From Cytophagaceae bacterium (GTDB taxonomy: Bacteria; Bacteroidota; Bacteroidia; Cytophagales; Spirosomataceae): a DNA stretch of 64,000 bases. Each line of letters opens with the position of its first letter. Position 1 is the stretch's first letter. The notes under the pieces were generated by a model that worked only from the letters and a program-made list of their open reading frames with translations, did not search any database and was not told the DNA's origin. The position numbers were made by a program, and so were the translations under genes. Positions 1-64,000 of the stretch are shown piece by piece. The stretch is from NCBI GenBank assembly GCA_027486845.1, contig JAIXOL010000027.1, positions 62,001 through 126,000 of the forward strand. Reading direction: 5' to 3'.

Positions 1-1160
1 TAAAGAAAATATATACTTATCAAAACAACATTTATTTTGGTGATAATAAATTGGCTGGTAATTTGAGAGATTATCAACGTACAATCAATAAGTTATATTC
101 CGATTGTGAAGTAATGACAACTTTTGGAACATCAACCTTTGATGGACTACATTATAAATTAGAAGGATATGTTGAAAATGGAGACAATATCGCCCGATTA
201 ATCGCCCGTGATTTTCATAAAAGTAGTGACACAACCGAAATTACTGCCCCAAACATAAAATCAGCCTATTTCACAGCAAAAAAAGATAGTTTAATTTTAG
301 AATTTGATAGAAACCAAAAAGTAAATTTTCCTGAGGAACAACCAAAAAAAAACATAAATCATCCATCTATTAATATCAAAGATTATATTTATTTAGATGG
401 GAAAGCTGGAAACATTGAAAGTGGCATTGGAAATGAAAATCATATAATTCTGAAACTAAAAACTAAAAGCGACGCTCAAAAGATCACTTATACCCCTGAT
501 AATTATTCAACAGATTTTATAGGCATCCTACCAGGAATTACACAGATAAAAAATTCAAGAGGCATTCAGGCACTTACCTTCAAAGATTTTGAAATAATGA
601 ATATCAATAATATTCAAATTTCAAGTCTTACAGGTGAGTGGGATACTGTATCTAACAAAAAAATTACATTAAAATGGCAAACACCTAAATACCTAAACTA
701 CACCTATATTATTGAAAAAGCACAATATAAACCAAGTATTTTCAATGAAATTGGAACTACAAATGGAGGTATTTTTATTGATAATAATGTCAAAAAAGGT
801 GTTCGATATTATTACAGAATAAGGATTAAAGAAAATAATCTTTACTCAGCTTATAGCAATGTGAGCGAGGCAGCATATAAGCTATCTCCCGAAAAACAAG
901 GAATTGATATTACTAATGAAGACCTCATTCTTTTTCCTAATCCTGTCAAAAAAAACAATAGTATCAGTCTTTTGCCGCTATTTGATATACCGATAATCCA
1001 AGTAAGAATCACTAATTTTGCTGGAAAAATTGTGTATGATAAACCAAATATAAGCGATAATATTATGCTTCCTACCACTGAATTCGGTTATGGACTTTAT
1101 ATAATTGAAATAATTTTGAAGGATAATACAAAATTAATTAAGAAATTTGTTGTTCAATAA
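1..1160 (+). CDS. Sialate O-acetylesterase-like protein with T9SS sorting tail (5' partial)
   Basis: The reading frame is open at the left edge, so this is the C-terminal part of a larger secreted protein. The visible beginning (RDYQR, then a GLHYKLEGY block carrying the catalytic-type His) matches the middle of the SASA/SGNH-fold protein encoded at 36227-38122, so the lost part should hold the GQSN serine motif. It is followed by a beta-rich region, a fibronectin-III-like segment (about nt 620-860), and a tail of about 75 residues beginning LFPNP and ending in KKFVV. That tail is the type A sorting signal of the type IX secretion system, so the protein is probably exported or surface-anchored. 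Role inferred: removal of O-acetyl groups from sialic acid or other glycans. The downstream gene starts 23 bp later and may be co-transcribed. Confidence 0.82.
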   Translation, partial: KKIYTYQNNIYFGDNKLAGNLRDYQRTINKLYSDCEVMTTFGTSTFDGLHYKLEGYVENGDNIARLIARDFHKSSDTTEITAPNIKSAYFTAKKDSLILEFDRNQKVNFPEEQPKKNINHPSINIKDYIYLDGKAGNIESGIGNENHIILKLKTKSDAQKITYTPDNYSTDFIGILPGITQIKNSRGIQALTFKDFEIMNINNIQISSLTGEWDTVSNKKITLKWQTPKYLNYTYIIEKAQYKPSIFNEIGTTNGGIFIDNNVKKGVRYYYRIRIKENNLYSAYSNVSEAAYKLSPEKQGIDITNEDLILFPNPVKKNNSISLLPLFDIPIIQVRITNFAGKIVYDKPNISDNIMLPTTEFGYGLYIIEIILKDNTKLIKKFVVQ

Positions 1161-1183
1161 ACAACTATAACAAACACATTTGA

Positions 1184-2179
1184 ATGTTAGTCAAATTTTC
1201 GATAAAACTCTGCCTTTTTCTCAGTCCACTCATTTTCCTTATAATTGGGTATTTAATTACTGACCCATTTAAGATTATCAGAACATATGAAGAATATCCC
1301 GATAATTTCGCAAAAAGCCTCAATCGTGACCGAATTTCGACGCAAATTTTTCTAAATAATTATCAAAAATACAATTATAAATCTTTTATTTTCGGAAGTT
1401 CTCGTTCAAGTGTTTTTTATGCCCATGAATGGGGAAAACACATAAATGACAAAACTCCTTATCATTTTGATGCATCTTGCGAAACAATTTCTGGAGTTGC
1501 AACTAAACTAAAATTTATAGAATCAAAAGGAAATAAAATCGAAAATGTGTTGTTTGTTTTTGACCAAAGTTTATTCAATTACGAGCAGGATACTTTGGGG
1601 AGCGTATTTGTTCAAGATTATCGTGTAAGTGGCCTAGATTGGTGGAAATATCATACAATTTTCCTAAATACTTACTTCTCAAAAGGCTTTTTTGTAGCTT
1701 TTTATGACAATCTCATCACAGGAAATTTCAAGAATTATATGAAACAATTTATGGAGTTTAGAAAGATAAACTATACTCCAGTTGTCAATGATTTTATTTT
1801 TACGAGTTATATTGAACAGATAAAAAAAGATTCTATTGGTTACTATAATCAACCTGATTTTTTCTATAAACGAAGTATTGAACAAAAAGTAACAATTCCA
1901 ACTATAAAAGCATACCAATTGAAGTATTTAGCGATGATTAAAAAAAGCTTGTATAAAAATAGCACAAAATACAAAATAGTTTTAGGACCTACTTATGACC
2001 AACACAATTTCAATCAACAAGATTTGGATATATTGATTAAATATTTTGGAAAAGAAAATATTTATAACTTTTCAGGAATAAATGACTATACCAAAAACAT
2101 AGCCAATTATTACGAAATCTACCATTATAAACCTTCAGTTGCTAATGATATAATGAACAAGATTTATGCTACAAAGTAA
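1184..2179 (+). CDS. Membrane-anchored SGNH-hydrolase-like protein, function unknown
   Basis: A 331-residue protein with one N-terminal hydrophobic segment (about residues 5-25) and a soluble remainder, probably anchored in the inner membrane and facing the periplasm. Around residue 70 the block FIFGSSRSS resembles the nucleophile strand-turn of SGNH-fold proteins (AlgX/DltD/DHHW type), and near the C-terminus YEIYHYKPS supplies a histidine where such proteins carry their last catalytic block. No specific family is recognised with certainty. Proteins of this look often accompany MBOAT O-acyltransferases; the MBOAT gene here lies 25 kb away. Its stop overlaps the convergent DUF5686 gene by 11 bp. 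An acyl transfer or esterase role is inference only. Confidence 0.65.
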   Translation: MLVKFSIKLCLFLSPLIFLIIGYLITDPFKIIRTYEEYPDNFAKSLNRDRISTQIFLNNYQKYNYKSFIFGSSRSSVFYAHEWGKHINDKTPYHFDASCETISGVATKLKFIESKGNKIENVLFVFDQSLFNYEQDTLGSVFVQDYRVSGLDWWKYHTIFLNTYFSKGFFVAFYDNLITGNFKNYMKQFMEFRKINYTPVVNDFIFTSYIEQIKKDSIGYYNQPDFFYKRSIEQKVTIPTIKAYQLKYLAMIKKSLYKNSTKYKIVLGPTYDQHNFNQQDLDILIKYFGKENIYNFSGINDYTKNIANYYEIYHYKPSVANDIMNKIYATK

Positions 2180-4652
2180 GTTCTAAAGTAAACTTAACGC
2201 CGAATTTCTTGATATTTGGTGCATCAATGTACGATAAACGATGTATTGCCTCCACTCGAAGCACTTTGAAGATATTATTAATTCCATAACCTAACTCAAC
2301 ATAAGGTTTTCTACCAAGACTACTGAAAGGTAAAACATCGACAGAAGGATTCATCTGCTGGTTTTTTCTTGATAATTGCCCAATCAAGAATTTTCCAGTT
2401 GTAAAAGTTCTCCATTTTAGTTTTTTTATCAATGGAAACCGATTAAACAAAAGGCCTTCAAAATCGTGTGTATAGCGAGCGGAAGCATAGCGGTCACTTA
2501 TAAACTCAAAATTATTCATCAAATTGAATGAATTTCCTACGATAAATATACTTTGGTTTCCTAAATGACTTTTAAGCAAAGGATAAGGCAAAGTACCAAA
2601 AATCGCCCCGGCTTCAGCTTTGTAATATGTTTTACCAAAATAACCTAGGTTAAGCGTATGACTATATTTTGCCATCAGCTTATGATAATTAAAATCACTA
2701 TTAAAAATATTTTTTGCACCCAAAACATATCTAAATGTAATCGTAGGCGATTTTGTAGTACCAAAACTCAATCTTTCATTATCATTGACAATCGCCAGTT
2801 CATCACGGGCTAAGGTAACTTCTGATAAAAATTCTGACGTATTAAAACGTGTAATGAGTGTCGAGGCTTCTCCCAAACTAGGTTTTTCACGATATGAGAA
2901 ATCATATATTGGATTAAAATTTCTTGTTCTAAAGCCAAAAATTGTAAAAACGCCTTTGGAAACTTCACGCTGTAGTTGTATTTTTCGTTCGGTTTCATAA
3001 AATGGACGCATTAGGGTTCCAAATCTCATATATGCCGAAAAAATAGCTCCTAAACCTAAATCTTCTTGACGTAAACCAACTTGTTCAAGATCATTAGTAT
3101 ATTTGATGCTAATAGTTGTCCATGGTTTTCTCGAAATAATTCTTGTTAGCTCCCCGCCCATTTTCCAAGCTTCATCTTTGGTGCCATAAGCCAAATAACC
3201 TTGCAAAATCCACTTTCTACTAAACTCAAAATTAGTTCGTAAACCTAGACGCATTCTTAAACCCTCAATATTATTAATTGCTCCCGAATAAACCAAGGGT
3301 CCAAATTCGATGCCTTTATAAATTTTTTTATAACCACTCGAAAGCAATAATGCTAAATTACTATATCGTCGTACGATTGGAACATTTTTAATTGTATCAA
3401 TCATCGCATATGCCATTTGCTCTTTTTCAGAAAAAGCTTCTGGCCGAACTTTTTGCCAATAAGAATTATCATTTTCTTTAAAATCAGACAAAATCTCAAT
3501 GCCATTATCAAAGAATTTTGCATCTTTTACTTTATCCACAACAATATCTTGATTGTAATTTGTAAACTTCAAAAGCAATCCTGCTGAGTTTTTGGTCAAT
3601 TCGTTAACATCTACTAAAATACGATTTTTCACTGGAAACCAAATATTACCAACTGGTTCAAGTTCTTGTTGAATTTTAATGCGTTCTACGAAGTTTAGAT
3701 TTGCATCTTTGGTAATCGTAGCATCAATTTGAGCAATAGCCCAAGTTTTTTTATCAATCCAAATTGAGCCAGCAAAGGCCAAATCTTGCTTTCTTTTAGG
3801 AGTAAAATCAATTTTATAACAAAAACTATCACCAAAAAAAGTACTATCAGCCAAGTAATAATCGTAGATAAATTTCCAATCATCAGCAATTGGCGAGGCA
3901 AAGTTTTTATCTAGAACGCTTACTTGATTTACATAAAAATTATATTGTTGAAAAGAAGAACCAATAAGCTGAGAAGTTAGACTGCCATCGGTCACACCTA
4001 CACCTTTAATATTGGTTTTTTCAATAATTTCCTTTGAAAGACGAGGATTATTGCGATAATAATAATGCGAAACTGACTCAGAAATAAATGACGGGAGTAA
4101 CACATTTCCATCATCATCGGTTAGTGTACCGATTTCTTTAATAGCCTTATCTACTTTTTGAGTAATTCGCCGTTGACGTAGCTTTTCGCTAATTTTATTA
4201 AAATCAACTTCAATTTTATTGTAACTAGCGTAATCAAACCCGTTTAACTTCTTATAATTATTCTCAGATTTGGCAGCAACTGTTTTCCTTAAGATTCGGT
4301 GAGCTGGATTTTCACCTGCATAAACTTTTACTTCTTGTAAAAGTATTTCAGATGGTTTTAGTTGAATGTAAATCGTTTGTGTTAGCGAATCTTTTGAAAT
4401 GTAGAATAACCTTGAAAAATAGCCGAGACAACTAATAAGAAGTGAATCTGAAGGTACTGAGCCAAGCAAAAACTGAAAATTGCCTTCAAAATCCGTATTT
4501 TTACCAAGTGAGGTATTTTTAATATTTATTGAAGCAAAAGGTATTGGGTCTTTCGTAACTGCATCAGTTACTTTACCTTTTAAAATATATACATTTTGAG
4601 AAAAAACAAATTGAGATGTTAGTATAAAAAATATTACGAAATTTTTTTTCAT
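2169..4652 (-). CDS. DUF5686 family outer-membrane protein with carboxypeptidase-like regulatory domain
   Basis: 827 residues. A signal peptide (MKKNFVIFFILTSQFVFSQ) is followed at about 23-105 by a carboxypeptidase-D regulatory-like beta-sandwich (GKVTDAVTKDPIPFASI), as seen at the N-terminus of many Bacteroidota outer-membrane proteins. The rest matches the DUF5686 pattern: a central periplasmic-type region, then a C-terminal half of alternating aromatic beta-strands ending in FTLEL, as expected for a beta-barrel. It has no typical TonB box or SusC plug. The biochemical role of DUF5686 proteins is unknown. It stands alone on this strand, about 120 bp downstream of the ispG operon, and is convergent with the previous gene. 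Confidence 0.85.
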   Translation of the reverse strand: MKKNFVIFFILTSQFVFSQNVYILKGKVTDAVTKDPIPFASINIKNTSLGKNTDFEGNFQFLLGSVPSDSLLISCLGYFSRLFYISKDSLTQTIYIQLKPSEILLQEVKVYAGENPAHRILRKTVAAKSENNYKKLNGFDYASYNKIEVDFNKISEKLRQRRITQKVDKAIKEIGTLTDDDGNVLLPSFISESVSHYYYRNNPRLSKEIIEKTNIKGVGVTDGSLTSQLIGSSFQQYNFYVNQVSVLDKNFASPIADDWKFIYDYYLADSTFFGDSFCYKIDFTPKRKQDLAFAGSIWIDKKTWAIAQIDATITKDANLNFVERIKIQQELEPVGNIWFPVKNRILVDVNELTKNSAGLLLKFTNYNQDIVVDKVKDAKFFDNGIEILSDFKENDNSYWQKVRPEAFSEKEQMAYAMIDTIKNVPIVRRYSNLALLLSSGYKKIYKGIEFGPLVYSGAINNIEGLRMRLGLRTNFEFSRKWILQGYLAYGTKDEAWKMGGELTRIISRKPWTTISIKYTNDLEQVGLRQEDLGLGAIFSAYMRFGTLMRPFYETERKIQLQREVSKGVFTIFGFRTRNFNPIYDFSYREKPSLGEASTLITRFNTSEFLSEVTLARDELAIVNDNERLSFGTTKSPTITFRYVLGAKNIFNSDFNYHKLMAKYSHTLNLGYFGKTYYKAEAGAIFGTLPYPLLKSHLGNQSIFIVGNSFNLMNNFEFISDRYASARYTHDFEGLLFNRFPLIKKLKWRTFTTGKFLIGQLSRKNQQMNPSVDVLPFSSLGRKPYVELGYGINNIFKVLRVEAIHRLSYIDAPNIKKFGVKFTLELTL

Positions 4653-4770
4653 TAATTTGAGCCAGTTTCAATTGAAAGTTTAATAACTATCATTCATTGA
4701 AAACGTAATTGGCAGTAGAAACGTTGCTTTATTAACTAAAATACACGCAAAAATCATATCATTTCATTAT

Positions 4771-5190
4771 TTATTTATGATATTCATTCAAAAAATCACC
4801 TTTTGGCATAAACTCCAAATCGTCGACTGGTTGATTGAAATAATAAACCCAAGCGTCATAGATTTTGCCATCACTTTTTAGTTCAACTTTGGCTTGTTTT
4901 CTAACATACTCAGAATGAGCAGGGTCAATCGGATTATATTCTTCATATCGATCTAAAAAACCAAAAAGTTCTTCAGGTTCTTTAAGCTTATAAAGTTCAC
5001 CCTTTACGCAATACTTTTCGCCTTCTCCACACGGCACAATACCTGGATAATAATCAACCATATACATTTTACCATCCATTTTAGCTTTACCCAAATATAT
5101 GGCATGCTTATCAACCCATGCGTGCGATTCATCATCACCATAATCGCTCAAGAGCGTTCCGTAAACAAAAAGATACTCATTCTCAGTCAT
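4771..5190 (-). CDS. Gamma-glutamylcyclotransferase-like (AIG2/GGCT fold) protein
   Basis: 139 residues, the usual size for the small AIG2-like branch. It starts with the family signature: a YGTLLSDYG loop at about residues 9-17 binds the gamma-glutamyl group, and FLDRYEEYNP at about 78-87 supplies the catalytic acid glutamate. Known members release 5-oxoproline from gamma-glutamyl amines or peptides; the substrate here cannot be told. Its start overlaps the end of the TPR gene by 8 bp, which suggests translational coupling, and it is the last gene of the ispG run. The many charged residues and lack of a signal peptide indicate a cytoplasmic enzyme. Confidence 0.82.
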   Translation of the reverse strand: MTENEYLFVYGTLLSDYGDDESHAWVDKHAIYLGKAKMDGKMYMVDYYPGIVPCGEGEKYCVKGELYKLKEPEELFGFLDRYEEYNPIDPAHSEYVRKQAKVELKSDGKIYDAWVYYFNQPVDDLEFMPKGDFLNEYHK

Positions 5191-5749
5191 TGCCGTACTT
5201 TGAAATATTGCGAATATTTCCTATAAATAATGTTCGTAAAAGTATTTTAGATTGGTTGTCACCCAAACTTGAAGCAATTTTAAGGTTTTTTTCTGCACTT
5301 TCAAAATCTCCACCCCTAAATTCTAATTCTCCAATGAATCTAATGACATCAGCATTTTTGCCGAGAAACATTCGAGAAGCTCTTTTTAGTTCAAAAAGTG
5401 CGGTTTTATAGTCTTCAAGCATATAAAAACAATTAGCTTTTTGTAAATATGCTTCAGCTATCGAATTATCAATTCGTAAAGTTTTTTCAAAATCATTAAG
5501 TGCAGCTTCCCAATTTTCAAAGTAGTAATGACATTTTGCTCGATACAAATATGCGGTTGCTGATTTAGGATATTCTTTAACAACATTATCAAAATACCGA
5601 AAAGCTTTTAAGCAATCTTCTTGGTTGAACAATTCAATTCCTTCTTTAAAAAGAGCTTCGTCTCTTTCTTGGTCAGAAATATCATTCCCCAGTCTGATTC
5701 GCAAATATATGTAAATCAAAAACGGTATGCCAATGAGCATTACCTCCAT
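5183..5749 (-). CDS. TPR-repeat protein with N-terminal membrane anchor
   Basis: 188 residues. The first 20 residues (MEVMLIGIPFLIYIYLRIRL) form one hydrophobic segment, likely an inner-membrane anchor. From about residue 30 there are at least three tetratricopeptide units with the typical A-Y-x-A and A-L-x-D-F pattern (ATAYLYRAKCHYYFENW, AEAYLQKANCFYMLEDY), then a less regular repeat. TPR proteins act as scaffolds for protein contacts; no partner is evident. Only 4 bp separate it from the upstream MmcQ-like gene and it overlaps the downstream cyclotransferase gene, so it is probably translated from the same mRNA. Confidence 0.8.
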   Translation of the reverse strand: MEVMLIGIPFLIYIYLRIRLGNDISDQERDEALFKEGIELFNQEDCLKAFRYFDNVVKEYPKSATAYLYRAKCHYYFENWEAALNDFEKTLRIDNSIAEAYLQKANCFYMLEDYKTALFELKRASRMFLGKNADVIRFIGELEFRGGDFESAEKNLKIASSLGDNQSKILLRTLFIGNIRNISKYGND

Positions 5750-5753
5750 TTTC

Positions 5754-6104
5754 TTACAAATTTTTAAGTTCTTCTTTGGTCATTTTAGGCAAACTACTCA
5801 CTATTATTTCGTAGGATTCATTAATCCAATCACGTAAAAGGGTATCTTTTACGCGACCGTTGGTCTGAACCATATTCCAATGCTGCTTATTCATGTGATA
5901 AGCTGGCAAAACTGCCTCAAACTCGGCTCTTAATTCTTGGTTTTTTTCTGGAAAATTTTTCAAACTTATACGATCAAATTCAAAATCTGTAAGAGCAAAA
6001 ATCTTACCCATTACTTTATAAACAAGGGTATCTGGACCAAAAGGTAATTCTTCGGTTACGCCTTTTTTTGATAAGCAATATTCCCTAAAACTCTCTAAAT
6101 CCAT
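5754..6104 (-). CDS. MmcQ/YjbR family protein
   Basis: 116 residues, the normal length for the MmcQ/YjbR (CyaY-like fold) family. The start (FREYCLSKKGVTEELPFGPDTLVYKVMGKIFAL) and the later YHMNKQHWNMVQ and WINESYEIIVSSLPK segments are the conserved family blocks. Members are described as possible DNA-binding proteins, but a physiological role is not established. It sits 6 bp downstream of a small membrane-protein gene and 4 bp upstream of the TPR gene, inside the ispG run. Confidence 0.85.
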   Translation of the reverse strand: MDLESFREYCLSKKGVTEELPFGPDTLVYKVMGKIFALTDFEFDRISLKNFPEKNQELRAEFEAVLPAYHMNKQHWNMVQTNGRVKDTLLRDWINESYEIIVSSLPKMTKEELKNL

Positions 6105-6110
6105 TGATTA

Positions 6111-6305
6111 CTAACGAGTTGCACAACGTGTTACCATTATAATTAAACAAAATAAAAACATCACTATTGATATTTTATTGATTCCGTGCATCATTTTTAG
6201 ATTAAAACTATGAGGATATTTTCCTTCTTTATCCTTCTGAAAAATTCTAAAAAAGTAAGCAAATACAGGTCCAATAGAAAAGAATTCTTTTATTTTATTG
6301 AGCAT
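6111..6305 (-). CDS. Small single-pass membrane protein (DUF6728-like)
   Basis: 64 residues with one strong C-terminal transmembrane segment (about residues 44-60, ISIVMFLFCLIIMV) and a basic, aromatic-rich N-terminal part (FAYFFRIFQKDKEGKYP). The block NLKMMHGINKISI is the pattern I associate with the small Bacteroidota family DUF6728, from memory and not checked. It lies 53 bp downstream of ispG and 6 bp upstream of the MmcQ-like gene. Function unknown. Confidence 0.7.
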   Translation of the reverse strand: MLNKIKEFFSIGPVFAYFFRIFQKDKEGKYPHSFNLKMMHGINKISIVMFLFCLIIMVTRCATR

Positions 6306-6358
6306 TGTGATATGGTTTTAACTGATAAACTTTATTTTAAAATTTCTTGTTTCAATTA

Positions 6359-8386
6359 CTATGCAGAATAATCGTGCGATTCTTGCTCAAACCATCGGCC
6401 GTCTTCTTTAATTAACTCTATCAATTCATCAACCGCATTATCGGCATGAACTGATTTTTTCATTACGGTTTGTCCACGATAGAGAGCAATTTTGTCTTTT
6501 CCAATACCTACATATCCATAATCTGCATCTGCCATTTCACCTGGGCCATTTACGATACAACCCATAATTCCTATTTTTACACCTTTCAGATGGTCAGTGC
6601 GTTTTCTAATCAAGGCTGTCGTTTCTTGCAAATCAAATAATGTTCTACCGCAAGATGGACAACTGATGTATTCAGTTTTACTCATCCGAGTACGAGCGGC
6701 TTGTAAAATACCAAATGAAGTACTATTTACAGTTTTCAGTCGCTCCATTTTCTCATTTTTTCCAGTCAAATTGGGTAAACCAACCATTATACCATCGCCA
6801 AAACCTTCAATTAAAACACCTCCGAAGTCAGTTGCTGCAAAAAGTTGAAAATCGCTTTCAGAAATCGCATCATAATCTTTACTTAAAACTACTGGATTTT
6901 TAACAGAAAACTTTAAAATCTGAAAATAAAAACTTCTAAGCTCAATCATGGCCGCAGAATCCTTGGCTTTTGCAACAATTACAGTGTTTTTGTATTCTTT
7001 GATATGCTCAACAAACGCTGGCGTAAGCTCGTCAAGACTTACTTCTACAAAATTGATTGTTTGATGTAATTGTTTCGCTGGATTGAAAAATTCTTCAACT
7101 GTAAACAATGGTAATTTATTTTGTAAATCTAATTGTGACTGCCAAACTTCATAATCGAGAATTTCCTTTAAACCGTTTGGCAACATAAATGGAACTGATT
7201 TTTTACCCGTATAAATATAGTCAGCACCTAAATCGTTCATTCTCCATTTATCGGGTAATGGCAAATAAAAATGACCAATTGGTTTCAAATCATCGTGAGA
7301 CTCAATATCAATTTTTGAGAAATCAGCAATTACTCTCGGAACATTCAATGCTCCAAAATTGCCTACTTCAAAGGTTTCTCTACGACTATAGGCGTAAGGA
7401 TTAATTGGTGAAACCGTTGAGAGTTGTGAATTATGAGTACTGAATACTGAGTTATTTTTCCTTAATCCTACACTTTGCTCTTCTCTGAAATCGGCACTTT
7501 TGGTAATTAAAGAGCGTGCAACCGGTGCTTCAAATTCTGGGTCTTCAGTTAAACTTACACGAACTGTATCACCCAATCCATCTTCCAAAAGCGTTCCGAT
7601 TCCCATTGAAGATTTAATCCTACCATCTTCACCTTCACCAGCTTCTGTTACACCCAAATGTAATGGATATGGCTTTAATTTTTCTTCTTCCAATCTCTGA
7701 ACTAAAAGTCGATATGCCTGCACCATCACTTGAGGATTCGATGATTTCATCGAAATTACTATATTGAAATAGTTTTCGTCTTCACAAATTCGTAAAAACT
7801 CCAAAGCCGATTCTACCATTCCAATTGGAGTATCGCCATAACGGCTCAAAATACGGTCAGAAAGAGAACCGTGATTCGTACCGATACGCATGGCAGTTCC
7901 ATATTCTTTACAAATTTTTATAAGCGGTAAAAAACGTTCTCTGATGCGTTCTAGTTCAACTTGGTAACTTCCTTCGGTATAATCAATTACCTCAAAACGT
8001 TTTTTATCAGCATAATTACCAGGGTTTATTCTTACTTTTTCTACAATTCTGGCAGCTAATTCGGCCGCATTCGGGGTAAAGTGTATATCGGCGACCAAAG
8101 GCGTATTATAACCTCTTTTGCGAAGTTCGATTTTTATATTTTCGAGATTCTGAGCTTCTTTTACGCTTGGTGCAGTGATACGAACTAATTCACAACCGCT
8201 TTCAATCATGCGTATAGTTTGCTCAACCGAACCGATGGTGTCCATAGTGTCAATGGTTGTCATTGATTGCACACGAATCGGATAATCTGAACCTAAATAT
8301 AAATCACCAATTTTTACTTGGTTTGTGATTCTACGAGAATATTCAGTAAGTGAATTACAGTATTTTTTTTGCGATGCTACTAACAT
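6359..8386 (-). CDS. ispG: 4-hydroxy-3-methylbut-2-enyl diphosphate synthase, long three-domain form
   Basis: IspG (GcpE) converts 2-C-methyl-D-erythritol 2,4-cyclodiphosphate to HMBPP, the penultimate step of the MEP isoprenoid pathway, using a [4Fe-4S] cluster. The N-terminal TIM barrel (residues about 20-295) shows VQSMTTIDT, VADIHFTPNAA and RIGTNHGSLSDR; the C-terminal Fe-S domain shows SCPSCGRTLFDLQ and GIMGCIVNGPGEMADADYG. At 675 residues it is the long type known from plants, Chlamydiae and Bacteroidota, with an inserted domain between barrel and cluster domain. Residues about 311-325 (NNSVFSTHNSQLSTV) are encoded by a heptanucleotide repeat found elsewhere only in intergenic DNA, at the barrel/insert junction. 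It heads a minus-strand run of five genes. Confidence 0.96.
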   Translation of the reverse strand: MLVASQKKYCNSLTEYSRRITNQVKIGDLYLGSDYPIRVQSMTTIDTMDTIGSVEQTIRMIESGCELVRITAPSVKEAQNLENIKIELRKRGYNTPLVADIHFTPNAAELAARIVEKVRINPGNYADKKRFEVIDYTEGSYQVELERIRERFLPLIKICKEYGTAMRIGTNHGSLSDRILSRYGDTPIGMVESALEFLRICEDENYFNIVISMKSSNPQVMVQAYRLLVQRLEEEKLKPYPLHLGVTEAGEGEDGRIKSSMGIGTLLEDGLGDTVRVSLTEDPEFEAPVARSLITKSADFREEQSVGLRKNNSVFSTHNSQLSTVSPINPYAYSRRETFEVGNFGALNVPRVIADFSKIDIESHDDLKPIGHFYLPLPDKWRMNDLGADYIYTGKKSVPFMLPNGLKEILDYEVWQSQLDLQNKLPLFTVEEFFNPAKQLHQTINFVEVSLDELTPAFVEHIKEYKNTVIVAKAKDSAAMIELRSFYFQILKFSVKNPVVLSKDYDAISESDFQLFAATDFGGVLIEGFGDGIMVGLPNLTGKNEKMERLKTVNSTSFGILQAARTRMSKTEYISCPSCGRTLFDLQETTALIRKRTDHLKGVKIGIMGCIVNGPGEMADADYGYVGIGKDKIALYRGQTVMKKSVHADNAVDELIELIKEDGRWFEQESHDYSA
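7418..7452. repeat. Degenerate heptanucleotide repeat within ispG
   Basis: Five consecutive 7-base units read on the plus strand: tgagagt, tgtgaat, tatgagt, actgaat and actgagt. The same style of unit (for example tctgagt) recurs in intergenic DNA at 59314-59341 and 28352-28391. Here the repeat is translated in ispG as part of a low-complexity linker. Confidence 0.75.
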
Positions 8387-8675
8387 AAGTAATTAATGAC
8401 GAAGTGTTCGATTCACGAATAACGATTAAATAGTTGATTTTCAGTGCATTATGAAAAGACAAATTATCAAAATATTGTTTGCACTTACTTTAAAAATTAA
8501 GGAAACGTCTAAACTGCCTATTATTGACTAAAAGATTTATGCTTATTTTATTTGCAAATTTAGCTATGAATATAACTATTATAACGATAGAAAGGTTGAA
8601 AATTTGTCAACTATTCTTTTTGTAGTCGGTTTTTGGTAATTTTTTGGTAATTTTGCAGACATTTTTTATAATTGA
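8387..8675. other. Divergent intergenic region ispG/queE with heptamer repeat
   Basis: 289 bp between two divergent genes, expected to hold both promoters. At 8395-8429 there is a run of heptamers (aatgacg, aagtgtt, cgattca, cgaataa, cgattaa) related to the repeat family seen elsewhere. At 8648-8655 TAATTTTG fits the Bacteroidota -7 element TAnnTTTG for queE, about 20 bp ahead of its start codon. No preQ1 riboswitch-like structure was recognised despite the queuosine role of queE. Confidence 0.5.
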
Positions 8676-9287
8676 ATGATTTCTATTGATAATAAATTAC
8701 CAGTCATGGAGGCGTTTTATACCCTACAAGGCGAAGGTTTTCATGCTGGAAGAGCTGCGTATTTTATTCGCTTGGGCGGGTGTGACGTTGGCTGTGTATG
8801 GTGCGATGTAAAAGAATCTTGGGATGCTTCTATACATCCTCAATTAACAATTAAACAAATTGTAAAAGAAGCTAGCCAGCATAAAGGAAGATTAGCTGTA
8901 ATTACAGGTGGAGAACCGTTAATGTATAATTTAGATGAATTAACTTTTGCTTTGAAAGAAGCTGGATTTCAGACAAATATTGAAACTTCAGCTGCTCATC
9001 CAATGTCAGGACATTGGGATTGGGTTTGTTTTTCTCCCAAAAAATTTAAAGAAGCACACCCGAGCATTTTTGATATAGCCAATGAACTCAAAGTAATAAT
9101 ATATAATAAATCAGATTTTAAGTTTGCAGAAAAATATGTCAAATTAGTAAACAAAAATTGTCAACTTTTGCTTCAACCCGAATGGAGCAAGAAAGACACC
9201 ATGCAGCCTTTAATTGTAGAATATATTAAAGAAAATCCGGACTGGAGAATTAGTTTGCAGACACACAAATATTTGGAAATTCCATAA
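8676..9287 (+). CDS. queE: 7-carboxy-7-deazaguanine synthase (radical SAM)
   Basis: QueE rearranges 6-carboxytetrahydropterin to 7-carboxy-7-deazaguanine on the way to preQ0 and queuosine in tRNA. At 203 residues it has the family's usual short form. The radical-SAM cysteine motif is at about residues 31-41 (GGCDVGCVWCD, C-x3-C-x2-C), preceded by the substrate-binding FYTLQGEGFHAGR, and TGGEPLMYN at about 90 is the SAM-binding GGEP motif. It is a single gene here; other queuosine genes are not in the window. A -7 promoter-like element is seen about 20 bp upstream. Confidence 0.95.
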   Translation: MISIDNKLPVMEAFYTLQGEGFHAGRAAYFIRLGGCDVGCVWCDVKESWDASIHPQLTIKQIVKEASQHKGRLAVITGGEPLMYNLDELTFALKEAGFQTNIETSAAHPMSGHWDWVCFSPKKFKEAHPSIFDIANELKVIIYNKSDFKFAEKYVKLVNKNCQLLLQPEWSKKDTMQPLIVEYIKENPDWRISLQTHKYLEIP

Positions 9288-9293
9288 TTTTTG

Positions 9294-9335
9294 GAATGAC
9301 ACAAGTGGAATGATGAGTTTCGAATCGAATCCATT
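9294..9335. repeat. Intergenic heptamer repeat between queE and reductase gene
   Basis: Units gaatgac, acaagtg, gaatgat, gagtttc, gaatcga and atccatt follow each other with a 7-base period just after the queE stop. It belongs to the same loose family as the other heptamer tracts. It lies between convergent genes, so it might also act in transcript termination, but no strong stem is seen. Confidence 0.45.
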
Positions 9336-9375
9336 ACGAAAATGCATATATTATAGATTCAAAACTCACAATTCT

Positions 9376-10494
9376 TCATTGAATTACGTTCCCATGCGTT
9401 GCCCTTATGATTGGTTTTATTAGAAATGGCATTTTTTTTAATACTGAAATAGCTAAATTTGAATTAAACTCATCACCAAAGAGTTTTTGAAGTTGTCGGC
9501 CTCGCCAAAGACGATTTTTAAAATTTTTGTTCCATTCCTCAGTATAATTTGCCTCTAATTCAACTCTACTTATCTTTTTTTGCAAGAAATTACTGATTAA
9601 TTTAGAAGCAATGACCGCTGCTCGAATAGCAATTGACATACCATTTCCTGCCAAGGGAGTTATAAGTCCTGCTGTATCACCTACCATCAAAATATTTTTA
9701 TGAACAGCTGATTTTGGCGTAAAAATAATTTCGTTGATAACTAGCGGGTGTTCAAAAAGAAATTCGGCATTATGGAAAATATCAAATAAAAATGGATTTT
9801 GGCACATAATTTCTTTTTCCATTTCATTTATACCTCCGCTATTTTTTACATTTTTTCTATCCGAAAGATAGCATAAACAAAATTTATCGTCCTCAATCGC
9901 TGAAATTCCACAATAGCCTCCCTTGAAATTATGCAAGGCTATTAAATCCTTCGGAAAATTGTATTTTATATGGTATTTTACTCCCACAAAGGCTTGCGTT
10001 TGAGTAGGAAATTCTCTAAAAAGAGATTTATCAAGTTTAGCTCTTTTTCCATAGGAACCGATTACAACCTTGGTCTCAAAAGTTTGATTGGTATTTGTCT
10101 CTAAAAAAAAAGTTTCGTTGATTTTTTGTATATCATCAACATTTGTATTGAGAACAAAAGTTACCCCTAAACTTTTAGCTATTTTAAATAATTCATAATC
10201 AAGGGTGTATCTACTTATACCAAAGCCACCCATTTGTAGAGGCGTTTCGAGACTTTTCCCTTTGATTGATGTTAACTGAAATCGATTTATATTCGTTGAA
10301 CCTAAAGACTCCAAGTCTAAACCAATCTCTTTCAGAAAGGGTTTTACTTCATTTGAAACATATTCGCCACAAACTTTATTGAATGGATAATTATATTTCT
10401 CAATCAAAAGAACTTGATAATGACTTTTTGCAAGCTGAATAGAAGCAATCAAACCACCAAGACCACCACCAACAATGATTACATCATAATTCAT
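9376..10494 (-). CDS. FAD-dependent oxidoreductase, geranylgeranyl-reductase-like
   Basis: 372 residues. The N-terminal Rossmann dinucleotide-binding motif DVIIVGGGLGGLIASIQLA (residues 4-22) binds FAD, followed by LIEKYNYPFNKVCGEYVSNEV, the block typical of the geranylgeranyl reductase/halogenase-like group, and the second FAD motif MVGDTAGLITPLAGNGMSIAIR at about residues 270-290. Members reduce isoprenoid chains or act as monooxygenases in pigment and lipid synthesis; the substrate is unknown. Its start is 3 bp downstream of the stop of the haloperoxidase-like gene, so the two are very likely co-transcribed. Confidence 0.85.
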   Translation of the reverse strand: MNYDVIIVGGGLGGLIASIQLAKSHYQVLLIEKYNYPFNKVCGEYVSNEVKPFLKEIGLDLESLGSTNINRFQLTSIKGKSLETPLQMGGFGISRYTLDYELFKIAKSLGVTFVLNTNVDDIQKINETFFLETNTNQTFETKVVIGSYGKRAKLDKSLFREFPTQTQAFVGVKYHIKYNFPKDLIALHNFKGGYCGISAIEDDKFCLCYLSDRKNVKNSGGINEMEKEIMCQNPFLFDIFHNAEFLFEHPLVINEIIFTPKSAVHKNILMVGDTAGLITPLAGNGMSIAIRAAVIASKLISNFLQKKISRVELEANYTEEWNKNFKNRLWRGRQLQKLFGDEFNSNLAISVLKKMPFLIKPIIRATHGNVIQ

Positions 10495-10497
10495 AGT

Positions 10498-12000
10498 TTA
10501 TTTTTTATAACAAAGTGTGAGTGCATTTTTGCCAATTATTTTTCCAACCTCCTCGCCTTGTTCGATTCCATCTCTAAAATGAATTCCACCATAAACTCTT
10601 GACATACTGCATTCTTTTGCAGCCGTCCAAAACGAGGAAAAAATCTTCGGTGGGCCGACAAAATATTTTGAATAATCTACAAAACTTACATTGTCACCGA
10701 TTTTTGAAGTAAGCACGGTTGCCATCGTAGAAGATTGGGCAGAATGCCCAGACGGAAATTCGGGAAAAGGTGGTGTAAGTAAGGCAGGTTCCCACTGATT
10801 ATCAATGTATTTCTTGATGTAGGCAATCGGACGAATTAAATTATACTGATATTTCAATCGCCAAGTGACAATAAATGCATCACTAATGGCAATCGCTAAG
10901 TTGCTGTAAAGTTCAGTTGCACTAGCCAAATCGATGGGTCTTTGCTTCAAAACTTGGGTCAGAATAGAAATAGAATGTCCAGGGGCAGTGTATGTAAAGG
11001 TAGCTGCATCATCCCAAAAATTAGCTATTTGCAATTTCTCACTATTTGGCACCACTTGCTTAGAAATATCATATACTTCTTTGGCCATTTTATAAAAAGG
11101 TGAATTTTGATAAATAGAAAATTCAACCTTAGGTTTTATATCAATTTCTTCTTGATTTTTAGCAATAAATGTACGATTTTCGCCCCATTTTGGGTGAAGT
11201 GGCCCTGTATTTTCCAAATCCGCTACCCGATTAATTTCAAAACATGATTGACAAATCGGCAATTTATAACCCATATTGTATGTACGTAAAAAGGATTGAT
11301 GTCCACCGTCATTCTTTGAATATTCATAAATCCAAAAGGCAATTTTTGCACCATATAGTTTTGATTTCTTCATTGCATCGGGCGAAAGCTGTTTACTATA
11401 ATGAGCATTTACAGAGTCGTTGAGGGCATACACCTTTTCCATCCAAATATAAGGTGCTGAGATAAAAAGTTTATCTACTAACTTAAAAACTGCCGAATTT
11501 AGAGCTACGGCCGGATTAAAAATTCTTCCATCAATATTTAAACTATCTGGTCTGTGAAATTCTTGTAATTGGTCAGATAACGAGATATTACTCAAATTTG
11601 CAGGCAAAATTGCTTCGTAAGCAGCTAAATTTATATATGCAAAGTTTCGAGATGCAACATTTGGGCTATAACCTTGGGTTTGTTCAACTAATTCAAAAAT
11701 CAATTCATGCCATTTTACGAGCAAATCGGAATTTGTATAATCGTAAACTCTCGTTGGCTCAACTTTGTTTGGGATTGGATTACGATTTTGTGTACTATCT
11801 ATTCTTAAATCCTCCTTCAATTCAACCGCTTTTACCACTTTTTCGGCTTTTATAACTTTTTCGGATGAAACCTTAGGTTTTTCCTTTATTGTAAGTGAAA
11901 CTGACTTAGTTGTAGTTTTTTTCACAGACTTTGTTGGAGTCTGTGCATGGCAAAATGGAATACTTGAAATTATTAAAAATATAATTAGTTTTTGGTACAT
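10498..12000 (-). CDS. Vanadium-dependent haloperoxidase / PAP2-superfamily secreted protein
   Basis: About 500 residues. I prefer the start at 12000 (MYQKLIIFLIISSIPFCHAQ, a clean signal peptide) over a start 12 bp upstream. A basic, low-complexity linker rich in KVS/KT follows, then an all-helical catalytic domain. The two phosphate/vanadate-binding motifs are visible near the end: FPEFPSGHSAQSS (P-S-G-H) and SRVYGGIHFRDGIEQG (S-R-x3-G-x-H). This fits the bacterial vanadium-dependent haloperoxidase/acid phosphatase superfamily. Whether it oxidises halides or is a phosphatase cannot be decided from sequence. It is paired with the flavin reductase gene just downstream. Confidence 0.85.
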   Translation of the reverse strand: MYQKLIIFLIISSIPFCHAQTPTKSVKKTTTKSVSLTIKEKPKVSSEKVIKAEKVVKAVELKEDLRIDSTQNRNPIPNKVEPTRVYDYTNSDLLVKWHELIFELVEQTQGYSPNVASRNFAYINLAAYEAILPANLSNISLSDQLQEFHRPDSLNIDGRIFNPAVALNSAVFKLVDKLFISAPYIWMEKVYALNDSVNAHYSKQLSPDAMKKSKLYGAKIAFWIYEYSKNDGGHQSFLRTYNMGYKLPICQSCFEINRVADLENTGPLHPKWGENRTFIAKNQEEIDIKPKVEFSIYQNSPFYKMAKEVYDISKQVVPNSEKLQIANFWDDAATFTYTAPGHSISILTQVLKQRPIDLASATELYSNLAIAISDAFIVTWRLKYQYNLIRPIAYIKKYIDNQWEPALLTPPFPEFPSGHSAQSSTMATVLTSKIGDNVSFVDYSKYFVGPPKIFSSFWTAAKECSMSRVYGGIHFRDGIEQGEEVGKIIGKNALTLCYKK

Positions 12001-12145
12001 CGGTAATTCCAAAATTTAGTTTAGAAAAAGTTTTAAACTTAAAAATCATCAATTTAAGACAATTATTATCTACAAATTTAATTTAATTCTTCACTTAAAA
12101 AAAATCCACGTAATTTAGGGGCATAAAAACATTATCGATAATACA

Positions 12146-15043
12146 ATGCCCGCAAAAAAACTTTTCCTGTTGGATGCAATGGCTCTAATTTATAGAGCTC
12201 ATTTTGCCTTTATCAAAGCACCTCGAATTACATCAACTGGTCTCAATACAAGTTGTGTATTTGGTTTTGCCAATGCTATTTTGGAAGTAATTCAAAAAGA
12301 AAAACCAACACATATTGGTGTAGCTTTCGACTTACCGGGTGGAACATTTAGAAATGAATGGTTTCCTGAATACAAAGCCAACAGACAAGAACAACCTGAA
12401 GATATTACAATTGCAATACCTTATGTAAAAAAATTAGTTGAGGCAATGGATATTCCATTATTGATGCTTACAGGTTACGAAGCTGATGATGTGATTGGAA
12501 CGATTGCCAAGAAAGCTGCCCAACACGATTTTGAGGTTTTTATGATGACTCCAGATAAAGATTACGGGCAGTTGGTCGAAGAGCATATATATATGTATAA
12601 ACCTGCTATTTTTGGCAAAGAAGCAGAAAAGCTCGGGGTGAAAGAAATTTGTGAAAAATGGGGAATTGAACGCCCGGAACAAGTAATTGATTTACTTGGT
12701 CTGATGGGTGATGCAGTAGACAATATCCCGGGAGTGCCTGGAGTTGGCGAAAAGACAGCTGCCAAATTAATTGCCTCGTATGGCTCAGTTGAGGGTCTTT
12801 ATGAAAATGTCGATAAATTGACTGGGAAAATAGCGGAAGCTATCAAAAACAATAAAGAACAAGCATTTTTATCGAAAAAACTGGCACGTATCGAATTGGA
12901 TGTTCCGATTGATTTTGATGAAGAATTCTTGAAAATTAGTTCTCCAAAAGCAGAATTAATGTCTCCTTTGTTAGACGAATTGGAATTCCGAACACTTCGT
13001 AAAAAATTACTACCAAACGAATCGCAAGAGTCAAATTCAAAAACATCAACAACAAATGTTTCTTCTAATACTATTCCAGTCGTAAATGCCTTAAAAGCCA
13101 AATCTGGCACGCAAATTTCGATGTTTGAAGCGTTGTCGACATCATCAAATACCGAACCTTTTGGAATATCAGATACCTCTCAAACTCCTTATGAAGAAGA
13201 GGAAGAATTACAAATTAAAGCGAGTTCGTTAAAAGATACAATTCTGAATAAAGTGCACGAGTATCATTTAATGGACACTCTAGCCCTACGAAAAAGTTTG
13301 ATTCAGTATTTGGGTAATCAAGATGAATTTTGTTTTGACTCTGAAACAACTTCGGTTGATGCCGTTGATGCCGAAATAGTTGGACTTTCGTTTGCCTACT
13401 ACGCAGGCGAAGCATTTTACGTACCAATTCCAAGCGACCAAGCCGAGGCTCAGTTAATAATGAATGAGTTTAAAGAGGTATTTGAAAATGAGTCGATTAG
13501 GAAAATTGGACAAAATATAAAATATGACCTAATGGTTTTAAAAAACTATGATATAGTACTAAAAGGTCGAATGTTTGATACGATGTTGGCTCATTATATT
13601 ATAGAACCCGAGCAACGCCACGGTATGGATTATTTAGCGAATGTTTATCTCAACTACGACCCTGTTTCGATTGAAACACTTATTGGTAAGGGAAAAAGTC
13701 AAGGAAGTATGCGAGATGTGGCAATTGAAAAAATCAAAGAATATGCAGCTGAAGATGCTGATGTTACTTTACAATTAAAACAAATTCTTGAACCAAAACT
13801 GGCCGATTCCCAACAAAAAAAGCTTCTCGAAAATGTAGAAATGCCCTTAGTGAATGTTTTGGCAAATATGGAAATGGAGGGTGTGAGAATAGATATGAAT
13901 GCCTTGCACGAAATGTCGAGCGTACTAGAAACTGATGTAAAACAAATTCAATCTGAAATTTTCACACTAGCAGGACAAGAATTTAATGTAGCATCTCCAA
14001 AACAGCTTGGAGAAATTCTTTTCGATAAACTCAAACTTGATAGTAAAGCAAAGAAAACCAAAACTGGACAATACGCAACAGGCGAAGATATACTCTCCAA
14101 ACTCGAAAATGAGCACGAAATTGTTCGAAAAATACTGGATTTCAGGGAATTAGTAAAACTCAAAAACACATACGTTGATGCACTTCCATCGTTGGTGTCA
14201 AAGAAAACTGGGCGAATTCATACTTCGTATAATCAGGCAGTGGCAGCGACTGGGCGTTTGAGCTCCACAAATCCAAACTTACAAAACATTCCGATTCGAA
14301 CTCCACGTGGACGAGAAATCAGAAAAGCATTTGTGCCACGCAATGAAGATTATATAATTCTTTCAGCCGATTATTCGCAAATCGAACTCCGCATTATGGC
14401 GGCATTTAGTGGTGATGAAAGTATGCTCGAAGCCTTCAATCAAGGCATTGATATTCACTCAACTACGGCTTCAAAAGTCTTTAAAGTAGCCCTGTCTGAC
14501 GTAACTTCTGATATGCGTAGAAAAGCTAAAATGGTCAATTTTGGCATTATATATGGCATTTCTGCCTTTGGTTTGTCACAAAGACTTAATATTCCTCGTG
14601 GCGAAGCTAAAGAAATAATTGATGCTTATTGGGTAGAATTCCCAAAAATCAAACAGTTTATGGATGATACCATCAATAAAGCTCGTGAAATGAAGTTTGT
14701 CGAAACAATTTTGGGACGTCGCCGATATTTGCGTGATATAAATTCACAAAATATGACTGACCGAGGTTTTGCCGAACGAAATGCCATCAACGCTCCAATT
14801 CAAGGCTCGGCAGCTGATATGATAAAAATTGCAATGATAAATATTCATCATTTTATGGAGAAGGAAAACCTCAAATCACGAATGATTCTACAAGTGCATG
14901 ACGAACTTGTATTTGATGCACACCGCTCAGAAATTGATTTATTGAAGGCAAAAGTGAATGAATTGATGTGTTCAGCCATTCCAATGTCAGTAAAAATGGA
15001 AACAGGAATAGGTTTTGGAGAAAATTGGTTGGAAGCACATTGA
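12146..15043 (+). CDS. polA: DNA polymerase I
   Basis: 965 residues with all three activities of PolA. The 5' nuclease spans residues 1 to about 290 (LDAMALIYRAHFAF; MGDAVDNIPGVPGVGEKTA). A charged linker at about 290-375 follows. The 3'-5' proofreading domain keeps its acidic residues: FDSETTS near 397 (D and E), NIKYDLMVL, and YAAEDADV near 532. The polymerase domain has motif A SADYSQIELR near 741, motif B RRKAKMVNFGIIYG near 791 and motif C QVHDEL near 916. It works in lagging-strand gap filling and repair. The MobA-like gene starts 24 bp after its stop, so a shared transcript is likely. Confidence 0.98.
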   Translation: MPAKKLFLLDAMALIYRAHFAFIKAPRITSTGLNTSCVFGFANAILEVIQKEKPTHIGVAFDLPGGTFRNEWFPEYKANRQEQPEDITIAIPYVKKLVEAMDIPLLMLTGYEADDVIGTIAKKAAQHDFEVFMMTPDKDYGQLVEEHIYMYKPAIFGKEAEKLGVKEICEKWGIERPEQVIDLLGLMGDAVDNIPGVPGVGEKTAAKLIASYGSVEGLYENVDKLTGKIAEAIKNNKEQAFLSKKLARIELDVPIDFDEEFLKISSPKAELMSPLLDELEFRTLRKKLLPNESQESNSKTSTTNVSSNTIPVVNALKAKSGTQISMFEALSTSSNTEPFGISDTSQTPYEEEEELQIKASSLKDTILNKVHEYHLMDTLALRKSLIQYLGNQDEFCFDSETTSVDAVDAEIVGLSFAYYAGEAFYVPIPSDQAEAQLIMNEFKEVFENESIRKIGQNIKYDLMVLKNYDIVLKGRMFDTMLAHYIIEPEQRHGMDYLANVYLNYDPVSIETLIGKGKSQGSMRDVAIEKIKEYAAEDADVTLQLKQILEPKLADSQQKKLLENVEMPLVNVLANMEMEGVRIDMNALHEMSSVLETDVKQIQSEIFTLAGQEFNVASPKQLGEILFDKLKLDSKAKKTKTGQYATGEDILSKLENEHEIVRKILDFRELVKLKNTYVDALPSLVSKKTGRIHTSYNQAVAATGRLSSTNPNLQNIPIRTPRGREIRKAFVPRNEDYIILSADYSQIELRIMAAFSGDESMLEAFNQGIDIHSTTASKVFKVALSDVTSDMRRKAKMVNFGIIYGISAFGLSQRLNIPRGEAKEIIDAYWVEFPKIKQFMDDTINKAREMKFVETILGRRRYLRDINSQNMTDRGFAERNAINAPIQGSAADMIKIAMINIHHFMEKENLKSRMILQVHDELVFDAHRSEIDLLKAKVNELMCSAIPMSVKMETGIGFGENWLEAH

Positions 15044-15067
15044 TTTTAATATTAACAAATTTTTCAC

Positions 15068-15670
15068 ATGAATACAGCAATAATTATACTCGCTGCGGGT
15101 GCTTCTTCTCGCATGGGAGTTCCCAAACAACTTTTATTAGTCGATGGAAAAACACTTATAAAACGTGTCTGTGATACCTCATTGGACACGCCTTGCCACC
15201 CAATTGTACTAGTTTTAGGAGCAAATCGTAACTTAATTCGCAAGGAAACAGAGCGTATGCCGATAACTGTAATTGATAATCCACAGTGGGAAAACGGAAT
15301 GTCTAGTTCAATAAAAATGGGCTTGGCTGGTGCATACATGACCGAGAAAGCCATTGAAGCTGTTATATTCTTGACTGTAGATATGCCTTATGTAAGTTCC
15401 GAACTAATCAATAAAATGATAGAAAAAGCCAAATCTGACGAAAAAATTGAAATTGTAGCTTGCAAATACGAGAATCAGATGGGTATTCCAGTATTATTCA
15501 AACGTAGTTTATTTACCAATTTACTTGAACTGTCAGGTGATGAAGGAGCAAAAAAAGTTGTTGTCAAAAACAAAGATAAAGTTGCATTTATCGATTTCCC
15601 TCAAGGGAAATTAGATTTGGATACCGTCGAAGAATACCGCAATTTTGTATCAAAATATAACTCGAATTAA
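15068..15670 (+). CDS. MobA-like NTP transferase (MocA-type nucleotidyltransferase)
   Basis: 200 residues. The start ILAAGASSRMGVPKQLLLVDGKTL is the nucleotide-binding loop of MobA/MocA-type nucleotidyltransferases (LAAGxSxRMGxxK), and FLTVDMPYVSSELI near residue 100 carries the metal-binding Asp. Relatives join CTP or GTP to molybdopterin, or nucleotides to sugars. No molybdenum cofactor gene lies nearby, so the substrate is open. The gene overlaps the following acyltransferase gene by 1 bp (TAATG), suggesting coupling with the lipid A type genes. Confidence 0.85.
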   Translation: MNTAIIILAAGASSRMGVPKQLLLVDGKTLIKRVCDTSLDTPCHPIVLVLGANRNLIRKETERMPITVIDNPQWENGMSSSIKMGLAGAYMTEKAIEAVIFLTVDMPYVSSELINKMIEKAKSDEKIEIVACKYENQMGIPVLFKRSLFTNLLELSGDEGAKKVVVKNKDKVAFIDFPQGKLDLDTVEEYRNFVSKYNSN

Positions 15671-16569
15671 TGAAACGCATAGGTTTTTATATAGCTTTAC
15701 CCTTTATTTATTTCATTTCGTATCTACCATTTAGTATTCTATATCTAATTTCAGATTTTTTGTACTTAGTGGTTTATTATGGCATCGGCTATCGAAAAAA
15801 AGTTGTTCGGCAAAATTTACAACGCAGTTTTCCAAAAAAATCAGCCGTTGAATTATTAAAAATCGAAAAAGATTTTTACTGTTATATAGTAGATTTCTTT
15901 CTGGAAATGTTTAAAAGTGTAACCATCAGCCAAAATGAACTTAAAAAACATTTTAGCATTGAAAACGAAGAGATTCTTGATGAATTACTATCTAAAAAAC
16001 GTAATATTATTGTTACGGCTGGCCATTACGGAAATCACGAATTAGCTAATTTGGCTCTATCTTTTTTGATTAAATACAAAGTTAAGGGCGTTTACAGGCC
16101 ACTAACGAATGAATACTTTGAAAATTTCTTTTTAAATTTTCGGCAGAAATTTGGCACAATGATGATTACAATGGCCAATGCTTCCAAAGAAATTGCAAAA
16201 ACTGAAGACTTTAATTACGCTTTTTTTCTTGTAAACGACCAATCTCCCCCACCCGAACGCTCTTATTGGACAACATTTTTAAACCAAGAAACTGGTTTTT
16301 TTACAGGTCATGAACGTTTTGCTAAGCAATACAATATGCCAGTTATATATATGTGTATCAACCGAATTGCAAGAGGGAAATATAAAATAAAAGTTGAGCT
16401 AATTACCGAAACACCTAATTTACTTTCGGATGGTGAAATTATTGAACTTCACGCTCGTAAACTCGAACGAGATATTAAAGCAAATCCATCTATTTGGTTT
16501 TGGTCGCACAAACGTTGGAAATATACCAAAGTAAATGATGAAATTGTACCTGTAAGTTACAAAAAATGA
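15670..16569 (+). CDS. Lipid A acyltransferase family protein (LpxL/HtrB-like)
   Basis: 299 residues. An N-terminal hydrophobic segment (FYIALPFIYFISYLPFSILYL) anchors the enzyme in the inner membrane. The acyltransferase HX4E motif is at about residues 118-123 (GHYGNHE), followed by GVYRPL and NDQSPPP, the acceptor and substrate-binding blocks of the LpxL/HtrB family. Such enzymes add a secondary acyl chain to lipid A from acyl carrier protein. The genes on both sides overlap it by 1 and 4 bp. The next gene is a GT9 glycosyltransferase, which supports a role in LPS or lipooligosaccharide assembly. Confidence 0.88.
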   Translation: MKRIGFYIALPFIYFISYLPFSILYLISDFLYLVVYYGIGYRKKVVRQNLQRSFPKKSAVELLKIEKDFYCYIVDFFLEMFKSVTISQNELKKHFSIENEEILDELLSKKRNIIVTAGHYGNHELANLALSFLIKYKVKGVYRPLTNEYFENFFLNFRQKFGTMMITMANASKEIAKTEDFNYAFFLVNDQSPPPERSYWTTFLNQETGFFTGHERFAKQYNMPVIYMCINRIARGKYKIKVELITETPNLLSDGEIIELHARKLERDIKANPSIWFWSHKRWKYTKVNDEIVPVSYKK

Positions 16570-17501
16570 AAAAAACTAAGTTTCTAATTTTAAGATTTTC
16601 ATCAATTGGAGATATTATATTGACTACGCCAGTGACAAGGTGTATCAAAACGCAATATCCAAACGCTGAAGTACATTTTGCCACTAAAGAGTCATTCAAA
16701 GTATTGGTTGAAAATAATCCATACATCGACCGATACCATTTACTCGGCAAATCATTGAATGAATTTATCGAAAACTTACACACTGAAAAATTTGATTATA
16801 TCATTGATTTACACAACAACCTACGAACATCAATAATCAAACTGAGGCTTTTTTCGGTAAAATCATTCAGTTTTGATAAACTAAATTTTAAAAAATGGCT
16901 TTTAGTAAATCTAAAAATTAACCAAATGCCCGAGGTTCATATTGTTGACCGATATTTAGAAACAGTCAAAAGTTTAGGCGTTAAGAATGATTTGAATGGG
17001 CTTGATTATTTTATTCCTGAAAAAGACAAAATAGAGATTAACGAAGCTTATATTGCGTACGCCATTGGTGGTCAGCACTTTACAAAAAAACTACCTACAA
17101 GTAAGATTATTGAAGTTTGTCTAAAAATTGAAGGAATAATAATGCTTTTGGGTGGAAAAGAAGATATTCCAGTCGCCGAAGAAATTGTAAAAGTACTTGG
17201 TGACAAAATAATCAATGCCTGCGGTAAATATAATCTTAATCAATCTGCCTCACTCATAAAACAAGCAGAATACATCATAACACACGATACAGGTTTGATG
17301 CACATTGCTTCAGCATTAAAGAAAAAAGTGATTTCAATTTGGGGCAATACCGTCCCTGAATTTGGAATGTACCCCTATTTGACTGAGTTTTCAATCATCG
17401 AAAATAAAGAAGTTTCGTGTCGCCCGTGCTCAAAAATTGGTTATGATAAATGCCCAAAAGGTCATTTTAAGTGCATGAACGAACTAAACTTAGATTTCTG
17501 A
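16566..17501 (+). CDS. Glycosyltransferase family 9 (heptosyltransferase-like)
   Basis: 311 residues. FLILRFSSIGDIILTTPVTRCI at the N-terminus is the acceptor-side signature of GT9 heptosyltransferases, and ITHDTGLMHIASAL near residue 238 is the nucleotide-sugar-binding block of the C-terminal Rossmann half. Four cysteines sit close together near the end (SCRPCSKIGYDKCPKGHFKC), a feature often found in Bacteroidota GT9 proteins. Expected to transfer a heptose or another sugar to the inner LPS core in the cytoplasm. Its start overlaps the acyltransferase stop (ATGA), giving a tightly coupled pair. Confidence 0.88.
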   Translation: MKKTKFLILRFSSIGDIILTTPVTRCIKTQYPNAEVHFATKESFKVLVENNPYIDRYHLLGKSLNEFIENLHTEKFDYIIDLHNNLRTSIIKLRLFSVKSFSFDKLNFKKWLLVNLKINQMPEVHIVDRYLETVKSLGVKNDLNGLDYFIPEKDKIEINEAYIAYAIGGQHFTKKLPTSKIIEVCLKIEGIIMLLGGKEDIPVAEEIVKVLGDKIINACGKYNLNQSASLIKQAEYIITHDTGLMHIASALKKKVISIWGNTVPEFGMYPYLTEFSIIENKEVSCRPCSKIGYDKCPKGHFKCMNELNLDF

Positions 17502-17621
17502 GTAGTAAAACTTCAAATTTCATCTCGATTTAAAGTAATATCGTCTCCAAATCAGTCTTATGATATGGTTTTAAAGGGTTTTTAACTATTTTTGTTTTAA
17601 AAATCTTAACCTTCATCATTC

Positions 17622-18986
17622 ATGAAAAAAACTTATCTTATTGCTCTAAGTAGCTTTATTTCTTTTCATACGTTCTCTCAAAAAATTATAAATCGTGACC
17701 CTCAAATTGAAGCACTCGTCAGTCAGATTTCAAGCGATAGTTTGAAGAAATTCGACGAAAAACTGGTTTCTTTCGGTACTCGTAGCACGCTTTCAACTTC
17801 AACTGATGCAAAACGTGGCATTGGAGCATCTCGCCTTTGGGTTTTAAGTAAATTTCAAGAATTTGCAAAAAACTCTGAAGGGAGAATGACGGCTGTCCTC
17901 GATACTTTCACGCTACAACCAGATGGGAGAAGAATTGACAAAGCAATTGCGATGGCTAATGTAATGGCAACTTTAAAAGGTACAGACCCAAACGATGACC
18001 GAGTTTTTATGGTAAGTGGACATATAGATAGCCGCGTAACTGATGTAATGAACCGTGAATCGGCTGCTCCAGGTGCAAATGATGATGGAAGCGGTACAGT
18101 AGCGGTTATTGAGTTAGCTCGTGTAATGGCTAAATCTAAATTTCCAGCAACTATTATTTTTGTAGTAGTAAGTGGCGAAGAACAAGGATTACTCGGAGCA
18201 AATTATTTGGCTGAAAAAGCATTGAAGCAAAACTGGAATCTAGAGGCTTTATTGAATAATGACATCATGGGATCGAATAATTCAAACGAGACAAATATCA
18301 TTGATAATACTCGACTTAGAATTTTCAGTGAAGGTTTACCCGCTTTTGAAATGGACAAAAAAGTAGGTGCTATACGTCAATATGGGGCAGAAAATGATGG
18401 AAAAGCACGTCAGTTAGCACGTTATGTAAAGGAAACTGGCGAACGCTATGTCGATAATCTAGAAATTGTGATGATTTACAGAAATGACCGTTTCTTACGT
18501 GGTGGCGACCATACCCCGTTCGTCAATCGTGGTTTTGCGGCGGTTCGACTTTCAGAAATGAACGAAAACTTCCTACACCAACACCAAGACCTTAGAATTG
18601 AAAATGGTGTTGAATATGGTGATTTAATAAAATTTATGGATTTTGAATATCTCCGTAAAAACACTTGTGTAAATCTTGCTTCATTGGCCAATCTTGCAAA
18701 ATCACCTTCGTTGCCACAAGATGTAATTTTAGATGTAAGAGGTCTAGGAAACTCAACAAACTTAAATTGGAAAGCCCCAAAATCTGGTAAAGTAAAAGGC
18801 TATTATGTTTTAATGCGTGAAACTTCAATGCCTTATTGGCAGAAAAAGTTTTTCACAACAAACTTAAAAATATCACTTCCATACTCAAAAGACAACTATT
18901 ACTTTGCCGTACAATCGGTTAGTGAAGAAGGAAACGAAGGCTTGCCAGTTTTACCAAGAGTTGGACTTCGAAATGCAGGAGAATAA
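17622..18986 (+). CDS. Secreted M28-family zinc peptidase
   Basis: 454 residues with a signal peptide (LIALSSFISFHTFSQ). The M28 zinc ligands are visible in order: SGHIDSR near residue 132 (His, with the paired Asp), GANDDGSGT near 150 (bridging Asp), SGEEQGLLG near 187 (catalytic Glu and zinc Glu), LLNNDIMGSNN near 210 (Asp), and a late His in FLHQHQDLR near 310. The last 90 residues form a fibronectin-III-like domain (NLNWKAPKSGKVKGYYVLMRE). M28 enzymes are aminopeptidases or carboxypeptidases; here it should act in the periplasm or outside. The gene appears monocistronic; TATTTTTG at 17587-17594 resembles a -7 promoter box. Confidence 0.9.
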   Translation: MKKTYLIALSSFISFHTFSQKIINRDPQIEALVSQISSDSLKKFDEKLVSFGTRSTLSTSTDAKRGIGASRLWVLSKFQEFAKNSEGRMTAVLDTFTLQPDGRRIDKAIAMANVMATLKGTDPNDDRVFMVSGHIDSRVTDVMNRESAAPGANDDGSGTVAVIELARVMAKSKFPATIIFVVVSGEEQGLLGANYLAEKALKQNWNLEALLNNDIMGSNNSNETNIIDNTRLRIFSEGLPAFEMDKKVGAIRQYGAENDGKARQLARYVKETGERYVDNLEIVMIYRNDRFLRGGDHTPFVNRGFAAVRLSEMNENFLHQHQDLRIENGVEYGDLIKFMDFEYLRKNTCVNLASLANLAKSPSLPQDVILDVRGLGNSTNLNWKAPKSGKVKGYYVLMRETSMPYWQKKFFTTNLKISLPYSKDNYYFAVQSVSEEGNEGLPVLPRVGLRNAGE

Positions 18987-19067
18987 TTCGTTATTAAAAA
19001 ATTTGGTAAAATCACAAATAATCGGCTCTTTCGGGTCGATTTTTTTAAACTTAAAACTTTCACAAAA

Positions 19068-19427
19068 ATGGAAATTATTGCAAAAATATTAATTGGAATA
19101 GTAGCTATCGAACATGTTTACCTTCTTTGGCTCGAAATGTTTGCTTGGACAACCAAAGCCCCAGAAATATTCAAAGGTTTAAAGAAAGAACTCTTTGAAC
19201 CAACCAAAGCACTCGCTGCCAATCAAGGTTTATATAATGGTTTTTTAGCGGCTGGCCTAATTTGGTCTATATTAATTGAAAATCATGCATGGTCTTTATA
19301 TGTATCCGTGTTCTTTCTTTCATGCGTTATCATTGCAGGGATTTATGGCGGTCTAACGTCTGGAAAGAGCATTTTTTATATCCAAGCTGTTCCGGCTATT
19401 CTTGCCTTAATTGCTGTTCATTTATAG
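19068..19427 (+). CDS. DUF1304 family membrane protein
   Basis: 119 residues with about four transmembrane segments. The start KILIGIVAIEHVYLLWLEMFAW followed by NQGLYNGFLAAGLIW is the DUF1304 signature. These small integral membrane proteins have no established function. It lies 81 bp downstream of the M28 gene and is followed by a terminator-like hairpin shared with the convergent amt gene. Confidence 0.88.
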   Translation: MEIIAKILIGIVAIEHVYLLWLEMFAWTTKAPEIFKGLKKELFEPTKALAANQGLYNGFLAAGLIWSILIENHAWSLYVSVFFLSCVIIAGIYGGLTSGKSIFYIQAVPAILALIAVHL

Positions 19428-19447
19428 AAAACAAGTTCATTAAAAGG

Positions 19448-19475
19448 AAAATGCCCACCAAACGGCGGGCATTTT
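19448..19475. terminator. Bidirectional terminator-like hairpin between DUF1304 gene and amt
   Basis: The arms aaaatgcccacc and ggcgggcatttt pair with one mismatch around a short aaac loop. A-rich and T-rich flanks allow termination in both directions, and the genes on the two sides converge. Confidence 0.7.
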
Positions 19476-19555
19476 GACTTATGGAGTACAACAAAACCAC
19501 AATAAAAGTACGGTTTGAACCGCAATTGTGATTTTATCGCAAAAATATTAATAAT

Positions 19556-20881
19556 TTATGCTTCTACTAAAGATTCGTCGTGTTGTGAAATATCTAAACC
19601 TACTTTTTCGTCAGCCTCAGATACACGAAGTGGTAAAATCAAATCTGTTATTTTCAACATTACAAACGACATAGCAAAAGCAAATACTGAAACAATTACC
19701 AAGGCAATTACATGGTTTATAAATAATTTCGATTCACCAAAGAATAAACCTTGGTCAGCAACAGCAGCATTTACGCCTTTATTTGCAAATACGCCTGTCA
19801 ACAACATACCAACCATACCACCAACACCGTGACAAGGGAATACATCAAGCGTATCATCCAATGCAGTTTTGGTTTTAAGATGAGCTAAGTAATTAGAAAT
19901 CAATGAAGAAATCGTACCAATAAAGATAGCGTGTGGAATTGTTACGAAACCTGCACCGGGTGTGATTGCAACTAAACCAACAACAACACCTATACAGAAT
20001 CCAAGAGCAGAAACTTTTTTGCCATTTGCAGCATCAAGCAATACCCAAGCCAAACCAGCAGCAGCAGCAGCAGTATTTGTAGTTGCGAAAGCAGAAGCAG
20101 CCAATGTACCTGCACTTAGTGCCGAACCAGCATTAAAACCGAACCATCCAAACCATAACAAACCTGTACCTAATAATACATAAGGAATATTTGCTGGAGG
20201 AAGGAAACTACCTTCTACATGTGTACGACGACGTTTTAAGTAAATTGCACCTGCCAAAGCAGCCCAACCAGCAGACATGTGTACAACAGTTCCACCAGCG
20301 AAATCAAGCACCCCCATTTTGAAAAGAAAACCTTCAGGGTGCCATGTCCAGTGTGCTAAAGGAGCATATACGAATAAACTAAACAAAATAATGAACAATA
20401 CATAAGATTTAAAATTAATACGCTCTGCCAATGAACCAGTTACGAGTGCTGGTGTAATTACAGCGAATTTTAATTGAAAGAATGCAAATACAACCAATGG
20501 GATAGTTGGAGCAAGTGACCAAGGTTTACTTTCTAAAACACCTGCAAACATAAAGTGAGTCATTGGATTTCCAACAAAACCTCCGATTGATTCTCCAAAA
20601 GCAAGGCTATAACCTACTGTGACCCAAAGTACAGAAATCACACCCATTGCAATAAAACTTTGCAACATTGTAGAAATAACATTTTTTGTATTGACCATAC
20701 CACCGTAGAAATAAGCCAGTCCAGGTGTCATAATTAATACTAAAGCTGTACTAACTAACATCCAAGCGGTATCGCCAGAGTTAATTCCTTCTGTAACAAT
20801 CGTTGAAGGTACCGCAGGCAGCAATAAAGCAATAACAGCAAGTACTACCAAAATAATTAGGGGAAGCGGATTTTTACGCAT
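19556..20881 (-). CDS. amt: Ammonium transporter
   Basis: 441 residues with about eleven membrane segments; the extra N-terminal hydrophobic stretch is a likely cleaved signal. Amt proteins conduct ammonium across the inner membrane as trimers. The Amt signature FAGGTVVHMSAGWAAL near residue 195 carries the first pore histidine, CHGVGGMVGMLLTG near 345 the second, and YAPLAHWTWHPEGF lies in between. The C-terminal tail is cytoplasmic and ends EADEKVGLDISQHDE, the usual PII-interaction type. No glnK/PII gene is adjacent, which is uncommon. The porin gene lies 63 bp upstream on the same strand, so an amt-porin unit for nitrogen uptake is possible. Confidence 0.95.
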   Translation of the reverse strand: MRKNPLPLIILVVLAVIALLLPAVPSTIVTEGINSGDTAWMLVSTALVLIMTPGLAYFYGGMVNTKNVISTMLQSFIAMGVISVLWVTVGYSLAFGESIGGFVGNPMTHFMFAGVLESKPWSLAPTIPLVVFAFFQLKFAVITPALVTGSLAERINFKSYVLFIILFSLFVYAPLAHWTWHPEGFLFKMGVLDFAGGTVVHMSAGWAALAGAIYLKRRRTHVEGSFLPPANIPYVLLGTGLLWFGWFGFNAGSALSAGTLAASAFATTNTAAAAAGLAWVLLDAANGKKVSALGFCIGVVVGLVAITPGAGFVTIPHAIFIGTISSLISNYLAHLKTKTALDDTLDVFPCHGVGGMVGMLLTGVFANKGVNAAVADQGLFFGESKLFINHVIALVIVSVFAFAMSFVMLKITDLILPLRVSEADEKVGLDISQHDESLVEA

Positions 20882-20944
20882 ATTGATTTTGATGTTTAAA
20901 TGTTGTACAAAAAAATAAGTATTTGGTTTAAGTTTAATACAATT

Positions 20945-22081
20945 TTAGAATTTGAAGATTAAAGCTCCTCCAAAAGTAGATTGAGAATTTTTAGTAAAAT
21001 TACCATCCTTGTCCTCGAATTGCTGATCTCCAGATTTAGCTTTAGCATAGCTATCTAAACGAAATTCGGGTTTGAATAATAAGTTATCTGAAATAATTAC
21101 ATTTCCTGTAAAAGTAAACGAATTTACAGAAGTACCATTACCGTCAGCATTAAGCAAATACCTTGCTCCATCTTTATTATCGAAATATTCATAGCGTGCT
21201 CCCAAACCAAATTTATCAGACAATGATATTTGTGCATATACAGCGGCACCACCCCAACTAAGTTTATTTTGTGTTCCATAAGCAGCATTAACACCCAGTA
21301 AGAATTTTTCAGTTATTTGATAGGAAGTTGTTAAATCAAGTAATGAATAAAATTTCATTGAACCATCTGTGGCAACAGGTTCTTCACTTCCAATCCAGTT
21401 TACATACAAATTCCATCCTGTTGCAGGTGATACATAAAATTGCCCCATATATCCCAATTTGTCATTATTATCATCCTTTGAATCGACTCCATTAACTAAG
21501 CCAAATGTTAGTGAGGATTTTGCCGAAGTCGCAACTGTGGCTTTCACCCCAGTATGATAGAAAGGTCCATTATTGAAAAGGTTTGATAATGAATAATTAT
21601 AATTCACAGGAGCATCAATTACTTCATAACCTATGTGAGTGCCCCACTGACCAGCAGTGATTGATAATTTATCAGTAGCTTTCCAAGTCAAGTACGCTTG
21701 CTTAATTGCCAATGCAGTACCTGTTGCTTCTTTGCCACCAACTAAAACACGACCTAAAGCATTTCCATAGTTTCCGAGGTCCCCATGATTTCCAAAAGTT
21801 AAATCAATAACTCCATCAACTTTATCGGTTGAATATGTCATTTTGGTTTGAACCAATCCAACTTGGAACTGACCAACTTTTTGGTCAAACGCTCTCTCGT
21901 AACCAGATGCACCTAAATTAGACTTAGATTTTGGTGAATTTAAATTACCAAAGAAATAGGTATCGACATACCCTGAAAACGTAAATGGACTTTTCTTCTC
22001 CTCCGATTTTGTTGTAGCGTCTTGAGCATAAACGCTTGCTGCAACAAACAATGAAAATACGGCAATAAATGATTTTCTCAT
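20945..22081 (-). CDS. Outer-membrane beta-barrel porin (OmpL-like BBP2 family)
   Basis: 378 residues with a signal peptide (FIAVFSLFVAASVYAQ). FTFSGYVDTYFFGNLN starts the barrel; later strands such as AIKQAYLTWKATDKLSITAGQWGTHIGYE, NYSLSNLFNNGPFYHTGVKA and the terminal strand ending GALIFKF are typical of the putative beta-barrel porin-2 family of Bacteroidota. Expected to form an outer-membrane pore. It lies 63 bp upstream of amt on the same strand, so it may provide passage for the substrate of that transporter; this is inferred from position only. Confidence 0.85.
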   Translation of the reverse strand: MRKSFIAVFSLFVAASVYAQDATTKSEEKKSPFTFSGYVDTYFFGNLNSPKSKSNLGASGYERAFDQKVGQFQVGLVQTKMTYSTDKVDGVIDLTFGNHGDLGNYGNALGRVLVGGKEATGTALAIKQAYLTWKATDKLSITAGQWGTHIGYEVIDAPVNYNYSLSNLFNNGPFYHTGVKATVATSAKSSLTFGLVNGVDSKDDNNDKLGYMGQFYVSPATGWNLYVNWIGSEEPVATDGSMKFYSLLDLTTSYQITEKFLLGVNAAYGTQNKLSWGGAAVYAQISLSDKFGLGARYEYFDNKDGARYLLNADGNGTSVNSFTFTGNVIISDNLLFKPEFRLDSYAKAKSGDQQFEDKDGNFTKNSQSTFGGALIFKF

Positions 22082-22437
22082 AATTTTCTTTGGTTTAAAT
22101 TATCATTTGGTATATGTAATAATGACACAAATCTTCTATTATTTTTTATTAAATCCAAATTTTAAGTATAAAAAAAACCAATATTTTTAAAAAATTTAAC
22201 AAAAACATCATTTATATGTTTTAAAATTAAACTATTTATTAAAATATTTATATTTCATATATTAACAAAGAATATTCTGATTTATAATCATTTTGACGAA
22301 TTATATTCTGAATATAAATTAATCTTAATATTGTACAATTTCAAGAAAAACAAAAAAAAGCCCCAAATTAGAATATCTAACTTGGGGCTTTATATAGGCA
22401 TATATACTTATAACTTTATTCAGCTATTCTTACTGCC
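22082..22437. other. Intergenic region: porin upstream DNA and ferredoxin terminator
   Basis: 356 bp of very AT-rich DNA between two minus-strand genes. It holds the ferredoxin terminator at 22357-22391 and must hold the porin/amt promoter. I see no open frame or further structure. Confidence 0.5.
22357..22391 (-). terminator. Terminator of the ferredoxin gene
   Basis: A 10-bp perfect stem, aaagccccaa with ttggggcttt, with a 15-base loop. On the minus strand it is followed by a run of T, as expected for an intrinsic terminator 47 bp after the ferredoxin stop codon. Confidence 0.8.
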
Positions 22438-22803
<366 letters not shown>

Positions 22804-22904
22804 TTAATAGTTTACTAAACTTTAAACAAATATAAGGCTTCAAAGTTTCAGTTTACTTGTATTTTTGTAAGATTTTACAAACGAACAATAATTTTCTAAA
22901 AATA

Positions 22905-23939
22905 ATGCAATATAAAAAACATATTATTACATTTTCGAAACTTGGCGATTTTATCATACAGAATTTGGACACCGATGCCTTAAAACCATTATTTTCAGCT
23001 ACTCGAAATGAAAATGGCTGGTTTACTGAAGATAATGTAAAATTGGCAGTCGAAAACATAGCTAAAATTTATTTAAATGAAACAGCACTTGAAAAATTTG
23101 CTCAGAAATATGCTTTAAATGAAAATTTGAATCCTAAAAAAATAGGTATCGTTATGGCTGGTAATATTCCTGCCGTAGGTTTCCACGATTTACTTTGTGT
23201 TGTTTTGTCAGGAAATATTGCTTTATTAAAACTTAGTTCAAGCGATACTGCATCAATGACATTTCTCATCAATAAACTCTATGAATATGACCCTGAACTA
23301 AAAAATACAATAATCATTGCTCAGAGGCTAAACGATGCAGATGCACTAATTGCAACAGGTAGCGATAACACTGCTAAGCATTTTGAGTATTATTTTTCTT
23401 CTAAGCCAAGAATTATTCGTCGAAATCGAACATCAGTGGCAGTCTTAAATGGCAATGAAAGCCGTGCAGAATTGGCTAATTTGGGAAATGATATTTTTCA
23501 ATATTTTGGATTAGGTTGCCGAAATGTTTCAAAATTTTATGTACCAATAGGATATACTTTTGATAAATTTTATGAATCAATCGAATATTGGAGTACGATT
23601 CAGCTTCACCATAAATACAATAATAATTACGATTATAATAAATCTATTTATTTAGTAAACAGAATACCACACCTCGATAATGGATTTTTGCTTCTGAAAG
23701 AAACGGGAAGCCGTCCCGAAGATACTCTAGTATCACCTATTTCGGTTTGTTTTTATGAAACTTACGAAAACGATGCTCATTTGGAACAATTATTAGCGGA
23801 AAGTGCTGAAAAAATCCAATGTATGGTTTCGTCAGATGCTCGTTTTCCAAATAGTTTCAGATTTGGAGAAGCTCAAGTACCTAAACTAGACGATTTTGCC
23901 GATGGGATTGATACAATGGAGTTTTTGATGAATTTGTAG
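22905..23939 (+). CDS. Acyl-CoA reductase (LuxC-like, aldehyde dehydrogenase superfamily)
   Basis: 344 residues counted from the ATG at 22905 (MQYKKHII). A longer frame begins 48 bp upstream, but those residues look like non-coding AT-rich DNA. The VMAGNIPAVGFHDLLCVVLSGN block and LKLSSSDTASM form the cofactor-binding part of the LuxC/acyl-CoA reductase family (PF05893), and GLGCRNVSKFYVP near residue 203-207 contains the catalytic cysteine. Such enzymes reduce fatty acyl-CoA to aldehyde with NADPH. No luciferase genes are present, so a role in fatty aldehyde or lipid metabolism is more likely. Divergent from the ferredoxin gene. Confidence 0.88.
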   Translation: MQYKKHIITFSKLGDFIIQNLDTDALKPLFSATRNENGWFTEDNVKLAVENIAKIYLNETALEKFAQKYALNENLNPKKIGIVMAGNIPAVGFHDLLCVVLSGNIALLKLSSSDTASMTFLINKLYEYDPELKNTIIIAQRLNDADALIATGSDNTAKHFEYYFSSKPRIIRRNRTSVAVLNGNESRAELANLGNDIFQYFGLGCRNVSKFYVPIGYTFDKFYESIEYWSTIQLHHKYNNNYDYNKSIYLVNRIPHLDNGFLLLKETGSRPEDTLVSPISVCFYETYENDAHLEQLLAESAEKIQCMVSSDARFPNSFRFGEAQVPKLDDFADGIDTMEFLMNL

Positions 23940-23945
23940 ATAAAA

Positions 23946-23981
23946 AAAGGAGGCTCTTACTGAGAAAGGAAGGCTTCCTTT
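23946..23981. terminator. Terminator-like hairpin between acyl-CoA reductase and VWA genes
   Basis: The arms aaaggaggc and gcttccttt pair over 9 positions including one G-T. It lies directly after the plus-strand stop codon and touches the stop of the convergent VWA gene. Confidence 0.5.
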
Positions 23982-25173
23982 AAATAAACTTCAATTTACT
24001 ATTCTTTAAGCATTTCATGGCTTTTTCTAAACCATTGATTGTCAGCGGAAACATTCGGTTATCAGACAATTTTCTGATTTCTTGAATTGTGTGGGTATAT
24101 TGCCAATAACCATCATTGATTGGATTGAGCCAAACCAAATTCGGGAATTTATTTTTGAATCTTTCGAGCCAAACCAAGCCCGCTTCTGCATTATAATGCT
24201 CAACACTTCCTCGTGGCTCTGACAATTCCCAAGGCGACATTGAAGCATCGCCAATGAAAATTACTTTATAATCCTGGTTGTACTTGTTTAATACATCCCA
24301 AGTGGAAACTTTATCTTCATATCTTCGGCCATTATCTTTCCATAAATTTTCGTAAACACAATTATGAAAATAATAAAACTCTAAGTTCTTAAATTGATGT
24401 TTTGCTGATGAAAAAAGCATTGAACATTCTTCAATAAAATCATCCATCGAACCACCGACATCAAGCAAAAGTAGAATCTTTACCCGATTTTGTTTAGATG
24501 CTTGCATTTTTATATCCAAATAGCCAGCATTATTGCAAGTTCGGTCGATGGTTGCATTCAGATTTAATTCATCTTCAACACCTTCACGAGTCAAAATACG
24601 CAAACGACGCAACGCCATTTGGGTATTCCGAGTATTAAGTTCTAGATTGTCATCATAATTTTTAAATTCTCGTTTATCCCAAACTTTTGCAGCTGTCTTA
24701 TTTCCACTATTTCCACCAATTCTTACTCCTACTGGATTATTTCCTGAATTTCCAAATGGTGAAGATCCGCCAGTACCAACCCATTTGCTACCACCTTCAT
24801 GGCGTTCTTTTTGTTCTTCAAGGGTTTTCTTTAACCTTTCAAGCAATTCTTCCAAACCTCCTACGGCTTTTATTGCTTCTTTTTCTTCATCTGTTAGTTC
24901 TCTTAACAGCTTGTTTATCAGCCAACTATCATCAATTTTTAGAAAACCTTCTAATTGAATCTGTTCAACTCCTTCAAAAAACTGTCCAAAAAGTCTATCA
25001 AACAAATCCAGATTTTGTTCATGTTTTACATAAATAGCTCTACTCAGAAAATAAAAATCTTCAGTATTATAAGCTACAACCTCTTTTTCAAGTGCTTCCA
25101 ACAAAGTCAGATGCTCTCGAAGATTTACTTTAAGATTATTATCTCTTAGATGAAAGAAGAAGTTGGTTAACAT
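23980..25173 (-). CDS. VWA-domain protein (CoxE-like), partner of MoxR ATPase
   Basis: 397 residues. The N-terminal part (FFFHLRDNNLKVNLREHLTLLEAL) and the central linker rich in Gly/Ser/Asn are typical of CoxE-like proteins. The von Willebrand A domain starts near residue 225 (RVKILLLLDVGGSMDDFIEECS). The metal-binding MIDAS motif reads D-x-G-x-S, a variant common in this family. These proteins work with MoxR AAA+ ATPases as chaperone-like complexes that mature or insert metal into target enzymes; the target is unknown. The MoxR gene lies 92 bp upstream on the same strand. Confidence 0.87.
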   Translation of the reverse strand: MLTNFFFHLRDNNLKVNLREHLTLLEALEKEVVAYNTEDFYFLSRAIYVKHEQNLDLFDRLFGQFFEGVEQIQLEGFLKIDDSWLINKLLRELTDEEKEAIKAVGGLEELLERLKKTLEEQKERHEGGSKWVGTGGSSPFGNSGNNPVGVRIGGNSGNKTAAKVWDKREFKNYDDNLELNTRNTQMALRRLRILTREGVEDELNLNATIDRTCNNAGYLDIKMQASKQNRVKILLLLDVGGSMDDFIEECSMLFSSAKHQFKNLEFYYFHNCVYENLWKDNGRRYEDKVSTWDVLNKYNQDYKVIFIGDASMSPWELSEPRGSVEHYNAEAGLVWLERFKNKFPNLVWLNPINDGYWQYTHTIQEIRKLSDNRMFPLTINGLEKAMKCLKNSKLKFI

Positions 25174-25265
25174 ACAATTACAGGAAATGTTTTCACCTTG
25201 TCAAATCGGCAAAAAATTTACAAGAAAATCTATTAGTTGGTAAACTGATAAGTCCAAAATTTATC

Positions 25266-26120
25266 CTACTTCACTCCTTTCTCCCTCAAAGCCTTAAACA
25301 AATCATAATCAGATTCATTTTTGAGCAATGCACCAAGATAGGGTGGAATTTCATTCATTCTATTCAAATCGTCTAAGTCTTCAGCTGAGACCTTTCCGAC
25401 TAAAAGTAATCGTAACCAATCAATTAATTCGCTGGTTGAAGGTTTTTTCTTAATATTTTTTACTTCTCTGATGCCGAAAAAAGTTTTAAAAGCATTCAAT
25501 AGTAAAGTTTCTTCGAGTTTCGGATAATGGACATCAACAATTTGTTGCATGGTTTCTTTATCTGGAAAACGAATAAAATGGAAGAAACAACGTCGAAGGA
25601 AAGCATCGGGTAGTTCTTTTTCATTATTGGATGTAATGATAATTATCGGACGATGCTTAGCTTTGATGGTTTGTTTGAGTTCGTAGCAGTAAAATTCCAT
25701 ACGGTCGAGTTCCTGCAATAAATCATTTGGAAACTCAATATCGGCTTTATCAATTTCATCAATCAATAAAACCGATTGCTCTTCAGTGTCGAAAGCTTCC
25801 CAAATTTTACCTTTTTTTATGTAGTTTTCTACATGATGCACTCGATCATCGCCCAATTGAGAATCTCTTAGTCTTGAAACTGCATCATATTCATAGAGTC
25901 CTTGTTGGGCTGATGTGGTAGATTTTACATGCCAAGTAAACAATTGTTTGTTGAGAGCCTTTGCTACCTCAAAAGCCAATAAAGTTTTTCCAGTTCCTGG
26001 TTCACCTTTAATCAACAAAGGACGTTGCAAGGCAACAGCAGCATTAACGGCAGTTTGAAGCTCACGAGTAGCTACATAATTGGCAGTTCCTTGAAAACCA
26101 GCGTTTTGTTTGTTTTCCAT
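25266..26120 (-). CDS. MoxR-family AAA+ ATPase
   Basis: 284 residues from the ATG at 26120 (MENKQNAGFQGTANYV). An upstream in-frame ATG at 26183 would add 21 residues encoded by heptamer-repeat DNA, so the shorter form is preferred. Walker A is LLIKGEPGTGKTLLAFEVA, Walker B is VLLIDEIDKADIEF, sensor 1 is IIIITSNNEKELPDAFLRRCFFHF with the arginine finger. MoxR ATPases act with VWA proteins to remodel client proteins. It sits between the acidic protein gene and the VWA gene, all in the same direction. Confidence 0.92.
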   Translation of the reverse strand: MENKQNAGFQGTANYVATRELQTAVNAAVALQRPLLIKGEPGTGKTLLAFEVAKALNKQLFTWHVKSTTSAQQGLYEYDAVSRLRDSQLGDDRVHHVENYIKKGKIWEAFDTEEQSVLLIDEIDKADIEFPNDLLQELDRMEFYCYELKQTIKAKHRPIIIITSNNEKELPDAFLRRCFFHFIRFPDKETMQQIVDVHYPKLEETLLLNAFKTFFGIREVKNIKKKPSTSELIDWLRLLLVGKVSAEDLDDLNRMNEIPPYLGALLKNESDYDLFKALREKGVK

Positions 26121-26127
26121 ATTACAA

Positions 26128-26251
26128 AGAAATGACGAATTTTTTGAATGACGAAGTACGAATGTCTCGAATGACGAACACATATGCCTAATTTAACAAT
26201 TAAATTATTCATCAATTGTCATTTGGATTATTCGTCATTCGAGACATTCGT
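26128..26251. repeat. Heptamer-type repeat forming a long inverted repeat
   Basis: The gap before the MoxR gene contains units such as aatgacg and aagtacg and a perfect 21-bp inverted repeat: the arm at 26158-26178 (beginning acgaatgtc) pairs exactly with 26231-26251 across a 52-base loop. The sequence belongs to the dispersed heptamer family. In mRNA it would form a strong hairpin between the acidic protein gene and the MoxR gene. Confidence 0.75.
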
Positions 26252-26259
26252 CTTTCAAC

Positions 26260-26793
26260 CTATTCTTCTTCTTCACTTGTGAAACTATATAATGTTGGGT
26301 CAAGTTCGAGTGTTCCTGCATTGAAATCACTGATAAATTTTGTAATTACTTCATGTGTAATTTCCTCAACATTCAATGAAACGTCCAAGCCAATTCCGTA
26401 TTCAAAATCAGTTTCAACTTCAACAAATTCAGAAACTTTTATCACTTCTTCTTCTTCCAATTCCTCGATAATTTCTTCCAGCATCAACTCTAAATCTTCA
26501 TCTATTTTATGGTTTGGCTTGCGTTTGTCAATCTCCACATAATTTGGATATGCTTTTTTCATTCGAGTTTCGGCTTCTTCAAAAACCAAACTACTATGAT
26601 TTAGGCGAAGTGTACCCATTACGGCATCAAAAATAGCTTCTATGCCTTCGTGCTTACCAACAAACTGAAAATGTGCAAATTCGCCAGAATCATTCATGCC
26701 ATCTTCATCTTCAACTATCACATAGGTTTGTCCTTCAAGCTCGCACTCTTTTTTGAGTTCGGCAATTTCAACTGGGTCGAATCCTTCGTTCAT
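26260..26793 (-). CDS. Conserved-looking acidic protein upstream of MoxR, function unknown
   Basis: 177 residues, strongly acidic (a run of Glu around residues 98-112 and an EEEE end). No signal peptide or membrane segment. It begins MNEGFDPVEIAELKKECELEG and contains a compact region with YVIVEDEDGMNDSGEFAHFQFVG. I do not recognise the family. It is the first gene of a minus-strand run with MoxR and VWA genes, so it may be a client, adaptor or regulator of that pair; this is inferred from position only. The 139-bp gap to the MoxR start holds a long inverted repeat. Confidence 0.75.
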   Translation of the reverse strand: MNEGFDPVEIAELKKECELEGQTYVIVEDEDGMNDSGEFAHFQFVGKHEGIEAIFDAVMGTLRLNHSSLVFEEAETRMKKAYPNYVEIDKRKPNHKIDEDLELMLEEIIEELEEEEVIKVSEFVEVETDFEYGIGLDVSLNVEEITHEVITKFISDFNAGTLELDPTLYSFTSEEEE

Positions 26794-26909
26794 ATTTGTT
26801 ATTTGTTAATTAGTTACTGTAAAACTGAATATTATAAAAAAACACTTTTTTAGACCTCAACTTTAATTTATCAATTCTCGAATCTCATTTCTTGAATTTA
26901 CTTTCTTGT

Positions 26910-28343
26910 TTAAAATTGAAAATAAATAAATTGAGAATTATTATAAACGCCGAAGCACAAAATCATCATTAAAATTAAGTAATAAGCAACCCAACGCTGC
27001 CATCTTGGGCGATTTTCAAAATTGAGAGCAATATGATTGCCTCGCTGTTGCCACTGCACAAACTCTAAAATTAACACTGAAATAATGATTAAATATAGGT
27101 CATTCTGGCCAATTAATTCAATTATTTGCGATAAAGTATGTGAATTTGATTTGAAAATATTTTTAACAACATAAATTGAATCAGCATTTGAATGTGCCGC
27201 AAAAAAAATCCATGCGAAAGCTACTAAAATAAATGTAATCGTAACATTGATAAAATCCTTCAAAAATTTTGATGGAAGAATTGATAAAATTTTATCTTGA
27301 ATTGATTTAGTTAATTGTCCAAAAATCAAATATATACCATGCAAACCTCCCCAAATCACAAAATGCCAGCTAGCTCCGTGCCAAAGCCCTGACATCATAA
27401 AAACAAAAAAAAGATTAAAATATTTACGGTATTCAGTTACTCGATTTCCACCGAGCGGAATGTATAGGTAATCTCTGAACCATGTTGAGAGCGAAATATG
27501 CCACCTACGCCAAAACTCTGAAATATTTTTTGAGAAATACGGTCTATTGAAATTTTTCATTAAATCAAAACCCATCACTCTTGCCGAACCAATGGCAATA
27601 TCTGAATAGCCTGAAAAGTCACAATAGATTTGAAAAGTAAAGAAAATCGTGGCTACAATTAGCGGAAGACCTTGATAATCAGTTGGCTGACCATAGACTT
27701 TGTTAACAAAAACTGAAAGTCGGTCGGCAACTACAACTTTTTTAAACATTCCCCAAAGCATCAGACGCAAGCCACTTTTTGCTAATTCGTAGTTAAACTC
27801 ATGTTTTTCGTAAAACTGATGAATCACATTTTGTGGACGCTCGATTGGACCGGCCACCAATTGAGGATAAAACATTACATAGAGGGAATAAATCCCAAAG
27901 TGTCGTTCCGCTTTCTGATTTCCTCGATACACTTCAATAGTATAACTCATGGCCTGGAAAGTATGAAACGAAAGTCCAATTGGCAAAATAATATCCCAAT
28001 GTGGCAGTAAATTTTCGGGAGAAACTTTAAATAGGACTGAATTAAAATTATCTATAAAGAAATTATAATACTTAAACACCGAAAGCACGCCAATATTGGC
28101 TACTAAGCTCATTATTAATGCTGATTTTCGCTTTTTCCCTTTCGATTTTTCAATCCAAATTCCGGCGAAATAATCAATGATAATCGTAAAAAATAGAATT
28201 AATATATAAATAGGAATGAAAAAGCTATAAAATACGCAACTTGCCATTAATAAATGAAACCAACGGTATTTTTGCGGCAAAGCAAAATAAATAAGTGATA
28301 CGAGTGGAAAAAATATTAGAAATTCAAAAGAATTGAAAAGCAT
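26910..28343 (-). CDS. MBOAT family O-acyltransferase (AlgI-like)
   Basis: 477 residues with about ten to twelve membrane segments, the normal size for AlgI-type MBOAT proteins. The conserved block MSGLWHGASWHFVIWGGLHG near residue 312-330 carries the catalytic histidine, and SEFWRRWHISLSTWFRDYLYIPLGGN before it is the other AlgI hallmark. These enzymes move acetyl groups across the inner membrane onto exopolysaccharides or other glycans, usually with an SGNH-fold partner. No partner is adjacent; the SGNH-like gene at 1184-2179 is a possible but distant candidate. It appears monocistronic. Confidence 0.92.
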   Translation of the reverse strand: MLFNSFEFLIFFPLVSLIYFALPQKYRWFHLLMASCVFYSFFIPIYILILFFTIIIDYFAGIWIEKSKGKKRKSALIMSLVANIGVLSVFKYYNFFIDNFNSVLFKVSPENLLPHWDIILPIGLSFHTFQAMSYTIEVYRGNQKAERHFGIYSLYVMFYPQLVAGPIERPQNVIHQFYEKHEFNYELAKSGLRLMLWGMFKKVVVADRLSVFVNKVYGQPTDYQGLPLIVATIFFTFQIYCDFSGYSDIAIGSARVMGFDLMKNFNRPYFSKNISEFWRRWHISLSTWFRDYLYIPLGGNRVTEYRKYFNLFFVFMMSGLWHGASWHFVIWGGLHGIYLIFGQLTKSIQDKILSILPSKFLKDFINVTITFILVAFAWIFFAAHSNADSIYVVKNIFKSNSHTLSQIIELIGQNDLYLIIISVLILEFVQWQQRGNHIALNFENRPRWQRWVAYYLILMMILCFGVYNNSQFIYFQF

Positions 28344-28351
28344 ATTTGGAA

Positions 28352-28391
28352 GTTCTGAGTTATGACGGGGCCGCCCGTGCGGTTCTGAGTT
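28352..28391. repeat. Direct repeat gttctgagtt flanking a GC-rich palindrome
   Basis: The 10-mer gttctgagtt occurs at 28352-28361 and again at 28382-28391. Between the copies lie 20 bases that are far richer in GC than the surroundings and contain the palindrome acggg-gccg-cccgt (28365-28378). The outer units match the heptamer repeat family. Confidence 0.65.
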
Positions 28392-28489
28392 TATATTTAA
28401 CCCAAAAGTAAATAATATATCAAAGTTCCGTGTTTATTTTGATTTATGAAAGTTTTTTGTTTAAAACCGTACAGAATTGAAGCATTATT

Positions 28490-28532
28490 AAATCATAAAG
28501 TCATCGAATATGATTCGATGACTTTATGATTT
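28490..28532 (-). terminator. Perfect 20-bp hairpin after the E2 gene
   Basis: The arm 28490-28509 (aaatcataaag...) is exactly complementary to 28513-28532, with only a 3-base loop. It lies about 90 bp after the E2 stop codon and before the MBOAT gene. The T-run after the stem is weak on the minus strand, so a terminator role is probable but not certain; it could also be an RNA end-stabiliser. Confidence 0.6.
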
Positions 28533-28623
28533 AACAAATTAGAACAAATATCTTACAAATAATAGTTAAATTGGATGAAATAATAATTGCAAATAATACA
28601 ACTTCAACGCAAAATATGACAAT

Positions 28624-29916
28624 TTAGAATAAACTTCTATCTATTTCAAAACCTTCTAAATAATCAGAGACTCTTTTTACAAATTGACCGCCTAACGAGC
28701 CATCGACAACTCTGTGGTCATAGGTATGAGAAATAATCATTTTATGACGAATACCAATAGTATCACCTTGTGGGGTTTCGATAACTGAAACCTTTTTCTG
28801 AATTAGACCAAAAGCCAAAATCGACACTTGCGGTTGAACCAAAATCGGCGTACCTGCAATATTACCAAATGAGCCTATATTTGAAACCGTAAGTGTTCCA
28901 TCAGCCAAATCATCAGCTTTCAATTTATTATTTCTTGCACGATACGTTAGGTCATTTATTTTCTTTGTTAGACCAATTAAACTATAAGAATCAGCCTCGT
29001 GAATAACGGGTACAATCAGATTACCATTAGGTAAAGCTACCGCCATTCCAATATTAATTTTTGCTTTTTTAATGATTTTATCTCCGTCAACCTGCACATT
29101 TATCATCGGGAAGTCTTTGATTGCCTTCACAACAGCTTCAATCAATAAAGGCGTAAATGTGATATTCTCGCCAGTATCTTGCTTAAACTTTGCTTTAGAT
29201 TTATCTCGCCAAATAGCGGTATTTGTCATGTCAGTTTCTACGAAAGAAGTGACATGCGGAGCGATGCGTTTCGATTCTACCATTCGCTCGGCAATCATCT
29301 TACGCATTCTATCCATTTCTATAATTTGGTCGCTTCCTGAAGCTACAACCATACGCTCAACTGGAGCGGAGACTGAGACAGAAACACCTTGTTTTAAAAA
29401 TGATAGTATATCGTCTTTAGTGACCCGACCTTCTAATCCTGTGCCTACAATTTTATCTAATTCTTCGAACGAAATACCTTCTTCTTTGGCAATATTTAGC
29501 ACCAAAGGTGTGTAAAATCTATTATTCGGTGCATTTGAAGGCTTTATAGTGACTGGCTGTGTAGTCAATAAATTTACGAAATCCCCAATGGGTTCTTCCA
29601 TTAGTTTTTCAAGCTCAATTTTTTCCGCTAGTTTTGTTTCTTCAATTACTTTAACTTGCGGAGTAGTTTCTTCTCCTGCTACTTCAATGATACAAACGGC
29701 TTTTCCAATTACTGCTGTTTCTCCTTTCTGCACCAAAAATTCTTTAATGATTCCTGAATGTGATGCACCAATTTCTGTGTCTATTTTATCAGTAGCAACT
29801 TCCAAAATCATATCATCAGCTTCAATTTTATCCCCAACATTTTTCAGCCAGTTTAAAACTGTACACTCAAAAATACTTTCGCCCATTTTGGGCATTATCA
29901 TTTCAATTAAAGCCAT
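28624..29916 (-). CDS. Dihydrolipoamide acyltransferase (E2) of a 2-oxoacid dehydrogenase complex
   Basis: 430 residues. A single N-terminal lipoyl domain has the lipoylated Lys44 in EVATDKIDTE. A peripheral subunit-binding domain follows at about 132-168 (FYTPLVLNIAKEEGISFEEL ... GRVTKDD). The catalytic domain ends with SHTYDHRVVDGSLGGQF, the His-x3-Asp-Gly active site. E2 passes the acyl group from E1 to CoA. The EVATDKIDTEI motif and single lipoyl domain resemble the branched-chain 2-oxoacid dehydrogenase type, but pyruvate or 2-oxoglutarate complexes cannot be excluded; no E1 or E3 gene is nearby. Confidence 0.9.
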   Translation of the reverse strand: MALIEMIMPKMGESIFECTVLNWLKNVGDKIEADDMILEVATDKIDTEIGASHSGIIKEFLVQKGETAVIGKAVCIIEVAGEETTPQVKVIEETKLAEKIELEKLMEEPIGDFVNLLTTQPVTIKPSNAPNNRFYTPLVLNIAKEEGISFEELDKIVGTGLEGRVTKDDILSFLKQGVSVSVSAPVERMVVASGSDQIIEMDRMRKMIAERMVESKRIAPHVTSFVETDMTNTAIWRDKSKAKFKQDTGENITFTPLLIEAVVKAIKDFPMINVQVDGDKIIKKAKINIGMAVALPNGNLIVPVIHEADSYSLIGLTKKINDLTYRARNNKLKADDLADGTLTVSNIGSFGNIAGTPILVQPQVSILAFGLIQKKVSVIETPQGDTIGIRHKMIISHTYDHRVVDGSLGGQFVKRVSDYLEGFEIDRSLF

Positions 29917-30017
29917 TGGTTATATTTTTGTTGAAGTTTCAATTATTGACTAAAGTCAACGCACAATCGTCGATAGTTATATAATAATCTATTATTTACG
30001 ATATCAGTCGTAAAAAA

Positions 30018-31277
30018 TCAAATTTCATAATCTCCGTTTATCATTTTGCGGAGTAAATTTAATGCCACAACACTTCCATACTGAATATTGGTGTCACGTT
30101 GGTTGGCCATTTGCACTTTTCTGGCAATTGTTCGACCTTCCATGGCACAGGCAATCCAAAGCGTGCCAACAGGTTTTTCGGGGGTGCCACCATCAGGACC
30201 AGCAATCCCACTTGTTGCAATTGCAAAATCGGTTTTCATTAATTTCCTTGCACCTTCGGCCATTTGTGTCACAGCTTCTTCACTTACAGCTCCATATTCT
30301 ACAATCGTTATTGGATTTACACCTAAAACATTGATTTTTACAGAATTATCATAACTTACAACACTTCCCATAAAATAGGCCGAACTTCCTGCCACTTTTG
30401 TAAACATATGTGAAATATATCCACCCGTACAACTTTCAGCAGCCGCAACTGTTAATCCTCGTTTCTTTAATTCTTTACCAATGGCAATTTCTAAATCATC
30501 ATTATCAAAACCAAAAACTGACGAACCAATCAATGGCATAACTTTTTCGATTTCAGCATCAACCTCTTTTTTAAGTTGTTCTTCATCAATTCCAATTGCC
30601 GTAAGTCTTAATCTCACTTGACCGAAACTTGGTAAATAGGCCAATTTTATATGTTCGGGCAAATTATCCTCCCAAGTTTCGATTTTTTCAGCTAAAAAGG
30701 ATTCTCCTACCCCAATCGTACGTATCATTTTGTGATAAATTATTGGTGTTTCAAAGAAAACTTTAAGTCGAGGAATCACTTCATTGGACATCAAATATTT
30801 CATTTCATGTGGCACACCAGGCATTGAAACAAAGACTACTCCATTATGGACAAACCACATTCCTGGAGCTGTGCCAGTTTTATTAGCTAAATAAGTACAA
30901 CGACTTGGAACTGCTGCTTGCTGTCGGTTCAGTTCGGTCATTGGGCGACCTCTTTTTTCAAAAAAATCTGTTATGAATCCCAAAGCATCTTCATTTATAA
31001 CAAGTTCATCATCAAAATATTTACATAACATTTTCTTTGTAATATCATCTTTTGTTGGCCCAAGTCCACCTGTCAATAATACGATATCAGCACGACTTTC
31101 GGATTCGGACAAAATCTGTAAAATCTTATCTTCTTGGTCACCAACCGATGATTTTCTGACAGTCTTTATGCCTATTTTGTCTAACTCCGTACTCATCCAT
31201 TGAGTATTGGTATCAGTAATTTGTCCATATAAAATTTCATCACCAATTGTTACTACTTCCGCTAAAATAGGTCTCAT
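30018..31277 (-). CDS. cinA: CinA-family protein (molybdopterin-binding plus nicotinamide-nucleotide amidase domains)
   Basis: 419 residues, the full two-domain CinA length. The N-terminal MoCF/COG1058 domain has EVVTIGDEILYGQITDTNTQWM and LLTGGLGPTKDDIT; the C-terminal PncC domain has AAAESCTGGYISHMFTKVAGSSAYF and TSGIAGPDGGTPEKPVGTLW. The C-terminal domain removes the amide from nicotinamide mononucleotide in NAD salvage; the N-terminal domain is an ADP-ribose pyrophosphatase in characterised members. It lies about 100 bp upstream of the E2 gene and could share its transcript. Confidence 0.94.
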   Translation of the reverse strand: MRPILAEVVTIGDEILYGQITDTNTQWMSTELDKIGIKTVRKSSVGDQEDKILQILSESESRADIVLLTGGLGPTKDDITKKMLCKYFDDELVINEDALGFITDFFEKRGRPMTELNRQQAAVPSRCTYLANKTGTAPGMWFVHNGVVFVSMPGVPHEMKYLMSNEVIPRLKVFFETPIIYHKMIRTIGVGESFLAEKIETWEDNLPEHIKLAYLPSFGQVRLRLTAIGIDEEQLKKEVDAEIEKVMPLIGSSVFGFDNDDLEIAIGKELKKRGLTVAAAESCTGGYISHMFTKVAGSSAYFMGSVVSYDNSVKINVLGVNPITIVEYGAVSEEAVTQMAEGARKLMKTDFAIATSGIAGPDGGTPEKPVGTLWIACAMEGRTIARKVQMANQRDTNIQYGSVVALNLLRKMINGDYEI

Positions 31278-31421
31278 ATATTGAAAACTTTATAAAAAAT
31301 GTGTGATAAACACTTAAATTTGTTGTTTCAAAACTTTCACGGCACAAAAATACAATTTTCGCTGTTGATTCGTTAGTTAGACAATTAATTATTCACAAAA
31401 ACAATTATAAAATTCATTCAA

Positions 31422-32153
31422 ATGAAAAGATTACTCGCTATTTCTTTACTAATCAGTATTTTGACAATTCAAAGTTGTGCAGGACAAAAGATTAATTTCG
31501 GAAAAGTTTTAGATGGTGTTATAAGTCAAACACAAAGTGTAGGAAAATTGACAAACGATGATGTGGTGATGGGTTTAAAGGAAGCCTTGAAAGTGGGTAT
31601 CAATAAAGGAGCAGATAGTGCTTCAAAAACAAATGGCTTCTATTTAAATCCGAAAATAAAAATTCCGTTTCCTCCAGAAGTTCAACGCGTTGAAACTGCA
31701 CTTCGTAAAATCGGTTTGGGCGGTGAAGTAGATAAATTTGTGGTTTCGCTCAATCGTGGTGCCGAAGAAGCAGCCAAAGAGGCAAAACCAATTTTTGTAA
31801 ATGCGATTTTGAATATGTCGTTTTCGGATGCTTGGAGTATTTTACGTGGCGATAAAAATGCAGCAACGATGTTTTTAAAACGAACTACTTCGACCGAATT
31901 GATTCAAGCATTTATACCTGTTATGGATAAAGCACTTCAAAAAACCCAAGCAACAAAATATTATACAGATTTGGCAACAACTTATAATGCGTTGCCATTT
32001 ACACAAAAAGTAAATCCCGATTTGAAAGGCTACGCTACACAAAAGGCAATTGATGGTTTATTCATTTTGGTCGAACAAGAAGAAGCAAGAATTAGAGAAA
32101 ATCCTTTGGCTCGTACTACTGAGATTTTGAAAAGAGTTTTTGGAGCATCTTGA
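31422..32153 (+). CDS. DUF4197 lipoprotein
   Basis: 243 residues with a lipoprotein signal (LISILTIQSCAGQ, lipobox cysteine at about residue 19). The mature part shows the DUF4197 pattern: DVVMGLKEALKVGINKGAD, YLNPKIKIPFPPEVQRVE, and AILNMSFSDAWSILRGDKNAATMFLK. It should be membrane-attached and periplasmic. No function is established for the family. Monocistronic, followed by a clear terminator. Confidence 0.9.
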   Translation: MKRLLAISLLISILTIQSCAGQKINFGKVLDGVISQTQSVGKLTNDDVVMGLKEALKVGINKGADSASKTNGFYLNPKIKIPFPPEVQRVETALRKIGLGGEVDKFVVSLNRGAEEAAKEAKPIFVNAILNMSFSDAWSILRGDKNAATMFLKRTTSTELIQAFIPVMDKALQKTQATKYYTDLATTYNALPFTQKVNPDLKGYATQKAIDGLFILVEQEEARIRENPLARTTEILKRVFGAS

Positions 32154-32190
32154 TTATAAACTTATGTACAAATTTATCAATCAAATGACA

Positions 32191-32225
32191 ATAAAGCCAC
32201 AAAACCTTCCGTTCTGTGGCTTTAT
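32191..32225 (+). terminator. Terminator after the DUF4197 gene
   Basis: A perfect 11-bp stem, ataaagccaca with tgtggctttat, with a 13-base loop and T-rich downstream sequence. It also lies after the convergent symporter gene and may serve both. Confidence 0.75.
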
Positions 32226-32261
32226 TTATATTTTAAGGGCTAAACTAAATTCACAAATTAA

Positions 32262-33332
32262 CTACTTTAATGAATTACCATAACCAACAATCAAAACTGA
32301 AAGAACAATTGTCAAAATTCCGGCAATGATTGTTGTGAGTGTTTTCTTAGAAACGCCTTTCCATTCTTTCAATACTAAGCCCCATGAATTTGCAACCAAA
32401 ATAATAAATGCCATATGTAAAATCCATGAGCTTGGCCCATTGCCAAGTTTGCTTTCACCCATTCCGTAAAAGAAGAATTGCAAAAACCACGTTGTTCCCG
32501 CAATTGCTGAGAAAATATAGTTTTTCAACAATGGAGTTTTTGAATTTGAATAATCCCCAAAGGTCTTGTTTGAAAAATTCAAATACATACACCAAATAAA
32601 ATTGGTTGTCAGTCCACCCCAAAGAATGACAATGTAAACAACGTTATTTCGGTACAAAAACTCACCTTGGTTAGGATTTTGTGCTACCCAAATTTCATTC
32701 GCTACATTCGACATACTTGAACCAGCTTCAATTCCAAAACTAAAACAAGCACTCAGTACACCCGAAATAACCGCAACGATTAATCCTTTTGTAATTTGAA
32801 ATTCATCATCAGATTTATTTGCACCCACAAGGTCTTTATCTTTCATTCCACCGGCTTTGCCACAAATTACAATTCCAACAACACAAACAAAAAGGCCTAA
32901 AAGCACCATTTGTCCCCAATTGGTAGTTATCAAATCAGTAATTGTGTCTTTTCCAGCAGTTGGTACAAAATCGTAATAAATAGAAGGAATTATTGAACCA
33001 AAAACGGAACATAAACCAAGAATAATTGAACTACCAAGCGAAACTCCCAAATAACGCACACCAAGCCCGTAGGTAAGTCCACCAATTCCCCATAGTAAAC
33101 CCATTAAATAAGTCCAAAAAAGAGTATTACCAGCTTCTCCAGAGATGATTCCCCAAAAATTAGGTATTGTCAAATATGCAGCTAATGGCGGAACAATCAG
33201 CCAAGAGCAAAGCCCTCCGACAATCCAATAACTTTCCCAAGCCCAGCCCTTAACTTTTTTGTAAGGAATGTAGAAACTTCCGGAAGCAAAGCCACCCAAG
33301 AAGTGGAAAATAATACCTAAGATTGCAGTCAT
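32262..33332 (-). CDS. rhaT: L-rhamnose/proton symporter-like transporter
   Basis: About 356 residues from the ATG at 33332 (MTAILGIIFHFLGGFASGSF), which matches where RhaT proteins begin; an in-frame ATG at 33368 would add 12 residues. Ten membrane segments. FYIPYKKVKGWAWESYWIVGG closely follows the RhaT N-terminal block, and later the TNFIWCMYLNFSNKTFGDY and SSWILHMAFIIL blocks also fit. RhaT takes up L-rhamnose with protons. No rhamnose catabolic genes are adjacent, so the substrate assignment is by family only. Confidence 0.82.
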   Translation of the reverse strand: MTAILGIIFHFLGGFASGSFYIPYKKVKGWAWESYWIVGGLCSWLIVPPLAAYLTIPNFWGIISGEAGNTLFWTYLMGLLWGIGGLTYGLGVRYLGVSLGSSIILGLCSVFGSIIPSIYYDFVPTAGKDTITDLITTNWGQMVLLGLFVCVVGIVICGKAGGMKDKDLVGANKSDDEFQITKGLIVAVISGVLSACFSFGIEAGSSMSNVANEIWVAQNPNQGEFLYRNNVVYIVILWGGLTTNFIWCMYLNFSNKTFGDYSNSKTPLLKNYIFSAIAGTTWFLQFFFYGMGESKLGNGPSSWILHMAFIILVANSWGLVLKEWKGVSKKTLTTIIAGILTIVLSVLIVGYGNSLK

Positions 33333-33536
33333 TTTCGTAAAAAGGTTAGTTTTTTTGTAGTTTTTCAATAATTATTTATCCCAAAGAAATAATGAGCGAC
33401 TAAAATTACTATCCTGTACTCTCATGCGAAAGAGAATTTGTGTTTTTTTCTAAAATAACTTTAACTTCAAATAGATTTTTTTTGAACTTTATAAGCCAAA
33501 AACTTATTATTTATTAAAACAGTTATAGAATCAAAA

Positions 33537-33884
33537 ATGAAAAAATCAGAAATTAATTTTACTGTAGAATTAGATGAAACACGTATTCCTGAAAGAATTT
33601 TTTGGGATGCCACTGAAAACCCAAACGAAGGAATCAACGAAACAAGAGCAATTGCGATTGGAGTTTGGGATCATTATCACCGCGGTTTGCTTGGTATAAA
33701 CCTATGGACAAAAGATATGCCAGTCGATGAAATGAAGCATTTTGCAGTCGATATTGTAGGAAATGTAGCACAATTGTTGGCCGATGCAACTGGAGACAAA
33801 AAATTGATAGAAATTTTAGAAAGTACTTGCCGAAGCATGAAACGCCACATTGACGAAGAAGAGAAGGCGAGTTCTGCATCATAA
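33537..33884 (+). CDS. gldC: Gliding motility protein GldC
   Basis: 115 residues with the GldC pattern throughout: KSEINFTVELDETRIPERIFWDAT, then TRAIAIGVWDHYHRGLLGINLWTKDMPVDEMKHF. In Flavobacterium GldC is a cytoplasmic protein that increases gliding efficiency with GldB; gldB is not beside it here. It supports the presence of T9SS/gliding machinery in this organism. Own transcript, with a terminator hairpin 20 bp after the stop. Confidence 0.92.
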   Translation: MKKSEINFTVELDETRIPERIFWDATENPNEGINETRAIAIGVWDHYHRGLLGINLWTKDMPVDEMKHFAVDIVGNVAQLLADATGDKKLIEILESTCRSMKRHIDEEEKASSAS

Positions 33885-33904
33885 ACTATAATTTTGAAAC
33901 AAAT

Positions 33905-33940
33905 AATGCTGAATCCTGAAAAAACTCAGAATTCAGCATT
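33905..33940. terminator. Bidirectional terminator between gldC and desaturase gene
   Basis: The arms aatgctgaatcctga and tcagaattcagcatt pair over 15 positions with one mismatch and a short A-rich loop. The neighbouring genes converge on it. Confidence 0.7.
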
Positions 33941-33977
33941 GTTTATATGAAACATTCAGCAATTAAAGCTAATTATT

Positions 33978-34721
33978 TTAACCTTTTTTAGGCGTGATAA
34001 TCTTTGTCCAAGTCAATAACTTAATTACTGGATAAGTTGGATCGAACTCGTACCATTTTTTTGCAAAATTAATTGACATTGGGTGCTTGTGATGATTGTT
34101 TTGAAATAACTCGCCCATCATCAAAACATCAAATATTAATGAATTTTTTGATTCATCATGATTATCAAAATTTTGATAACCATACTTATGTCCGCTCCAG
34201 TTTACAATAGCACCATGTATTGGCCCCATCAAGAAATGTATTGGAAGTAAAAAGAAAAAGCCCCAATGTACATCAAAATAAAAGAATCCAATAACATAAA
34301 AAGCAATGTAAGAAACGCCCCAGAATAGGCGAGAAACCCAATTATCTCCGATTTTATCAATCAGATTCCACTCTGGCAAATCTTTCTCAAAACGCTCTTC
34401 AATTTTGTATTTATAGTTCAAAACTGCATTGTAAATATCTTTTGTTTTCCACATCATTGTAAACAAATTTTCTGTGTGATGCGGAGAATGGGGGTCTTTC
34501 TCGGTATCGCTGTATGCATGATGCATACGGTGCAAAACTGCGTAAGAGCGAGGGTTCAAATAAGATGAACCTTGGGTAAGGTAGGTAAGTAAATAGAAAA
34601 AACGTTCCCAAAACTTGTTCATAGTGAACATTTTATGAGCAGAATAACGATGCAAAAAAAATGTTTGACTGAATAGTGACAAATACCAATGGGCAAAGAA
34701 AAACGATAATGCAGCTACCAT
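33978..34721 (-). CDS. Acyl-CoA/fatty acid desaturase (delta-9 type)
   Basis: 247 residues with membrane segments around three histidine boxes that hold the di-iron centre: H24RYSAH29, H64RMHH68, and NNHHKHP at about 207-213. This is the stearoyl-CoA desaturase pattern, in the short form found in Bacteroidota. It introduces a double bond into membrane fatty acyl chains. Monocistronic; the AT-rich upstream region shows no clear regulator site. Confidence 0.92.
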   Translation of the reverse strand: MVAALSFFFAHWYLSLFSQTFFLHRYSAHKMFTMNKFWERFFYLLTYLTQGSSYLNPRSYAVLHRMHHAYSDTEKDPHSPHHTENLFTMMWKTKDIYNAVLNYKYKIEERFEKDLPEWNLIDKIGDNWVSRLFWGVSYIAFYVIGFFYFDVHWGFFFLLPIHFLMGPIHGAIVNWSGHKYGYQNFDNHDESKNSLIFDVLMMGELFQNNHHKHPMSINFAKKWYEFDPTYPVIKLLTWTKIITPKKG

Positions 34722-34867
34722 GTTTAGAAAAATGGGATTTTGTTGTTTTTAATAAAATACAAATATACATGACCAACACATAAGAAGTATAGAATGTTCT
34801 TTACGTATATATATCAGAACAAAAGTTCTTTAAAATATCCTAAATTTATTCTAAAAAATATCCAATT

Positions 34868-35527
34868 TTAATAACTTGTAAAAGCAAATTGAACCAAATT
34901 TGCTCCCATTTGTAGAGCTTTTTGACGCATTTCTTCTGGATCATTATAAACACTCCTATCTTCCCAGCCATTACCTAAATCGCATTCATAACTAAAGTAA
35001 CAAACCAAACGACCCTGCCATATAAGTCCAAAACCTTGTGGTTGGTTGCCATCATGCTCATGTACTTTTGGCAAACCTGTAGTAAATTTATATTTTTGTT
35101 GATAAACTGGATGTAAAAAAGGTAGTTCGACGAATTCTAATTCTGGAAAAACTTTTTTCATTTCACGTCGAATAAACTTATTCAAACCATAGTTATCATC
35201 AATATGTAAAAAGCCTCCGGAAATCAAATAGCGACGTAGATTTTGTACTTCACCATCATTGAAAACTACATTTCCATGCCCAGTCATATGGATAAATGGA
35301 TATTGAAAAATATCAGTACTCCCTACTTCGATAATATCTTCTTCAGGAAAAATATTCATTTTTAAGTTTTGATTACAAAACTTAATTAAATTGGGTAAAG
35401 AAGTTTTATTAGCGTACCAATCGCCTCCGCCACTGTATTTTAGTTTACCAATTTTTATGGTTGGCTGTTGTGCACTAGCAAAGTTTAGACAGATGATACT
35501 TAGAATCGTCAGAATATATTTTTTCAT
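34868..35527 (-). CDS. DUF4159 family secreted protein
   Basis: 219 residues from the ATG at 35527, which begins a clean signal peptide (MKKYILTILSIICLNFASAQ). An upstream ATG at 35545 would overlap rsmE by 14 bp and bury the signal. The domain shows KYSGGGDWYANKTSLPNLIKF, FIHMTGHGNVVF, LISGGFLHIDDNYGLNKFIRREM and VYQQKYKFTTGLPKVHEHD, typical of DUF4159, a glutamine-amidotransferase-like fold without an established role. Only 4 bp separate it from rsmE. Confidence 0.9.
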   Translation of the reverse strand: MKKYILTILSIICLNFASAQQPTIKIGKLKYSGGGDWYANKTSLPNLIKFCNQNLKMNIFPEEDIIEVGSTDIFQYPFIHMTGHGNVVFNDGEVQNLRRYLISGGFLHIDDNYGLNKFIRREMKKVFPELEFVELPFLHPVYQQKYKFTTGLPKVHEHDGNQPQGFGLIWQGRLVCYFSYECDLGNGWEDRSVYNDPEEMRQKALQMGANLVQFAFTSY

Positions 35528-35531
35528 AAAA

Positions 35532-36224
35532 TCAGTTAAAAGCATTTACAATTGCACAGGCAACAACTCCTGCAGTTTCTGTTCGAAGTCTTGAATTTCC
35601 CAGCGTAACAAGCTGAAAATCATACTTTTGTGCGAGCAAAATTTCATCTTGAGCAAAATCACCTTCGGGACCAATCATTAGTAAAATTTCGTTCTTAATT
35701 GTAACAACATCTTTCAATGGTTTTGCATCTTCAGACAAATGGGCTACAAATTTAGCTTCAAAATTGGCAGTTTTAATAAATTTATCAAAATCCATCAACT
35801 CATTTACTTTTGGCAAATACGCTTTCAGCGACTGTTTCATCGCCGAAATTGCTATTTTCTCAAGCCTTTCAGTTTTTTGATTTTTGCGTTCAGAATGTTT
35901 TGTTTGTATTAAGGTAATCTCATCAACACCTATTTCAACGCATTTTTCAACAAAATATTCAATGCGGTCGGCATTTTTAGTTGGGGCAATTGCAATGTGC
36001 AGATAATGTGTTCTTTTTTCAAACTCTCGCTTGGTGGACAAAATTCTGACCTCACATTTTTTTTCATGAGCCTTCGTAATTTCACATTCAAACAAACCAC
36101 CTAATCCATCGACAACGTGAATTTTATCTTTGATATTTTTTCTCAAAACCTTCACACAATGTCTTGAATCCTCTTCACTTAAAATTGGAGTTTTCTCAAT
36201 ATTAGATTGATAAAAAAGCAGCAT
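35532..36224 (-). CDS. rsmE: 16S rRNA (uracil(1498)-N3)-methyltransferase
   Basis: 230 residues. RsmE methylates N3 of U1498 in 16S rRNA using SAM. The N-terminal PUA-like part has EDSRHCVKVLRKNIKDKIHVVDGLGG. The SPOUT knot ends with LMIGPEGDFAQDEI and LVTLGNSRLRTETAGVVAC, the SAM-binding trefoil. It is 2 bp downstream of the acetylesterase gene and 4 bp upstream of the DUF4159 gene, so it is probably in one transcript with both. Confidence 0.95.
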   Translation of the reverse strand: MLLFYQSNIEKTPILSEEDSRHCVKVLRKNIKDKIHVVDGLGGLFECEITKAHEKKCEVRILSTKREFEKRTHYLHIAIAPTKNADRIEYFVEKCVEIGVDEITLIQTKHSERKNQKTERLEKIAISAMKQSLKAYLPKVNELMDFDKFIKTANFEAKFVAHLSEDAKPLKDVVTIKNEILLMIGPEGDFAQDEILLAQKYDFQLVTLGNSRLRTETAGVVACAIVNAFN

Positions 36225-36226
36225 AT

Positions 36227-38122
36227 TTAGTCATTTTTACAACCACCGATTTCGGCCGAAAAGTCACTACCCAATTTGGCATCAAAACCATGATTTAAAT
36301 CAATTGATTTTTTTGCTGTCAAAGATAGTTGTTTTGTATCAGTTATTGCAACTATTGCAGTTATTGATGTATTTGCTCCAATGTAGGCTATTACTGGCAC
36401 AACCTTTAAATTTACATTCTCGAGGCATTTTAAGGTTACTTCCTTAGTATTTGACTTATTATTTGGAATATTTTCAACAAAAACTCTATAAAAATAAGTT
36501 TTTCCAAGTTCGGTTTGTGTATCGTAGTAATTATCGCCTGATATTTGACCGATTTCCCCAAAGCTAACATTATCAGTTGAACGTTCGATATGATATTTAG
36601 TTTGTGCATTACCATTCCAAGTAAGTTTTATTTGAATATCTTCATTGACTTCAGTATTCAAATTTATCACAGTGGGCGGTTGAGTAATTACTGGAGTCTC
36701 GCCTCCAATTGATATATTATCAAAACTAAAAGCACGCATTCCATATTTGTTTTTTAGATGAACACCATCATAAAAACTCACACCCCACTGACCATAGGCA
36801 TTTGGTAAATAAGACACCTTTTTGGCATTTTGAATGGAAGAAACTGTTAAAAAAATCCTATTTCCTTGTGCTTCGCCACCTTGCACTACATCATTTCTAC
36901 CATCAACATAAATAAAATCTTTCATACTCCAATTTTTGCCTGAAGCCACCGAATCTTGGGGATAAATCATTTCCATACCTTCATCAAACTCTAAAACCAA
37001 TTTCTGATTTTCCCAATATACTTTTTTTATGTCCGGAGAATAAATTTGTGGAGATTGATTGTCATTGTAAACGTCGCGACCAATAATTCTTGAAAGTTCA
37101 TAAGCGGTTTGGCTGTAACCTTTTAAATTATAGTGTAGGCCATCATAGCCTGTCGTTCCGACTGTGCTTATGGCTGTGGTTTTGGGTAAAAGGTATTTCG
37201 TACGACGCTGATAATCTCTCAGAAAGCCCGCTTTACTATTACTAATAGTAAGTATATTCGTTTGAACATTATAAAACTTTTTGAGGTTCGGAAAATCTAC
37301 AACAAAAGCATTGTATAGTTTTTCAAACTCACTAGGATATTGCTCTGACTCAAGTTGAAGTGAACCATCACTTTCACCATGACGAAAAATTATGTATTTA
37401 ATTTGATCTTTTAAATCACTAAAAATTGTTTGCAAAAGTAATTTACCATAATATGTATTTTTATCAGTAGGATTTTGAGCATTTCGAGAATTTAATCCTT
37501 TAATATCCGAACCTCCAACAGAAGCCACAATAACACCAACAGGATAATTATATTTACCGCACAAAAACTTCTGAAGTTCAAGCGTGCCTGTGCCTGGCCA
37601 AGTAGAAGTTTTATAAGGTAAAACCCATTCACTATCGCCATTATCGAAATTTGTAACTGTAAAAAACCTAATAAGTGGATTAGGTTCTGGTCGATATGTT
37701 TCAATCCCTCCTGAACCTAATGCGTTAGACTGACCATAAATTAAAAACAAGTCACCAACACCAATTTGCGTAGCTTTTTTGATTTCTCTTGAACCATCAA
37801 GCGTAAGAATAAATGTATAATCAAATTTACCAGCTTTTAGGTTTGGTGAAAAAGTAAAATCTGAAGCAGCGTCTAAGGTTTGTTCGGAGAAAGTATTTCC
37901 ATCTTGTAGGATTTTCAAAGTAATAGAAGAGTGACCATTTTCAGTTATTTTTCCTTTTACTTGAAAAACGGCTTCATTTTGATCATTTCGTTGAATAACT
38001 TGATTATTAGCAGGGAATTTTGAAAGGCTGACCTGCGAAAAAACACTTATGCTACTCAAAAAGTGCATAGAAATGATTATTATAGAGCAAAATCGAATTT
38101 TATAGAGGGACAAAACAGTCAT
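36227..38122 (-). CDS. Secreted sialate O-acetylesterase-like protein (SASA domain)
   Basis: 631 residues from the ATG at 38122, which starts a signal peptide ending SISVFSQ; an upstream in-frame ATG at 38179 adds residues that do not look coding. An N-terminal Ig-like domain precedes the SGNH catalytic region: IYGQSNALG near residue 130 (Ser), VGGSDIKG, IIFRHGESDG near 244, and YDGLHYNLKGY near 325 (Asp/His). Fibronectin-III-like strands follow (HIERSTDNVSF), and the end is a HGFDAKLGSDFSAEIGGC motif found at the C-terminus of many Bacteroidota secreted proteins. It is a paralogue of the first gene and of 61164-63857 but lacks a type A T9SS tail. Confidence 0.87.
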   Translation of the reverse strand: MTVLSLYKIRFCSIIIISMHFLSSISVFSQVSLSKFPANNQVIQRNDQNEAVFQVKGKITENGHSSITLKILQDGNTFSEQTLDAASDFTFSPNLKAGKFDYTFILTLDGSREIKKATQIGVGDLFLIYGQSNALGSGGIETYRPEPNPLIRFFTVTNFDNGDSEWVLPYKTSTWPGTGTLELQKFLCGKYNYPVGVIVASVGGSDIKGLNSRNAQNPTDKNTYYGKLLLQTIFSDLKDQIKYIIFRHGESDGSLQLESEQYPSEFEKLYNAFVVDFPNLKKFYNVQTNILTISNSKAGFLRDYQRRTKYLLPKTTAISTVGTTGYDGLHYNLKGYSQTAYELSRIIGRDVYNDNQSPQIYSPDIKKVYWENQKLVLEFDEGMEMIYPQDSVASGKNWSMKDFIYVDGRNDVVQGGEAQGNRIFLTVSSIQNAKKVSYLPNAYGQWGVSFYDGVHLKNKYGMRAFSFDNISIGGETPVITQPPTVINLNTEVNEDIQIKLTWNGNAQTKYHIERSTDNVSFGEIGQISGDNYYDTQTELGKTYFYRVFVENIPNNKSNTKEVTLKCLENVNLKVVPVIAYIGANTSITAIVAITDTKQLSLTAKKSIDLNHGFDAKLGSDFSAEIGGCKND

Positions 38123-38168
38123 TTTATTATTTTTTTTAATTAAATAGAAAAATCGTGCCAAAAAAACA

Positions 38169-38205
38169 CAAAAGGGCACTTTCCTGTTAATTAAAGCACC
38201 TTTTG
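38169..38205 (-). terminator. Possible terminator after the L,D-transpeptidase gene
   Basis: The arms caaaagg and ccttttg form a 7-bp stem about 15 bp after the minus-strand stop, followed on that strand by a T-rich stretch. Confidence 0.45.
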
Positions 38206-38220
38206 GGCAATTTTATTGAG

Positions 38221-38967
38221 TTATTTTACCACATACTTACCCGAATCTTCAATTACTATGTTAGGAAGTTTTTTAGAATTTTCAAACGCATCGTAACCAG
38301 GTTTAAGCCAAGACCAAAATGCCAATAAACTGGCATCTGTGCCAAATTCATCATTGATTGTTTTATAATTTTGCTCATTCATAATTGTCGGAAAAATATG
38401 AACGTTTATCTTTCCACCTGAACTTTTTGCTTTGGCAGCAAGCAAATATAATTCTTGGATATTTTCGTCACCAATTGGAATACACCCTATTGTAACACAA
38501 TGACCATGAATAAAAATATTATCGCCAGGATTCAACTTGTCGGCAAAAACCAAATCAGATTTATTTGGGTAATTTATACGGAAAGAAAGCAAATATTGAC
38601 TTTGCGGATTAAATAAATCTACCTCATAAAATCCTTCAGGAATTTGGCGGTCTCCTGAACGGCGTTTTGGACCTAAAATACCAGTAGAAGCACAATATTC
38701 GTATGATTTTAATAATATAAAATTATCATCAGCTTTATTTTTCGCCCAAACTTCCAATTTCTGTTCCTTTTTGAACGCTCTTAAAAACAAATCAAAACTA
38801 TTAGAATTGATGTTTTTTGAAGAAAGCAATTCGCCTACGGCTTTACCTTTCTTTCGATTGGCTTCTTGAACTCTCAGAAACTTGAGTTGTTGTTCAAAAA
38901 AATTTATTGGTGGTGTCATTGACATAAGAATTGATGTCAAAAAAATCATTACAAATATTTTTTTCAT
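38221..38967 (-). CDS. L,D-transpeptidase (YafK/YkuD-like)
   Basis: 248 residues with a signal peptide (FVMIFLTSILMSMTPP). The catalytic motif FIHGHCVTIGCIPIGDENI near residues 150-166 matches the H-x-n-G-C pattern of the L,D-transpeptidase YkuD domain, with the nucleophile in the GC. The block GPKRRSGDRQIPEGFYEV is the YafK-type substrate loop. Members cross-link peptidoglycan or attach or detach outer-membrane proteins in the periplasm. It lies 98 bp upstream of the acetylesterase gene and 103 bp downstream of the esterase gene, same strand. Confidence 0.88.
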   Translation of the reverse strand: MKKIFVMIFLTSILMSMTPPINFFEQQLKFLRVQEANRKKGKAVGELLSSKNINSNSFDLFLRAFKKEQKLEVWAKNKADDNFILLKSYEYCASTGILGPKRRSGDRQIPEGFYEVDLFNPQSQYLLSFRINYPNKSDLVFADKLNPGDNIFIHGHCVTIGCIPIGDENIQELYLLAAKAKSSGGKINVHIFPTIMNEQNYKTINDEFGTDASLLAFWSWLKPGYDAFENSKKLPNIVIEDSGKYVVK

Positions 38968-39070
38968 TTTAGTTATTAAAGGAATATAAAATAGGAAAGG
39001 ATGTATATTTTTTTGGACGTTTCACATTTAAGACGTAAAAATTTCAAAAAGTATACAAATTCAGCCAATT

Positions 39071-39886
39071 TTATTTTTCAAATAACCATTTCAAGAAAAT
39101 AGGCATAGCTTCGCTCCAAGTTTTTTGGTTATGTTCGCCGCCTTCAATTTCCATATATTCAATATCTTCTCCTATTTTATAACCTTTAACCTCTAATTCT
39201 TTAATTAAATCAAGCGTATCATCAATTGAATCGATGATACCGTTTTTATTTCGGTCGTCTTGCTCATCATTTGTACCACATTCGAACCAAAACTTTTGAC
39301 CATGATTAAAACTTCCTTCACGAACCAACACGTGCATAATACGGTCATTATGGTCATCGTAGCCATCTTCATAAGCTTTCTTTCGCCACCAAAATGAACC
39401 ACTAAAAACCCCAACTTTAGAAAAAAAACTAGGATTCCCCCAAACTAAATCCATAGCTGAAAGTCCACCTAATGAAAAACCACAGAAATAATTGTCAATA
39501 TTGAGACTCGATACTTTATAATTAGAATTCACAAGTGGAAAGAGTTCCAATGTAATAAAACTTTGGTAAGCACCTGCCAAATTTCCTCGATTTTTATAAT
39601 CAGAAATAGAAGCTGTTCCGTATTCCTGCAAACGTAAAGGCTGAGTTCCACTTTCACTAGCATGTAATCCCACAAAAACTAAGGGTTGAATTGTCGAAGC
39701 AGCGTATAAATTGTTTAAGGTCTGCTCTATTTTTAGTTGGTCAAAATCTTGTCCATCATTCATGTACAAAACTTTTAAATTTGTTATTTTTTCGTAATTC
39801 GGTGGTAAAATAACATCATAAATCACCTCACGATTAAGAAATTTGGATTGAATTTTTTGGTTTTTAAAAACAGAGACTTTTTGCAC
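39071..39886 (-). CDS. Alpha/beta-hydrolase esterase (enterochelin esterase/esterase D-like)
   Basis: 271 residues without a signal peptide. FCGFSLGGLSAMDLVWG near residue 137 is the nucleophile elbow (G-x-S-x-G). WFECGTNDEQDDRNKNGI near 195 gives the acid residue region, with a calcium-binding-like D-x-N-x-N-G loop, and GGEHNQKTWSEAMP near 255 the catalytic histidine. This is the PF00756 esterase pattern (Fes, esterase D). It is divergent from the esterase that begins the amidoligase cluster, separated by 329 bp, and may belong to it. Substrate unknown. Confidence 0.87.
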   Translation of the reverse strand: MQKVSVFKNQKIQSKFLNREVIYDVILPPNYEKITNLKVLYMNDGQDFDQLKIEQTLNNLYAASTIQPLVFVGLHASESGTQPLRLQEYGTASISDYKNRGNLAGAYQSFITLELFPLVNSNYKVSSLNIDNYFCGFSLGGLSAMDLVWGNPSFFSKVGVFSGSFWWRKKAYEDGYDDHNDRIMHVLVREGSFNHGQKFWFECGTNDEQDDRNKNGIIDSIDDTLDLIKELEVKGYKIGEDIEYMEIEGGEHNQKTWSEAMPIFLKWLFEK

Positions 39887-40215
39887 TTATTCCATTTTTG
39901 TGTTGAATAATTTGACAAAATTAGCAATTACTTGGTCTTCAAAAATAAAAAAACAAAAATCATTTGTTTCATTGCTAAAATTGAACTGATATATAAAGTT
40001 TGTTTTGAATTTCGTTAAACGCAAATATTCAATTCATAAAGTTTATCGAATAGCAAAAAACAAAATATACTTTCTTGTTTATTACATAACACAGTATTAT
40101 TAAACTGTTTAAGTTTACTTTAATCTTAATTATCAATACTTTATTTGGTATAAATTTTAATAAGTAAAAACAAAACACGAGTTTTGCACTTTCATTAAAC
40201 ATACTTTTAATATTT
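39887..40215. other. Divergent intergenic region before the amidoligase cluster
   Basis: 329 bp of AT-rich DNA between two divergent esterase genes. It must hold the promoters for both directions. No clear -7 box, repeat or open frame is seen. Confidence 0.4.
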
Positions 40216-40932
40216 ATGAAAGAAAAAAATATAAAGTTTTATTCGCATATCCTAAGCCGGGACATAAATATATTGATTAGCGGGCATTGGGGATACCCCA
40301 TCTTAATGTTTCCAACATCAATGGGGGATTATCTACAAAACAAAGAGTTTGGTCTTCTCGACACAGTAGATGATTTGGTTGATGCAGGAAAAATAAAACT
40401 TTACAACATAGAAACTATAGATTTTCAAAGTTTTTATGCAAAACATTTGCCTGCACAAACAAAGATTTATAACTTTAATTTATATACACAATTTCTGAAA
40501 GAAGAATTAGTACCTGCCATTCAAATTGAATGTAACGTGCATAGAATCGCAGTTGCAGGTTGTAGTTTTGGTGGATATCATTGCACAAATTTTGCATTTA
40601 AAAACCCAAATTTAGTAGCTCATCTATTTAGCATGAGTGGTGCATTTAGTATTAAAAGTTTTATGAAAAACCACTACGATGACAATGTGTATTTCAATGA
40701 ACCAATGGATTTTATGAATCATGTTGAATCATGGAAATATAACCACATGAATATTGTTTTGGGAACATCAGATGGGGATATTTGCCGTGATGATAACCTT
40801 AAAATGTCAAGACTTTTGGCAAATAAGAGTATCAATCACTGGTATGACGAAAAACCTTGGGCAAGTCACGACTGGCCACTTTGGAAATTGATGTTTTCGG
40901 AGTATGTAAGAAAAATGCCACTTCACATCTAA
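40216..40932 (+). CDS. Esterase-like alpha/beta hydrolase, first gene of amidoligase cluster
   Basis: 238 residues, no signal peptide, so cytoplasmic. VAGCSFGGYHCTNFAFKNP near residue 113-118 is the nucleophile elbow (G-x-S-x-G). VLGTSDGDICRDDN near 175 and PWASHDWPLWK near 215 supply Asp and His, so a full Ser-Asp-His triad is present. It belongs to the PF00756 esterase group but is shorter than usual. It could trim a thioester, ester or peptide product of the ligases encoded downstream. The ATP-grasp gene starts 135 bp later, after a GC-rich hairpin. Confidence 0.82.
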   Translation: MKEKNIKFYSHILSRDINILISGHWGYPILMFPTSMGDYLQNKEFGLLDTVDDLVDAGKIKLYNIETIDFQSFYAKHLPAQTKIYNFNLYTQFLKEELVPAIQIECNVHRIAVAGCSFGGYHCTNFAFKNPNLVAHLFSMSGAFSIKSFMKNHYDDNVYFNEPMDFMNHVESWKYNHMNIVLGTSDGDICRDDNLKMSRLLANKSINHWYDEKPWASHDWPLWKLMFSEYVRKMPLHI

Positions 40933-41035
40933 AAATTGGTTATTTATTACAGAATACTGGTAACTAAAAAAGATACTTTTTTATCATAAATCGTGCTTTT
41001 AATACCCCTACAAGCATTGCATCATCTTAAAATAA

Positions 41036-41059
41036 GTCCCCCTTTTGGGGTCAGGGGGC
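41036..41059 (+). promoter_or_regulatory. GC-rich hairpin covering a Shine-Dalgarno-like sequence before the ATP-grasp gene
   Basis: gtccccc at 41036-41042 can pair with gggggc at 41054-41059, or CCCC-TTTT-GGGG (41039-41050) can form a shorter stem. The AGGGGG of the 3' arm lies about 10 bases before the ATG at 41068, in a Shine-Dalgarno position. It stands out from the AT-rich surroundings. It could control translation, or be one copy of a dispersed repeat. Confidence 0.45.
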
Positions 41060-41067
41060 ATTTACTT

Positions 41068-42069
41068 ATGAAAAAAATTGGCATATTATTCGGAATGGAA
41101 GATACCTTCCCTTGGGCATTTATCGAGCAAGTAAACAAAACTGCTCCAAAAGGAATTATTGCCGAGGCAGTTCAAATTGACAAAGTAGAACAAGGCGTGG
41201 CAACTGATTACGCTGTAATTATTGACCGTATATCGCAAGATGTGCCATTTTATAGAGCATATTTAAAAAATGCTGCCCTATGTGGAACAGCAGTTGTTAA
41301 TAACCCATTTTGGTGGAGTGCTGATGAAAAATTCTTTAATAACTGTTTGGCAGTAAAACTCGGTATTCCTGTGCCTAAAACCGTACTTTTACCATCAAAA
41401 GAACGACCTAGTGAAACTTCAGAAAAATCATTTCGAAATTTGGTTGCTCCACTTGATTGGGATTATATGTTCAATCAAATTGGTTTTCCTGCCTATATGA
41501 AACCACATTCTGGAGGAGGTTGGAAGAGCGTTTATAGAGTTGATAATCCAGAGGATCTATGGAAAAAACATAGCGAAACAGGTCAATTAGTAATGCTTTT
41601 GCAAGAAGAAATTCAGTTTACAGATTATTACCGTTGCTATTGCTTAAATGGCAAATATGTGCATATTATGCCTTATGAACCTCGCAATCCGCACCATTTG
41701 AGATATGCAACACAGCCAAAAACGACTGGTGAAGCCCATAAAAAACTTATGGCTACCATTACCGACTATGTACTGAAACTCAACCAAGCTTTAGGCTACG
41801 ATTTTAACACAGTGGAATTTGCAATTCGTGACGGCATTGCATACGCAATCGATTTCTGCAATCCTGCACCTGATGCAGATATTCATTCCGTTGGACAATT
41901 AAATTTTGATTGGATTGTAGAAAATGCCTCTAAAATGGCTATTGAAAGGGCAATTGAGCAAGTTGATGGAAAAAACAATTGTACTTGGGGAACTTATGTA
42001 AGTAATGCCGCAATTCCAACAACTCCTACCGAAGCCCAATCAAAAAAAACTCTAGCTAAGAAGAAATAA
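41068..42069 (+). CDS. ATP-grasp ligase (first of two in the cluster)
   Basis: 333 residues from the ATG at 41068 (MKKIGILFGMEDTFPWAF); a longer frame starts at 40993 but runs through the GC-rich hairpin. The ATP-grasp fold shows YMKPHSGGGWKSVY near residue 152-165 (phosphate-binding lysine and Gly-rich loop), LLQEEI (adenine-side strand) and VEFAIRDGIAYAIDFCNPAPDADI near 250-275, with the metal-binding acidic and asparagine residues. The fold forms amide or peptide bonds through acyl-phosphate. Sequence does not tell the substrates. The GCS2-type ligase and amidotransferase genes follow. Confidence 0.87.
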   Translation: MKKIGILFGMEDTFPWAFIEQVNKTAPKGIIAEAVQIDKVEQGVATDYAVIIDRISQDVPFYRAYLKNAALCGTAVVNNPFWWSADEKFFNNCLAVKLGIPVPKTVLLPSKERPSETSEKSFRNLVAPLDWDYMFNQIGFPAYMKPHSGGGWKSVYRVDNPEDLWKKHSETGQLVMLLQEEIQFTDYYRCYCLNGKYVHIMPYEPRNPHHLRYATQPKTTGEAHKKLMATITDYVLKLNQALGYDFNTVEFAIRDGIAYAIDFCNPAPDADIHSVGQLNFDWIVENASKMAIERAIEQVDGKNNCTWGTYVSNAAIPTTPTEAQSKKTLAKKK

Positions 42070-42231
42070 ATTGAGCCGTATCATTGATTAAATGTCGCGG
42101 CTTTTCTTTAGATTAGATGACAAATTATTTAAGAACTAATCTCAAAAAAGAATTGTAATCATTTTTTAAACAATCTTCTGTATACATCCTACATTCTTAA
42201 TAGTGCAAAAACACTTTATACCGAATAAACT

Positions 42232-43329
42232 ATGTCTCTATTCACTTTAGGTATTGAAGAAGAGTTTCAAACCATTGACCCAAAAACTCGTGAATTACGT
42301 TCACACATGTCGAAACTGGTCGAAGGTGGGCAGGTAATTCTACAAGAACGTATCAAACAAGAAATGCATCAAGCTGTGGTAGAGATGATTTCGAGCGTAT
42401 GTGAAAACATAAAGCAAGCACGCGAGGAAGTTACATATCTGCGTAAAATGCTCATTGATTTGGCAGCCAAACAAAACCTCCATATTGCAGCAGCTGGCAC
42501 TCACCCGTTTTCTGATTGGCAGAAACAGCTTATCACCGAAGACGCTCGCTACGATAAACTCATTGACGATATGCGTGATGTAGCACGTTCAAACCTCATT
42601 TTTGGCTTACACGTACATGTGGGAATTCCGAGCCGTGAAGAGGGAATGCAGATTTTGAATGCAGCACGCTATTTTTTGCCGCACATCTACGCACTTTCAA
42701 CAAATTCTCCATTTTGGTGCGGTCGGAATACAGGTTTTAAATCATATCGTTCGAAAGTGTTCGACAAATTCCCTCGTACGGGTATTCCAGATTATTTTTC
42801 AAGCGTTGCTGAATATGATAATTATGTAAACCTTCTCATCAAAACTGGCTGTATCGACAACGGAAAAAAGATTTGGTGGGATATCCGTTTGCATCCGATT
42901 TATCCGACTGTTGAGTTTAGAATATGTGATATTCCAATGCGTGTCGATGAAACAATATGTTTGGCGGCATTGATGCAAGCAATTGTTGCGAAATTACATA
43001 AACTACATCAACAAAATTTAAGTTTCAGACCTTACCACAAAATGCTCATAAGCGAAAATAAATGGCGAGCCGCTCGCTATGGAATTCATGGAAAATTGAT
43101 TGATTTTGGTAAAGAAATCGAGGTGCCATACTCACACCTTGCTGAAGAATTAATGGAATTTGTAGATGATGTATTGGATGAACTTGGAAGTCGAAAAGAA
43201 GTAGAATTTATCCACGAAATATTAAGAATAGGCAGCGGAGCTGACCGTCAATTAAAAGTATTTGAAGAAACTAAAAGTATGAAAGCCGTTGTTGATTATA
43301 TCGTAAGTGAAAGTAAAATCGGGCTATAA
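42232..43329 (+). CDS. Carboxylate-amine ligase, GCS2/YbdK type
   Basis: 365 residues, the normal length for the YbdK-like glutamate-cysteine ligase family 2. FTLGIEEEFQTIDPKTREL at the start, FGLHVHVGIPSREEG near residue 124, and IWWDIRLHPIYPTVEFRICD near 220 are the ATP, metal and substrate blocks of this glutamine-synthetase-like fold. YbdK has weak glutamate-cysteine ligase activity; within a gene cluster with ATP-grasp enzymes a different amino-acid substrate is plausible. The upstream ligase stop is 162 bp away, so an internal promoter is possible. Confidence 0.93.
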   Translation: MSLFTLGIEEEFQTIDPKTRELRSHMSKLVEGGQVILQERIKQEMHQAVVEMISSVCENIKQAREEVTYLRKMLIDLAAKQNLHIAAAGTHPFSDWQKQLITEDARYDKLIDDMRDVARSNLIFGLHVHVGIPSREEGMQILNAARYFLPHIYALSTNSPFWCGRNTGFKSYRSKVFDKFPRTGIPDYFSSVAEYDNYVNLLIKTGCIDNGKKIWWDIRLHPIYPTVEFRICDIPMRVDETICLAALMQAIVAKLHKLHQQNLSFRPYHKMLISENKWRAARYGIHGKLIDFGKEIEVPYSHLAEELMEFVDDVLDELGSRKEVEFIHEILRIGSGADRQLKVFEETKSMKAVVDYIVSESKIGL

Positions 43330-43395
43330 ATTAGGTGTTTCTTAAATTTTAGGGTAGATTTTCATAAGTTTGCAAAAATAAATGCGTTCATAATT

Positions 43396-44220
43396 ATGAA
43401 ACAGAATATAAAAATTGCAATTTTAGATATGTACAATGGCTTTGCCAATGAAGGTATGCGTTGTATACAAATGATTTGTGGAGAATTTCTAAGACAAGAA
43501 GGTATCAAAGGAAACTACGATATTTTTGATGTCAGAAAAAAAAATGAAATTCCTAAAATTGAGCATTACGATATTTTTATTTCAACTGGTGGACCAGGAA
43601 ACCCTTTACCAGAAGGACATGATTGGGAAGCAAAGTTTGGAGACTTTTTAGACCAAATATTTAAACATAATCGTTCAAACGAAAACAAAAAATTTTTATT
43701 TCTCATTTGCCATTCTTTTCAAATTGCAAGTAATCATTTACAACTCGGAAATGTATGTAAACGTCGCTCAACTTCGTTTGGGGTTATGCCAATTCATCGT
43801 ACGTCCGAAGGCGAAACTGAACCTTTTTTTAATGGGTTACCAGAAATTTTTTACGCAGTTGACTCACGAGATTATCAAATAATTTTACCAAATTGGCAAA
43901 AAGTCAACGATTTTGGAGCAAAAGTGCTTTGTCTCGAAAAAATTCGAGAATATATACCACTTGAAAGAGCGATTATGGCAATTAGATTTTCCGAACAGGT
44001 TTTCGGTACACAGTTTCACCCTGAAGCCGATGCTGATGGCATGCTTCGTTACTTCAAACAGGAAGACAAAATGATTGCCGTTATAAGCGAACATGGCTCG
44101 GACAAATACGAACAAATGATTGACCACCTCGACGACCCAGACAAAATCATGCTAACTGAGTCAATTATCATTCCATCGTTTTTGAATCACGCTGCCAAAC
44201 AAATAATAGCAATTGCATAA
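43396..44220 (+). CDS. Class I glutamine amidotransferase-like protein
   Basis: 274 residues. Three GATase I landmarks are visible: STGGPGNPLPEG near residue 56-67, FLICHSFQIASNH with the nucleophile Cys near 105, and FGTQFHPEADADG with His and Glu near 206-212. So the triad is complete. Such domains release ammonia from glutamine, or act as gamma-glutamyl hydrolases. With ligases on both sides it may supply ammonia for amidation or remove a gamma-glutamyl group from an intermediate. It lies 66 bp after the GCS2 gene. Confidence 0.9.
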   Translation: MKQNIKIAILDMYNGFANEGMRCIQMICGEFLRQEGIKGNYDIFDVRKKNEIPKIEHYDIFISTGGPGNPLPEGHDWEAKFGDFLDQIFKHNRSNENKKFLFLICHSFQIASNHLQLGNVCKRRSTSFGVMPIHRTSEGETEPFFNGLPEIFYAVDSRDYQIILPNWQKVNDFGAKVLCLEKIREYIPLERAIMAIRFSEQVFGTQFHPEADADGMLRYFKQEDKMIAVISEHGSDKYEQMIDHLDDPDKIMLTESIIIPSFLNHAAKQIIAIA

Positions 44221-44221
44221 A

Positions 44222-44506
44222 ATGGAAAAGCCAAATTTATCGAAACAAGCTTTCTGGGATGTTGATTTTGATAGTTTAGATTATCAAAAAGAAGCTAATT
44301 GGATAATCGAACGAGTATTTGAATGGGGAAAATTGAGTGATTTAAAGATACTCATTAGATATTATAGAAATAAAAAGTGTGCTGATGCCCTAAAAAACGC
44401 CCATTTTTTAAGGCTAAATGCAATAAGTTTGGGATATTTAGTATTGGACATTCCTAAAGATGATTTCAAATGTTACACAAACAGACCTTCTCACATTCCC
44501 TTTTAA
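44222..44506 (+). CDS. Antitoxin-like protein of a AbiEii-linked module (DUF6922-like)
   Basis: 94 residues from the ATG at 44222; an ATG at 44213 would overlap the amidotransferase stop. The pattern KQAFWDVDFDSLDYQKEANW then IIERVFEWGKLSDLKILIRYY and FKCYTNR is what I recall of DUF6922-type antitoxins, which in Bacteroidota precede genes for AbiEii/AbiGii nucleotidyltransferase toxins. The protein looks intact. The toxin gene after it is truncated (see next entry). It interrupts the otherwise orderly ligase cluster, which suggests insertion. Confidence 0.75.
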   Translation: MEKPNLSKQAFWDVDFDSLDYQKEANWIIERVFEWGKLSDLKILIRYYRNKKCADALKNAHFLRLNAISLGYLVLDIPKDDFKCYTNRPSHIPF

Positions 44507-44515
44507 CAATCTTAA

Positions 44516-44806
44516 AAAATCTTATGCAGGACTGATGTATTTCCAATGAAATTTGATGCGATTTGTACCCGTAAAACGAAAAAAGATTTTATTGACATTT
44601 TAGAGTTATGCCAGCATTTTTCCTTTCACGAAGGCTTTTCTCACTTTAATATTATTTATCCTTACAGTAAAAATTCAACAATCATTTTTACTGCATTTGG
44701 TAAAATTAATCTCGCAGATAAGTCGAAAATACCAAATATGTATAAAAACTATGAATGGAATTTAGTAAAAGATAAACTAAAAAATATGCAAAAAAATACT
44801 TTCTGA
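44516..44806 (+). pseudogene. Truncated AbiEii-type nucleotidyltransferase toxin (C-terminal remnant)
   Basis: The frame open from 44516 reads TDVFPMKFDAI, then RKTKKDFIDILELCQHFSF and IIYPYSKNS, ending WNLVKDKL. These are the C-terminal blocks of AbiEii toxins (a conserved D-I-x-x-MK...A, R-x-x-KKDF-x-D and the final W-x-x-V-K segment, recalled from the family). The homology runs upstream of the only ATG (44546), so the gene did not start there. The N-terminal half with the nucleotidyltransferase GS-type motif is missing between the antitoxin stop and 44516. About 90 of some 210-230 residues remain. The start of the next ligase gene follows 4 bp later. Confidence 0.72.
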
Positions 44807-44810
44807 ACCT

Positions 44811-46004
44811 ATGATTCCTGCCATTCGACAACAATTCAACGAAAGTTTCACGCCCGAAAAATATGATGCAATGATTGAAGAAATTCATAAGGATTTCCCC
44901 AATCAACTTGATTTTCGAGTGGCAGAAACGCCTGTTTTTGTTCCAAAAGAATTAAAAATCAAGCTATTACAGGCTTGCAATGATATAATTGAGGTTTTGT
45001 TAAAACCAGATTTCAAGGAAAAAACTAATCGAGCGATTCCAAAAAACCAAAATGTGCCAAATGAAGATACACACCCGAATTTTTTGGCAATTGATTTTGC
45101 AATTTGTAAAGATGAAAACGGTGAATTGAGCCCACAACTAATTGAATTACAAGGATTTCCATCTCTTTTTGCTTATCAATGGTATTTGGGGCAGAAATAC
45201 CGCCAATTCTTTATCGACCCAAAAGGTTTTAACCAATATTTCAATCGTCTTTCAATGACATCGTATGTCGATGAAATGAAAAAAATATTGCTAGGCAGCG
45301 AAGCCGCTGAAAATGTAATCCTTCTTGAAATTTATCCAGAACAACAAAAAACTCGCTTAGATTTTGAAATCACTCGCCAACTTTGGGGAATTGAACCTGT
45401 TTGTTTGACCAAAATAATAAAAGTTGGTCGACAACTTTTCTACGAAAAAGAAGGAAAAACAATTGAAATAAAACGCATCTATAATAGATTGATTTTTGAT
45501 GATTTATTAGGCGTTCCGCATTTAAAGACAAATTTCAAAATAACAGATGATGTAAATGTCAAATGGGTAACGCACCCAAATTGGTTTTTCCGAATCAGTA
45601 AGTTTACTTTGCCTTTGCTCAAAAGTGCGTTTGTTCCGCAAAGTTTTTTTCTTTCAGATTTAAAAGAATATCCTATCGATTTAGAAAATTACGTTTTAAA
45701 ACCTCTGTTTTCATTTGCGGGGAGTGGCGTAAAACTCAATTTTACGAAGGAGGAATTAGATGCAATTCCAGACAGGGCAAATTATTTGATTCAGCGAAAA
45801 GTAAAATACGAACCAATCATTGAAGATAAAGCAGGAAATTTGATTAAGACCGAAATCCGAATGTTGTTTACTTGGGAAGATAATGCACTAAGACCAAAAC
45901 TCGTAACAAATCTTGCCCGTTTGAGCCGTGGAGAAATGATTGGCGTAAACTTCAATAAAAACTTCGATTGGGTTGGCGGTAGCTGTGCATTTTTTGAAGA
46001 TTAA
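44811..46004 (+). CDS. Second ATP-grasp-like ligase of the cluster
   Basis: 397 residues, no signal peptide. The C-terminal half carries an ATP-grasp-like core: YVLKPLFSFAGSGVKLNFTKE near residue 305-325 (ATP-binding lysine and Gly loop), YLIQRKVKYEPII near 340, and TEIRMLFTWEDNALRPKLV near 358-375 with the metal-binding acidic residue, ending GEMIGVNFNKNFDWVGGS. The N-terminal half is unlike the first ATP-grasp enzyme, so the two are not recent duplicates. Substrates unknown. Its start codon is 4 bp after the toxin remnant; in the undisturbed cluster it probably followed the amidotransferase directly. Confidence 0.8.
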   Translation: MIPAIRQQFNESFTPEKYDAMIEEIHKDFPNQLDFRVAETPVFVPKELKIKLLQACNDIIEVLLKPDFKEKTNRAIPKNQNVPNEDTHPNFLAIDFAICKDENGELSPQLIELQGFPSLFAYQWYLGQKYRQFFIDPKGFNQYFNRLSMTSYVDEMKKILLGSEAAENVILLEIYPEQQKTRLDFEITRQLWGIEPVCLTKIIKVGRQLFYEKEGKTIEIKRIYNRLIFDDLLGVPHLKTNFKITDDVNVKWVTHPNWFFRISKFTLPLLKSAFVPQSFFLSDLKEYPIDLENYVLKPLFSFAGSGVKLNFTKEELDAIPDRANYLIQRKVKYEPIIEDKAGNLIKTEIRMLFTWEDNALRPKLVTNLARLSRGEMIGVNFNKNFDWVGGSCAFFED

Positions 46005-46348
46005 TTTTTACTCCTTGAAAATTTCTGAGAGTCAGTATCCCATATTGTAATTACAAGCGGCGATACTATTTATAAAACTCAGGCCACTAAAAACTTTAGA
46101 AATAACAAAAAATAATTCACTAAAGAAAATAAAAACAGGCATTTTTCACTCGAAAACATTGCCGCAACCAAATCCTCACATTGAGTTATTTCTTGGACAA
46201 TTTGTAGCTACAAAATTGCTTTATTGAGCAAAAATCTAATTTTCAAAATAGAGAAAAAGGGAAACAAAACTTTAGTATATTTACCCAATTAATTATTAAA
46301 AAAATACAAATCCCATCTATCCTTAATGCTAAAATTAGATATCTAAAA
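46005..46348. other. Intergenic region after the amidoligase cluster
   Basis: 344 bp of AT-rich DNA before the sialidase-like gene. I see no terminator, repeat or convincing open frame. A minus-strand frame around 46100-46190 (EDLVAAMFSSEK) looks protein-like but is short and has no clear start. Confidence 0.4.
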
Positions 46349-47368
46349 ATGAAAAAAACATTTACTCTCATTACTCTTTTGTTGAATTTTGCGTCTTTTG
46401 CTCAAGTTAAACTTGTAAAAGAACAATTTATTGATGCGAAACCCGAAGAGATTTCTTGCCACGCCTCCACTATCGTTGAACTTTCTAATGGGAAATTTAT
46501 GGCTGCTTGGTTTGCTGGCTTGCACGAAAATCACCCAAAAGTTTGTATTTGGGTTGCAATCTCCAACAACAATGTTTGGGAAAAACCAATTAAAATTGCC
46601 GACGGCATTTATGAAGGAAAACAATATGCTTGTTGGAATCCAGTTTTGTTTAAAAATCCTTCGGGAAAATTGTTTTTATTTTATAAAGTTGGAATAAATC
46701 CAAGAGAATGGTGGGGAATGATGAAAAGTTCAACCGATGAAGGAAAAACGTGGTCGGTCGCAACTCGACTTCCAAACGATATTCTTGGCCCAATCAAAAA
46801 CAAAAGTATTCAACTAAAAAACGGAGATATTTTGCACCCTTCTAGTACCGAAAGTGTTGATAGTAAAATTTGGCATACGCATGTAGAAATTTCAGACTCA
46901 AACGGAGAAAATTGGAGGAAAATTCCAATTGAATGCGGAGAATATGGTGTAATTCAGCCTTCGGTTTTAATTCATAAAGATGGTAGATTGCAAATGCTTT
47001 TACGTAGCCGTCAAAACAAAATTATCCAATCTTGGTCGTCTGATAATGGAAAAACTTGGGGTGTACTCTCTCCTATCAATTTGCCAAACCCAAATTCAGG
47101 AATTGATGCAGTTACCTTGAAAGATGGTTCTTTTTTGTTGGTTTATAACCCACTTCCATCGGGCAAAGAGTGGTCGAAAGGAAGGAATGTTTTAAAATTA
47201 GGTCATTCAAAAGATGGAGTGAATTGGACTGACATTTATACGCTTGAAAATCAAGAAAAAGGAGAATTTAGTTACCCGGCCATTATTCAATCTTCGGACG
47301 GTTTGGTTCATATAACCTATACTTATGACCGAAAGTTGATTAAAGATGTGGTTTTGGAGGTAAAGTAA
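46349..47368 (+). CDS. Secreted sialidase-like protein with Asp-box repeats
   Basis: 339 residues with a signal peptide (FTLITLLLNFASFAQ). The six-bladed propeller type is shown by Asp-boxes (S-x-D-x-G-x-T-W): SSTDEGKTW near residue 125, SDSNGENW near 180, SSDNGKTW near 230 and SKDGVNW near 290. The N-terminal block CHASTIVELSNGKFMAAWFAG matches the BNR_2 sialidase family of Bacteroidota and plants. True exo-sialidase activity needs an arginine triad that I cannot place with certainty. Together with acetylesterase genes in the window it fits breakdown of acetylated sialic-acid glycans. Terminator follows. Confidence 0.82.
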   Translation: MKKTFTLITLLLNFASFAQVKLVKEQFIDAKPEEISCHASTIVELSNGKFMAAWFAGLHENHPKVCIWVAISNNNVWEKPIKIADGIYEGKQYACWNPVLFKNPSGKLFLFYKVGINPREWWGMMKSSTDEGKTWSVATRLPNDILGPIKNKSIQLKNGDILHPSSTESVDSKIWHTHVEISDSNGENWRKIPIECGEYGVIQPSVLIHKDGRLQMLLRSRQNKIIQSWSSDNGKTWGVLSPINLPNPNSGIDAVTLKDGSFLLVYNPLPSGKEWSKGRNVLKLGHSKDGVNWTDIYTLENQEKGEFSYPAIIQSSDGLVHITYTYDRKLIKDVVLEVK

Positions 47369-47372
47369 TGAG

Positions 47373-47409
47373 AAACGAGGCTATTTCAAAATATGGAATA
47401 GCCTCGTTT
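47373..47409 (+). terminator. Terminator of the sialidase-like gene
   Basis: A perfect 13-bp stem, aaacgaggctatt with aatagcctcgttt, with an 11-base loop, ending in T. It starts 5 bp after the stop codon. Confidence 0.85.
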
Positions 47410-47410
47410 G

Positions 47411-48330
47411 TTAGTCGTAAAACTCATATTTTAGCTCATGGATTTTGGTTTTGCTAAGAATGTGGTCGGTGTAAATTATCTTCACTATTCGGTCTTTTTC
47501 GAAGATATTTTCTTGGGTGAAAGAAAGTTTTGGTTCGTCGATGGATTTTGAGTTTTGTAGAGAAACTTTATACTTTTCAATTAAAATTTCTTGTTTATTT
47601 TCATTAAATATAACTTTTCTAATAACATAATCATTTAGTTTCTTTCTTTTAAAAACTTTCCATAAATAAGTTATAATTGTTCCTTCATAATTAATATCTG
47701 TTGTTGTCCACTCCTTTTTACCTCTAATTGCCCTTTTAAAGGTCAAAACTCGGCCCAAATTATCATAAGTAAATCTGACGCGATATGTAACTGAATTATT
47801 ATTAATCTATCTATCTATCTTCAATTACATTTCCACTTTTATCGTACAAATATTTTATTTTTAAAGGAAACTTTAATTCTTCAAGATTGAAATTTATATC
47901 ATTTAATGAAATTATTCTGTTCAAAGTATCTGACTTTAAATAAAGCTGCTCGTATAATGATTTTTTCTTTTTACCTTCAATAATATGTAACTTTCTGAAT
48001 TGAACCTAAATTATTAGGATTGTAGAAAAAAATGCTATCATCAATTATATTTACATGATAAGTTTTAAATAAAATATATTTGCCATTTTCCGATTGAATT
48101 AAACAAACCCCATTTTGATCTCTTCCTTCAAACCCTTCTTTATAGTCGATAAACACTTCTTTTGTTTTTAATGACAAAGTATCAATATATTCAGCCCTAA
48201 CCAACTTCCCTTCCTCAAAATATTCAATTTTCTTAACTTTTAATGAATCTGAGGCGAAGATTGTTCGTGAGATAAATAAAAGAAGTAAAAGTAGTAGTCT
48301 GTAAGGTTTTGTGGTTTTCATTTTTTTCAA
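47411..48330 (-). pseudogene. Frameshifted gene for a secreted protein, family unknown
   Basis: Three frame segments on the minus strand read as one protein broken twice. Segment 1 (48330-47977) begins with a signal peptide (LLLLLLLFISRTIFASDS) and ends QKVTYY. Segment 2, in another frame, overlaps it from about 48000 to 47810 (FRKLHIIEGKKKK ... YLYDKSGNVIED). Segment 3 (about 47803-47411) reads SVTYRVRFTYDNLGRVLTF to the end. The YD-x-x-GN/GR pieces recall short YD-like repeats. The break between segments 2 and 3 falls on an (ATCT)4 tract. No family is recognised. A two-gene interpretation is possible, but segment 2 would then be unexplained. Confidence 0.6.
47805..47820. repeat. (ATCT)4 tetranucleotide tract
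   Basis: Four exact ATCT units on the plus strand, at the second frame break of the broken gene. In the coding direction it reads AGAT and gives a TAG within the repeat in the relevant frames, so a change in copy number alone would not restore the reading frame. Confidence 0.8.
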
Positions 48331-48373
48331 AAATAGAGATTTTATTAAAATCTAACAAATTTCAAAAAAAAAA

Positions 48374-48414
48374 AAAAAAAAGTACCTCAAAATCTCTTTT
48401 AAGGTACTTTTTTT
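48374..48414 (-). terminator. Terminator of the aconitase gene
   Basis: The arms aaagtacctt/aaggtacttt form a stem; on the minus strand it is followed by an unusually long T-run (about 17 bases, seen as A on the plus strand at 48365-48381). It lies 20 bp after the aconitase stop. Confidence 0.78.
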
Positions 48415-48434
48415 AAGCTTTTGCTCAAAATCTA

Positions 48435-50708
48435 TTACTGTTTCGCTGCTTCAGCTGCAATCAAATTCAAGGCAGAACCAGCTTTAAACCAACCAATTTG
48501 ACTTGTATTATAAGTATGGTTCAATTTGATTTCGTCTTTTGAGCCATTTTTGTGGTTGGCAACTAATGTCAAAGGAACTCCTTCTGCAAAAGTAGTCAAA
48601 CCCAAAATATCAAAAGTATCGTCCTCTTGAATTTTTTCATAGTCCGCAGGGTTGGCAAATGTCAGACCCAACATACCTTGTTTTTTCAAGTTTGTTTCGT
48701 GAATACGAGCAAACGAGCGAACGATGATTGCACGAACGCCTAAATGACGCGGTTCCATTGCAGCATGTTCTCTTGATGAACCTTCACCATAGTTTTCATC
48801 ACCGATTACGATAGTACCTACACCAGCTGCTTTATACGCACGTTGTACGGTAGGAACTTCACCATAAACTCCAGTCAATTGGTTTTTAACTGTATTTGCT
48901 TTATCGTTGGCAAAGTTAATTGCACCAATCAAAAGGTTATTTGAGATATTGTCAAGGTGTCCACGGAATTTCAACCATGGTCCAGCCATTGAAATATGGT
49001 CAGTTGTACATTTTCCTTTGGCTTTAATCAATAATTTCAAACCAGAAAGGTCAGTTCCTTCCCAAGGTTTGAATGGATCGAGTAATTGCAAACGGTCAGA
49101 TTTTGGACTAACAGCTACTTTTACTTTACTACCATCTTTCTTAGGTTTTTGGTATCCTGCATCTTTCACATCAAAGCCCATTGGAGGTAATTCAACACCA
49201 AATGGATTTTCGAGTTTTACTTGCTCACCTTTTTCGTTAGTCAAAGTATCTTTTACAGGGTTGAATGTCAAATCTCCCGCAATGGCAAAAGCTGTTACGA
49301 TTTCTGGTGAAGCTACGAATGCATGCGTATTAGGATTACCATCAGCACGTTTCGCAAAGTTACGGTTGAATGAGGTGATGATTGAGTTACGCTCACCTTT
49401 TTCTGCTCCGTGTCTTGCCCATTGTCCAATACACGGTCCACAAGCGTTAGCAAGAACTACACCTCCGATTGCATCAAATTTAGCTAAAATACCATCGCGT
49501 TCAGCTGTGAAACGCACTAATTCAGAGCCTGGCGTGATTGTAAATTCTGCTTTGGCTTTGATATTTTTAGCAGCAGCTTGTGAAGCGATTGAAGCAGCAC
49601 GCGTCATATCTTCATAAGAAGAATTGGTACATGAGCCAATCAATCCTACATCTAATTTCTGAGGCCATTTGTTTTTGATGACAGCTTTTGCAAATTTAGA
49701 TAAAGGCCAAGCTAAATCCGGTGTAAATGGACCGTTGATTCTTGGCTCCAATCTCGAAAGATTGATTTCAATTACTTGGTCATAAAATGCTTCTGGATTA
49801 TCAATACATTCTTGGTCAGGGCGAAGCAAATCTTTAATTCCATTGGCCAAAGAAGCAACTCTCGCACGACCAGTGGCCTTTAAGTAAGCAGCCATCTTTT
49901 TGTCATAACCGAAAAGTGATGTTGTTGCACCAATTTCAGCACCCATATTGCAGATAGTGCCTTTTCCAGTTGCTGATAAGCTATCTGCACCTTTACCAAT
50001 ATATTCAACGATTGCACCAGTGCCACCTTTTACAGTTAATTGTCCAGCCACCTCCAAGATAACATCTTTTGCAGAAGCCCATCCTTTAAGCTTACCTGTC
50101 AATTTTACACCAATTAACTTAGGCATTTTTAATTCCCAAGCTAGGCCTGCCATTACATCGCAAGCATCAGCTCCACCAACGCCAATCGCTACCATTCCCA
50201 AACCACCAGCATTTGGTGTGTGCGAGTCAGTACCAATCATCATACCGCCAGGAAATGCGTAGTTTTCAATTACAACTTGATGAATAATTCCAGCACCTGC
50301 TTTCCAAAAACCGATACCATATTTATTGGAAACAGAAGCTAAAAAATCATAAACTTCTTTGTTTTTTTCGGTCGCAATTTTTAAATCGTCAGTAGCCCCT
50401 ACTTTTGCTTGAATTAAGTGATCGCAGTGTACTGTTGAAGGAACAGCTACTTTTGGACGACCGGCCGACATGAATTGCAATAGAGCCATTTGAGCAGTAG
50501 CATCTTGCATAGCCACACGGTCAGGAGCAAAATCAACGTAATCAACACCTCTACCGTAGGCCTTAGTCGCTGTACCTTCGCACAAATGAGAATAAAGAAT
50601 TTTTTCGGCCAAAGTAAGTGGTCTGCCTACTGCTGCACGAGCGGCGGCTACTCTTTCTGGCATTTGAGCGTAAACGCTCTTAATCATATCTAAGTCAAAA
50701 ACTGCCAT
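48435..50708 (-). CDS. Aconitate hydratase, mitochondrial type
   Basis: 757 residues. Aconitase converts citrate to isocitrate in the TCA cycle with a [4Fe-4S] cluster. The N-terminal block [36 protein letters not shown] near residue 158-175, [13 protein letters not shown] near 358 (first cluster Cys) and [14 protein letters not shown] near 423 (the other two cysteines) are all present, and the swivel domain has [15 protein letters not shown] near 645. The length and order fit the mitochondrial-type aconitase usual in Bacteroidota rather than AcnA or AcnB. Monocistronic, divergent from topA. Confidence 0.95.
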
Positions 50709-51060
50709 TAGTTAAATTAATTTAAGATTTATTATTACCGTATTTTCCTCAAATTGATGCATGAAACAAAAATACACGACATCATTTAAATACGGGAAGG
50801 AATTATTGCAAAAATAGAGTAGAAGCGATGTAAATACAACCTTTAGGGACGATTATCTTAAAATTTTATAAAAAAAAGCTTAATTCTAATCAAAAACTAA
50901 TAAAAAAGACTTTTTTTAAACTTAATTTTTGAATTTCAATTAATATAATCAATGGATTCAATGTCTTAAAAAGATATTTTTTTTGGCAATTTTATAAAGA
51001 AAATAGTTGTTTTATGAATCAAGGCTTATATTTGACCCAAAATTATCAAAATCAGGATAG
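50709..51060. other. Divergent intergenic region aconitase/topA
   Basis: 352 bp of AT-rich DNA holding both promoters. The topA promoter is placed at 51007-51034. For aconitase, CAAAAATA at 50767-50774 (TATTTTTG on the minus strand) fits a -7 box but has no good -33 partner. Nothing else is seen. Confidence 0.5.
51007..51034 (+). promoter_or_regulatory. Bacteroidota-type promoter of topA
   Basis: TTG at 51007-51009 and TATATTTG at 51027-51034 fit the -33 (TTG) and -7 (TAnnTTTG) elements with 17 bases between. The start codon follows 26 bp after the -7 box. Confidence 0.6.
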
Positions 51061-53544
51061 ATGTCGAAAAATTTAGTCATAGTTGAGTCCCCTGCCAAAG
51101 CCAAGACAATTGAAGGTTATCTTGGCAAAGATTTTACCGTTAAATCAAGTTATGGCCACGTAAGAGATTTACCTGATAAGGAATTAGGAATTGATGTAAA
51201 AAATCAATTTTTACCTAATTACATTGTGTCATCTGATAAAACAAAGGTGATAAGTGAATTGAAGAAATTAGCCAAAGAATCAGAAACAGTCTGGCTCGCG
51301 ACCGATGATGACCGTGAAGGAGAGGCCATTTCTTGGCACTTAAAAGAGGCTTTGGGTTTGATAGATTCAACTCCAAGAATTGTATTTAGAGAGATAACAA
51401 AAAAAGCAATCACATCGGCTATTGAAAATCCACGTACGATTAACATGGATCTGGTAAATGCACAACAAGCACGCCGTGTATTAGATAGATTAGTTGGATT
51501 TGAATTATCACCAGTTTTATGGCAAAAAATTCGAACTGGCGAACGCACCAATCTTTCGGCTGGACGTGTACAGTCGGTTGCTGTAAGAGTTATCGTTGAC
51601 CGTGAGCGTGAAATTGATGCCCACAACTCGAAATCTTCTTTCAAGGTAGTTGCTCAATTTATCGTTGAGAAGCGGGATGCAGCCCAAAGCAAAGTTTTGA
51701 ATGCTGAACTTGGCAAAAACTTTGAAAAAGAAGCCGAAGCAAGAGCATTTTTGGAAAAATGTCTCGGTGCAATTTTTACTATCAAAAACCTTGAAGTAAA
51801 ACCCGCTAAAAAATCTCCTGCTGCACCTTTCACTACTTCAACTTTACAACAAGAGGCTTCTCGTAAATTAGGATTTTCGGTTTTACAAACCATGACTGTA
51901 GCTCAGAAACTCTACGAGGCTGGAAAGATTTCATATATGCGTACTGATTCTACTAACCTATCGGGAGAGGCCATAGAAAAAGCAAAAACGCAGATTGAAA
52001 ATGCTTACGGCGAAAAATATGTAAAAACTCGCCAATATAAAACCAAAAACGAAAACGCCCAAGAAGCTCACGAAGCAATTCGTCCAACGGATTTTGCGGT
52101 TGATCGAACAGATGGCGACAGAAACGAACAGCGTTTGTATGAATTGATTTGGAAACGCTCGATTGCCTCACAAATGGCGGATGCCGAACTTGAACGCACT
52201 GTCGCTACGATTTCAATTTCAACAACCAATGAAGAACTTGTTGCAACTGGTGAGGTAATTAAATTTGACGGTTTCTTGAAAGTCTATTTGGAATCGAACG
52301 ATGATGAGGACGAAGAAAATAAAGGCATGTTGCCGCCATTAAATATTGGTCAAATTTTAGATTTGGCGATAATGAAAGCAACTGAGCGTTTTACAAAACC
52401 TGCAGCAAGATATACCGAGGCAAGTTTAGTAAAGAAACTCGAAGAAATGGGTATTGGCAGGCCGTCAACTTATGCACCTACAATTTCGACAATTATAAAG
52501 CGAAATTATGTTGTTAAAGAAGATCGACTTGGAAAAGAAAGAGAGTTTAAGGAGTTTACACTTCAAGAAAATGTAATTTCTGAGAGAGTAGGTAAAGAAA
52601 ATTATGGTACCGAAAAAGCTAAACTTTTTCCGACAAATATCGGAGTGGTGGTAAATGACTTTTTAGTTGAAAATTTTGATGCAGTAATCGACTATAATTT
52701 CACAGCAAACGTCGAAAAAAGCTTTGATACAATTGCCGATGGAAAAGTTGAATGGCAAAATATTATTTCTAATTTCTACAAAGATTTTCATAGTAAGATT
52801 GAGTTAGCTTCTGATGCAAAATCAACTGCTGGTACGCGAGAATTGGGTTTAGATCCTAAATCTGGCAAAAAAGTGTCGGTAAAAATCGGTAAATTTGGGC
52901 CTTATGTACAGATAGGTGAAAAAGACGATGAAGAAAAGCCTACGTTTGTTAGTTTACAAAAAGGACAGTTAATTGATAAAATCACCCTTGAAGAAGGCTT
53001 AGCTTTGTTTGATTTGCCAAAACTGCCAAGAGAGGTTGGTTTTTTTGAAGACCTTCCTATCATTGTTTCAATCGGAAAATTTGGGCCTTATATTAAGCAT
53101 AACGACAAGTTTTATAATATTGATAAGTCTGAAGACCCTTATTTAATTGATCAAGATAAGGCAATTGAGTTGATGACAATTCAACGAAATAGCAATGATT
53201 TATCTCAACCAAAAGATTTGGGAATCTACGAAGGTTTAGCACTAAATATTGGTAAAGGTCGTTTTGGCCCTTATGTAAAACACGGCGATAAATATTATAA
53301 TATTGACAAAAAAACTGACCCATCAACACTTACAGTTGAAGGTGCAATTGAAATCATAAAAGCCAAAAAGGCGGTCGAAAGCAATAAAATAATTAGAGAA
53401 TTTGAAGAAAATAAAACAATTCAAGTTTTAAACGGTCAATATGGGCCATATATCAAGGCAGGTAAGCGTAATGTAAAGATTCCGAAAGGAACAGACCCAA
53501 CAACATTGACTTTAGAAGACTGCTTGAAATTGGCAAATGGATAG
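51061..53544 (+). CDS. topA: DNA topoisomerase I
   Basis: 827 residues. TopA relaxes negative supercoils. Toprim motifs: LVIVESPAKAKTIEGYLGKDF at the start and WLATDDDREGEAISWHL near residue 80-96. The active tyrosine lies in ISYMRTDSTNLS near 294. Instead of zinc-finger domains the C-terminal part has repeated topoisomerase C-terminal modules recognised by FGPYVQIG, FGPYIKHND, FGPYVKHGD and YGPYIKAG between about 610 and 810. This is the Bacteroidota form of the enzyme. It has its own promoter and terminator. Confidence 0.97.
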   Translation: MSKNLVIVESPAKAKTIEGYLGKDFTVKSSYGHVRDLPDKELGIDVKNQFLPNYIVSSDKTKVISELKKLAKESETVWLATDDDREGEAISWHLKEALGLIDSTPRIVFREITKKAITSAIENPRTINMDLVNAQQARRVLDRLVGFELSPVLWQKIRTGERTNLSAGRVQSVAVRVIVDREREIDAHNSKSSFKVVAQFIVEKRDAAQSKVLNAELGKNFEKEAEARAFLEKCLGAIFTIKNLEVKPAKKSPAAPFTTSTLQQEASRKLGFSVLQTMTVAQKLYEAGKISYMRTDSTNLSGEAIEKAKTQIENAYGEKYVKTRQYKTKNENAQEAHEAIRPTDFAVDRTDGDRNEQRLYELIWKRSIASQMADAELERTVATISISTTNEELVATGEVIKFDGFLKVYLESNDDEDEENKGMLPPLNIGQILDLAIMKATERFTKPAARYTEASLVKKLEEMGIGRPSTYAPTISTIIKRNYVVKEDRLGKEREFKEFTLQENVISERVGKENYGTEKAKLFPTNIGVVVNDFLVENFDAVIDYNFTANVEKSFDTIADGKVEWQNIISNFYKDFHSKIELASDAKSTAGTRELGLDPKSGKKVSVKIGKFGPYVQIGEKDDEEKPTFVSLQKGQLIDKITLEEGLALFDLPKLPREVGFFEDLPIIVSIGKFGPYIKHNDKFYNIDKSEDPYLIDQDKAIELMTIQRNSNDLSQPKDLGIYEGLALNIGKGRFGPYVKHGDKYYNIDKKTDPSTLTVEGAIEIIKAKKAVESNKIIREFEENKTIQVLNGQYGPYIKAGKRNVKIPKGTDPTTLTLEDCLKLANG

Positions 53545-53604
53545 TCAAACAATGGCTAAATGATAAAGGTTGAACGGTGAATTATGCCTTCATGCAATCA
53601 AATA

Positions 53605-53643
53605 ATGGCACACCTTATTAGAAATAATATTAAGTTGTGCCAT
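53605..53643 (+). terminator. Terminator of topA
   Basis: The arms atggcacacctt and aagttgtgccat pair with one mismatch, followed by cttttg. It lies 60 bp after the topA stop and 29 bp before the sirtuin gene. Confidence 0.7.
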
Positions 53644-53671
53644 CTTTTGTATCATCTAATTATAAGAAAGA

Positions 53672-54370
53672 ATGAAAAAGAAACTCGTAGTTTTGACTGG
53701 TGCAGGAATTAGTGCTGATAGTGGCATTATGACTTTCAGAGATGCAGGGGGCTTGTGGGAAAATCATAGTATTGAAGATGTGGCCACACCCGAAGGCTGG
53801 CATAAAAACCCTAATTTAGTTTTGCAATTTTATAACGAACGCCGAGCAAAATCAGCAGAATCAAAACCAAATGCTGGACATTTAGCTTTAGCAGCATTAG
53901 AAAAACACTTTGATGTTAGAATCATTACTCAAAACGTTGATGGTCTGCACGAAAAAGCGGGTTCAACAAACGTCATGCACCTACATGGAGAACTTTCAAA
54001 GGTAAGGAGTGTTACAAACGAAAATCTAATTTATGATATTGGTGCAAAGTATATTGAAATTGGAGATTTGGCAGAAGATGGCGGTCAACTCCGCCCCCAT
54101 ATTGTTTGGTTTGGCGAAATGGTACCATTGATTGAAGCAGCAGCTGATTTGTGTCTCAATGCTGATATATTTGTGGTAATTGGCACTTCAATGCAAGTTT
54201 ATCCTGCTGCAGGTCTAATTGGGTATGTAACAGATGATGCTCCAAAATATATTATTGACCCAAATATGCCGGAGGTATCTAATTTATATCAAAACTTAAC
54301 CTTCATTAACGAAACCTCTACCATTGGTGTTCCACAATTAGCTCAAAAATTGATTAGAGAATTTGTTTAG
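53672..54370 (+). CDS. Sir2-family NAD-dependent deacylase lacking zinc cysteines
   Basis: 232 residues. NAD-binding motifs are intact: LTGAGISADSGIMTFRDAGGLWE (residues 8-30), TQNVDGLHEKAG (86-97) and the catalytic H105 in HLHGEL. Tyr54 and Arg57 form the Y-x2-R pair that recognises succinyl and malonyl groups in class III sirtuins such as SIRT5 and CobB. The four cysteines of the usual zinc ribbon, expected after HGEL, are absent; the protein has one cysteine only (near 160). Deacylation by a zinc-free sirtuin is inference. Monocistronic, convergent with trxA. Confidence 0.9.
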   Translation: MKKKLVVLTGAGISADSGIMTFRDAGGLWENHSIEDVATPEGWHKNPNLVLQFYNERRAKSAESKPNAGHLALAALEKHFDVRIITQNVDGLHEKAGSTNVMHLHGELSKVRSVTNENLIYDIGAKYIEIGDLAEDGGQLRPHIVWFGEMVPLIEAAADLCLNADIFVVIGTSMQVYPAAGLIGYVTDDAPKYIIDPNMPEVSNLYQNLTFINETSTIGVPQLAQKLIREFV

Positions 54371-54401
54371 AATATCAAATTATTTTAAAAATTCCACATA
54401 A

Positions 54402-54434
54402 AAAAGCCTCTGCTCTTTATAAACAGAGGCTTTT
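54402..54434. terminator. Bidirectional terminator between sirtuin gene and trxA
   Basis: A perfect 11-bp stem, aaaagcctctg with cagaggctttt, with an 11-base loop and A/T flanks on both sides. Confidence 0.88.
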
Positions 54435-54450
54435 CCTATATGAATATGTA

Positions 54451-54774
54451 TTAGACGTGAGCTTCCAACTTAGCAGTTAATACACTCTTCGGCACTGCAC
54501 CAACGATTTTATCAACCATTACACCACCTTTGAAAATCATCAAGGTAGGAATCGAACGGATACCAAAACTTGCTGGAACATTTGAGTTCGCATCAACATC
54601 CATTTTACCAACAATTGCTTTACCTTCGTATTCACCAGCGATTTCTTCAACAACTGGTCCTATCATTTTACATGGTCCACACCATTCTGCCCAAAAATCA
54701 ACCAATACTGGTGTGTCCGATTTGATTAAGTCTGCAAAACTTGCATCTGTAATTTCAATTGCTTTACCTGCCAT
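54451..54774 (-). CDS. trxA: Thioredoxin
   Basis: 107 residues, the standard size. The active site is W31-C-G-P-C35 in FWAEWCGPCKMIGPV, with the cis-proline block IRSIPTLMIFKGG near 71-83. It reduces protein disulfides in the cytoplasm together with thioredoxin reductase, which is not in the window. It has a terminator shared with the sirtuin gene. Confidence 0.96.
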   Translation of the reverse strand: MAGKAIEITDASFADLIKSDTPVLVDFWAEWCGPCKMIGPVVEEIAGEYEGKAIVGKMDVDANSNVPASFGIRSIPTLMIFKGGVMVDKIVGAVPKSVLTAKLEAHV

Positions 54775-55138
54775 TTCTATAAATTCCTCTTCGGAAATTA
54801 AAATTTTATTTATGATTTGTTTTATTGATTGGATAACAAAACAGTGTTAAATAAAAGTTCCTTTCGAAATGAATTACCTTATTTGAACAATGAATACCAA
54901 ACATTTTCTCAATTTTTGTTTTAGTTATTCTGTGGTCATCATTGCATTTTCATCATCTTGCTCCTTACCTTTTTCTACTGCACTAATAAAAAGTAGCTTT
55001 TCAACAAGTTCGTCGATAGAAAACTCATTAGGCATATTTTTAATATCGTTTATTTACTCTCACCTTTTACTAACATTTTTTTTGCTATTTATCATATAAT
55101 AATAGAACTTTTTAAGAAAAAAGCAAATTGGATACTTA
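54775..55138. other. Intergenic region trxA/dnaE with a short ORF
   Basis: 364 bp between two minus-strand genes. It holds the 36-codon reading frame at 54925-55035 and must hold the trxA promoter. No terminator for dnaE is obvious. Confidence 0.45.
54925..55035 (-). CDS. Short antitoxin-like protein, possibly truncated
   Basis: A 36-codon frame reading MPNEFSIDELVEKLLFISAV and ending DDENAMMTTE. The DELVEKLLFISAVEKGKEQ helix resembles the N-terminal part of small Bacteroidota antitoxins that start with ELIEKL-like helices and continue with a TEEE-type segment. After the TAA stop the same frame continues LKQKLRKCLVFIVQIR to a second stop, as if one nonsense change had cut the protein. No toxin gene is adjacent. 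It may be real, relict or chance. Confidence 0.45.
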   Translation of the reverse strand: MPNEFSIDELVEKLLFISAVEKGKEQDDENAMMTTE

Positions 55139-58100
55139 TTACGCCAAAACAACATTCTCCTCCCCTACTAATTCTTTCAATTCTTTTACAAAATCGTTAG
55201 TCGAAGCAACTTTTTGTTTGCGAGAAAGCAACAATACATCCATTTTTTCTTCAGCATCATAGACTGACATTTTGAAATCAAAATTACCTGGGAAACGAGC
55301 AGTGGTTTTTTGAATTTGCTCGATTAATTGGGCATTTACATATTGTAAACCCAACGAGATTTTCACTTCTTTAAATAGTTTATTTCTAATTTCGCTCAAT
55401 AATTCCATACTTAGCGGTTTGAACTCGAAATCACCTTCTCTTCCCCACTTAGTTTGTATTTTTCCACGAATAAACAAAAACAAACCAACCTCAAAATAAT
55501 TCCTAAACTTGGTATAATCTTGCCCAAAAAACATCATTTCTATACTCGAAGTATAATCTTCTATTTTAACAATACCAAATGGATTGCCATTTTTGGATGT
55601 CTTAATTGCAACGCTCGTAATTACTCCTCCGATGGCAAATTCTTTGTTTTCATTGGATGGGTCGAAAATTTGGTCAAGTGGTATACAGCGACGCATTTCA
55701 AGTCTAAATTGGTCAAGTGGATGCCCCGAAATATAAAACCCAACTACTTCTTTTTCAAATTTCAATTTCTGAATATCGCCCCATTTCTCACATTCTGGAA
55801 TCTTTGGTTTCGCAATATCAAAAGCACCTCCCATGCCTCCAAAGAGTGAATTTTGTCCTGCATCTTTATTTTCTTGATATTTATTGGCGTATTTGATAAT
55901 TTTTTCAATCAAAGATGTATTGTCAGTTTCATCAAAATATTGAGCTCTATGAATATCTGAAAAACAATCAAATGCTCCTGCATAGGCAAAAGATTCGAGT
56001 GTTTTCTTATTGACAGTTCTAAGATTTACACGGGTAATAAAATCAAAAATATCAGTAAAATTCCCTTCAGCCCTTTTCTCAATAACCGCATCAACGGCGG
56101 CATCACCCGAGCCTTTTATTGCTCCCATTCCGAATCGAATATCACCTTTTTTATTTACACTAAATTGTTTTTGAGATTCATTAACATCTGGACCTAGAAC
56201 GTTCAGACCCAATGCTTTACATTCTTCCATGAAAAATGTAATTTTATCAATGTTCCCCAACTGCGAAGTCATTACCGCCGCCATGTACTCTGAAGTGTAA
56301 TGAGCTTTCAAATAAGCAGTTTGGTAAGCCACAAAAGCATAACATGTTGAGTGAGATTTATTAAAAGCATAGGATGCAAACGCTTCCCAGTCAGTCCAAA
56401 TCTTATTCAATATTTTCTCGTCATGCCCTTTTGCAACAGCCCCTTGAATAAACTGTGGTTTGAGCTTATCAATCATATTTCGATCTTTTTTACCCATCGC
56501 TTTACGCAAAACGTCGGCATCACCTTTTGAAAAACTAGCCAATTTTTGTGATAAAAGCATCACCTGTTCTTGATAGACCGTAATACCGTATGTTTCACCT
56601 AAAAACTCTTCCATCTCAGGCAAATCATACTTCACTTCTTCACGCCCATGCTTACGATTAATAAAGTTTGGGATGTATGCAATTGGACCAGGTCTATACA
56701 AGGCGTTCATTGCAATTAAATCGTCAAGTCTATCAGGTTTCAAATCTTTCATGTATTTTTTCATACCGTCAGATTCAAACTGAAAAACCGCATTAGTTTC
56801 ACCACGTTGCAATAGCTCGTAAGTGAGCGTATCATCGAGTGGAATATTATCAATATCAATAGTTACATCATGATTTTCTTTAATCATTCTGAGGCAATCT
56901 TTGATAATTGTCAGGTTTCGCAGACCCAAGAAGTCCATCTTTATTACGCCTGCATCTTCTATTATTTTTCCTTCATACTGAGTAATCAGCAACTCTGTCT
57001 CCTTTGAGGTAGAAACAGGCAAAATATTGAACAAATCCTCAGGAGCAATAATAATGCCTGCTGCATGGATACCTGTATTTCTGACGGTTCCTTCGAGCCT
57101 ATGAGCTTGCTGTAAAACCTTACCTGTGAGGTCATTACCATTGTACATGGCTCTGAATTTTTTCACATTTTCAATCTCATCTGGTTGAATACCAACCTCC
57201 ACTAAGCTACCTTTTCCTTCGAGTGGATAATTAACCATTTTCTCAAAATCAATACCGTAAGCGGGCTTGTCAGGCACAAGTTTTACTATATAATTAGCAT
57301 CTGCCAAAGGCAATTCCATTACACGAGCTACGTCTTTAATGGCCGATTTTGTGGCCATTGTTCCATAGGTGATGATTTGAGCAACTTGATTTTTGGTGTA
57401 TTTTTGTACCACATAATCAATTACTTTTTGGCGGCCTTCATCATCAAAATCGGTATCAATATCGGGCATTGACTTACGATCAGGATTCAAGAAACGCTCA
57501 AAAAGAAGCTGATACTTAATTGGGTCAATATTTGTAATGCCAATACAATATGCTACAGCCGAACCAGCAGCCGAACCACGACCCGGCCCAATCATTACTC
57601 CCATATCTCGACCAGCCTTAATAAAGTCAGAAACAATAAGGAAGTACCCCGCAAAACCCATTGATTTGATGGTAAAAAGCTCAAAATCAAGGCGTTCTTG
57701 CACTTCTACACCAATTTCGCTGTAACGTTTTCTTGCACCTTCGTAGGTTAAATGTTTCAAATATTCCCATTGATTCAATACATCATCTGAGTGAATTTTA
57801 AATTCATCAGGAATTGGGAAGTTTGGGAGCATAATGTCACGCTTCAATTTCAACGTTTCTACTTTTGAAACAATTTCGTTTGTATTATCGATAGCCTCTG
57901 GCATATCGCTAAACAAGGTGGTCATTTCTTGCGTAGTCTTGAAATAAAATTGGTCGTTATAAAAGGCAAAGCGAGTATCTTTCGATGTGCCTTCTTCATC
58001 ATTAAAATCTTTGGCTGATGGCGTCGAAAACTTTTCATTGGTATTTACGCACAACAAAATATCATGAGCAACCCAGTCTTGTTGGTCAACATAATGACTA

Positions 58101-58717
58101 TCGTTTGAAGCAATTACTTTAACACCATATTTTTTGGCAAATCTAATCAAAACTTCGTTTGCTTTTATTTGCTCAGGAATTTCGTGGCGTTGAAGTTCAA
58201 CATAATAATCTTCACCAAATCTATCCAACCACCATTGAAACTCTTTTTCGCCATCTTCTTCGCCTTTTTTCAAAATCATTTGCGGTACAGACGCTCCAAT
58301 GCAGCAAGTAGTGGCAATTAGACCTTCTTTATACTGCTCAATCATTGCTTTCGTAATACGCGGGTATTTTCCATAAAGCCCTTCAATGTAGCCTAAAGAG
58401 CAAAGTTTCACAAGGTTTTTGTAACCTTGTGCGTTTTTTGCCAACAAAAGTTGGTGGAAACGTTTGTCTTTTACATCTTTCGTAAATTGCTTTCGGTGGT
58501 GGTCTTCAACCACATAAAACTCGCAGCCAACGATAGGTTTTACGCCATATTTACCCGCAGTCGCCACAAAATCAAAAACTCCAAACATATTACCGTGGTC
58601 GGTAATTGCCATTGCGGGCATATTGTCGGCCTGGGCTTTCTTAAATAATTTTTTAATATCAGATGCACCATCAAGCAACGAAAATTGGGTATGATTATGT
58701 AGGTGAGAGAATTGCAT
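55139..58717 (-). CDS. dnaE: DNA polymerase III alpha subunit
   Basis: 1192 residues. DnaE is the replicative polymerase. The N-terminal PHP domain starts HLHNHTQFSLLDGASDIKKL with its metal-binding histidines. The catalytic aspartates are in PDIDTDFDDEGRQKV near residue 413-427; MIGPGRGSAAGSAVAYCIGI precedes them. The helix-hairpin-helix/tau-binding parts and the OB domain (FAIGGVITSVAIKTSKNGNPFG near 1040) are present. It is the single-gene DnaE1 type. Heptamer repeats of the aattatc kind lie just before the start codon. Confidence 0.97.
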   Translation of the reverse strand: MQFSHLHNHTQFSLLDGASDIKKLFKKAQADNMPAMAITDHGNMFGVFDFVATAGKYGVKPIVGCEFYVVEDHHRKQFTKDVKDKRFHQLLLAKNAQGYKNLVKLCSLGYIEGLYGKYPRITKAMIEQYKEGLIATTCCIGASVPQMILKKGEEDGEKEFQWWLDRFGEDYYVELQRHEIPEQIKANEVLIRFAKKYGVKVIASNDSHYVDQQDWVAHDILLCVNTNEKFSTPSAKDFNDEEGTSKDTRFAFYNDQFYFKTTQEMTTLFSDMPEAIDNTNEIVSKVETLKLKRDIMLPNFPIPDEFKIHSDDVLNQWEYLKHLTYEGARKRYSEIGVEVQERLDFELFTIKSMGFAGYFLIVSDFIKAGRDMGVMIGPGRGSAAGSAVAYCIGITNIDPIKYQLLFERFLNPDRKSMPDIDTDFDDEGRQKVIDYVVQKYTKNQVAQIITYGTMATKSAIKDVARVMELPLADANYIVKLVPDKPAYGIDFEKMVNYPLEGKGSLVEVGIQPDEIENVKKFRAMYNGNDLTGKVLQQAHRLEGTVRNTGIHAAGIIIAPEDLFNILPVSTSKETELLITQYEGKIIEDAGVIKMDFLGLRNLTIIKDCLRMIKENHDVTIDIDNIPLDDTLTYELLQRGETNAVFQFESDGMKKYMKDLKPDRLDDLIAMNALYRPGPIAYIPNFINRKHGREEVKYDLPEMEEFLGETYGITVYQEQVMLLSQKLASFSKGDADVLRKAMGKKDRNMIDKLKPQFIQGAVAKGHDEKILNKIWTDWEAFASYAFNKSHSTCYAFVAYQTAYLKAHYTSEYMAAVMTSQLGNIDKITFFMEECKALGLNVLGPDVNESQKQFSVNKKGDIRFGMGAIKGSGDAAVDAVIEKRAEGNFTDIFDFITRVNLRTVNKKTLESFAYAGAFDCFSDIHRAQYFDETDNTSLIEKIIKYANKYQENKDAGQNSLFGGMGGAFDIAKPKIPECEKWGDIQKLKFEKEVVGFYISGHPLDQFRLEMRRCIPLDQIFDPSNENKEFAIGGVITSVAIKTSKNGNPFGIVKIEDYTSSIEMMFFGQDYTKFRNYFEVGLFLFIRGKIQTKWGREGDFEFKPLSMELLSEIRNKLFKEVKISLGLQYVNAQLIEQIQKTTARFPGNFDFKMSVYDAEEKMDVLLLSRKQKVASTNDFVKELKELVGEENVVLA

Positions 58718-58723
58718 TTTTTC

Positions 58724-58751
58724 AATTATCAGTGAATAATTATCAATTATC
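58724..58751. repeat. Heptamer repeat upstream of dnaE
   Basis: Units aattatc, agtgaat, aattatc and aattatc follow with a 7-base period, six bases before the dnaE start codon (as read on the minus strand). Part of the dispersed family. Confidence 0.65.
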
Positions 58752-58891
58752 AGGCACGCACCTTATTTGGTTATGCGAGTAGTTTGAACCATAAATTTAG
58801 TCAAAAAGTGTGAGTTTTTTGAGAAAAGTTTGTTTGTTTTAAATTAAATCACTGATTATCAGGTTTATAATTGAAAACATTTTCATTAAAA

Positions 58892-58922
58892 TTTGAAAAC
58901 TCAATATCATATCGTATCTTTG
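58892..58922 (+). promoter_or_regulatory. Bacteroidota-type promoter of rpmI
   Basis: TTTG at 58892-58895 and TATCTTTG at 58915-58922 match the -33 and -7 elements (TTTG, TAnnTTTG) with 19 bases between, the favoured spacing for the main Bacteroidota sigma factor. The rpmI start codon is 41 bp further on. Confidence 0.7.
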
Positions 58923-58963
58923 CACCCCAATTTACTTTTTGTTCAATACTTAATGTTTTAGCG

Positions 58964-59158
58964 ATGCCAAAGCAAAAAACCAATTCTGGAGCGAAAAAAC
59001 GCTTCAAAATTACAGGAACAGGTAAGATTAAGCGTAAACACGCTTTTCATAGCCATATCCTAACAAAAAAATCTAACAAACGTAAAAGAAACTTGGTTTC
59101 TGCTACACTTGTTAGTTCCGCAGATACTAACCGTATCGAAGGATTATTATGTATGTAA
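58964..59158 (+). CDS. rpmI: 50S ribosomal protein L35
   Basis: 64 residues from the ATG at 58964 ([20 protein letters not shown]), the usual L35 start; the frame is open upstream but that part lies across the promoter. The body is very basic ([24 protein letters not shown]). It ends [12 protein letters not shown]35 binds 23S rRNA. In most bacteria it follows infC and directly precedes rplT; here dnaE lies upstream, divergent, and rplT is 262 bp away. Confidence 0.95.
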
Positions 59159-59420
59159 TACGAATGACGAATTTTTGAATTACGATTGACAAATTAATTT
59201 TCGATGTCATCATTCAAAATCAATTTCCAATTTACATGGTTAATGCGAAGAGTCGAAAATCGACATACCGCAAATGTTTCACCCGACAAATGGCAACGAA
59301 AGAGTTTTAAAATTCTGAGTTTTGAAGTCTGAGTTCTGAGTTTCAAAAAAATTCGTAATTCGTAATTCATAATTCGTAATTCAAAAAGCCGCCCACGTCA
59401 AAAAACTAAAAAACAAAAAA
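59159..59420. repeat. Repeat-filled spacer between rpmI and rplT
   Basis: 262 bp separate two ribosomal protein genes that normally lie very close. The first 55 bp have aatgacg-type units. At 59314-59341 four heptamers read tctgagt, tttgaag, tctgagt and tctgagt; at 59351-59385 five read attcgta, attcgta, attcata, attcgta and attcaaa. A small stem, gtcga-aaa-tcgac, lies near 59254-59266. No coding sequence is seen. Confidence 0.8.
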
Positions 59421-59765
59421 ATGCCAAGAAGTGTCAATCACGTAGCGTCAAGAGCGAGACGCAAAAAAGTCCTAAAATTAGCCAAAGGTTATTACGGACG
59501 TAGAAAAAATGTTTGGACGGTTGCTAAAAACGCCGTTGAAAAAGGTTTAGTTTATGCCTATTCAGGTCGTAAACAAAAGAAAAGAAGTTATCGTCGTTTG
59601 TGGATTGTTCGTATCAACGCGGGTGTGCGTCCATTAGGAATGTCATATTCTGTATTGATTGACAAACTCGCAAAGGCAGGCATCGAACTTAACAGAAAAG
59701 TATTGGCCGACTTAGCAATGAATCATTATGATGCTTTCAAAGCGGTTGTTGACAAAGTAAAATAA
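59421..59765 (+). CDS. rplT: 50S ribosomal protein L20
   Basis: 114 residues, the normal length. [39 protein letters not shown] and [24 protein letters not shown] are the conserved L20 blocks. L20 is needed early in assembly of the large subunit and, in enterics, represses its own operon by binding mRNA; whether it does so here is unknown. It follows rpmI after a repeat-filled spacer and ends with a strong terminator. Confidence 0.97.
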
Positions 59766-59808
59766 CACCATACCTCTACTTAGGAATAAAGGTAAGGTTT
59801 ATAATAGT

Positions 59809-59843
59809 AAAAAAGCATCAAGTCTTTATCTTGATGCTTTTTT
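59809..59843. terminator. Bidirectional terminator between rplT and the NuiA-like gene
   Basis: A perfect 14-bp stem, aaaaaagcatcaag with cttgatgctttttt, with a 7-base loop. The T-run follows in both directions. Confidence 0.88.
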
Positions 59844-59863
59844 TATGAGGTAGTAGGAATTAA

Positions 59864-60289
59864 TCAACTTTCAATAATCAAAGTTTTTAAGCCTTTCCAT
59901 TTTCCTTCAATATCTTGTCCTATTAAATAGGCTTCAAATTCAACATGATTCCCTGCTCGTATATACTCTAAATTTTCAAGATTCATTGTAATCAAATCTT
60001 TAATTATCAAAAATTTGGCAGCCCGTTCCTTTTCAAAATCTGACCACCAATCTTTTTCAACAAGAATTGAGTCAAAGAATTTTTCCCACTGCAACACTTC
60101 CACTCTCACAGCCGGAGTGACCCCAATATATCTTCTAAAAAGAATTGTGTCAAAAGGAGCAGGATTATCAGCTTGCCAATCTATGACTTTAATTTTTTCA
60201 TCAGATTCGCTCGGATAAAATACACCGCTGACACTTTCTGTCAATAATTCAACGAATGTTTTTTCAGGATTTTGGATTATTTCGCTCAC
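59864..60289 (-). CDS. Nuclease A inhibitor-like protein (NuiA family)
   Basis: 141 residues, cytoplasmic-looking. LLTESVSGVFYPSESDEKIKVIDW near residue 14-37 is the N-terminal block of the NuiA family (PF07924), known from the Anabaena inhibitor of the non-specific nuclease NucA; DWWSDFEKERAAKFLIIKDLI is a later family block. No NucA-like nuclease gene is present in the window, so the target is unknown; many Bacteroidota carry such genes without an adjacent nuclease. Confidence 0.78.
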   Translation of the reverse strand: MSEIIQNPEKTFVELLTESVSGVFYPSESDEKIKVIDWQADNPAPFDTILFRRYIGVTPAVRVEVLQWEKFFDSILVEKDWWSDFEKERAAKFLIIKDLITMNLENLEYIRAGNHVEFEAYLIGQDIEGKWKGLKTLIIES

Positions 60290-60438
60290 TTTAGGTAAAT
60301 TAGTATTTTTTTTCGCTTAATGTTACTTTTTATTTTTTTCTGTGTCAAATATCCGAAAATAATTTCATTTTATTTGGAATTAAATGTAATCAAAATAGTA
60401 ATATTGTATCAATTAACAACCATTAAATCAAAAAAAAA

Positions 60439-61023
60439 ATGTTAGAAGTATTGCAAGGTCTTATTCAACAAGCTGGTCAAGGTGCGGTCATTCAAAACCC
60501 TGAAGTTCCTAATGAACACAATGAGGGAGTTATGGGGGAAGTAATGCAAGGACTAATAGGAGGTCTTTCAAACCAAGCAAATTCACAAGGAGGTCTTGGG
60601 AGTTTAATAGGATTGTTAGGTGGTGGAACTGGAAACAGTGGCAACTTAATGTCGAACCCTATTGTCGGAAACATTGCTCAGAGCGTTATTGGTAATCTAA
60701 TGGGTAAATTTGGCTTGTCTAATTCTGCGGCATCTGATGTCGTTGGCAATATGTTACCATCTGTATTGGGCAATCTTATTGATAAAACAAACGACCCGAA
60801 TGATAATTCAATCGACTTAGGTGGTCTGATGGGCTCAATCACTGGTGGTAAAACAAGCGGTATTGACTTCGGAAGTATTCTTAGTCAAGGGGCTGGTGCA
60901 TTGGCAGACGGAAAATTAGATATGAGCGACTTAATGAACCTTGCAAGTAGTGCAATGGGTGGACAAAAACAAAGTGGTGGTGGCATTGGTAGCCTTTTAG
61001 GAGGCTTATTCGGAGGAAAATAA
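60439..61023 (+). CDS. DUF937/YidB-like low-complexity protein
   Basis: 194 residues, rich in Gly, Ser, Leu, Met and Asn, with no signal peptide. VLQGLIQQAGQGAV at the start, NIAQSVIGNLMGKFGLSNSAASDVVGNMLPSVL in the middle and a Gly-rich end GIGSLLGGLFGGK fit the DUF937 (YidB-like) pattern. Function is not established for this family. The composition suggests a flexible or self-assembling protein. It stands alone with a 149-bp upstream gap. Confidence 0.75.
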   Translation: MLEVLQGLIQQAGQGAVIQNPEVPNEHNEGVMGEVMQGLIGGLSNQANSQGGLGSLIGLLGGGTGNSGNLMSNPIVGNIAQSVIGNLMGKFGLSNSAASDVVGNMLPSVLGNLIDKTNDPNDNSIDLGGLMGSITGGKTSGIDFGSILSQGAGALADGKLDMSDLMNLASSAMGGQKQSGGGIGSLLGGLFGGK

Positions 61024-61163
61024 TATAAAATAGATTTCGAAAAATGTAGTGAGCTAAAAATATCTGTCCAATTAATAAATATTGCGACGGATGTTTTACG
61101 CTCGCTACTTTTTTTTTGTTAATTTTGAGGACGCATTTGATTATAAACTAAAAATTAACCTAC

Positions 61164-63857
61164 ATGAAATTTGTAGTTACGCTTACTTTGTTGATTTTTA
61201 CTTCTTTTTTTACAATTGGCCAAATAATTATCACCTTTCCAATGGAAAAGGCTGTTTTCCAAAGAAGTGCAAACAACAGTGCGACCATAAACATTGCCGG
61301 AAATTATTCTTCAAATATAACTTCTGTTGAGGCTAAGTTTATTAATGTTCAGACTGGTCAGGTTGCTATAGATTGGACACCTTTGACTAGCAATTTAAAT
61401 GATGGAATTTTTAATGGGTCTGTTTCAAATGTACCTGGTGGATGGTACACAGTTGAGGTTAGAGGAAAATTAGGAACAAGTATAGTAGCAACAACTTATT
61501 TGAATAGAGTTGGTGTTGGAGAGGTTTTTTTGATAGCTGGGCAGTCGAATGCACAAGGGCTTGCTGGAAATCAAGGCGAAGTTGGAGCGACTGACGAACG
61601 AGTTTTGTGTCATAATGAGGTTTCGTGGTATGATATAAACATTGGTCAATGCGATAAAAAAACACCAAATTATCCTTCATTTAGTCAGATATACAGCGAT
61701 GGAATCACAAGAAGCTACCTTTCAAAAACAAGTTTCAATCCTTGGTGCTATGGAAAACTTGGAGACATTTTAGTTGAAAAACTTCAAGTCCCAGTTGTAT
61801 TTTTTAATGCTGCTGCCACTGCTACAACATCATTAAATTGGAAAGAAAGTTCAGATGGCCAAGAAACAAAAAATGTTTATACCCAATCACGGTATTGTAA
61901 TTTAGTAGGAGCTCCGTATTCAGGCTTAGAAAAAATTATAAATTACTATGGGTCTGTTTTTGGTGTAAGAGCTATTTTATGGCATCAAGGTGAATCTGAC
62001 AATTATTCTAATACATCTGAATTAGATTATTTTTCAAACATATCTCATGTGATTAGTAAAACTCGTTCAGAACTGGGCAATATTCCATGGGTAATTTCTC
62101 GTGCTTCTGTAACTAATAAAAAAGAAAATAATGGTACAGGAAATCCCAACAATAATATAATCAACGCACAAAACTCTTTAGTTAGTATTGGCAATCAAAT
62201 ATTTCCTGGACCCTCAACAGACGACATTTTAGGGTCTTTTCGAAGTGAAGATGATAATGGCGTCCATTTTTTTGGTGGCGGATTAATTGAATTGGCAAAT
62301 AGATGGAATGAGTCACTAAATGTTGATTTTTTCAATAATTCAAGCCCTATAGTAGCTCGAAATTTCCCTCAGATATCTATAAGTTTGCAATCTACAAACG
62401 TATATCGTCTTACTGCTCCAGTAGGATACAGTGAGTATAAGTGGGTGCGTATAGACACTGGAAATGAAGATTACGAAGATGCAACTGAAGCCTCAACCCA
62501 AAGTATCGACCGCTCATCAGGCTCTTATCGTTGCTATGTTACAGATGGTCAAGGTAATATTACATTTACTCAACCAGTCACCATTAGTGTATTGCCAACT
62601 TGTGCGAGTATAACTTATTTATCTGATAGTCAACCGTTAAGCTCTATTAATGAATGGGGACCAATCGAAATGGACAAAAGTAACGGTGAAAATGGAGCTG
62701 GAGATGGAACAACTCTAATAATTAGAGGTGTATCTTATCCAAAAGGTATTGGCGTTCATGCTAATTCAACTATCATTTATAGTTTAAATAAAAATTTCGG
62801 TCGATTTATTTCTACAATTGGAATTGATGATGAAATTGCCGCAGTAAATAATGGTGCGACAGTTATTTTTAAAGTTTATAAAGATGGTGAAGAGTCATAC
62901 AAGAGTGCTATACTCAATAAAAACAGTTCGGCAGTCAAACTTAATATTGATGTAAAAGGCGTAAGTGTATTAAAATTAGAGGTCAATGACGCAGGAGACA
63001 ATAACTTTGGCGACCATGCCGATTGGGCAAATGCTCGTCTTCATTGTGTAGATACAGAAGCCCCTTCAGCTCCTACATCACTGAAAGAAAGTTTACTTTC
63101 TCAAAATTGTGTAACACTTACATGGAACGCTTCTACCGATAATATGGAAGTAGAGAAATATAATATTTATCGAGATGGTGATTTAATTGGTAGTGTTGAT
63201 GCTCCAATAACTACATTCGGTATTACAGGCCTAAGTCAGTTAAGCTACTATACATTTGTAGTCAAAGCTGTTGATTATTCTGGTAATGTTTCAAATCAAA
63301 GTAATTTATTAGAGATAGTTACTCTGCAAAATCTGATTATTTCTAATTCTAAAAAAATTATTCATCAAGGTCAATCAAGTTCATTACTTGCATTTGGTTG
63401 TTTTGGCGGAACAGTTACTTGGTCAAATGGTTCGAGCTCTAATCCTTTGGTGGTTAGTCCAATCGATACAACAATATATAGTGTTAGTTGTAAAATTGGT
63501 GATTGTACGAGCATTGCCGTAAAAGATACTGTTAAAGTCATTCCCGATTGTAAAAACTTTTATAATTTCATAAAAAATAAGGATAATTATACTGGAACTT
63601 CTACCTCACTAACTTTTAGTGCTTCCGAAACTATTAGTGCAACAAACGTCATATCATCCAGTGCTAAAGTAAACTACAATGCCGCCAAATCAATCATTCT
63701 TCTTCCTGGATTTAGTGCAAATAATGGGACGGTGTTTACGGCAAAAATAGCTGACTGCCCTAGCTCATCAAGTATACCATATGCTTCGGCTGACAATTTG
63801 GAAGTTGCTCCTATGATAGAGACAAAATTAAGAACATCGAGAAATTCAACACAATGA
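61164..63857 (+). CDS. Large secreted sialate O-acetylesterase-like protein with NPCBM and FN3 domains
   Basis: 897 residues with a signal peptide (FVVTLTLLIFTSFFTIGQ). The SGNH/SASA catalytic part shows VFLIAGQSNAQGLAGN near residue 125-135 (Ser), ILWHQGESDNYS near 271, and DDNGVHFFGGG near 364 (Asp/His). An NPCBM-type galactose-binding-like domain spans about 482-628 (YPKGIGVHANSTI), and a fibronectin-III domain about 632-716 (VTLTWNASTDNMEVEKYNIYRDG). The end repeats the PGFSANNGTVFTAKIADC motif seen in the 36227-38122 protein. Likely a glycan-binding deacetylase at the cell surface or outside. Third member of this family in the window. Confidence 0.88.
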   Translation: MKFVVTLTLLIFTSFFTIGQIIITFPMEKAVFQRSANNSATINIAGNYSSNITSVEAKFINVQTGQVAIDWTPLTSNLNDGIFNGSVSNVPGGWYTVEVRGKLGTSIVATTYLNRVGVGEVFLIAGQSNAQGLAGNQGEVGATDERVLCHNEVSWYDINIGQCDKKTPNYPSFSQIYSDGITRSYLSKTSFNPWCYGKLGDILVEKLQVPVVFFNAAATATTSLNWKESSDGQETKNVYTQSRYCNLVGAPYSGLEKIINYYGSVFGVRAILWHQGESDNYSNTSELDYFSNISHVISKTRSELGNIPWVISRASVTNKKENNGTGNPNNNIINAQNSLVSIGNQIFPGPSTDDILGSFRSEDDNGVHFFGGGLIELANRWNESLNVDFFNNSSPIVARNFPQISISLQSTNVYRLTAPVGYSEYKWVRIDTGNEDYEDATEASTQSIDRSSGSYRCYVTDGQGNITFTQPVTISVLPTCASITYLSDSQPLSSINEWGPIEMDKSNGENGAGDGTTLIIRGVSYPKGIGVHANSTIIYSLNKNFGRFISTIGIDDEIAAVNNGATVIFKVYKDGEESYKSAILNKNSSAVKLNIDVKGVSVLKLEVNDAGDNNFGDHADWANARLHCVDTEAPSAPTSLKESLLSQNCVTLTWNASTDNMEVEKYNIYRDGDLIGSVDAPITTFGITGLSQLSYYTFVVKAVDYSGNVSNQSNLLEIVTLQNLIISNSKKIIHQGQSSSLLAFGCFGGTVTWSNGSSSNPLVVSPIDTTIYSVSCKIGDCTSIAVKDTVKVIPDCKNFYNFIKNKDNYTGTSTSLTFSASETISATNVISSSAKVNYNAAKSIILLPGFSANNGTVFTAKIADCPSSSSIPYASADNLEVAPMIETKLRTSRNSTQ

Positions 63858-63861
63858 TTCT

Positions 63862-63914
63862 CTGACAATCTGTCAGTATTTTCTGCCAAAATCATGCTTG
63901 GCATTTCAATTGAT
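63862..63914 (+). promoter_or_regulatory. Inverted repeats and sigma-54-like element before dnaK
   Basis: ctgaca-atc-tgtcag at 63862-63876 is a perfect 6-bp palindrome. TGCCAA at 63884-63889 pairs with TTGGCA at 63898-63903. The second arm begins TTGGCATTTCAATTGAT (63898-63914), which resembles the sigma-54 -24/-12 pattern TGGCAC-N5-TTGCA but has GA where GC is expected at -12. About 50 bp before the dnaK start codon. Confidence 0.4.
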
Positions 63915-63962
63915 GAGATAAATAATCAAAATAAATCGATTAAAAATACTGACACAAAAAAC

Positions 63963-64000
63963 ATGGGAAAAATTATTGGAATTGACTTAGGAACAACAAA
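63963..64000 (+). CDS. dnaK: Chaperone DnaK (first codons only)
   Basis: The window ends 38 bases into the gene. The visible residues MGKIIGIDLGTT are the phosphate-binding start of the Hsp70 ATPase domain. DnaK refolds proteins with DnaJ and GrpE. The upstream sequence holds two inverted repeats and a sigma-54-like element. Confidence 0.9.
   Translation, partial: MGKIIGIDLGTT

Follow-up and report, generated by a model that had tools for sequence, protein, structure and literature searches.

A conserved six-gene unit of Bacteroidota with three amide-ligase folds and a candidate pathway to a small peptide-like or amide metabolite

Six genes of the window, the whole analysed stretch of 64,000 nucleotides, form a genuine conserved unit, in which three look able to form amide bonds and three to cut. 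We give about even chances to a single chromosomal pathway whose product is a small, soluble metabolite, peptide-like or an amide, and which includes a hydrolytic trimming step. A preliminary description had named two esterases, two ATP-grasp enzymes, a GCS2-type ligase and a glutamine amidotransferase, and all of them are present at 39071-46004. The unit encodes three ATP-dependent amide-ligase folds, GCS2/YbdK, the ordinary ATP-grasp GraspA and the permuted ATP-grasp GraspB. No carrier, precursor or transporter is among the six core genes. The features are as follows.

39071..39886, minus strand: EstA, PF00756 esterase (PF00756 92.7 bits, cut-off 22)
40216..40932, plus strand: EstB, second PF00756 esterase (PF00756 40.1 bits, cut-off 22)
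41068..42069, plus strand: GraspA, predicted non-permuted ATP-grasp ligase of the Ddl/ArgX/RimK type (AF2 model and Foldseek)
42232..43329, plus strand: GCS2, YbdK-type carboxylate-amine ligase (NF010039, PF04107)
43396..44220, plus strand: GAT, class I glutamine-amidotransferase fold, proposed amide hydrolase (PF00117, triad)
about 44222-44506, plus strand: DUF6922 ORF, inserted between GAT and GraspB (PF21956 67.1 bits, cut-off 27)
44546-44806, plus strand: 86-aa ORF, inserted between GAT and GraspB (no Pfam match at E<=1)
44811..46004, plus strand: GraspB, predicted circularly permuted ATP-grasp with the glutathione/glutathionylspermidine synthetase fold (AF2 model and Foldseek)

The GraspA start was moved from the GTG at 40993 to the ATG at 41068, at or near which the aligned homologues begin. 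The GAT-GraspB spacer in the window is a 587-bp insertion that holds the DUF6922 ORF and a second small ORF. This insertion (44222..44806) lies outside the conserved pathway. L052, the nearest of the named relatives, does not have it, and there a gap of 9 bp separates the blocks on either side.

Conservation was followed in 296 Bacteroidota genomes for gene co-occurrence and in 80 named loci, which are the best 80 of at least 592 found by a scan of genome contigs. The six genes all lie within the flank examined in 33 of these best 80 loci, and their order and strands are identical in 33/33 (EstA-, EstB+, GraspA+, GCS2+, GAT+, GraspB+), with EstA always the divergent partner. GraspA is found in 108 of the 296 genomes. 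By an expectation that ignores phylogeny, it occurs far more often than predicted with GraspB (89 genomes, 33.6 expected), GCS2 (91, 37.6 expected) and GAT (69, 25.5 expected). GraspA, GCS2, GAT and GraspB are all carried by 50 genomes, lie at most 10 kb apart in 30, and follow this same order in all 30.

Among 101 genomes of the host's family, the 88 that carry GraspA are also those that carry GraspB, and the same 13 lack both, as compared by eye. Such frequent carriage suggests a self-used metabolite rather than a sporadic antibiotic. A plasmid tblastn with the GraspA and GraspB queries gave no match. The preliminary description had staked its cluster idea on co-occurrence in other genomes, and the idea holds, as the genes co-occur and co-locate among the 296 genomes, the named loci and the host's family. 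Its phrase 'always together' is too strong, since EstB, GAT or GCS2 is absent or elsewhere in some lineages.

Among the ligases, GCS2 scores 551.9 bits with NF010039 (cut-off 371) and 219.3 bits with PF04107 (cut-off 21), and aligns with the PDB structure of ybdK (1r8g) at E 4.8e-67. It is the sole PF04107 match in the host genome. GCS2 may be dispensable, because it is missing at E<=1e-10 from four genomes, all f8, that carry GraspA, GAT and GraspB. The GraspA model (AF2, pLDDT 83.8) finds D-Ala ligases, ArgX, PsnB and RimK as its top Foldseek matches. GraspA falls below the cut-offs of both the R2K ATP-grasp clade (R2K.2; PF18299, 22.9 against 26.2 bits) and the RimK family (TIGR00768, 30.5 against 143.4 bits). 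In four loci of another lineage group, a CP_ATPgrasp_2-like protein sits between GraspA and GAT.

GraspB has no Pfam match, including GSP_synth PF03738, and no NCBIfam match at E<=0.01, and a weak profile match with YgiC (E 0.0088). Its AF2 model (pLDDT 92.6) matches 29 PDB chains at E<=0.001 by Foldseek, 3n6x, 1m0w, 7uk8, 2io7 and 9cjn being among the PDB matches. These 29 chains are glutathione, homoglutathione, glutathionylspermidine or trypanothione synthetases, YgiC/YjfC, nematode GSS-like proteins and Cp1B, all of the glutathione-synthetase-type class, which we take to be circularly permuted, and none of any other class. GraspB has the motifs IELQ at 111, YVLKPL at 294 and EIRML at 348, so that an ExN-like motif stands N-terminal to the Lys/Gly-loop, and this order and the structural match together indicate a permuted ATP-grasp.

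GraspB seems to be fused to, or partnered with, upstream parts in five loci (L132, L133, L137, L140 and L141). These were rejected as Rosetta-stone cases, the upstream parts being mutually unrelated except in L132 and L133, the two f28 genomes, which have an SSF symporter in common. The parts in the other three are serine palmitoyltransferase-like, CorC-like and a cyclase.

GAT has the class I fold by PF00117 (27.7 bits, cut-off 22.8) and a Cys-His-Glu triad. The triad was earlier called complete, and C105, H208 and E210, presumably the catalytic residues, are indeed invariant in 14/14 aligned sequences. PF00117 is the only model above cut-off, and the PuuD/C26 model is absent among matches up to E 1. 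GAT is at most 1.5 kb from GraspB in all 70 named loci with both (among the best 80 of at least 592); it is on the opposite strand in two, and the median gap is 79 bp for the 68 plus-strand cases.

In a few lineages without detected GAT, an M29 aminopeptidase-family protein fills the slot between GCS2 and GraspB. A close M29 protein (59-65% identity to the query from L150) is found in 6/296 genomes, including the query genome itself, and all six have GraspA and lack GAT. It lies between GCS2 and GraspB in five of the six, and likewise in two named loci (L094, L115). GAT is missing from 39 of the 108 GraspA genomes; only these 6 of them have the close M29, and no replacement was identified in the remaining 33. 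Distant M29 matches (26-37% identity) occur in 39 further genomes, some with GAT; the boundary between close and distant was set after viewing the list, so the hypergeometric value of 0.0017 is post hoc. The ORF after GCS2 in L148 was rejected as an M29 candidate and is FloA. The exchange in the slot makes GAT a likelier candidate for a hydrolase that trims than for a donor of ammonia. Hence, of the two roles that the preliminary description offered for it, cleavage of the gamma-glutamyl group, or here also of a terminal residue, is preferred to ammonia supply.

The esterases carry GFSLG at residue 136 and the His of EHNQ at 251 (EstA), and GCSFG at 115 and HDWP at 218 (EstB). Where a named locus holds both EstB and GraspA (among the best 80 of at least 592), the two adjoin in 36 of 37 cases, and one EstB (L042) has Asp at the expected catalytic Ser position. 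EstB-like proteins are in 125/296 genomes, more than GraspA, so the EstB family is broader than the pathway.

Around the core, a gene that looks by eye like a class III aminotransferase lies downstream of GraspB in 23/80 loci and directly after it in 15. The aminotransferase was rejected as a core gene because its loci are all from Cytophagales-type genera by title and because 14 have a thioredoxin-like gene downstream as well. Among the 40 most frequent neighbour clusters (ORFs of at least 80 aa), inspection by eye revealed no conserved gene for a precursor or a target, and no recurrent transporter was found directly beside the core. Farther off, by eye, an Amt-like protein is about 9 kb upstream in 11/80 loci and an RND-like one is present in 5.

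The pathway would start with GCS2 joining a carboxylate, most likely the glutamate gamma-carboxyl, to an amine. GraspA and GraspB would extend the molecule next via acyl-phosphate intermediates, GraspB adding an amino acid or (poly)amine to a peptide carboxylate. GAT, or the M29-family protein in a few lineages, would then cut an amide and remove the gamma-glutamyl or terminal residue, and the esterases might act on a form that carries an ester or thioester, removing or recycling it. The earlier proposal that the ligases work one after another towards a small metabolite is consistent with these predicted folds. We hold more tentatively that the three-ligase line builds a previously undescribed metabolite widespread in Bacteroidota, a gamma-glutamyl peptide or peptide-polyamine conjugate, with interchangeable deprotecting hydrolases (a non-ammonia GATase fold or M29), and that GraspB founds a new bacterial family.

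In an unlikely alternative, GAT and GraspB make up an ammonia-dependent amide synthetase: ammonia that GAT releases from glutamine would be channelled to GraspB, which would amidate the carboxylate product of GCS2 and GraspA. Class I GATases classically donate ammonia, and GAT-GraspB is the tightest pair of the unit. However, the M29-family proteins in the GAT slot are, to our knowledge, not ammonia donors, and GraspB occurs without detected GAT in 37/92 genomes. Moreover, the folds nearest to GraspB take amino acids, peptides or polyamines as the nucleophile (for Cp1B and YgiC/YjfC, PMC12568646). A redox system resembling that of glutathione or glutathionylspermidine is, as a whole, quite improbable. 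Here GCS2 would produce gamma-Glu-Cys or something related, GraspB would finish the tripeptide or attach a polyamine, and the esterases would play the part of S-formylglutathione hydrolase. GCS2 with a glutathione-synthetase-fold ligase does match the glutathione logic, and PF00756 includes S-formylglutathione hydrolases. Yet BshC is encoded in the host genome, which makes bacillithiol a likely member of its thiols, and a thiol pathway is rated lower; a distinct GSP_synth (PF03738) is present elsewhere in the genome, on a different contig, and the six core genes lack glutaredoxin, glutathione transferase and reductase.

A secreted natural product of the E-64 or dapdiamide type is still less probable. 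The E-64 ligase Cp1B has the GraspB fold, but carriage by most of the host's family better fits a physiological metabolite, and none of the 40 commonest neighbour clusters is a transporter recurring next to the core. The least likely reading is protein or peptide tagging, in which GraspA adds residues to a macromolecule. The GraspA fold is RimK/ArgX/PsnB-like and its tail is Lys/Ala-rich in many species. The core end is recognised in 55 of 62 sequences, with a tail of at least 25 aa in 36/55, and 19 of these 36 tails have at least 25% K/R. Against it, the GraspA tail in the window is short, and the 40 commonest neighbour clusters, from ORFs of at least 80 aa, offered by eye no conserved precursor or target.

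The product belongs to a pathway kept by about a third of the sampled Bacteroidota, as judged by GraspA, and most of the host's family. Its identification would reveal a common small molecule of environmental Bacteroidota, give a function to the GraspB ligase family and test the exchange of GATase fold and aminopeptidase as a deprotecting step.

No open-licence paper, judged by the excerpts consulted, was recognised as describing this exact cluster. In the amidoligase neighbourhoods of Iyer et al. 2009, ATP-grasp enzymes, GCS2-type ligases and peptidases are reportedly linked in the genome. The eukaryotic-type glutathione synthetase works beside a GCS-type ligase, and GraspB shares the fold class of such glutathione and homoglutathione synthetases (E down to 1.2e-13), although it is only 9-14% identical, 397 aa long and in a bacterial gene cluster.

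In putrescine utilisation by PuuA-PuuD, a hydrolase of the class I GATase type is coupled to a gamma-glutamyl ligase, itself a member of the glutamine-synthetase/COOH-NH2 superfamily. The core genes here have two extra ATP-grasps and no oxidase or dehydrogenase, but a putative gamma-glutamyl ligase, GCS2, is similarly paired with a class I GATase-fold protein.

GraspB shares the permuted ATP-grasp fold with YgiC, YjfC and E. coli GspS (Foldseek E 1.2e-12 to 2.8e-11) and with the putative GspS 3n6x (E 2.4e-14), while it differs from GSP_synth in lacking the PF03738 match and in its identity of 12-17%. YgiC/YjfC are termed peptidylpolyamine synthetases, and Cp1B makes an amide bond during E-64 synthesis, in one paper (PMC12568646). 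Cp1B is fungal and partners with an ANL-family amide synthetase, an oxygenase and a decarboxylase instead of GCS2 and GAT (PMC12568646). Cp1B (PDB 9cjn) nevertheless resembles GraspB as a glutathione-synthetase-like ATP-grasp that has no detectable Pfam domain and serves a small amide pathway (PMC12568646).

The six genes form a real and conserved unit. The preliminary description had proposed an amidoligase cluster here from the sequence alone, and its genes and coordinates are upheld by the open reading frames and the sequence, with the start of GraspA set from its homologues.

39071-39886, minus strand: esterase EstA
40216-40932, plus strand: esterase EstB
41068-42069, plus strand: ATP-grasp ligase GraspA
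42232-43329, plus strand: YbdK-type ligase GCS2
43396-44220, plus strand: glutamine amidotransferase (GATase) GAT
44811-46004, plus strand: ATP-grasp ligase GraspB, unlike GraspA

The cluster idea is borne out by co-occurrence above expectation, a shared order and identical distribution of GraspA and GraspB in the host's family. GraspA, GCS2, GraspB and GAT, each searched alone in the same 296 Bacteroidota genomes (E<=1e-10), are carried by 108, 103, 92 and 70, respectively. GraspA is accompanied by GCS2 in 91 genomes (37.6 expected), by GraspB in 89 (33.6 expected) and by GAT in 69 (25.5 expected), the p-values of these co-occurrences ignoring phylogeny. All four are present in 50 genomes and lie inside 10 kb in 30, always in the order GraspA-GCS2-GAT-GraspB along the strand. 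Within 6 kb and on one strand are GraspA and GCS2 in 57 of the 91 genomes having both, and GAT and GraspB in 40 of 55. The cluster is split in some genomes, such as G150 with EstA-GraspA-GCS2 (locus L036) and GAT-GraspB (L037) on separate contigs.

In the host's family, GraspA and GraspB each occur in 88 of 101 genomes, and the compared lists give the same 88 with both and the same 13 with neither; three of the 88 GraspB matches, those in G352, G360 and G370, are fragmentary or broken. EstB-like proteins occur in 125 of the 296 genomes, and at least 51 of the 108 GraspA genomes, by rows chosen by eye, have EstB on the GraspA strand and no more than 2.5 kb away. The EstB homologue of L042 (10533-11255) reads GCDLG, its catalytic Ser replaced by Asp, so is likely inactive as an esterase.

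A scan with the GraspB alignment confirmed at least 592 stretches, the best 80 of which all belong by title to Bacteroidota-type organisms, including two Ignavibacteria; the remaining stretches may include other phyla. Up to 9 kb off in these 80, some ending at contig ends, are GAT in 70, GCS2 in 51, GraspA in 44, and EstA and EstB in 37 each. All six genes are found in 33 of these best 80 and have a single arrangement in 33 of 33.

Downstream of GraspB, 23 of the best 80 of at least 592 loci (L062, L064 and L067 among them) carry a protein that by eye resembles class III aminotransferases, directly following in 15, and 14 carry a thioredoxin-like gene farther on. The aminotransferase-like gene is probably lineage synteny, or could be accessory.

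Both esterases are PF00756 in Pfam. GCS2 is PF04107/NF010039 (551.9 bits vs the curated cut-off of 371; Pfam, NCBIfam), with E. coli YbdK as its PDB match (1r8g, E 4.8e-67), and GAT is PF00117 (27.7 bits vs 22.8). GCS2 matches only once in the host genome, which also has BshC for bacillithiol and a PF03738 protein separate from GraspB. GraspA stays under the cut-offs for RimK (30.5 vs 143.4 bits) and R2K_2 (22.9 vs 26.2 bits). Its model (33 sequences, pLDDT 83.8) matches ordinary ATP-grasp ligases, with Ddl, ArgX, RimK and PsnB among the best 50 of 561 (E<=0.001). In many species (L041, L038, L067, L071 and others) GraspA ends in a long C-terminal tail, up to 144 aa, that is histone-like and rich in Ala, Lys and Pro; 36 of 55 tails reach at least 25 aa.

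GraspB has no Pfam or NCBIfam match at E<=0.01. Its motifs IELQ at 111, YVLKPL at 294 and EIRML at 348 stand in the order of a permuted ATP-grasp, and the glutathione-synthetase-type ATP-grasp class is permuted. The AlphaFold2 model (45 sequences, mean pLDDT 92.6) matches a single class of 29 PDB chains at E<=0.001, comprising glutathione, homoglutathione, glutathionylspermidine and trypanothione synthetases, YgiC, YjfC, nematode GSS-like proteins and Cp1B. Query TM-scores of 0.45-0.62 and identities of 9-17% thus indicate a fold relation; a GraspB profile search of the PDB sequences found YgiC alone (E 0.0088). Cp1B of the E-64 pathway is reported to be a pseudodipeptide-forming ATP-grasp with no detectable Pfam domain (PMC12568646), structurally near homoglutathione synthetase and the peptidylpolyamine synthetases YgiC and YjfC.

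In the window, an insertion at 44222-44806 separates GAT from GraspB exactly and consists of a DUF6922 ORF with another small ORF. The relative L052 is free of the insertion, its blocks stopping at 3503 and restarting at 3513. The insertion may be a toxin-antitoxin-like remnant. The cluster is flanked by a SASA-domain sialate-esterase-like protein (36227-38179) on one side and a BNR-repeat protein (46349-47368) on the other; a BNR gene is near the cluster in L052 too.

The GAT position bears on whether the GATase is an ammonia donor, as the preliminary description allowed. In some lineages without detected GAT, a 339-aa M29 aminopeptidase family protein fills the GCS2-GraspB slot (PF02073 at L134, L149 and L150, 55.8-64.7 bits vs 27; L094 and L115 too, by tblastn). 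The L150 protein finds matches in 45 of the 296 genomes, and close ones, by a division from the distant fixed once the match list was known, in six: its own and five at 59-65% identity. All six have GraspA and lack GAT (hypergeometric 0.0017 among the 108 genomes with GraspA, with that line drawn post hoc). The M29 gene sits between GCS2 and GraspB in five, counting G251 with its GCS2 broken over two contigs, and elsewhere in G208. The remaining 39 have matches of 26-37% identity; GAT is present in some of them, for instance G132 and G140.

We read the swap as one putative amide hydrolase having taken the place of another, which weakens the ammonia-donor reading. The argument rests on few lineages, because 33 of the 39 GAT-less GraspA genomes also lack a close M29 protein.

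At L046, L048, L135 and L151, a protein of 451-483 aa lies between GraspA and GAT. Of these copies, that of L048 passes the CP_ATPgrasp_2 cut-off (37.3 vs 32), those of L046 (23.7) and L135 (20.9) score under it, and the L135 and L151 copies match that of L048 at ~62% identity (blastp). Hence, a second permuted ATP-grasp probably substitutes for GraspB there. Two genes upstream of GraspA, L045 carries an Abhydrolase_2 protein.

Beside the cluster at L034 (1715-5607) and L041 (3639-7119) runs a row of an EstA-like esterase, an M17 aminopeptidase and a third ATP-grasp, with families assigned by Pfam on the L041 copies and by clustering for L034. It is possibly an accessory module. The M17 and third ATP-grasp genes are dismissed as a general pathway part, since they are in none of the best 80 of at least 592 loci (E<=1e-8).

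The six-gene unit most likely carries out a series of ATP-dependent amide ligations that includes deprotection by hydrolysis. That 88 of 101 family members have it, as judged by GraspA and GraspB, speaks for a physiological metabolite as the predicted product. The enzyme types are singly already known. Iyer et al. 2009 may have described such a neighbourhood; among what was searchable, the novelty lies in how the genes are combined, in a GraspB that belongs to no family and in the exchange of GAT for M29.
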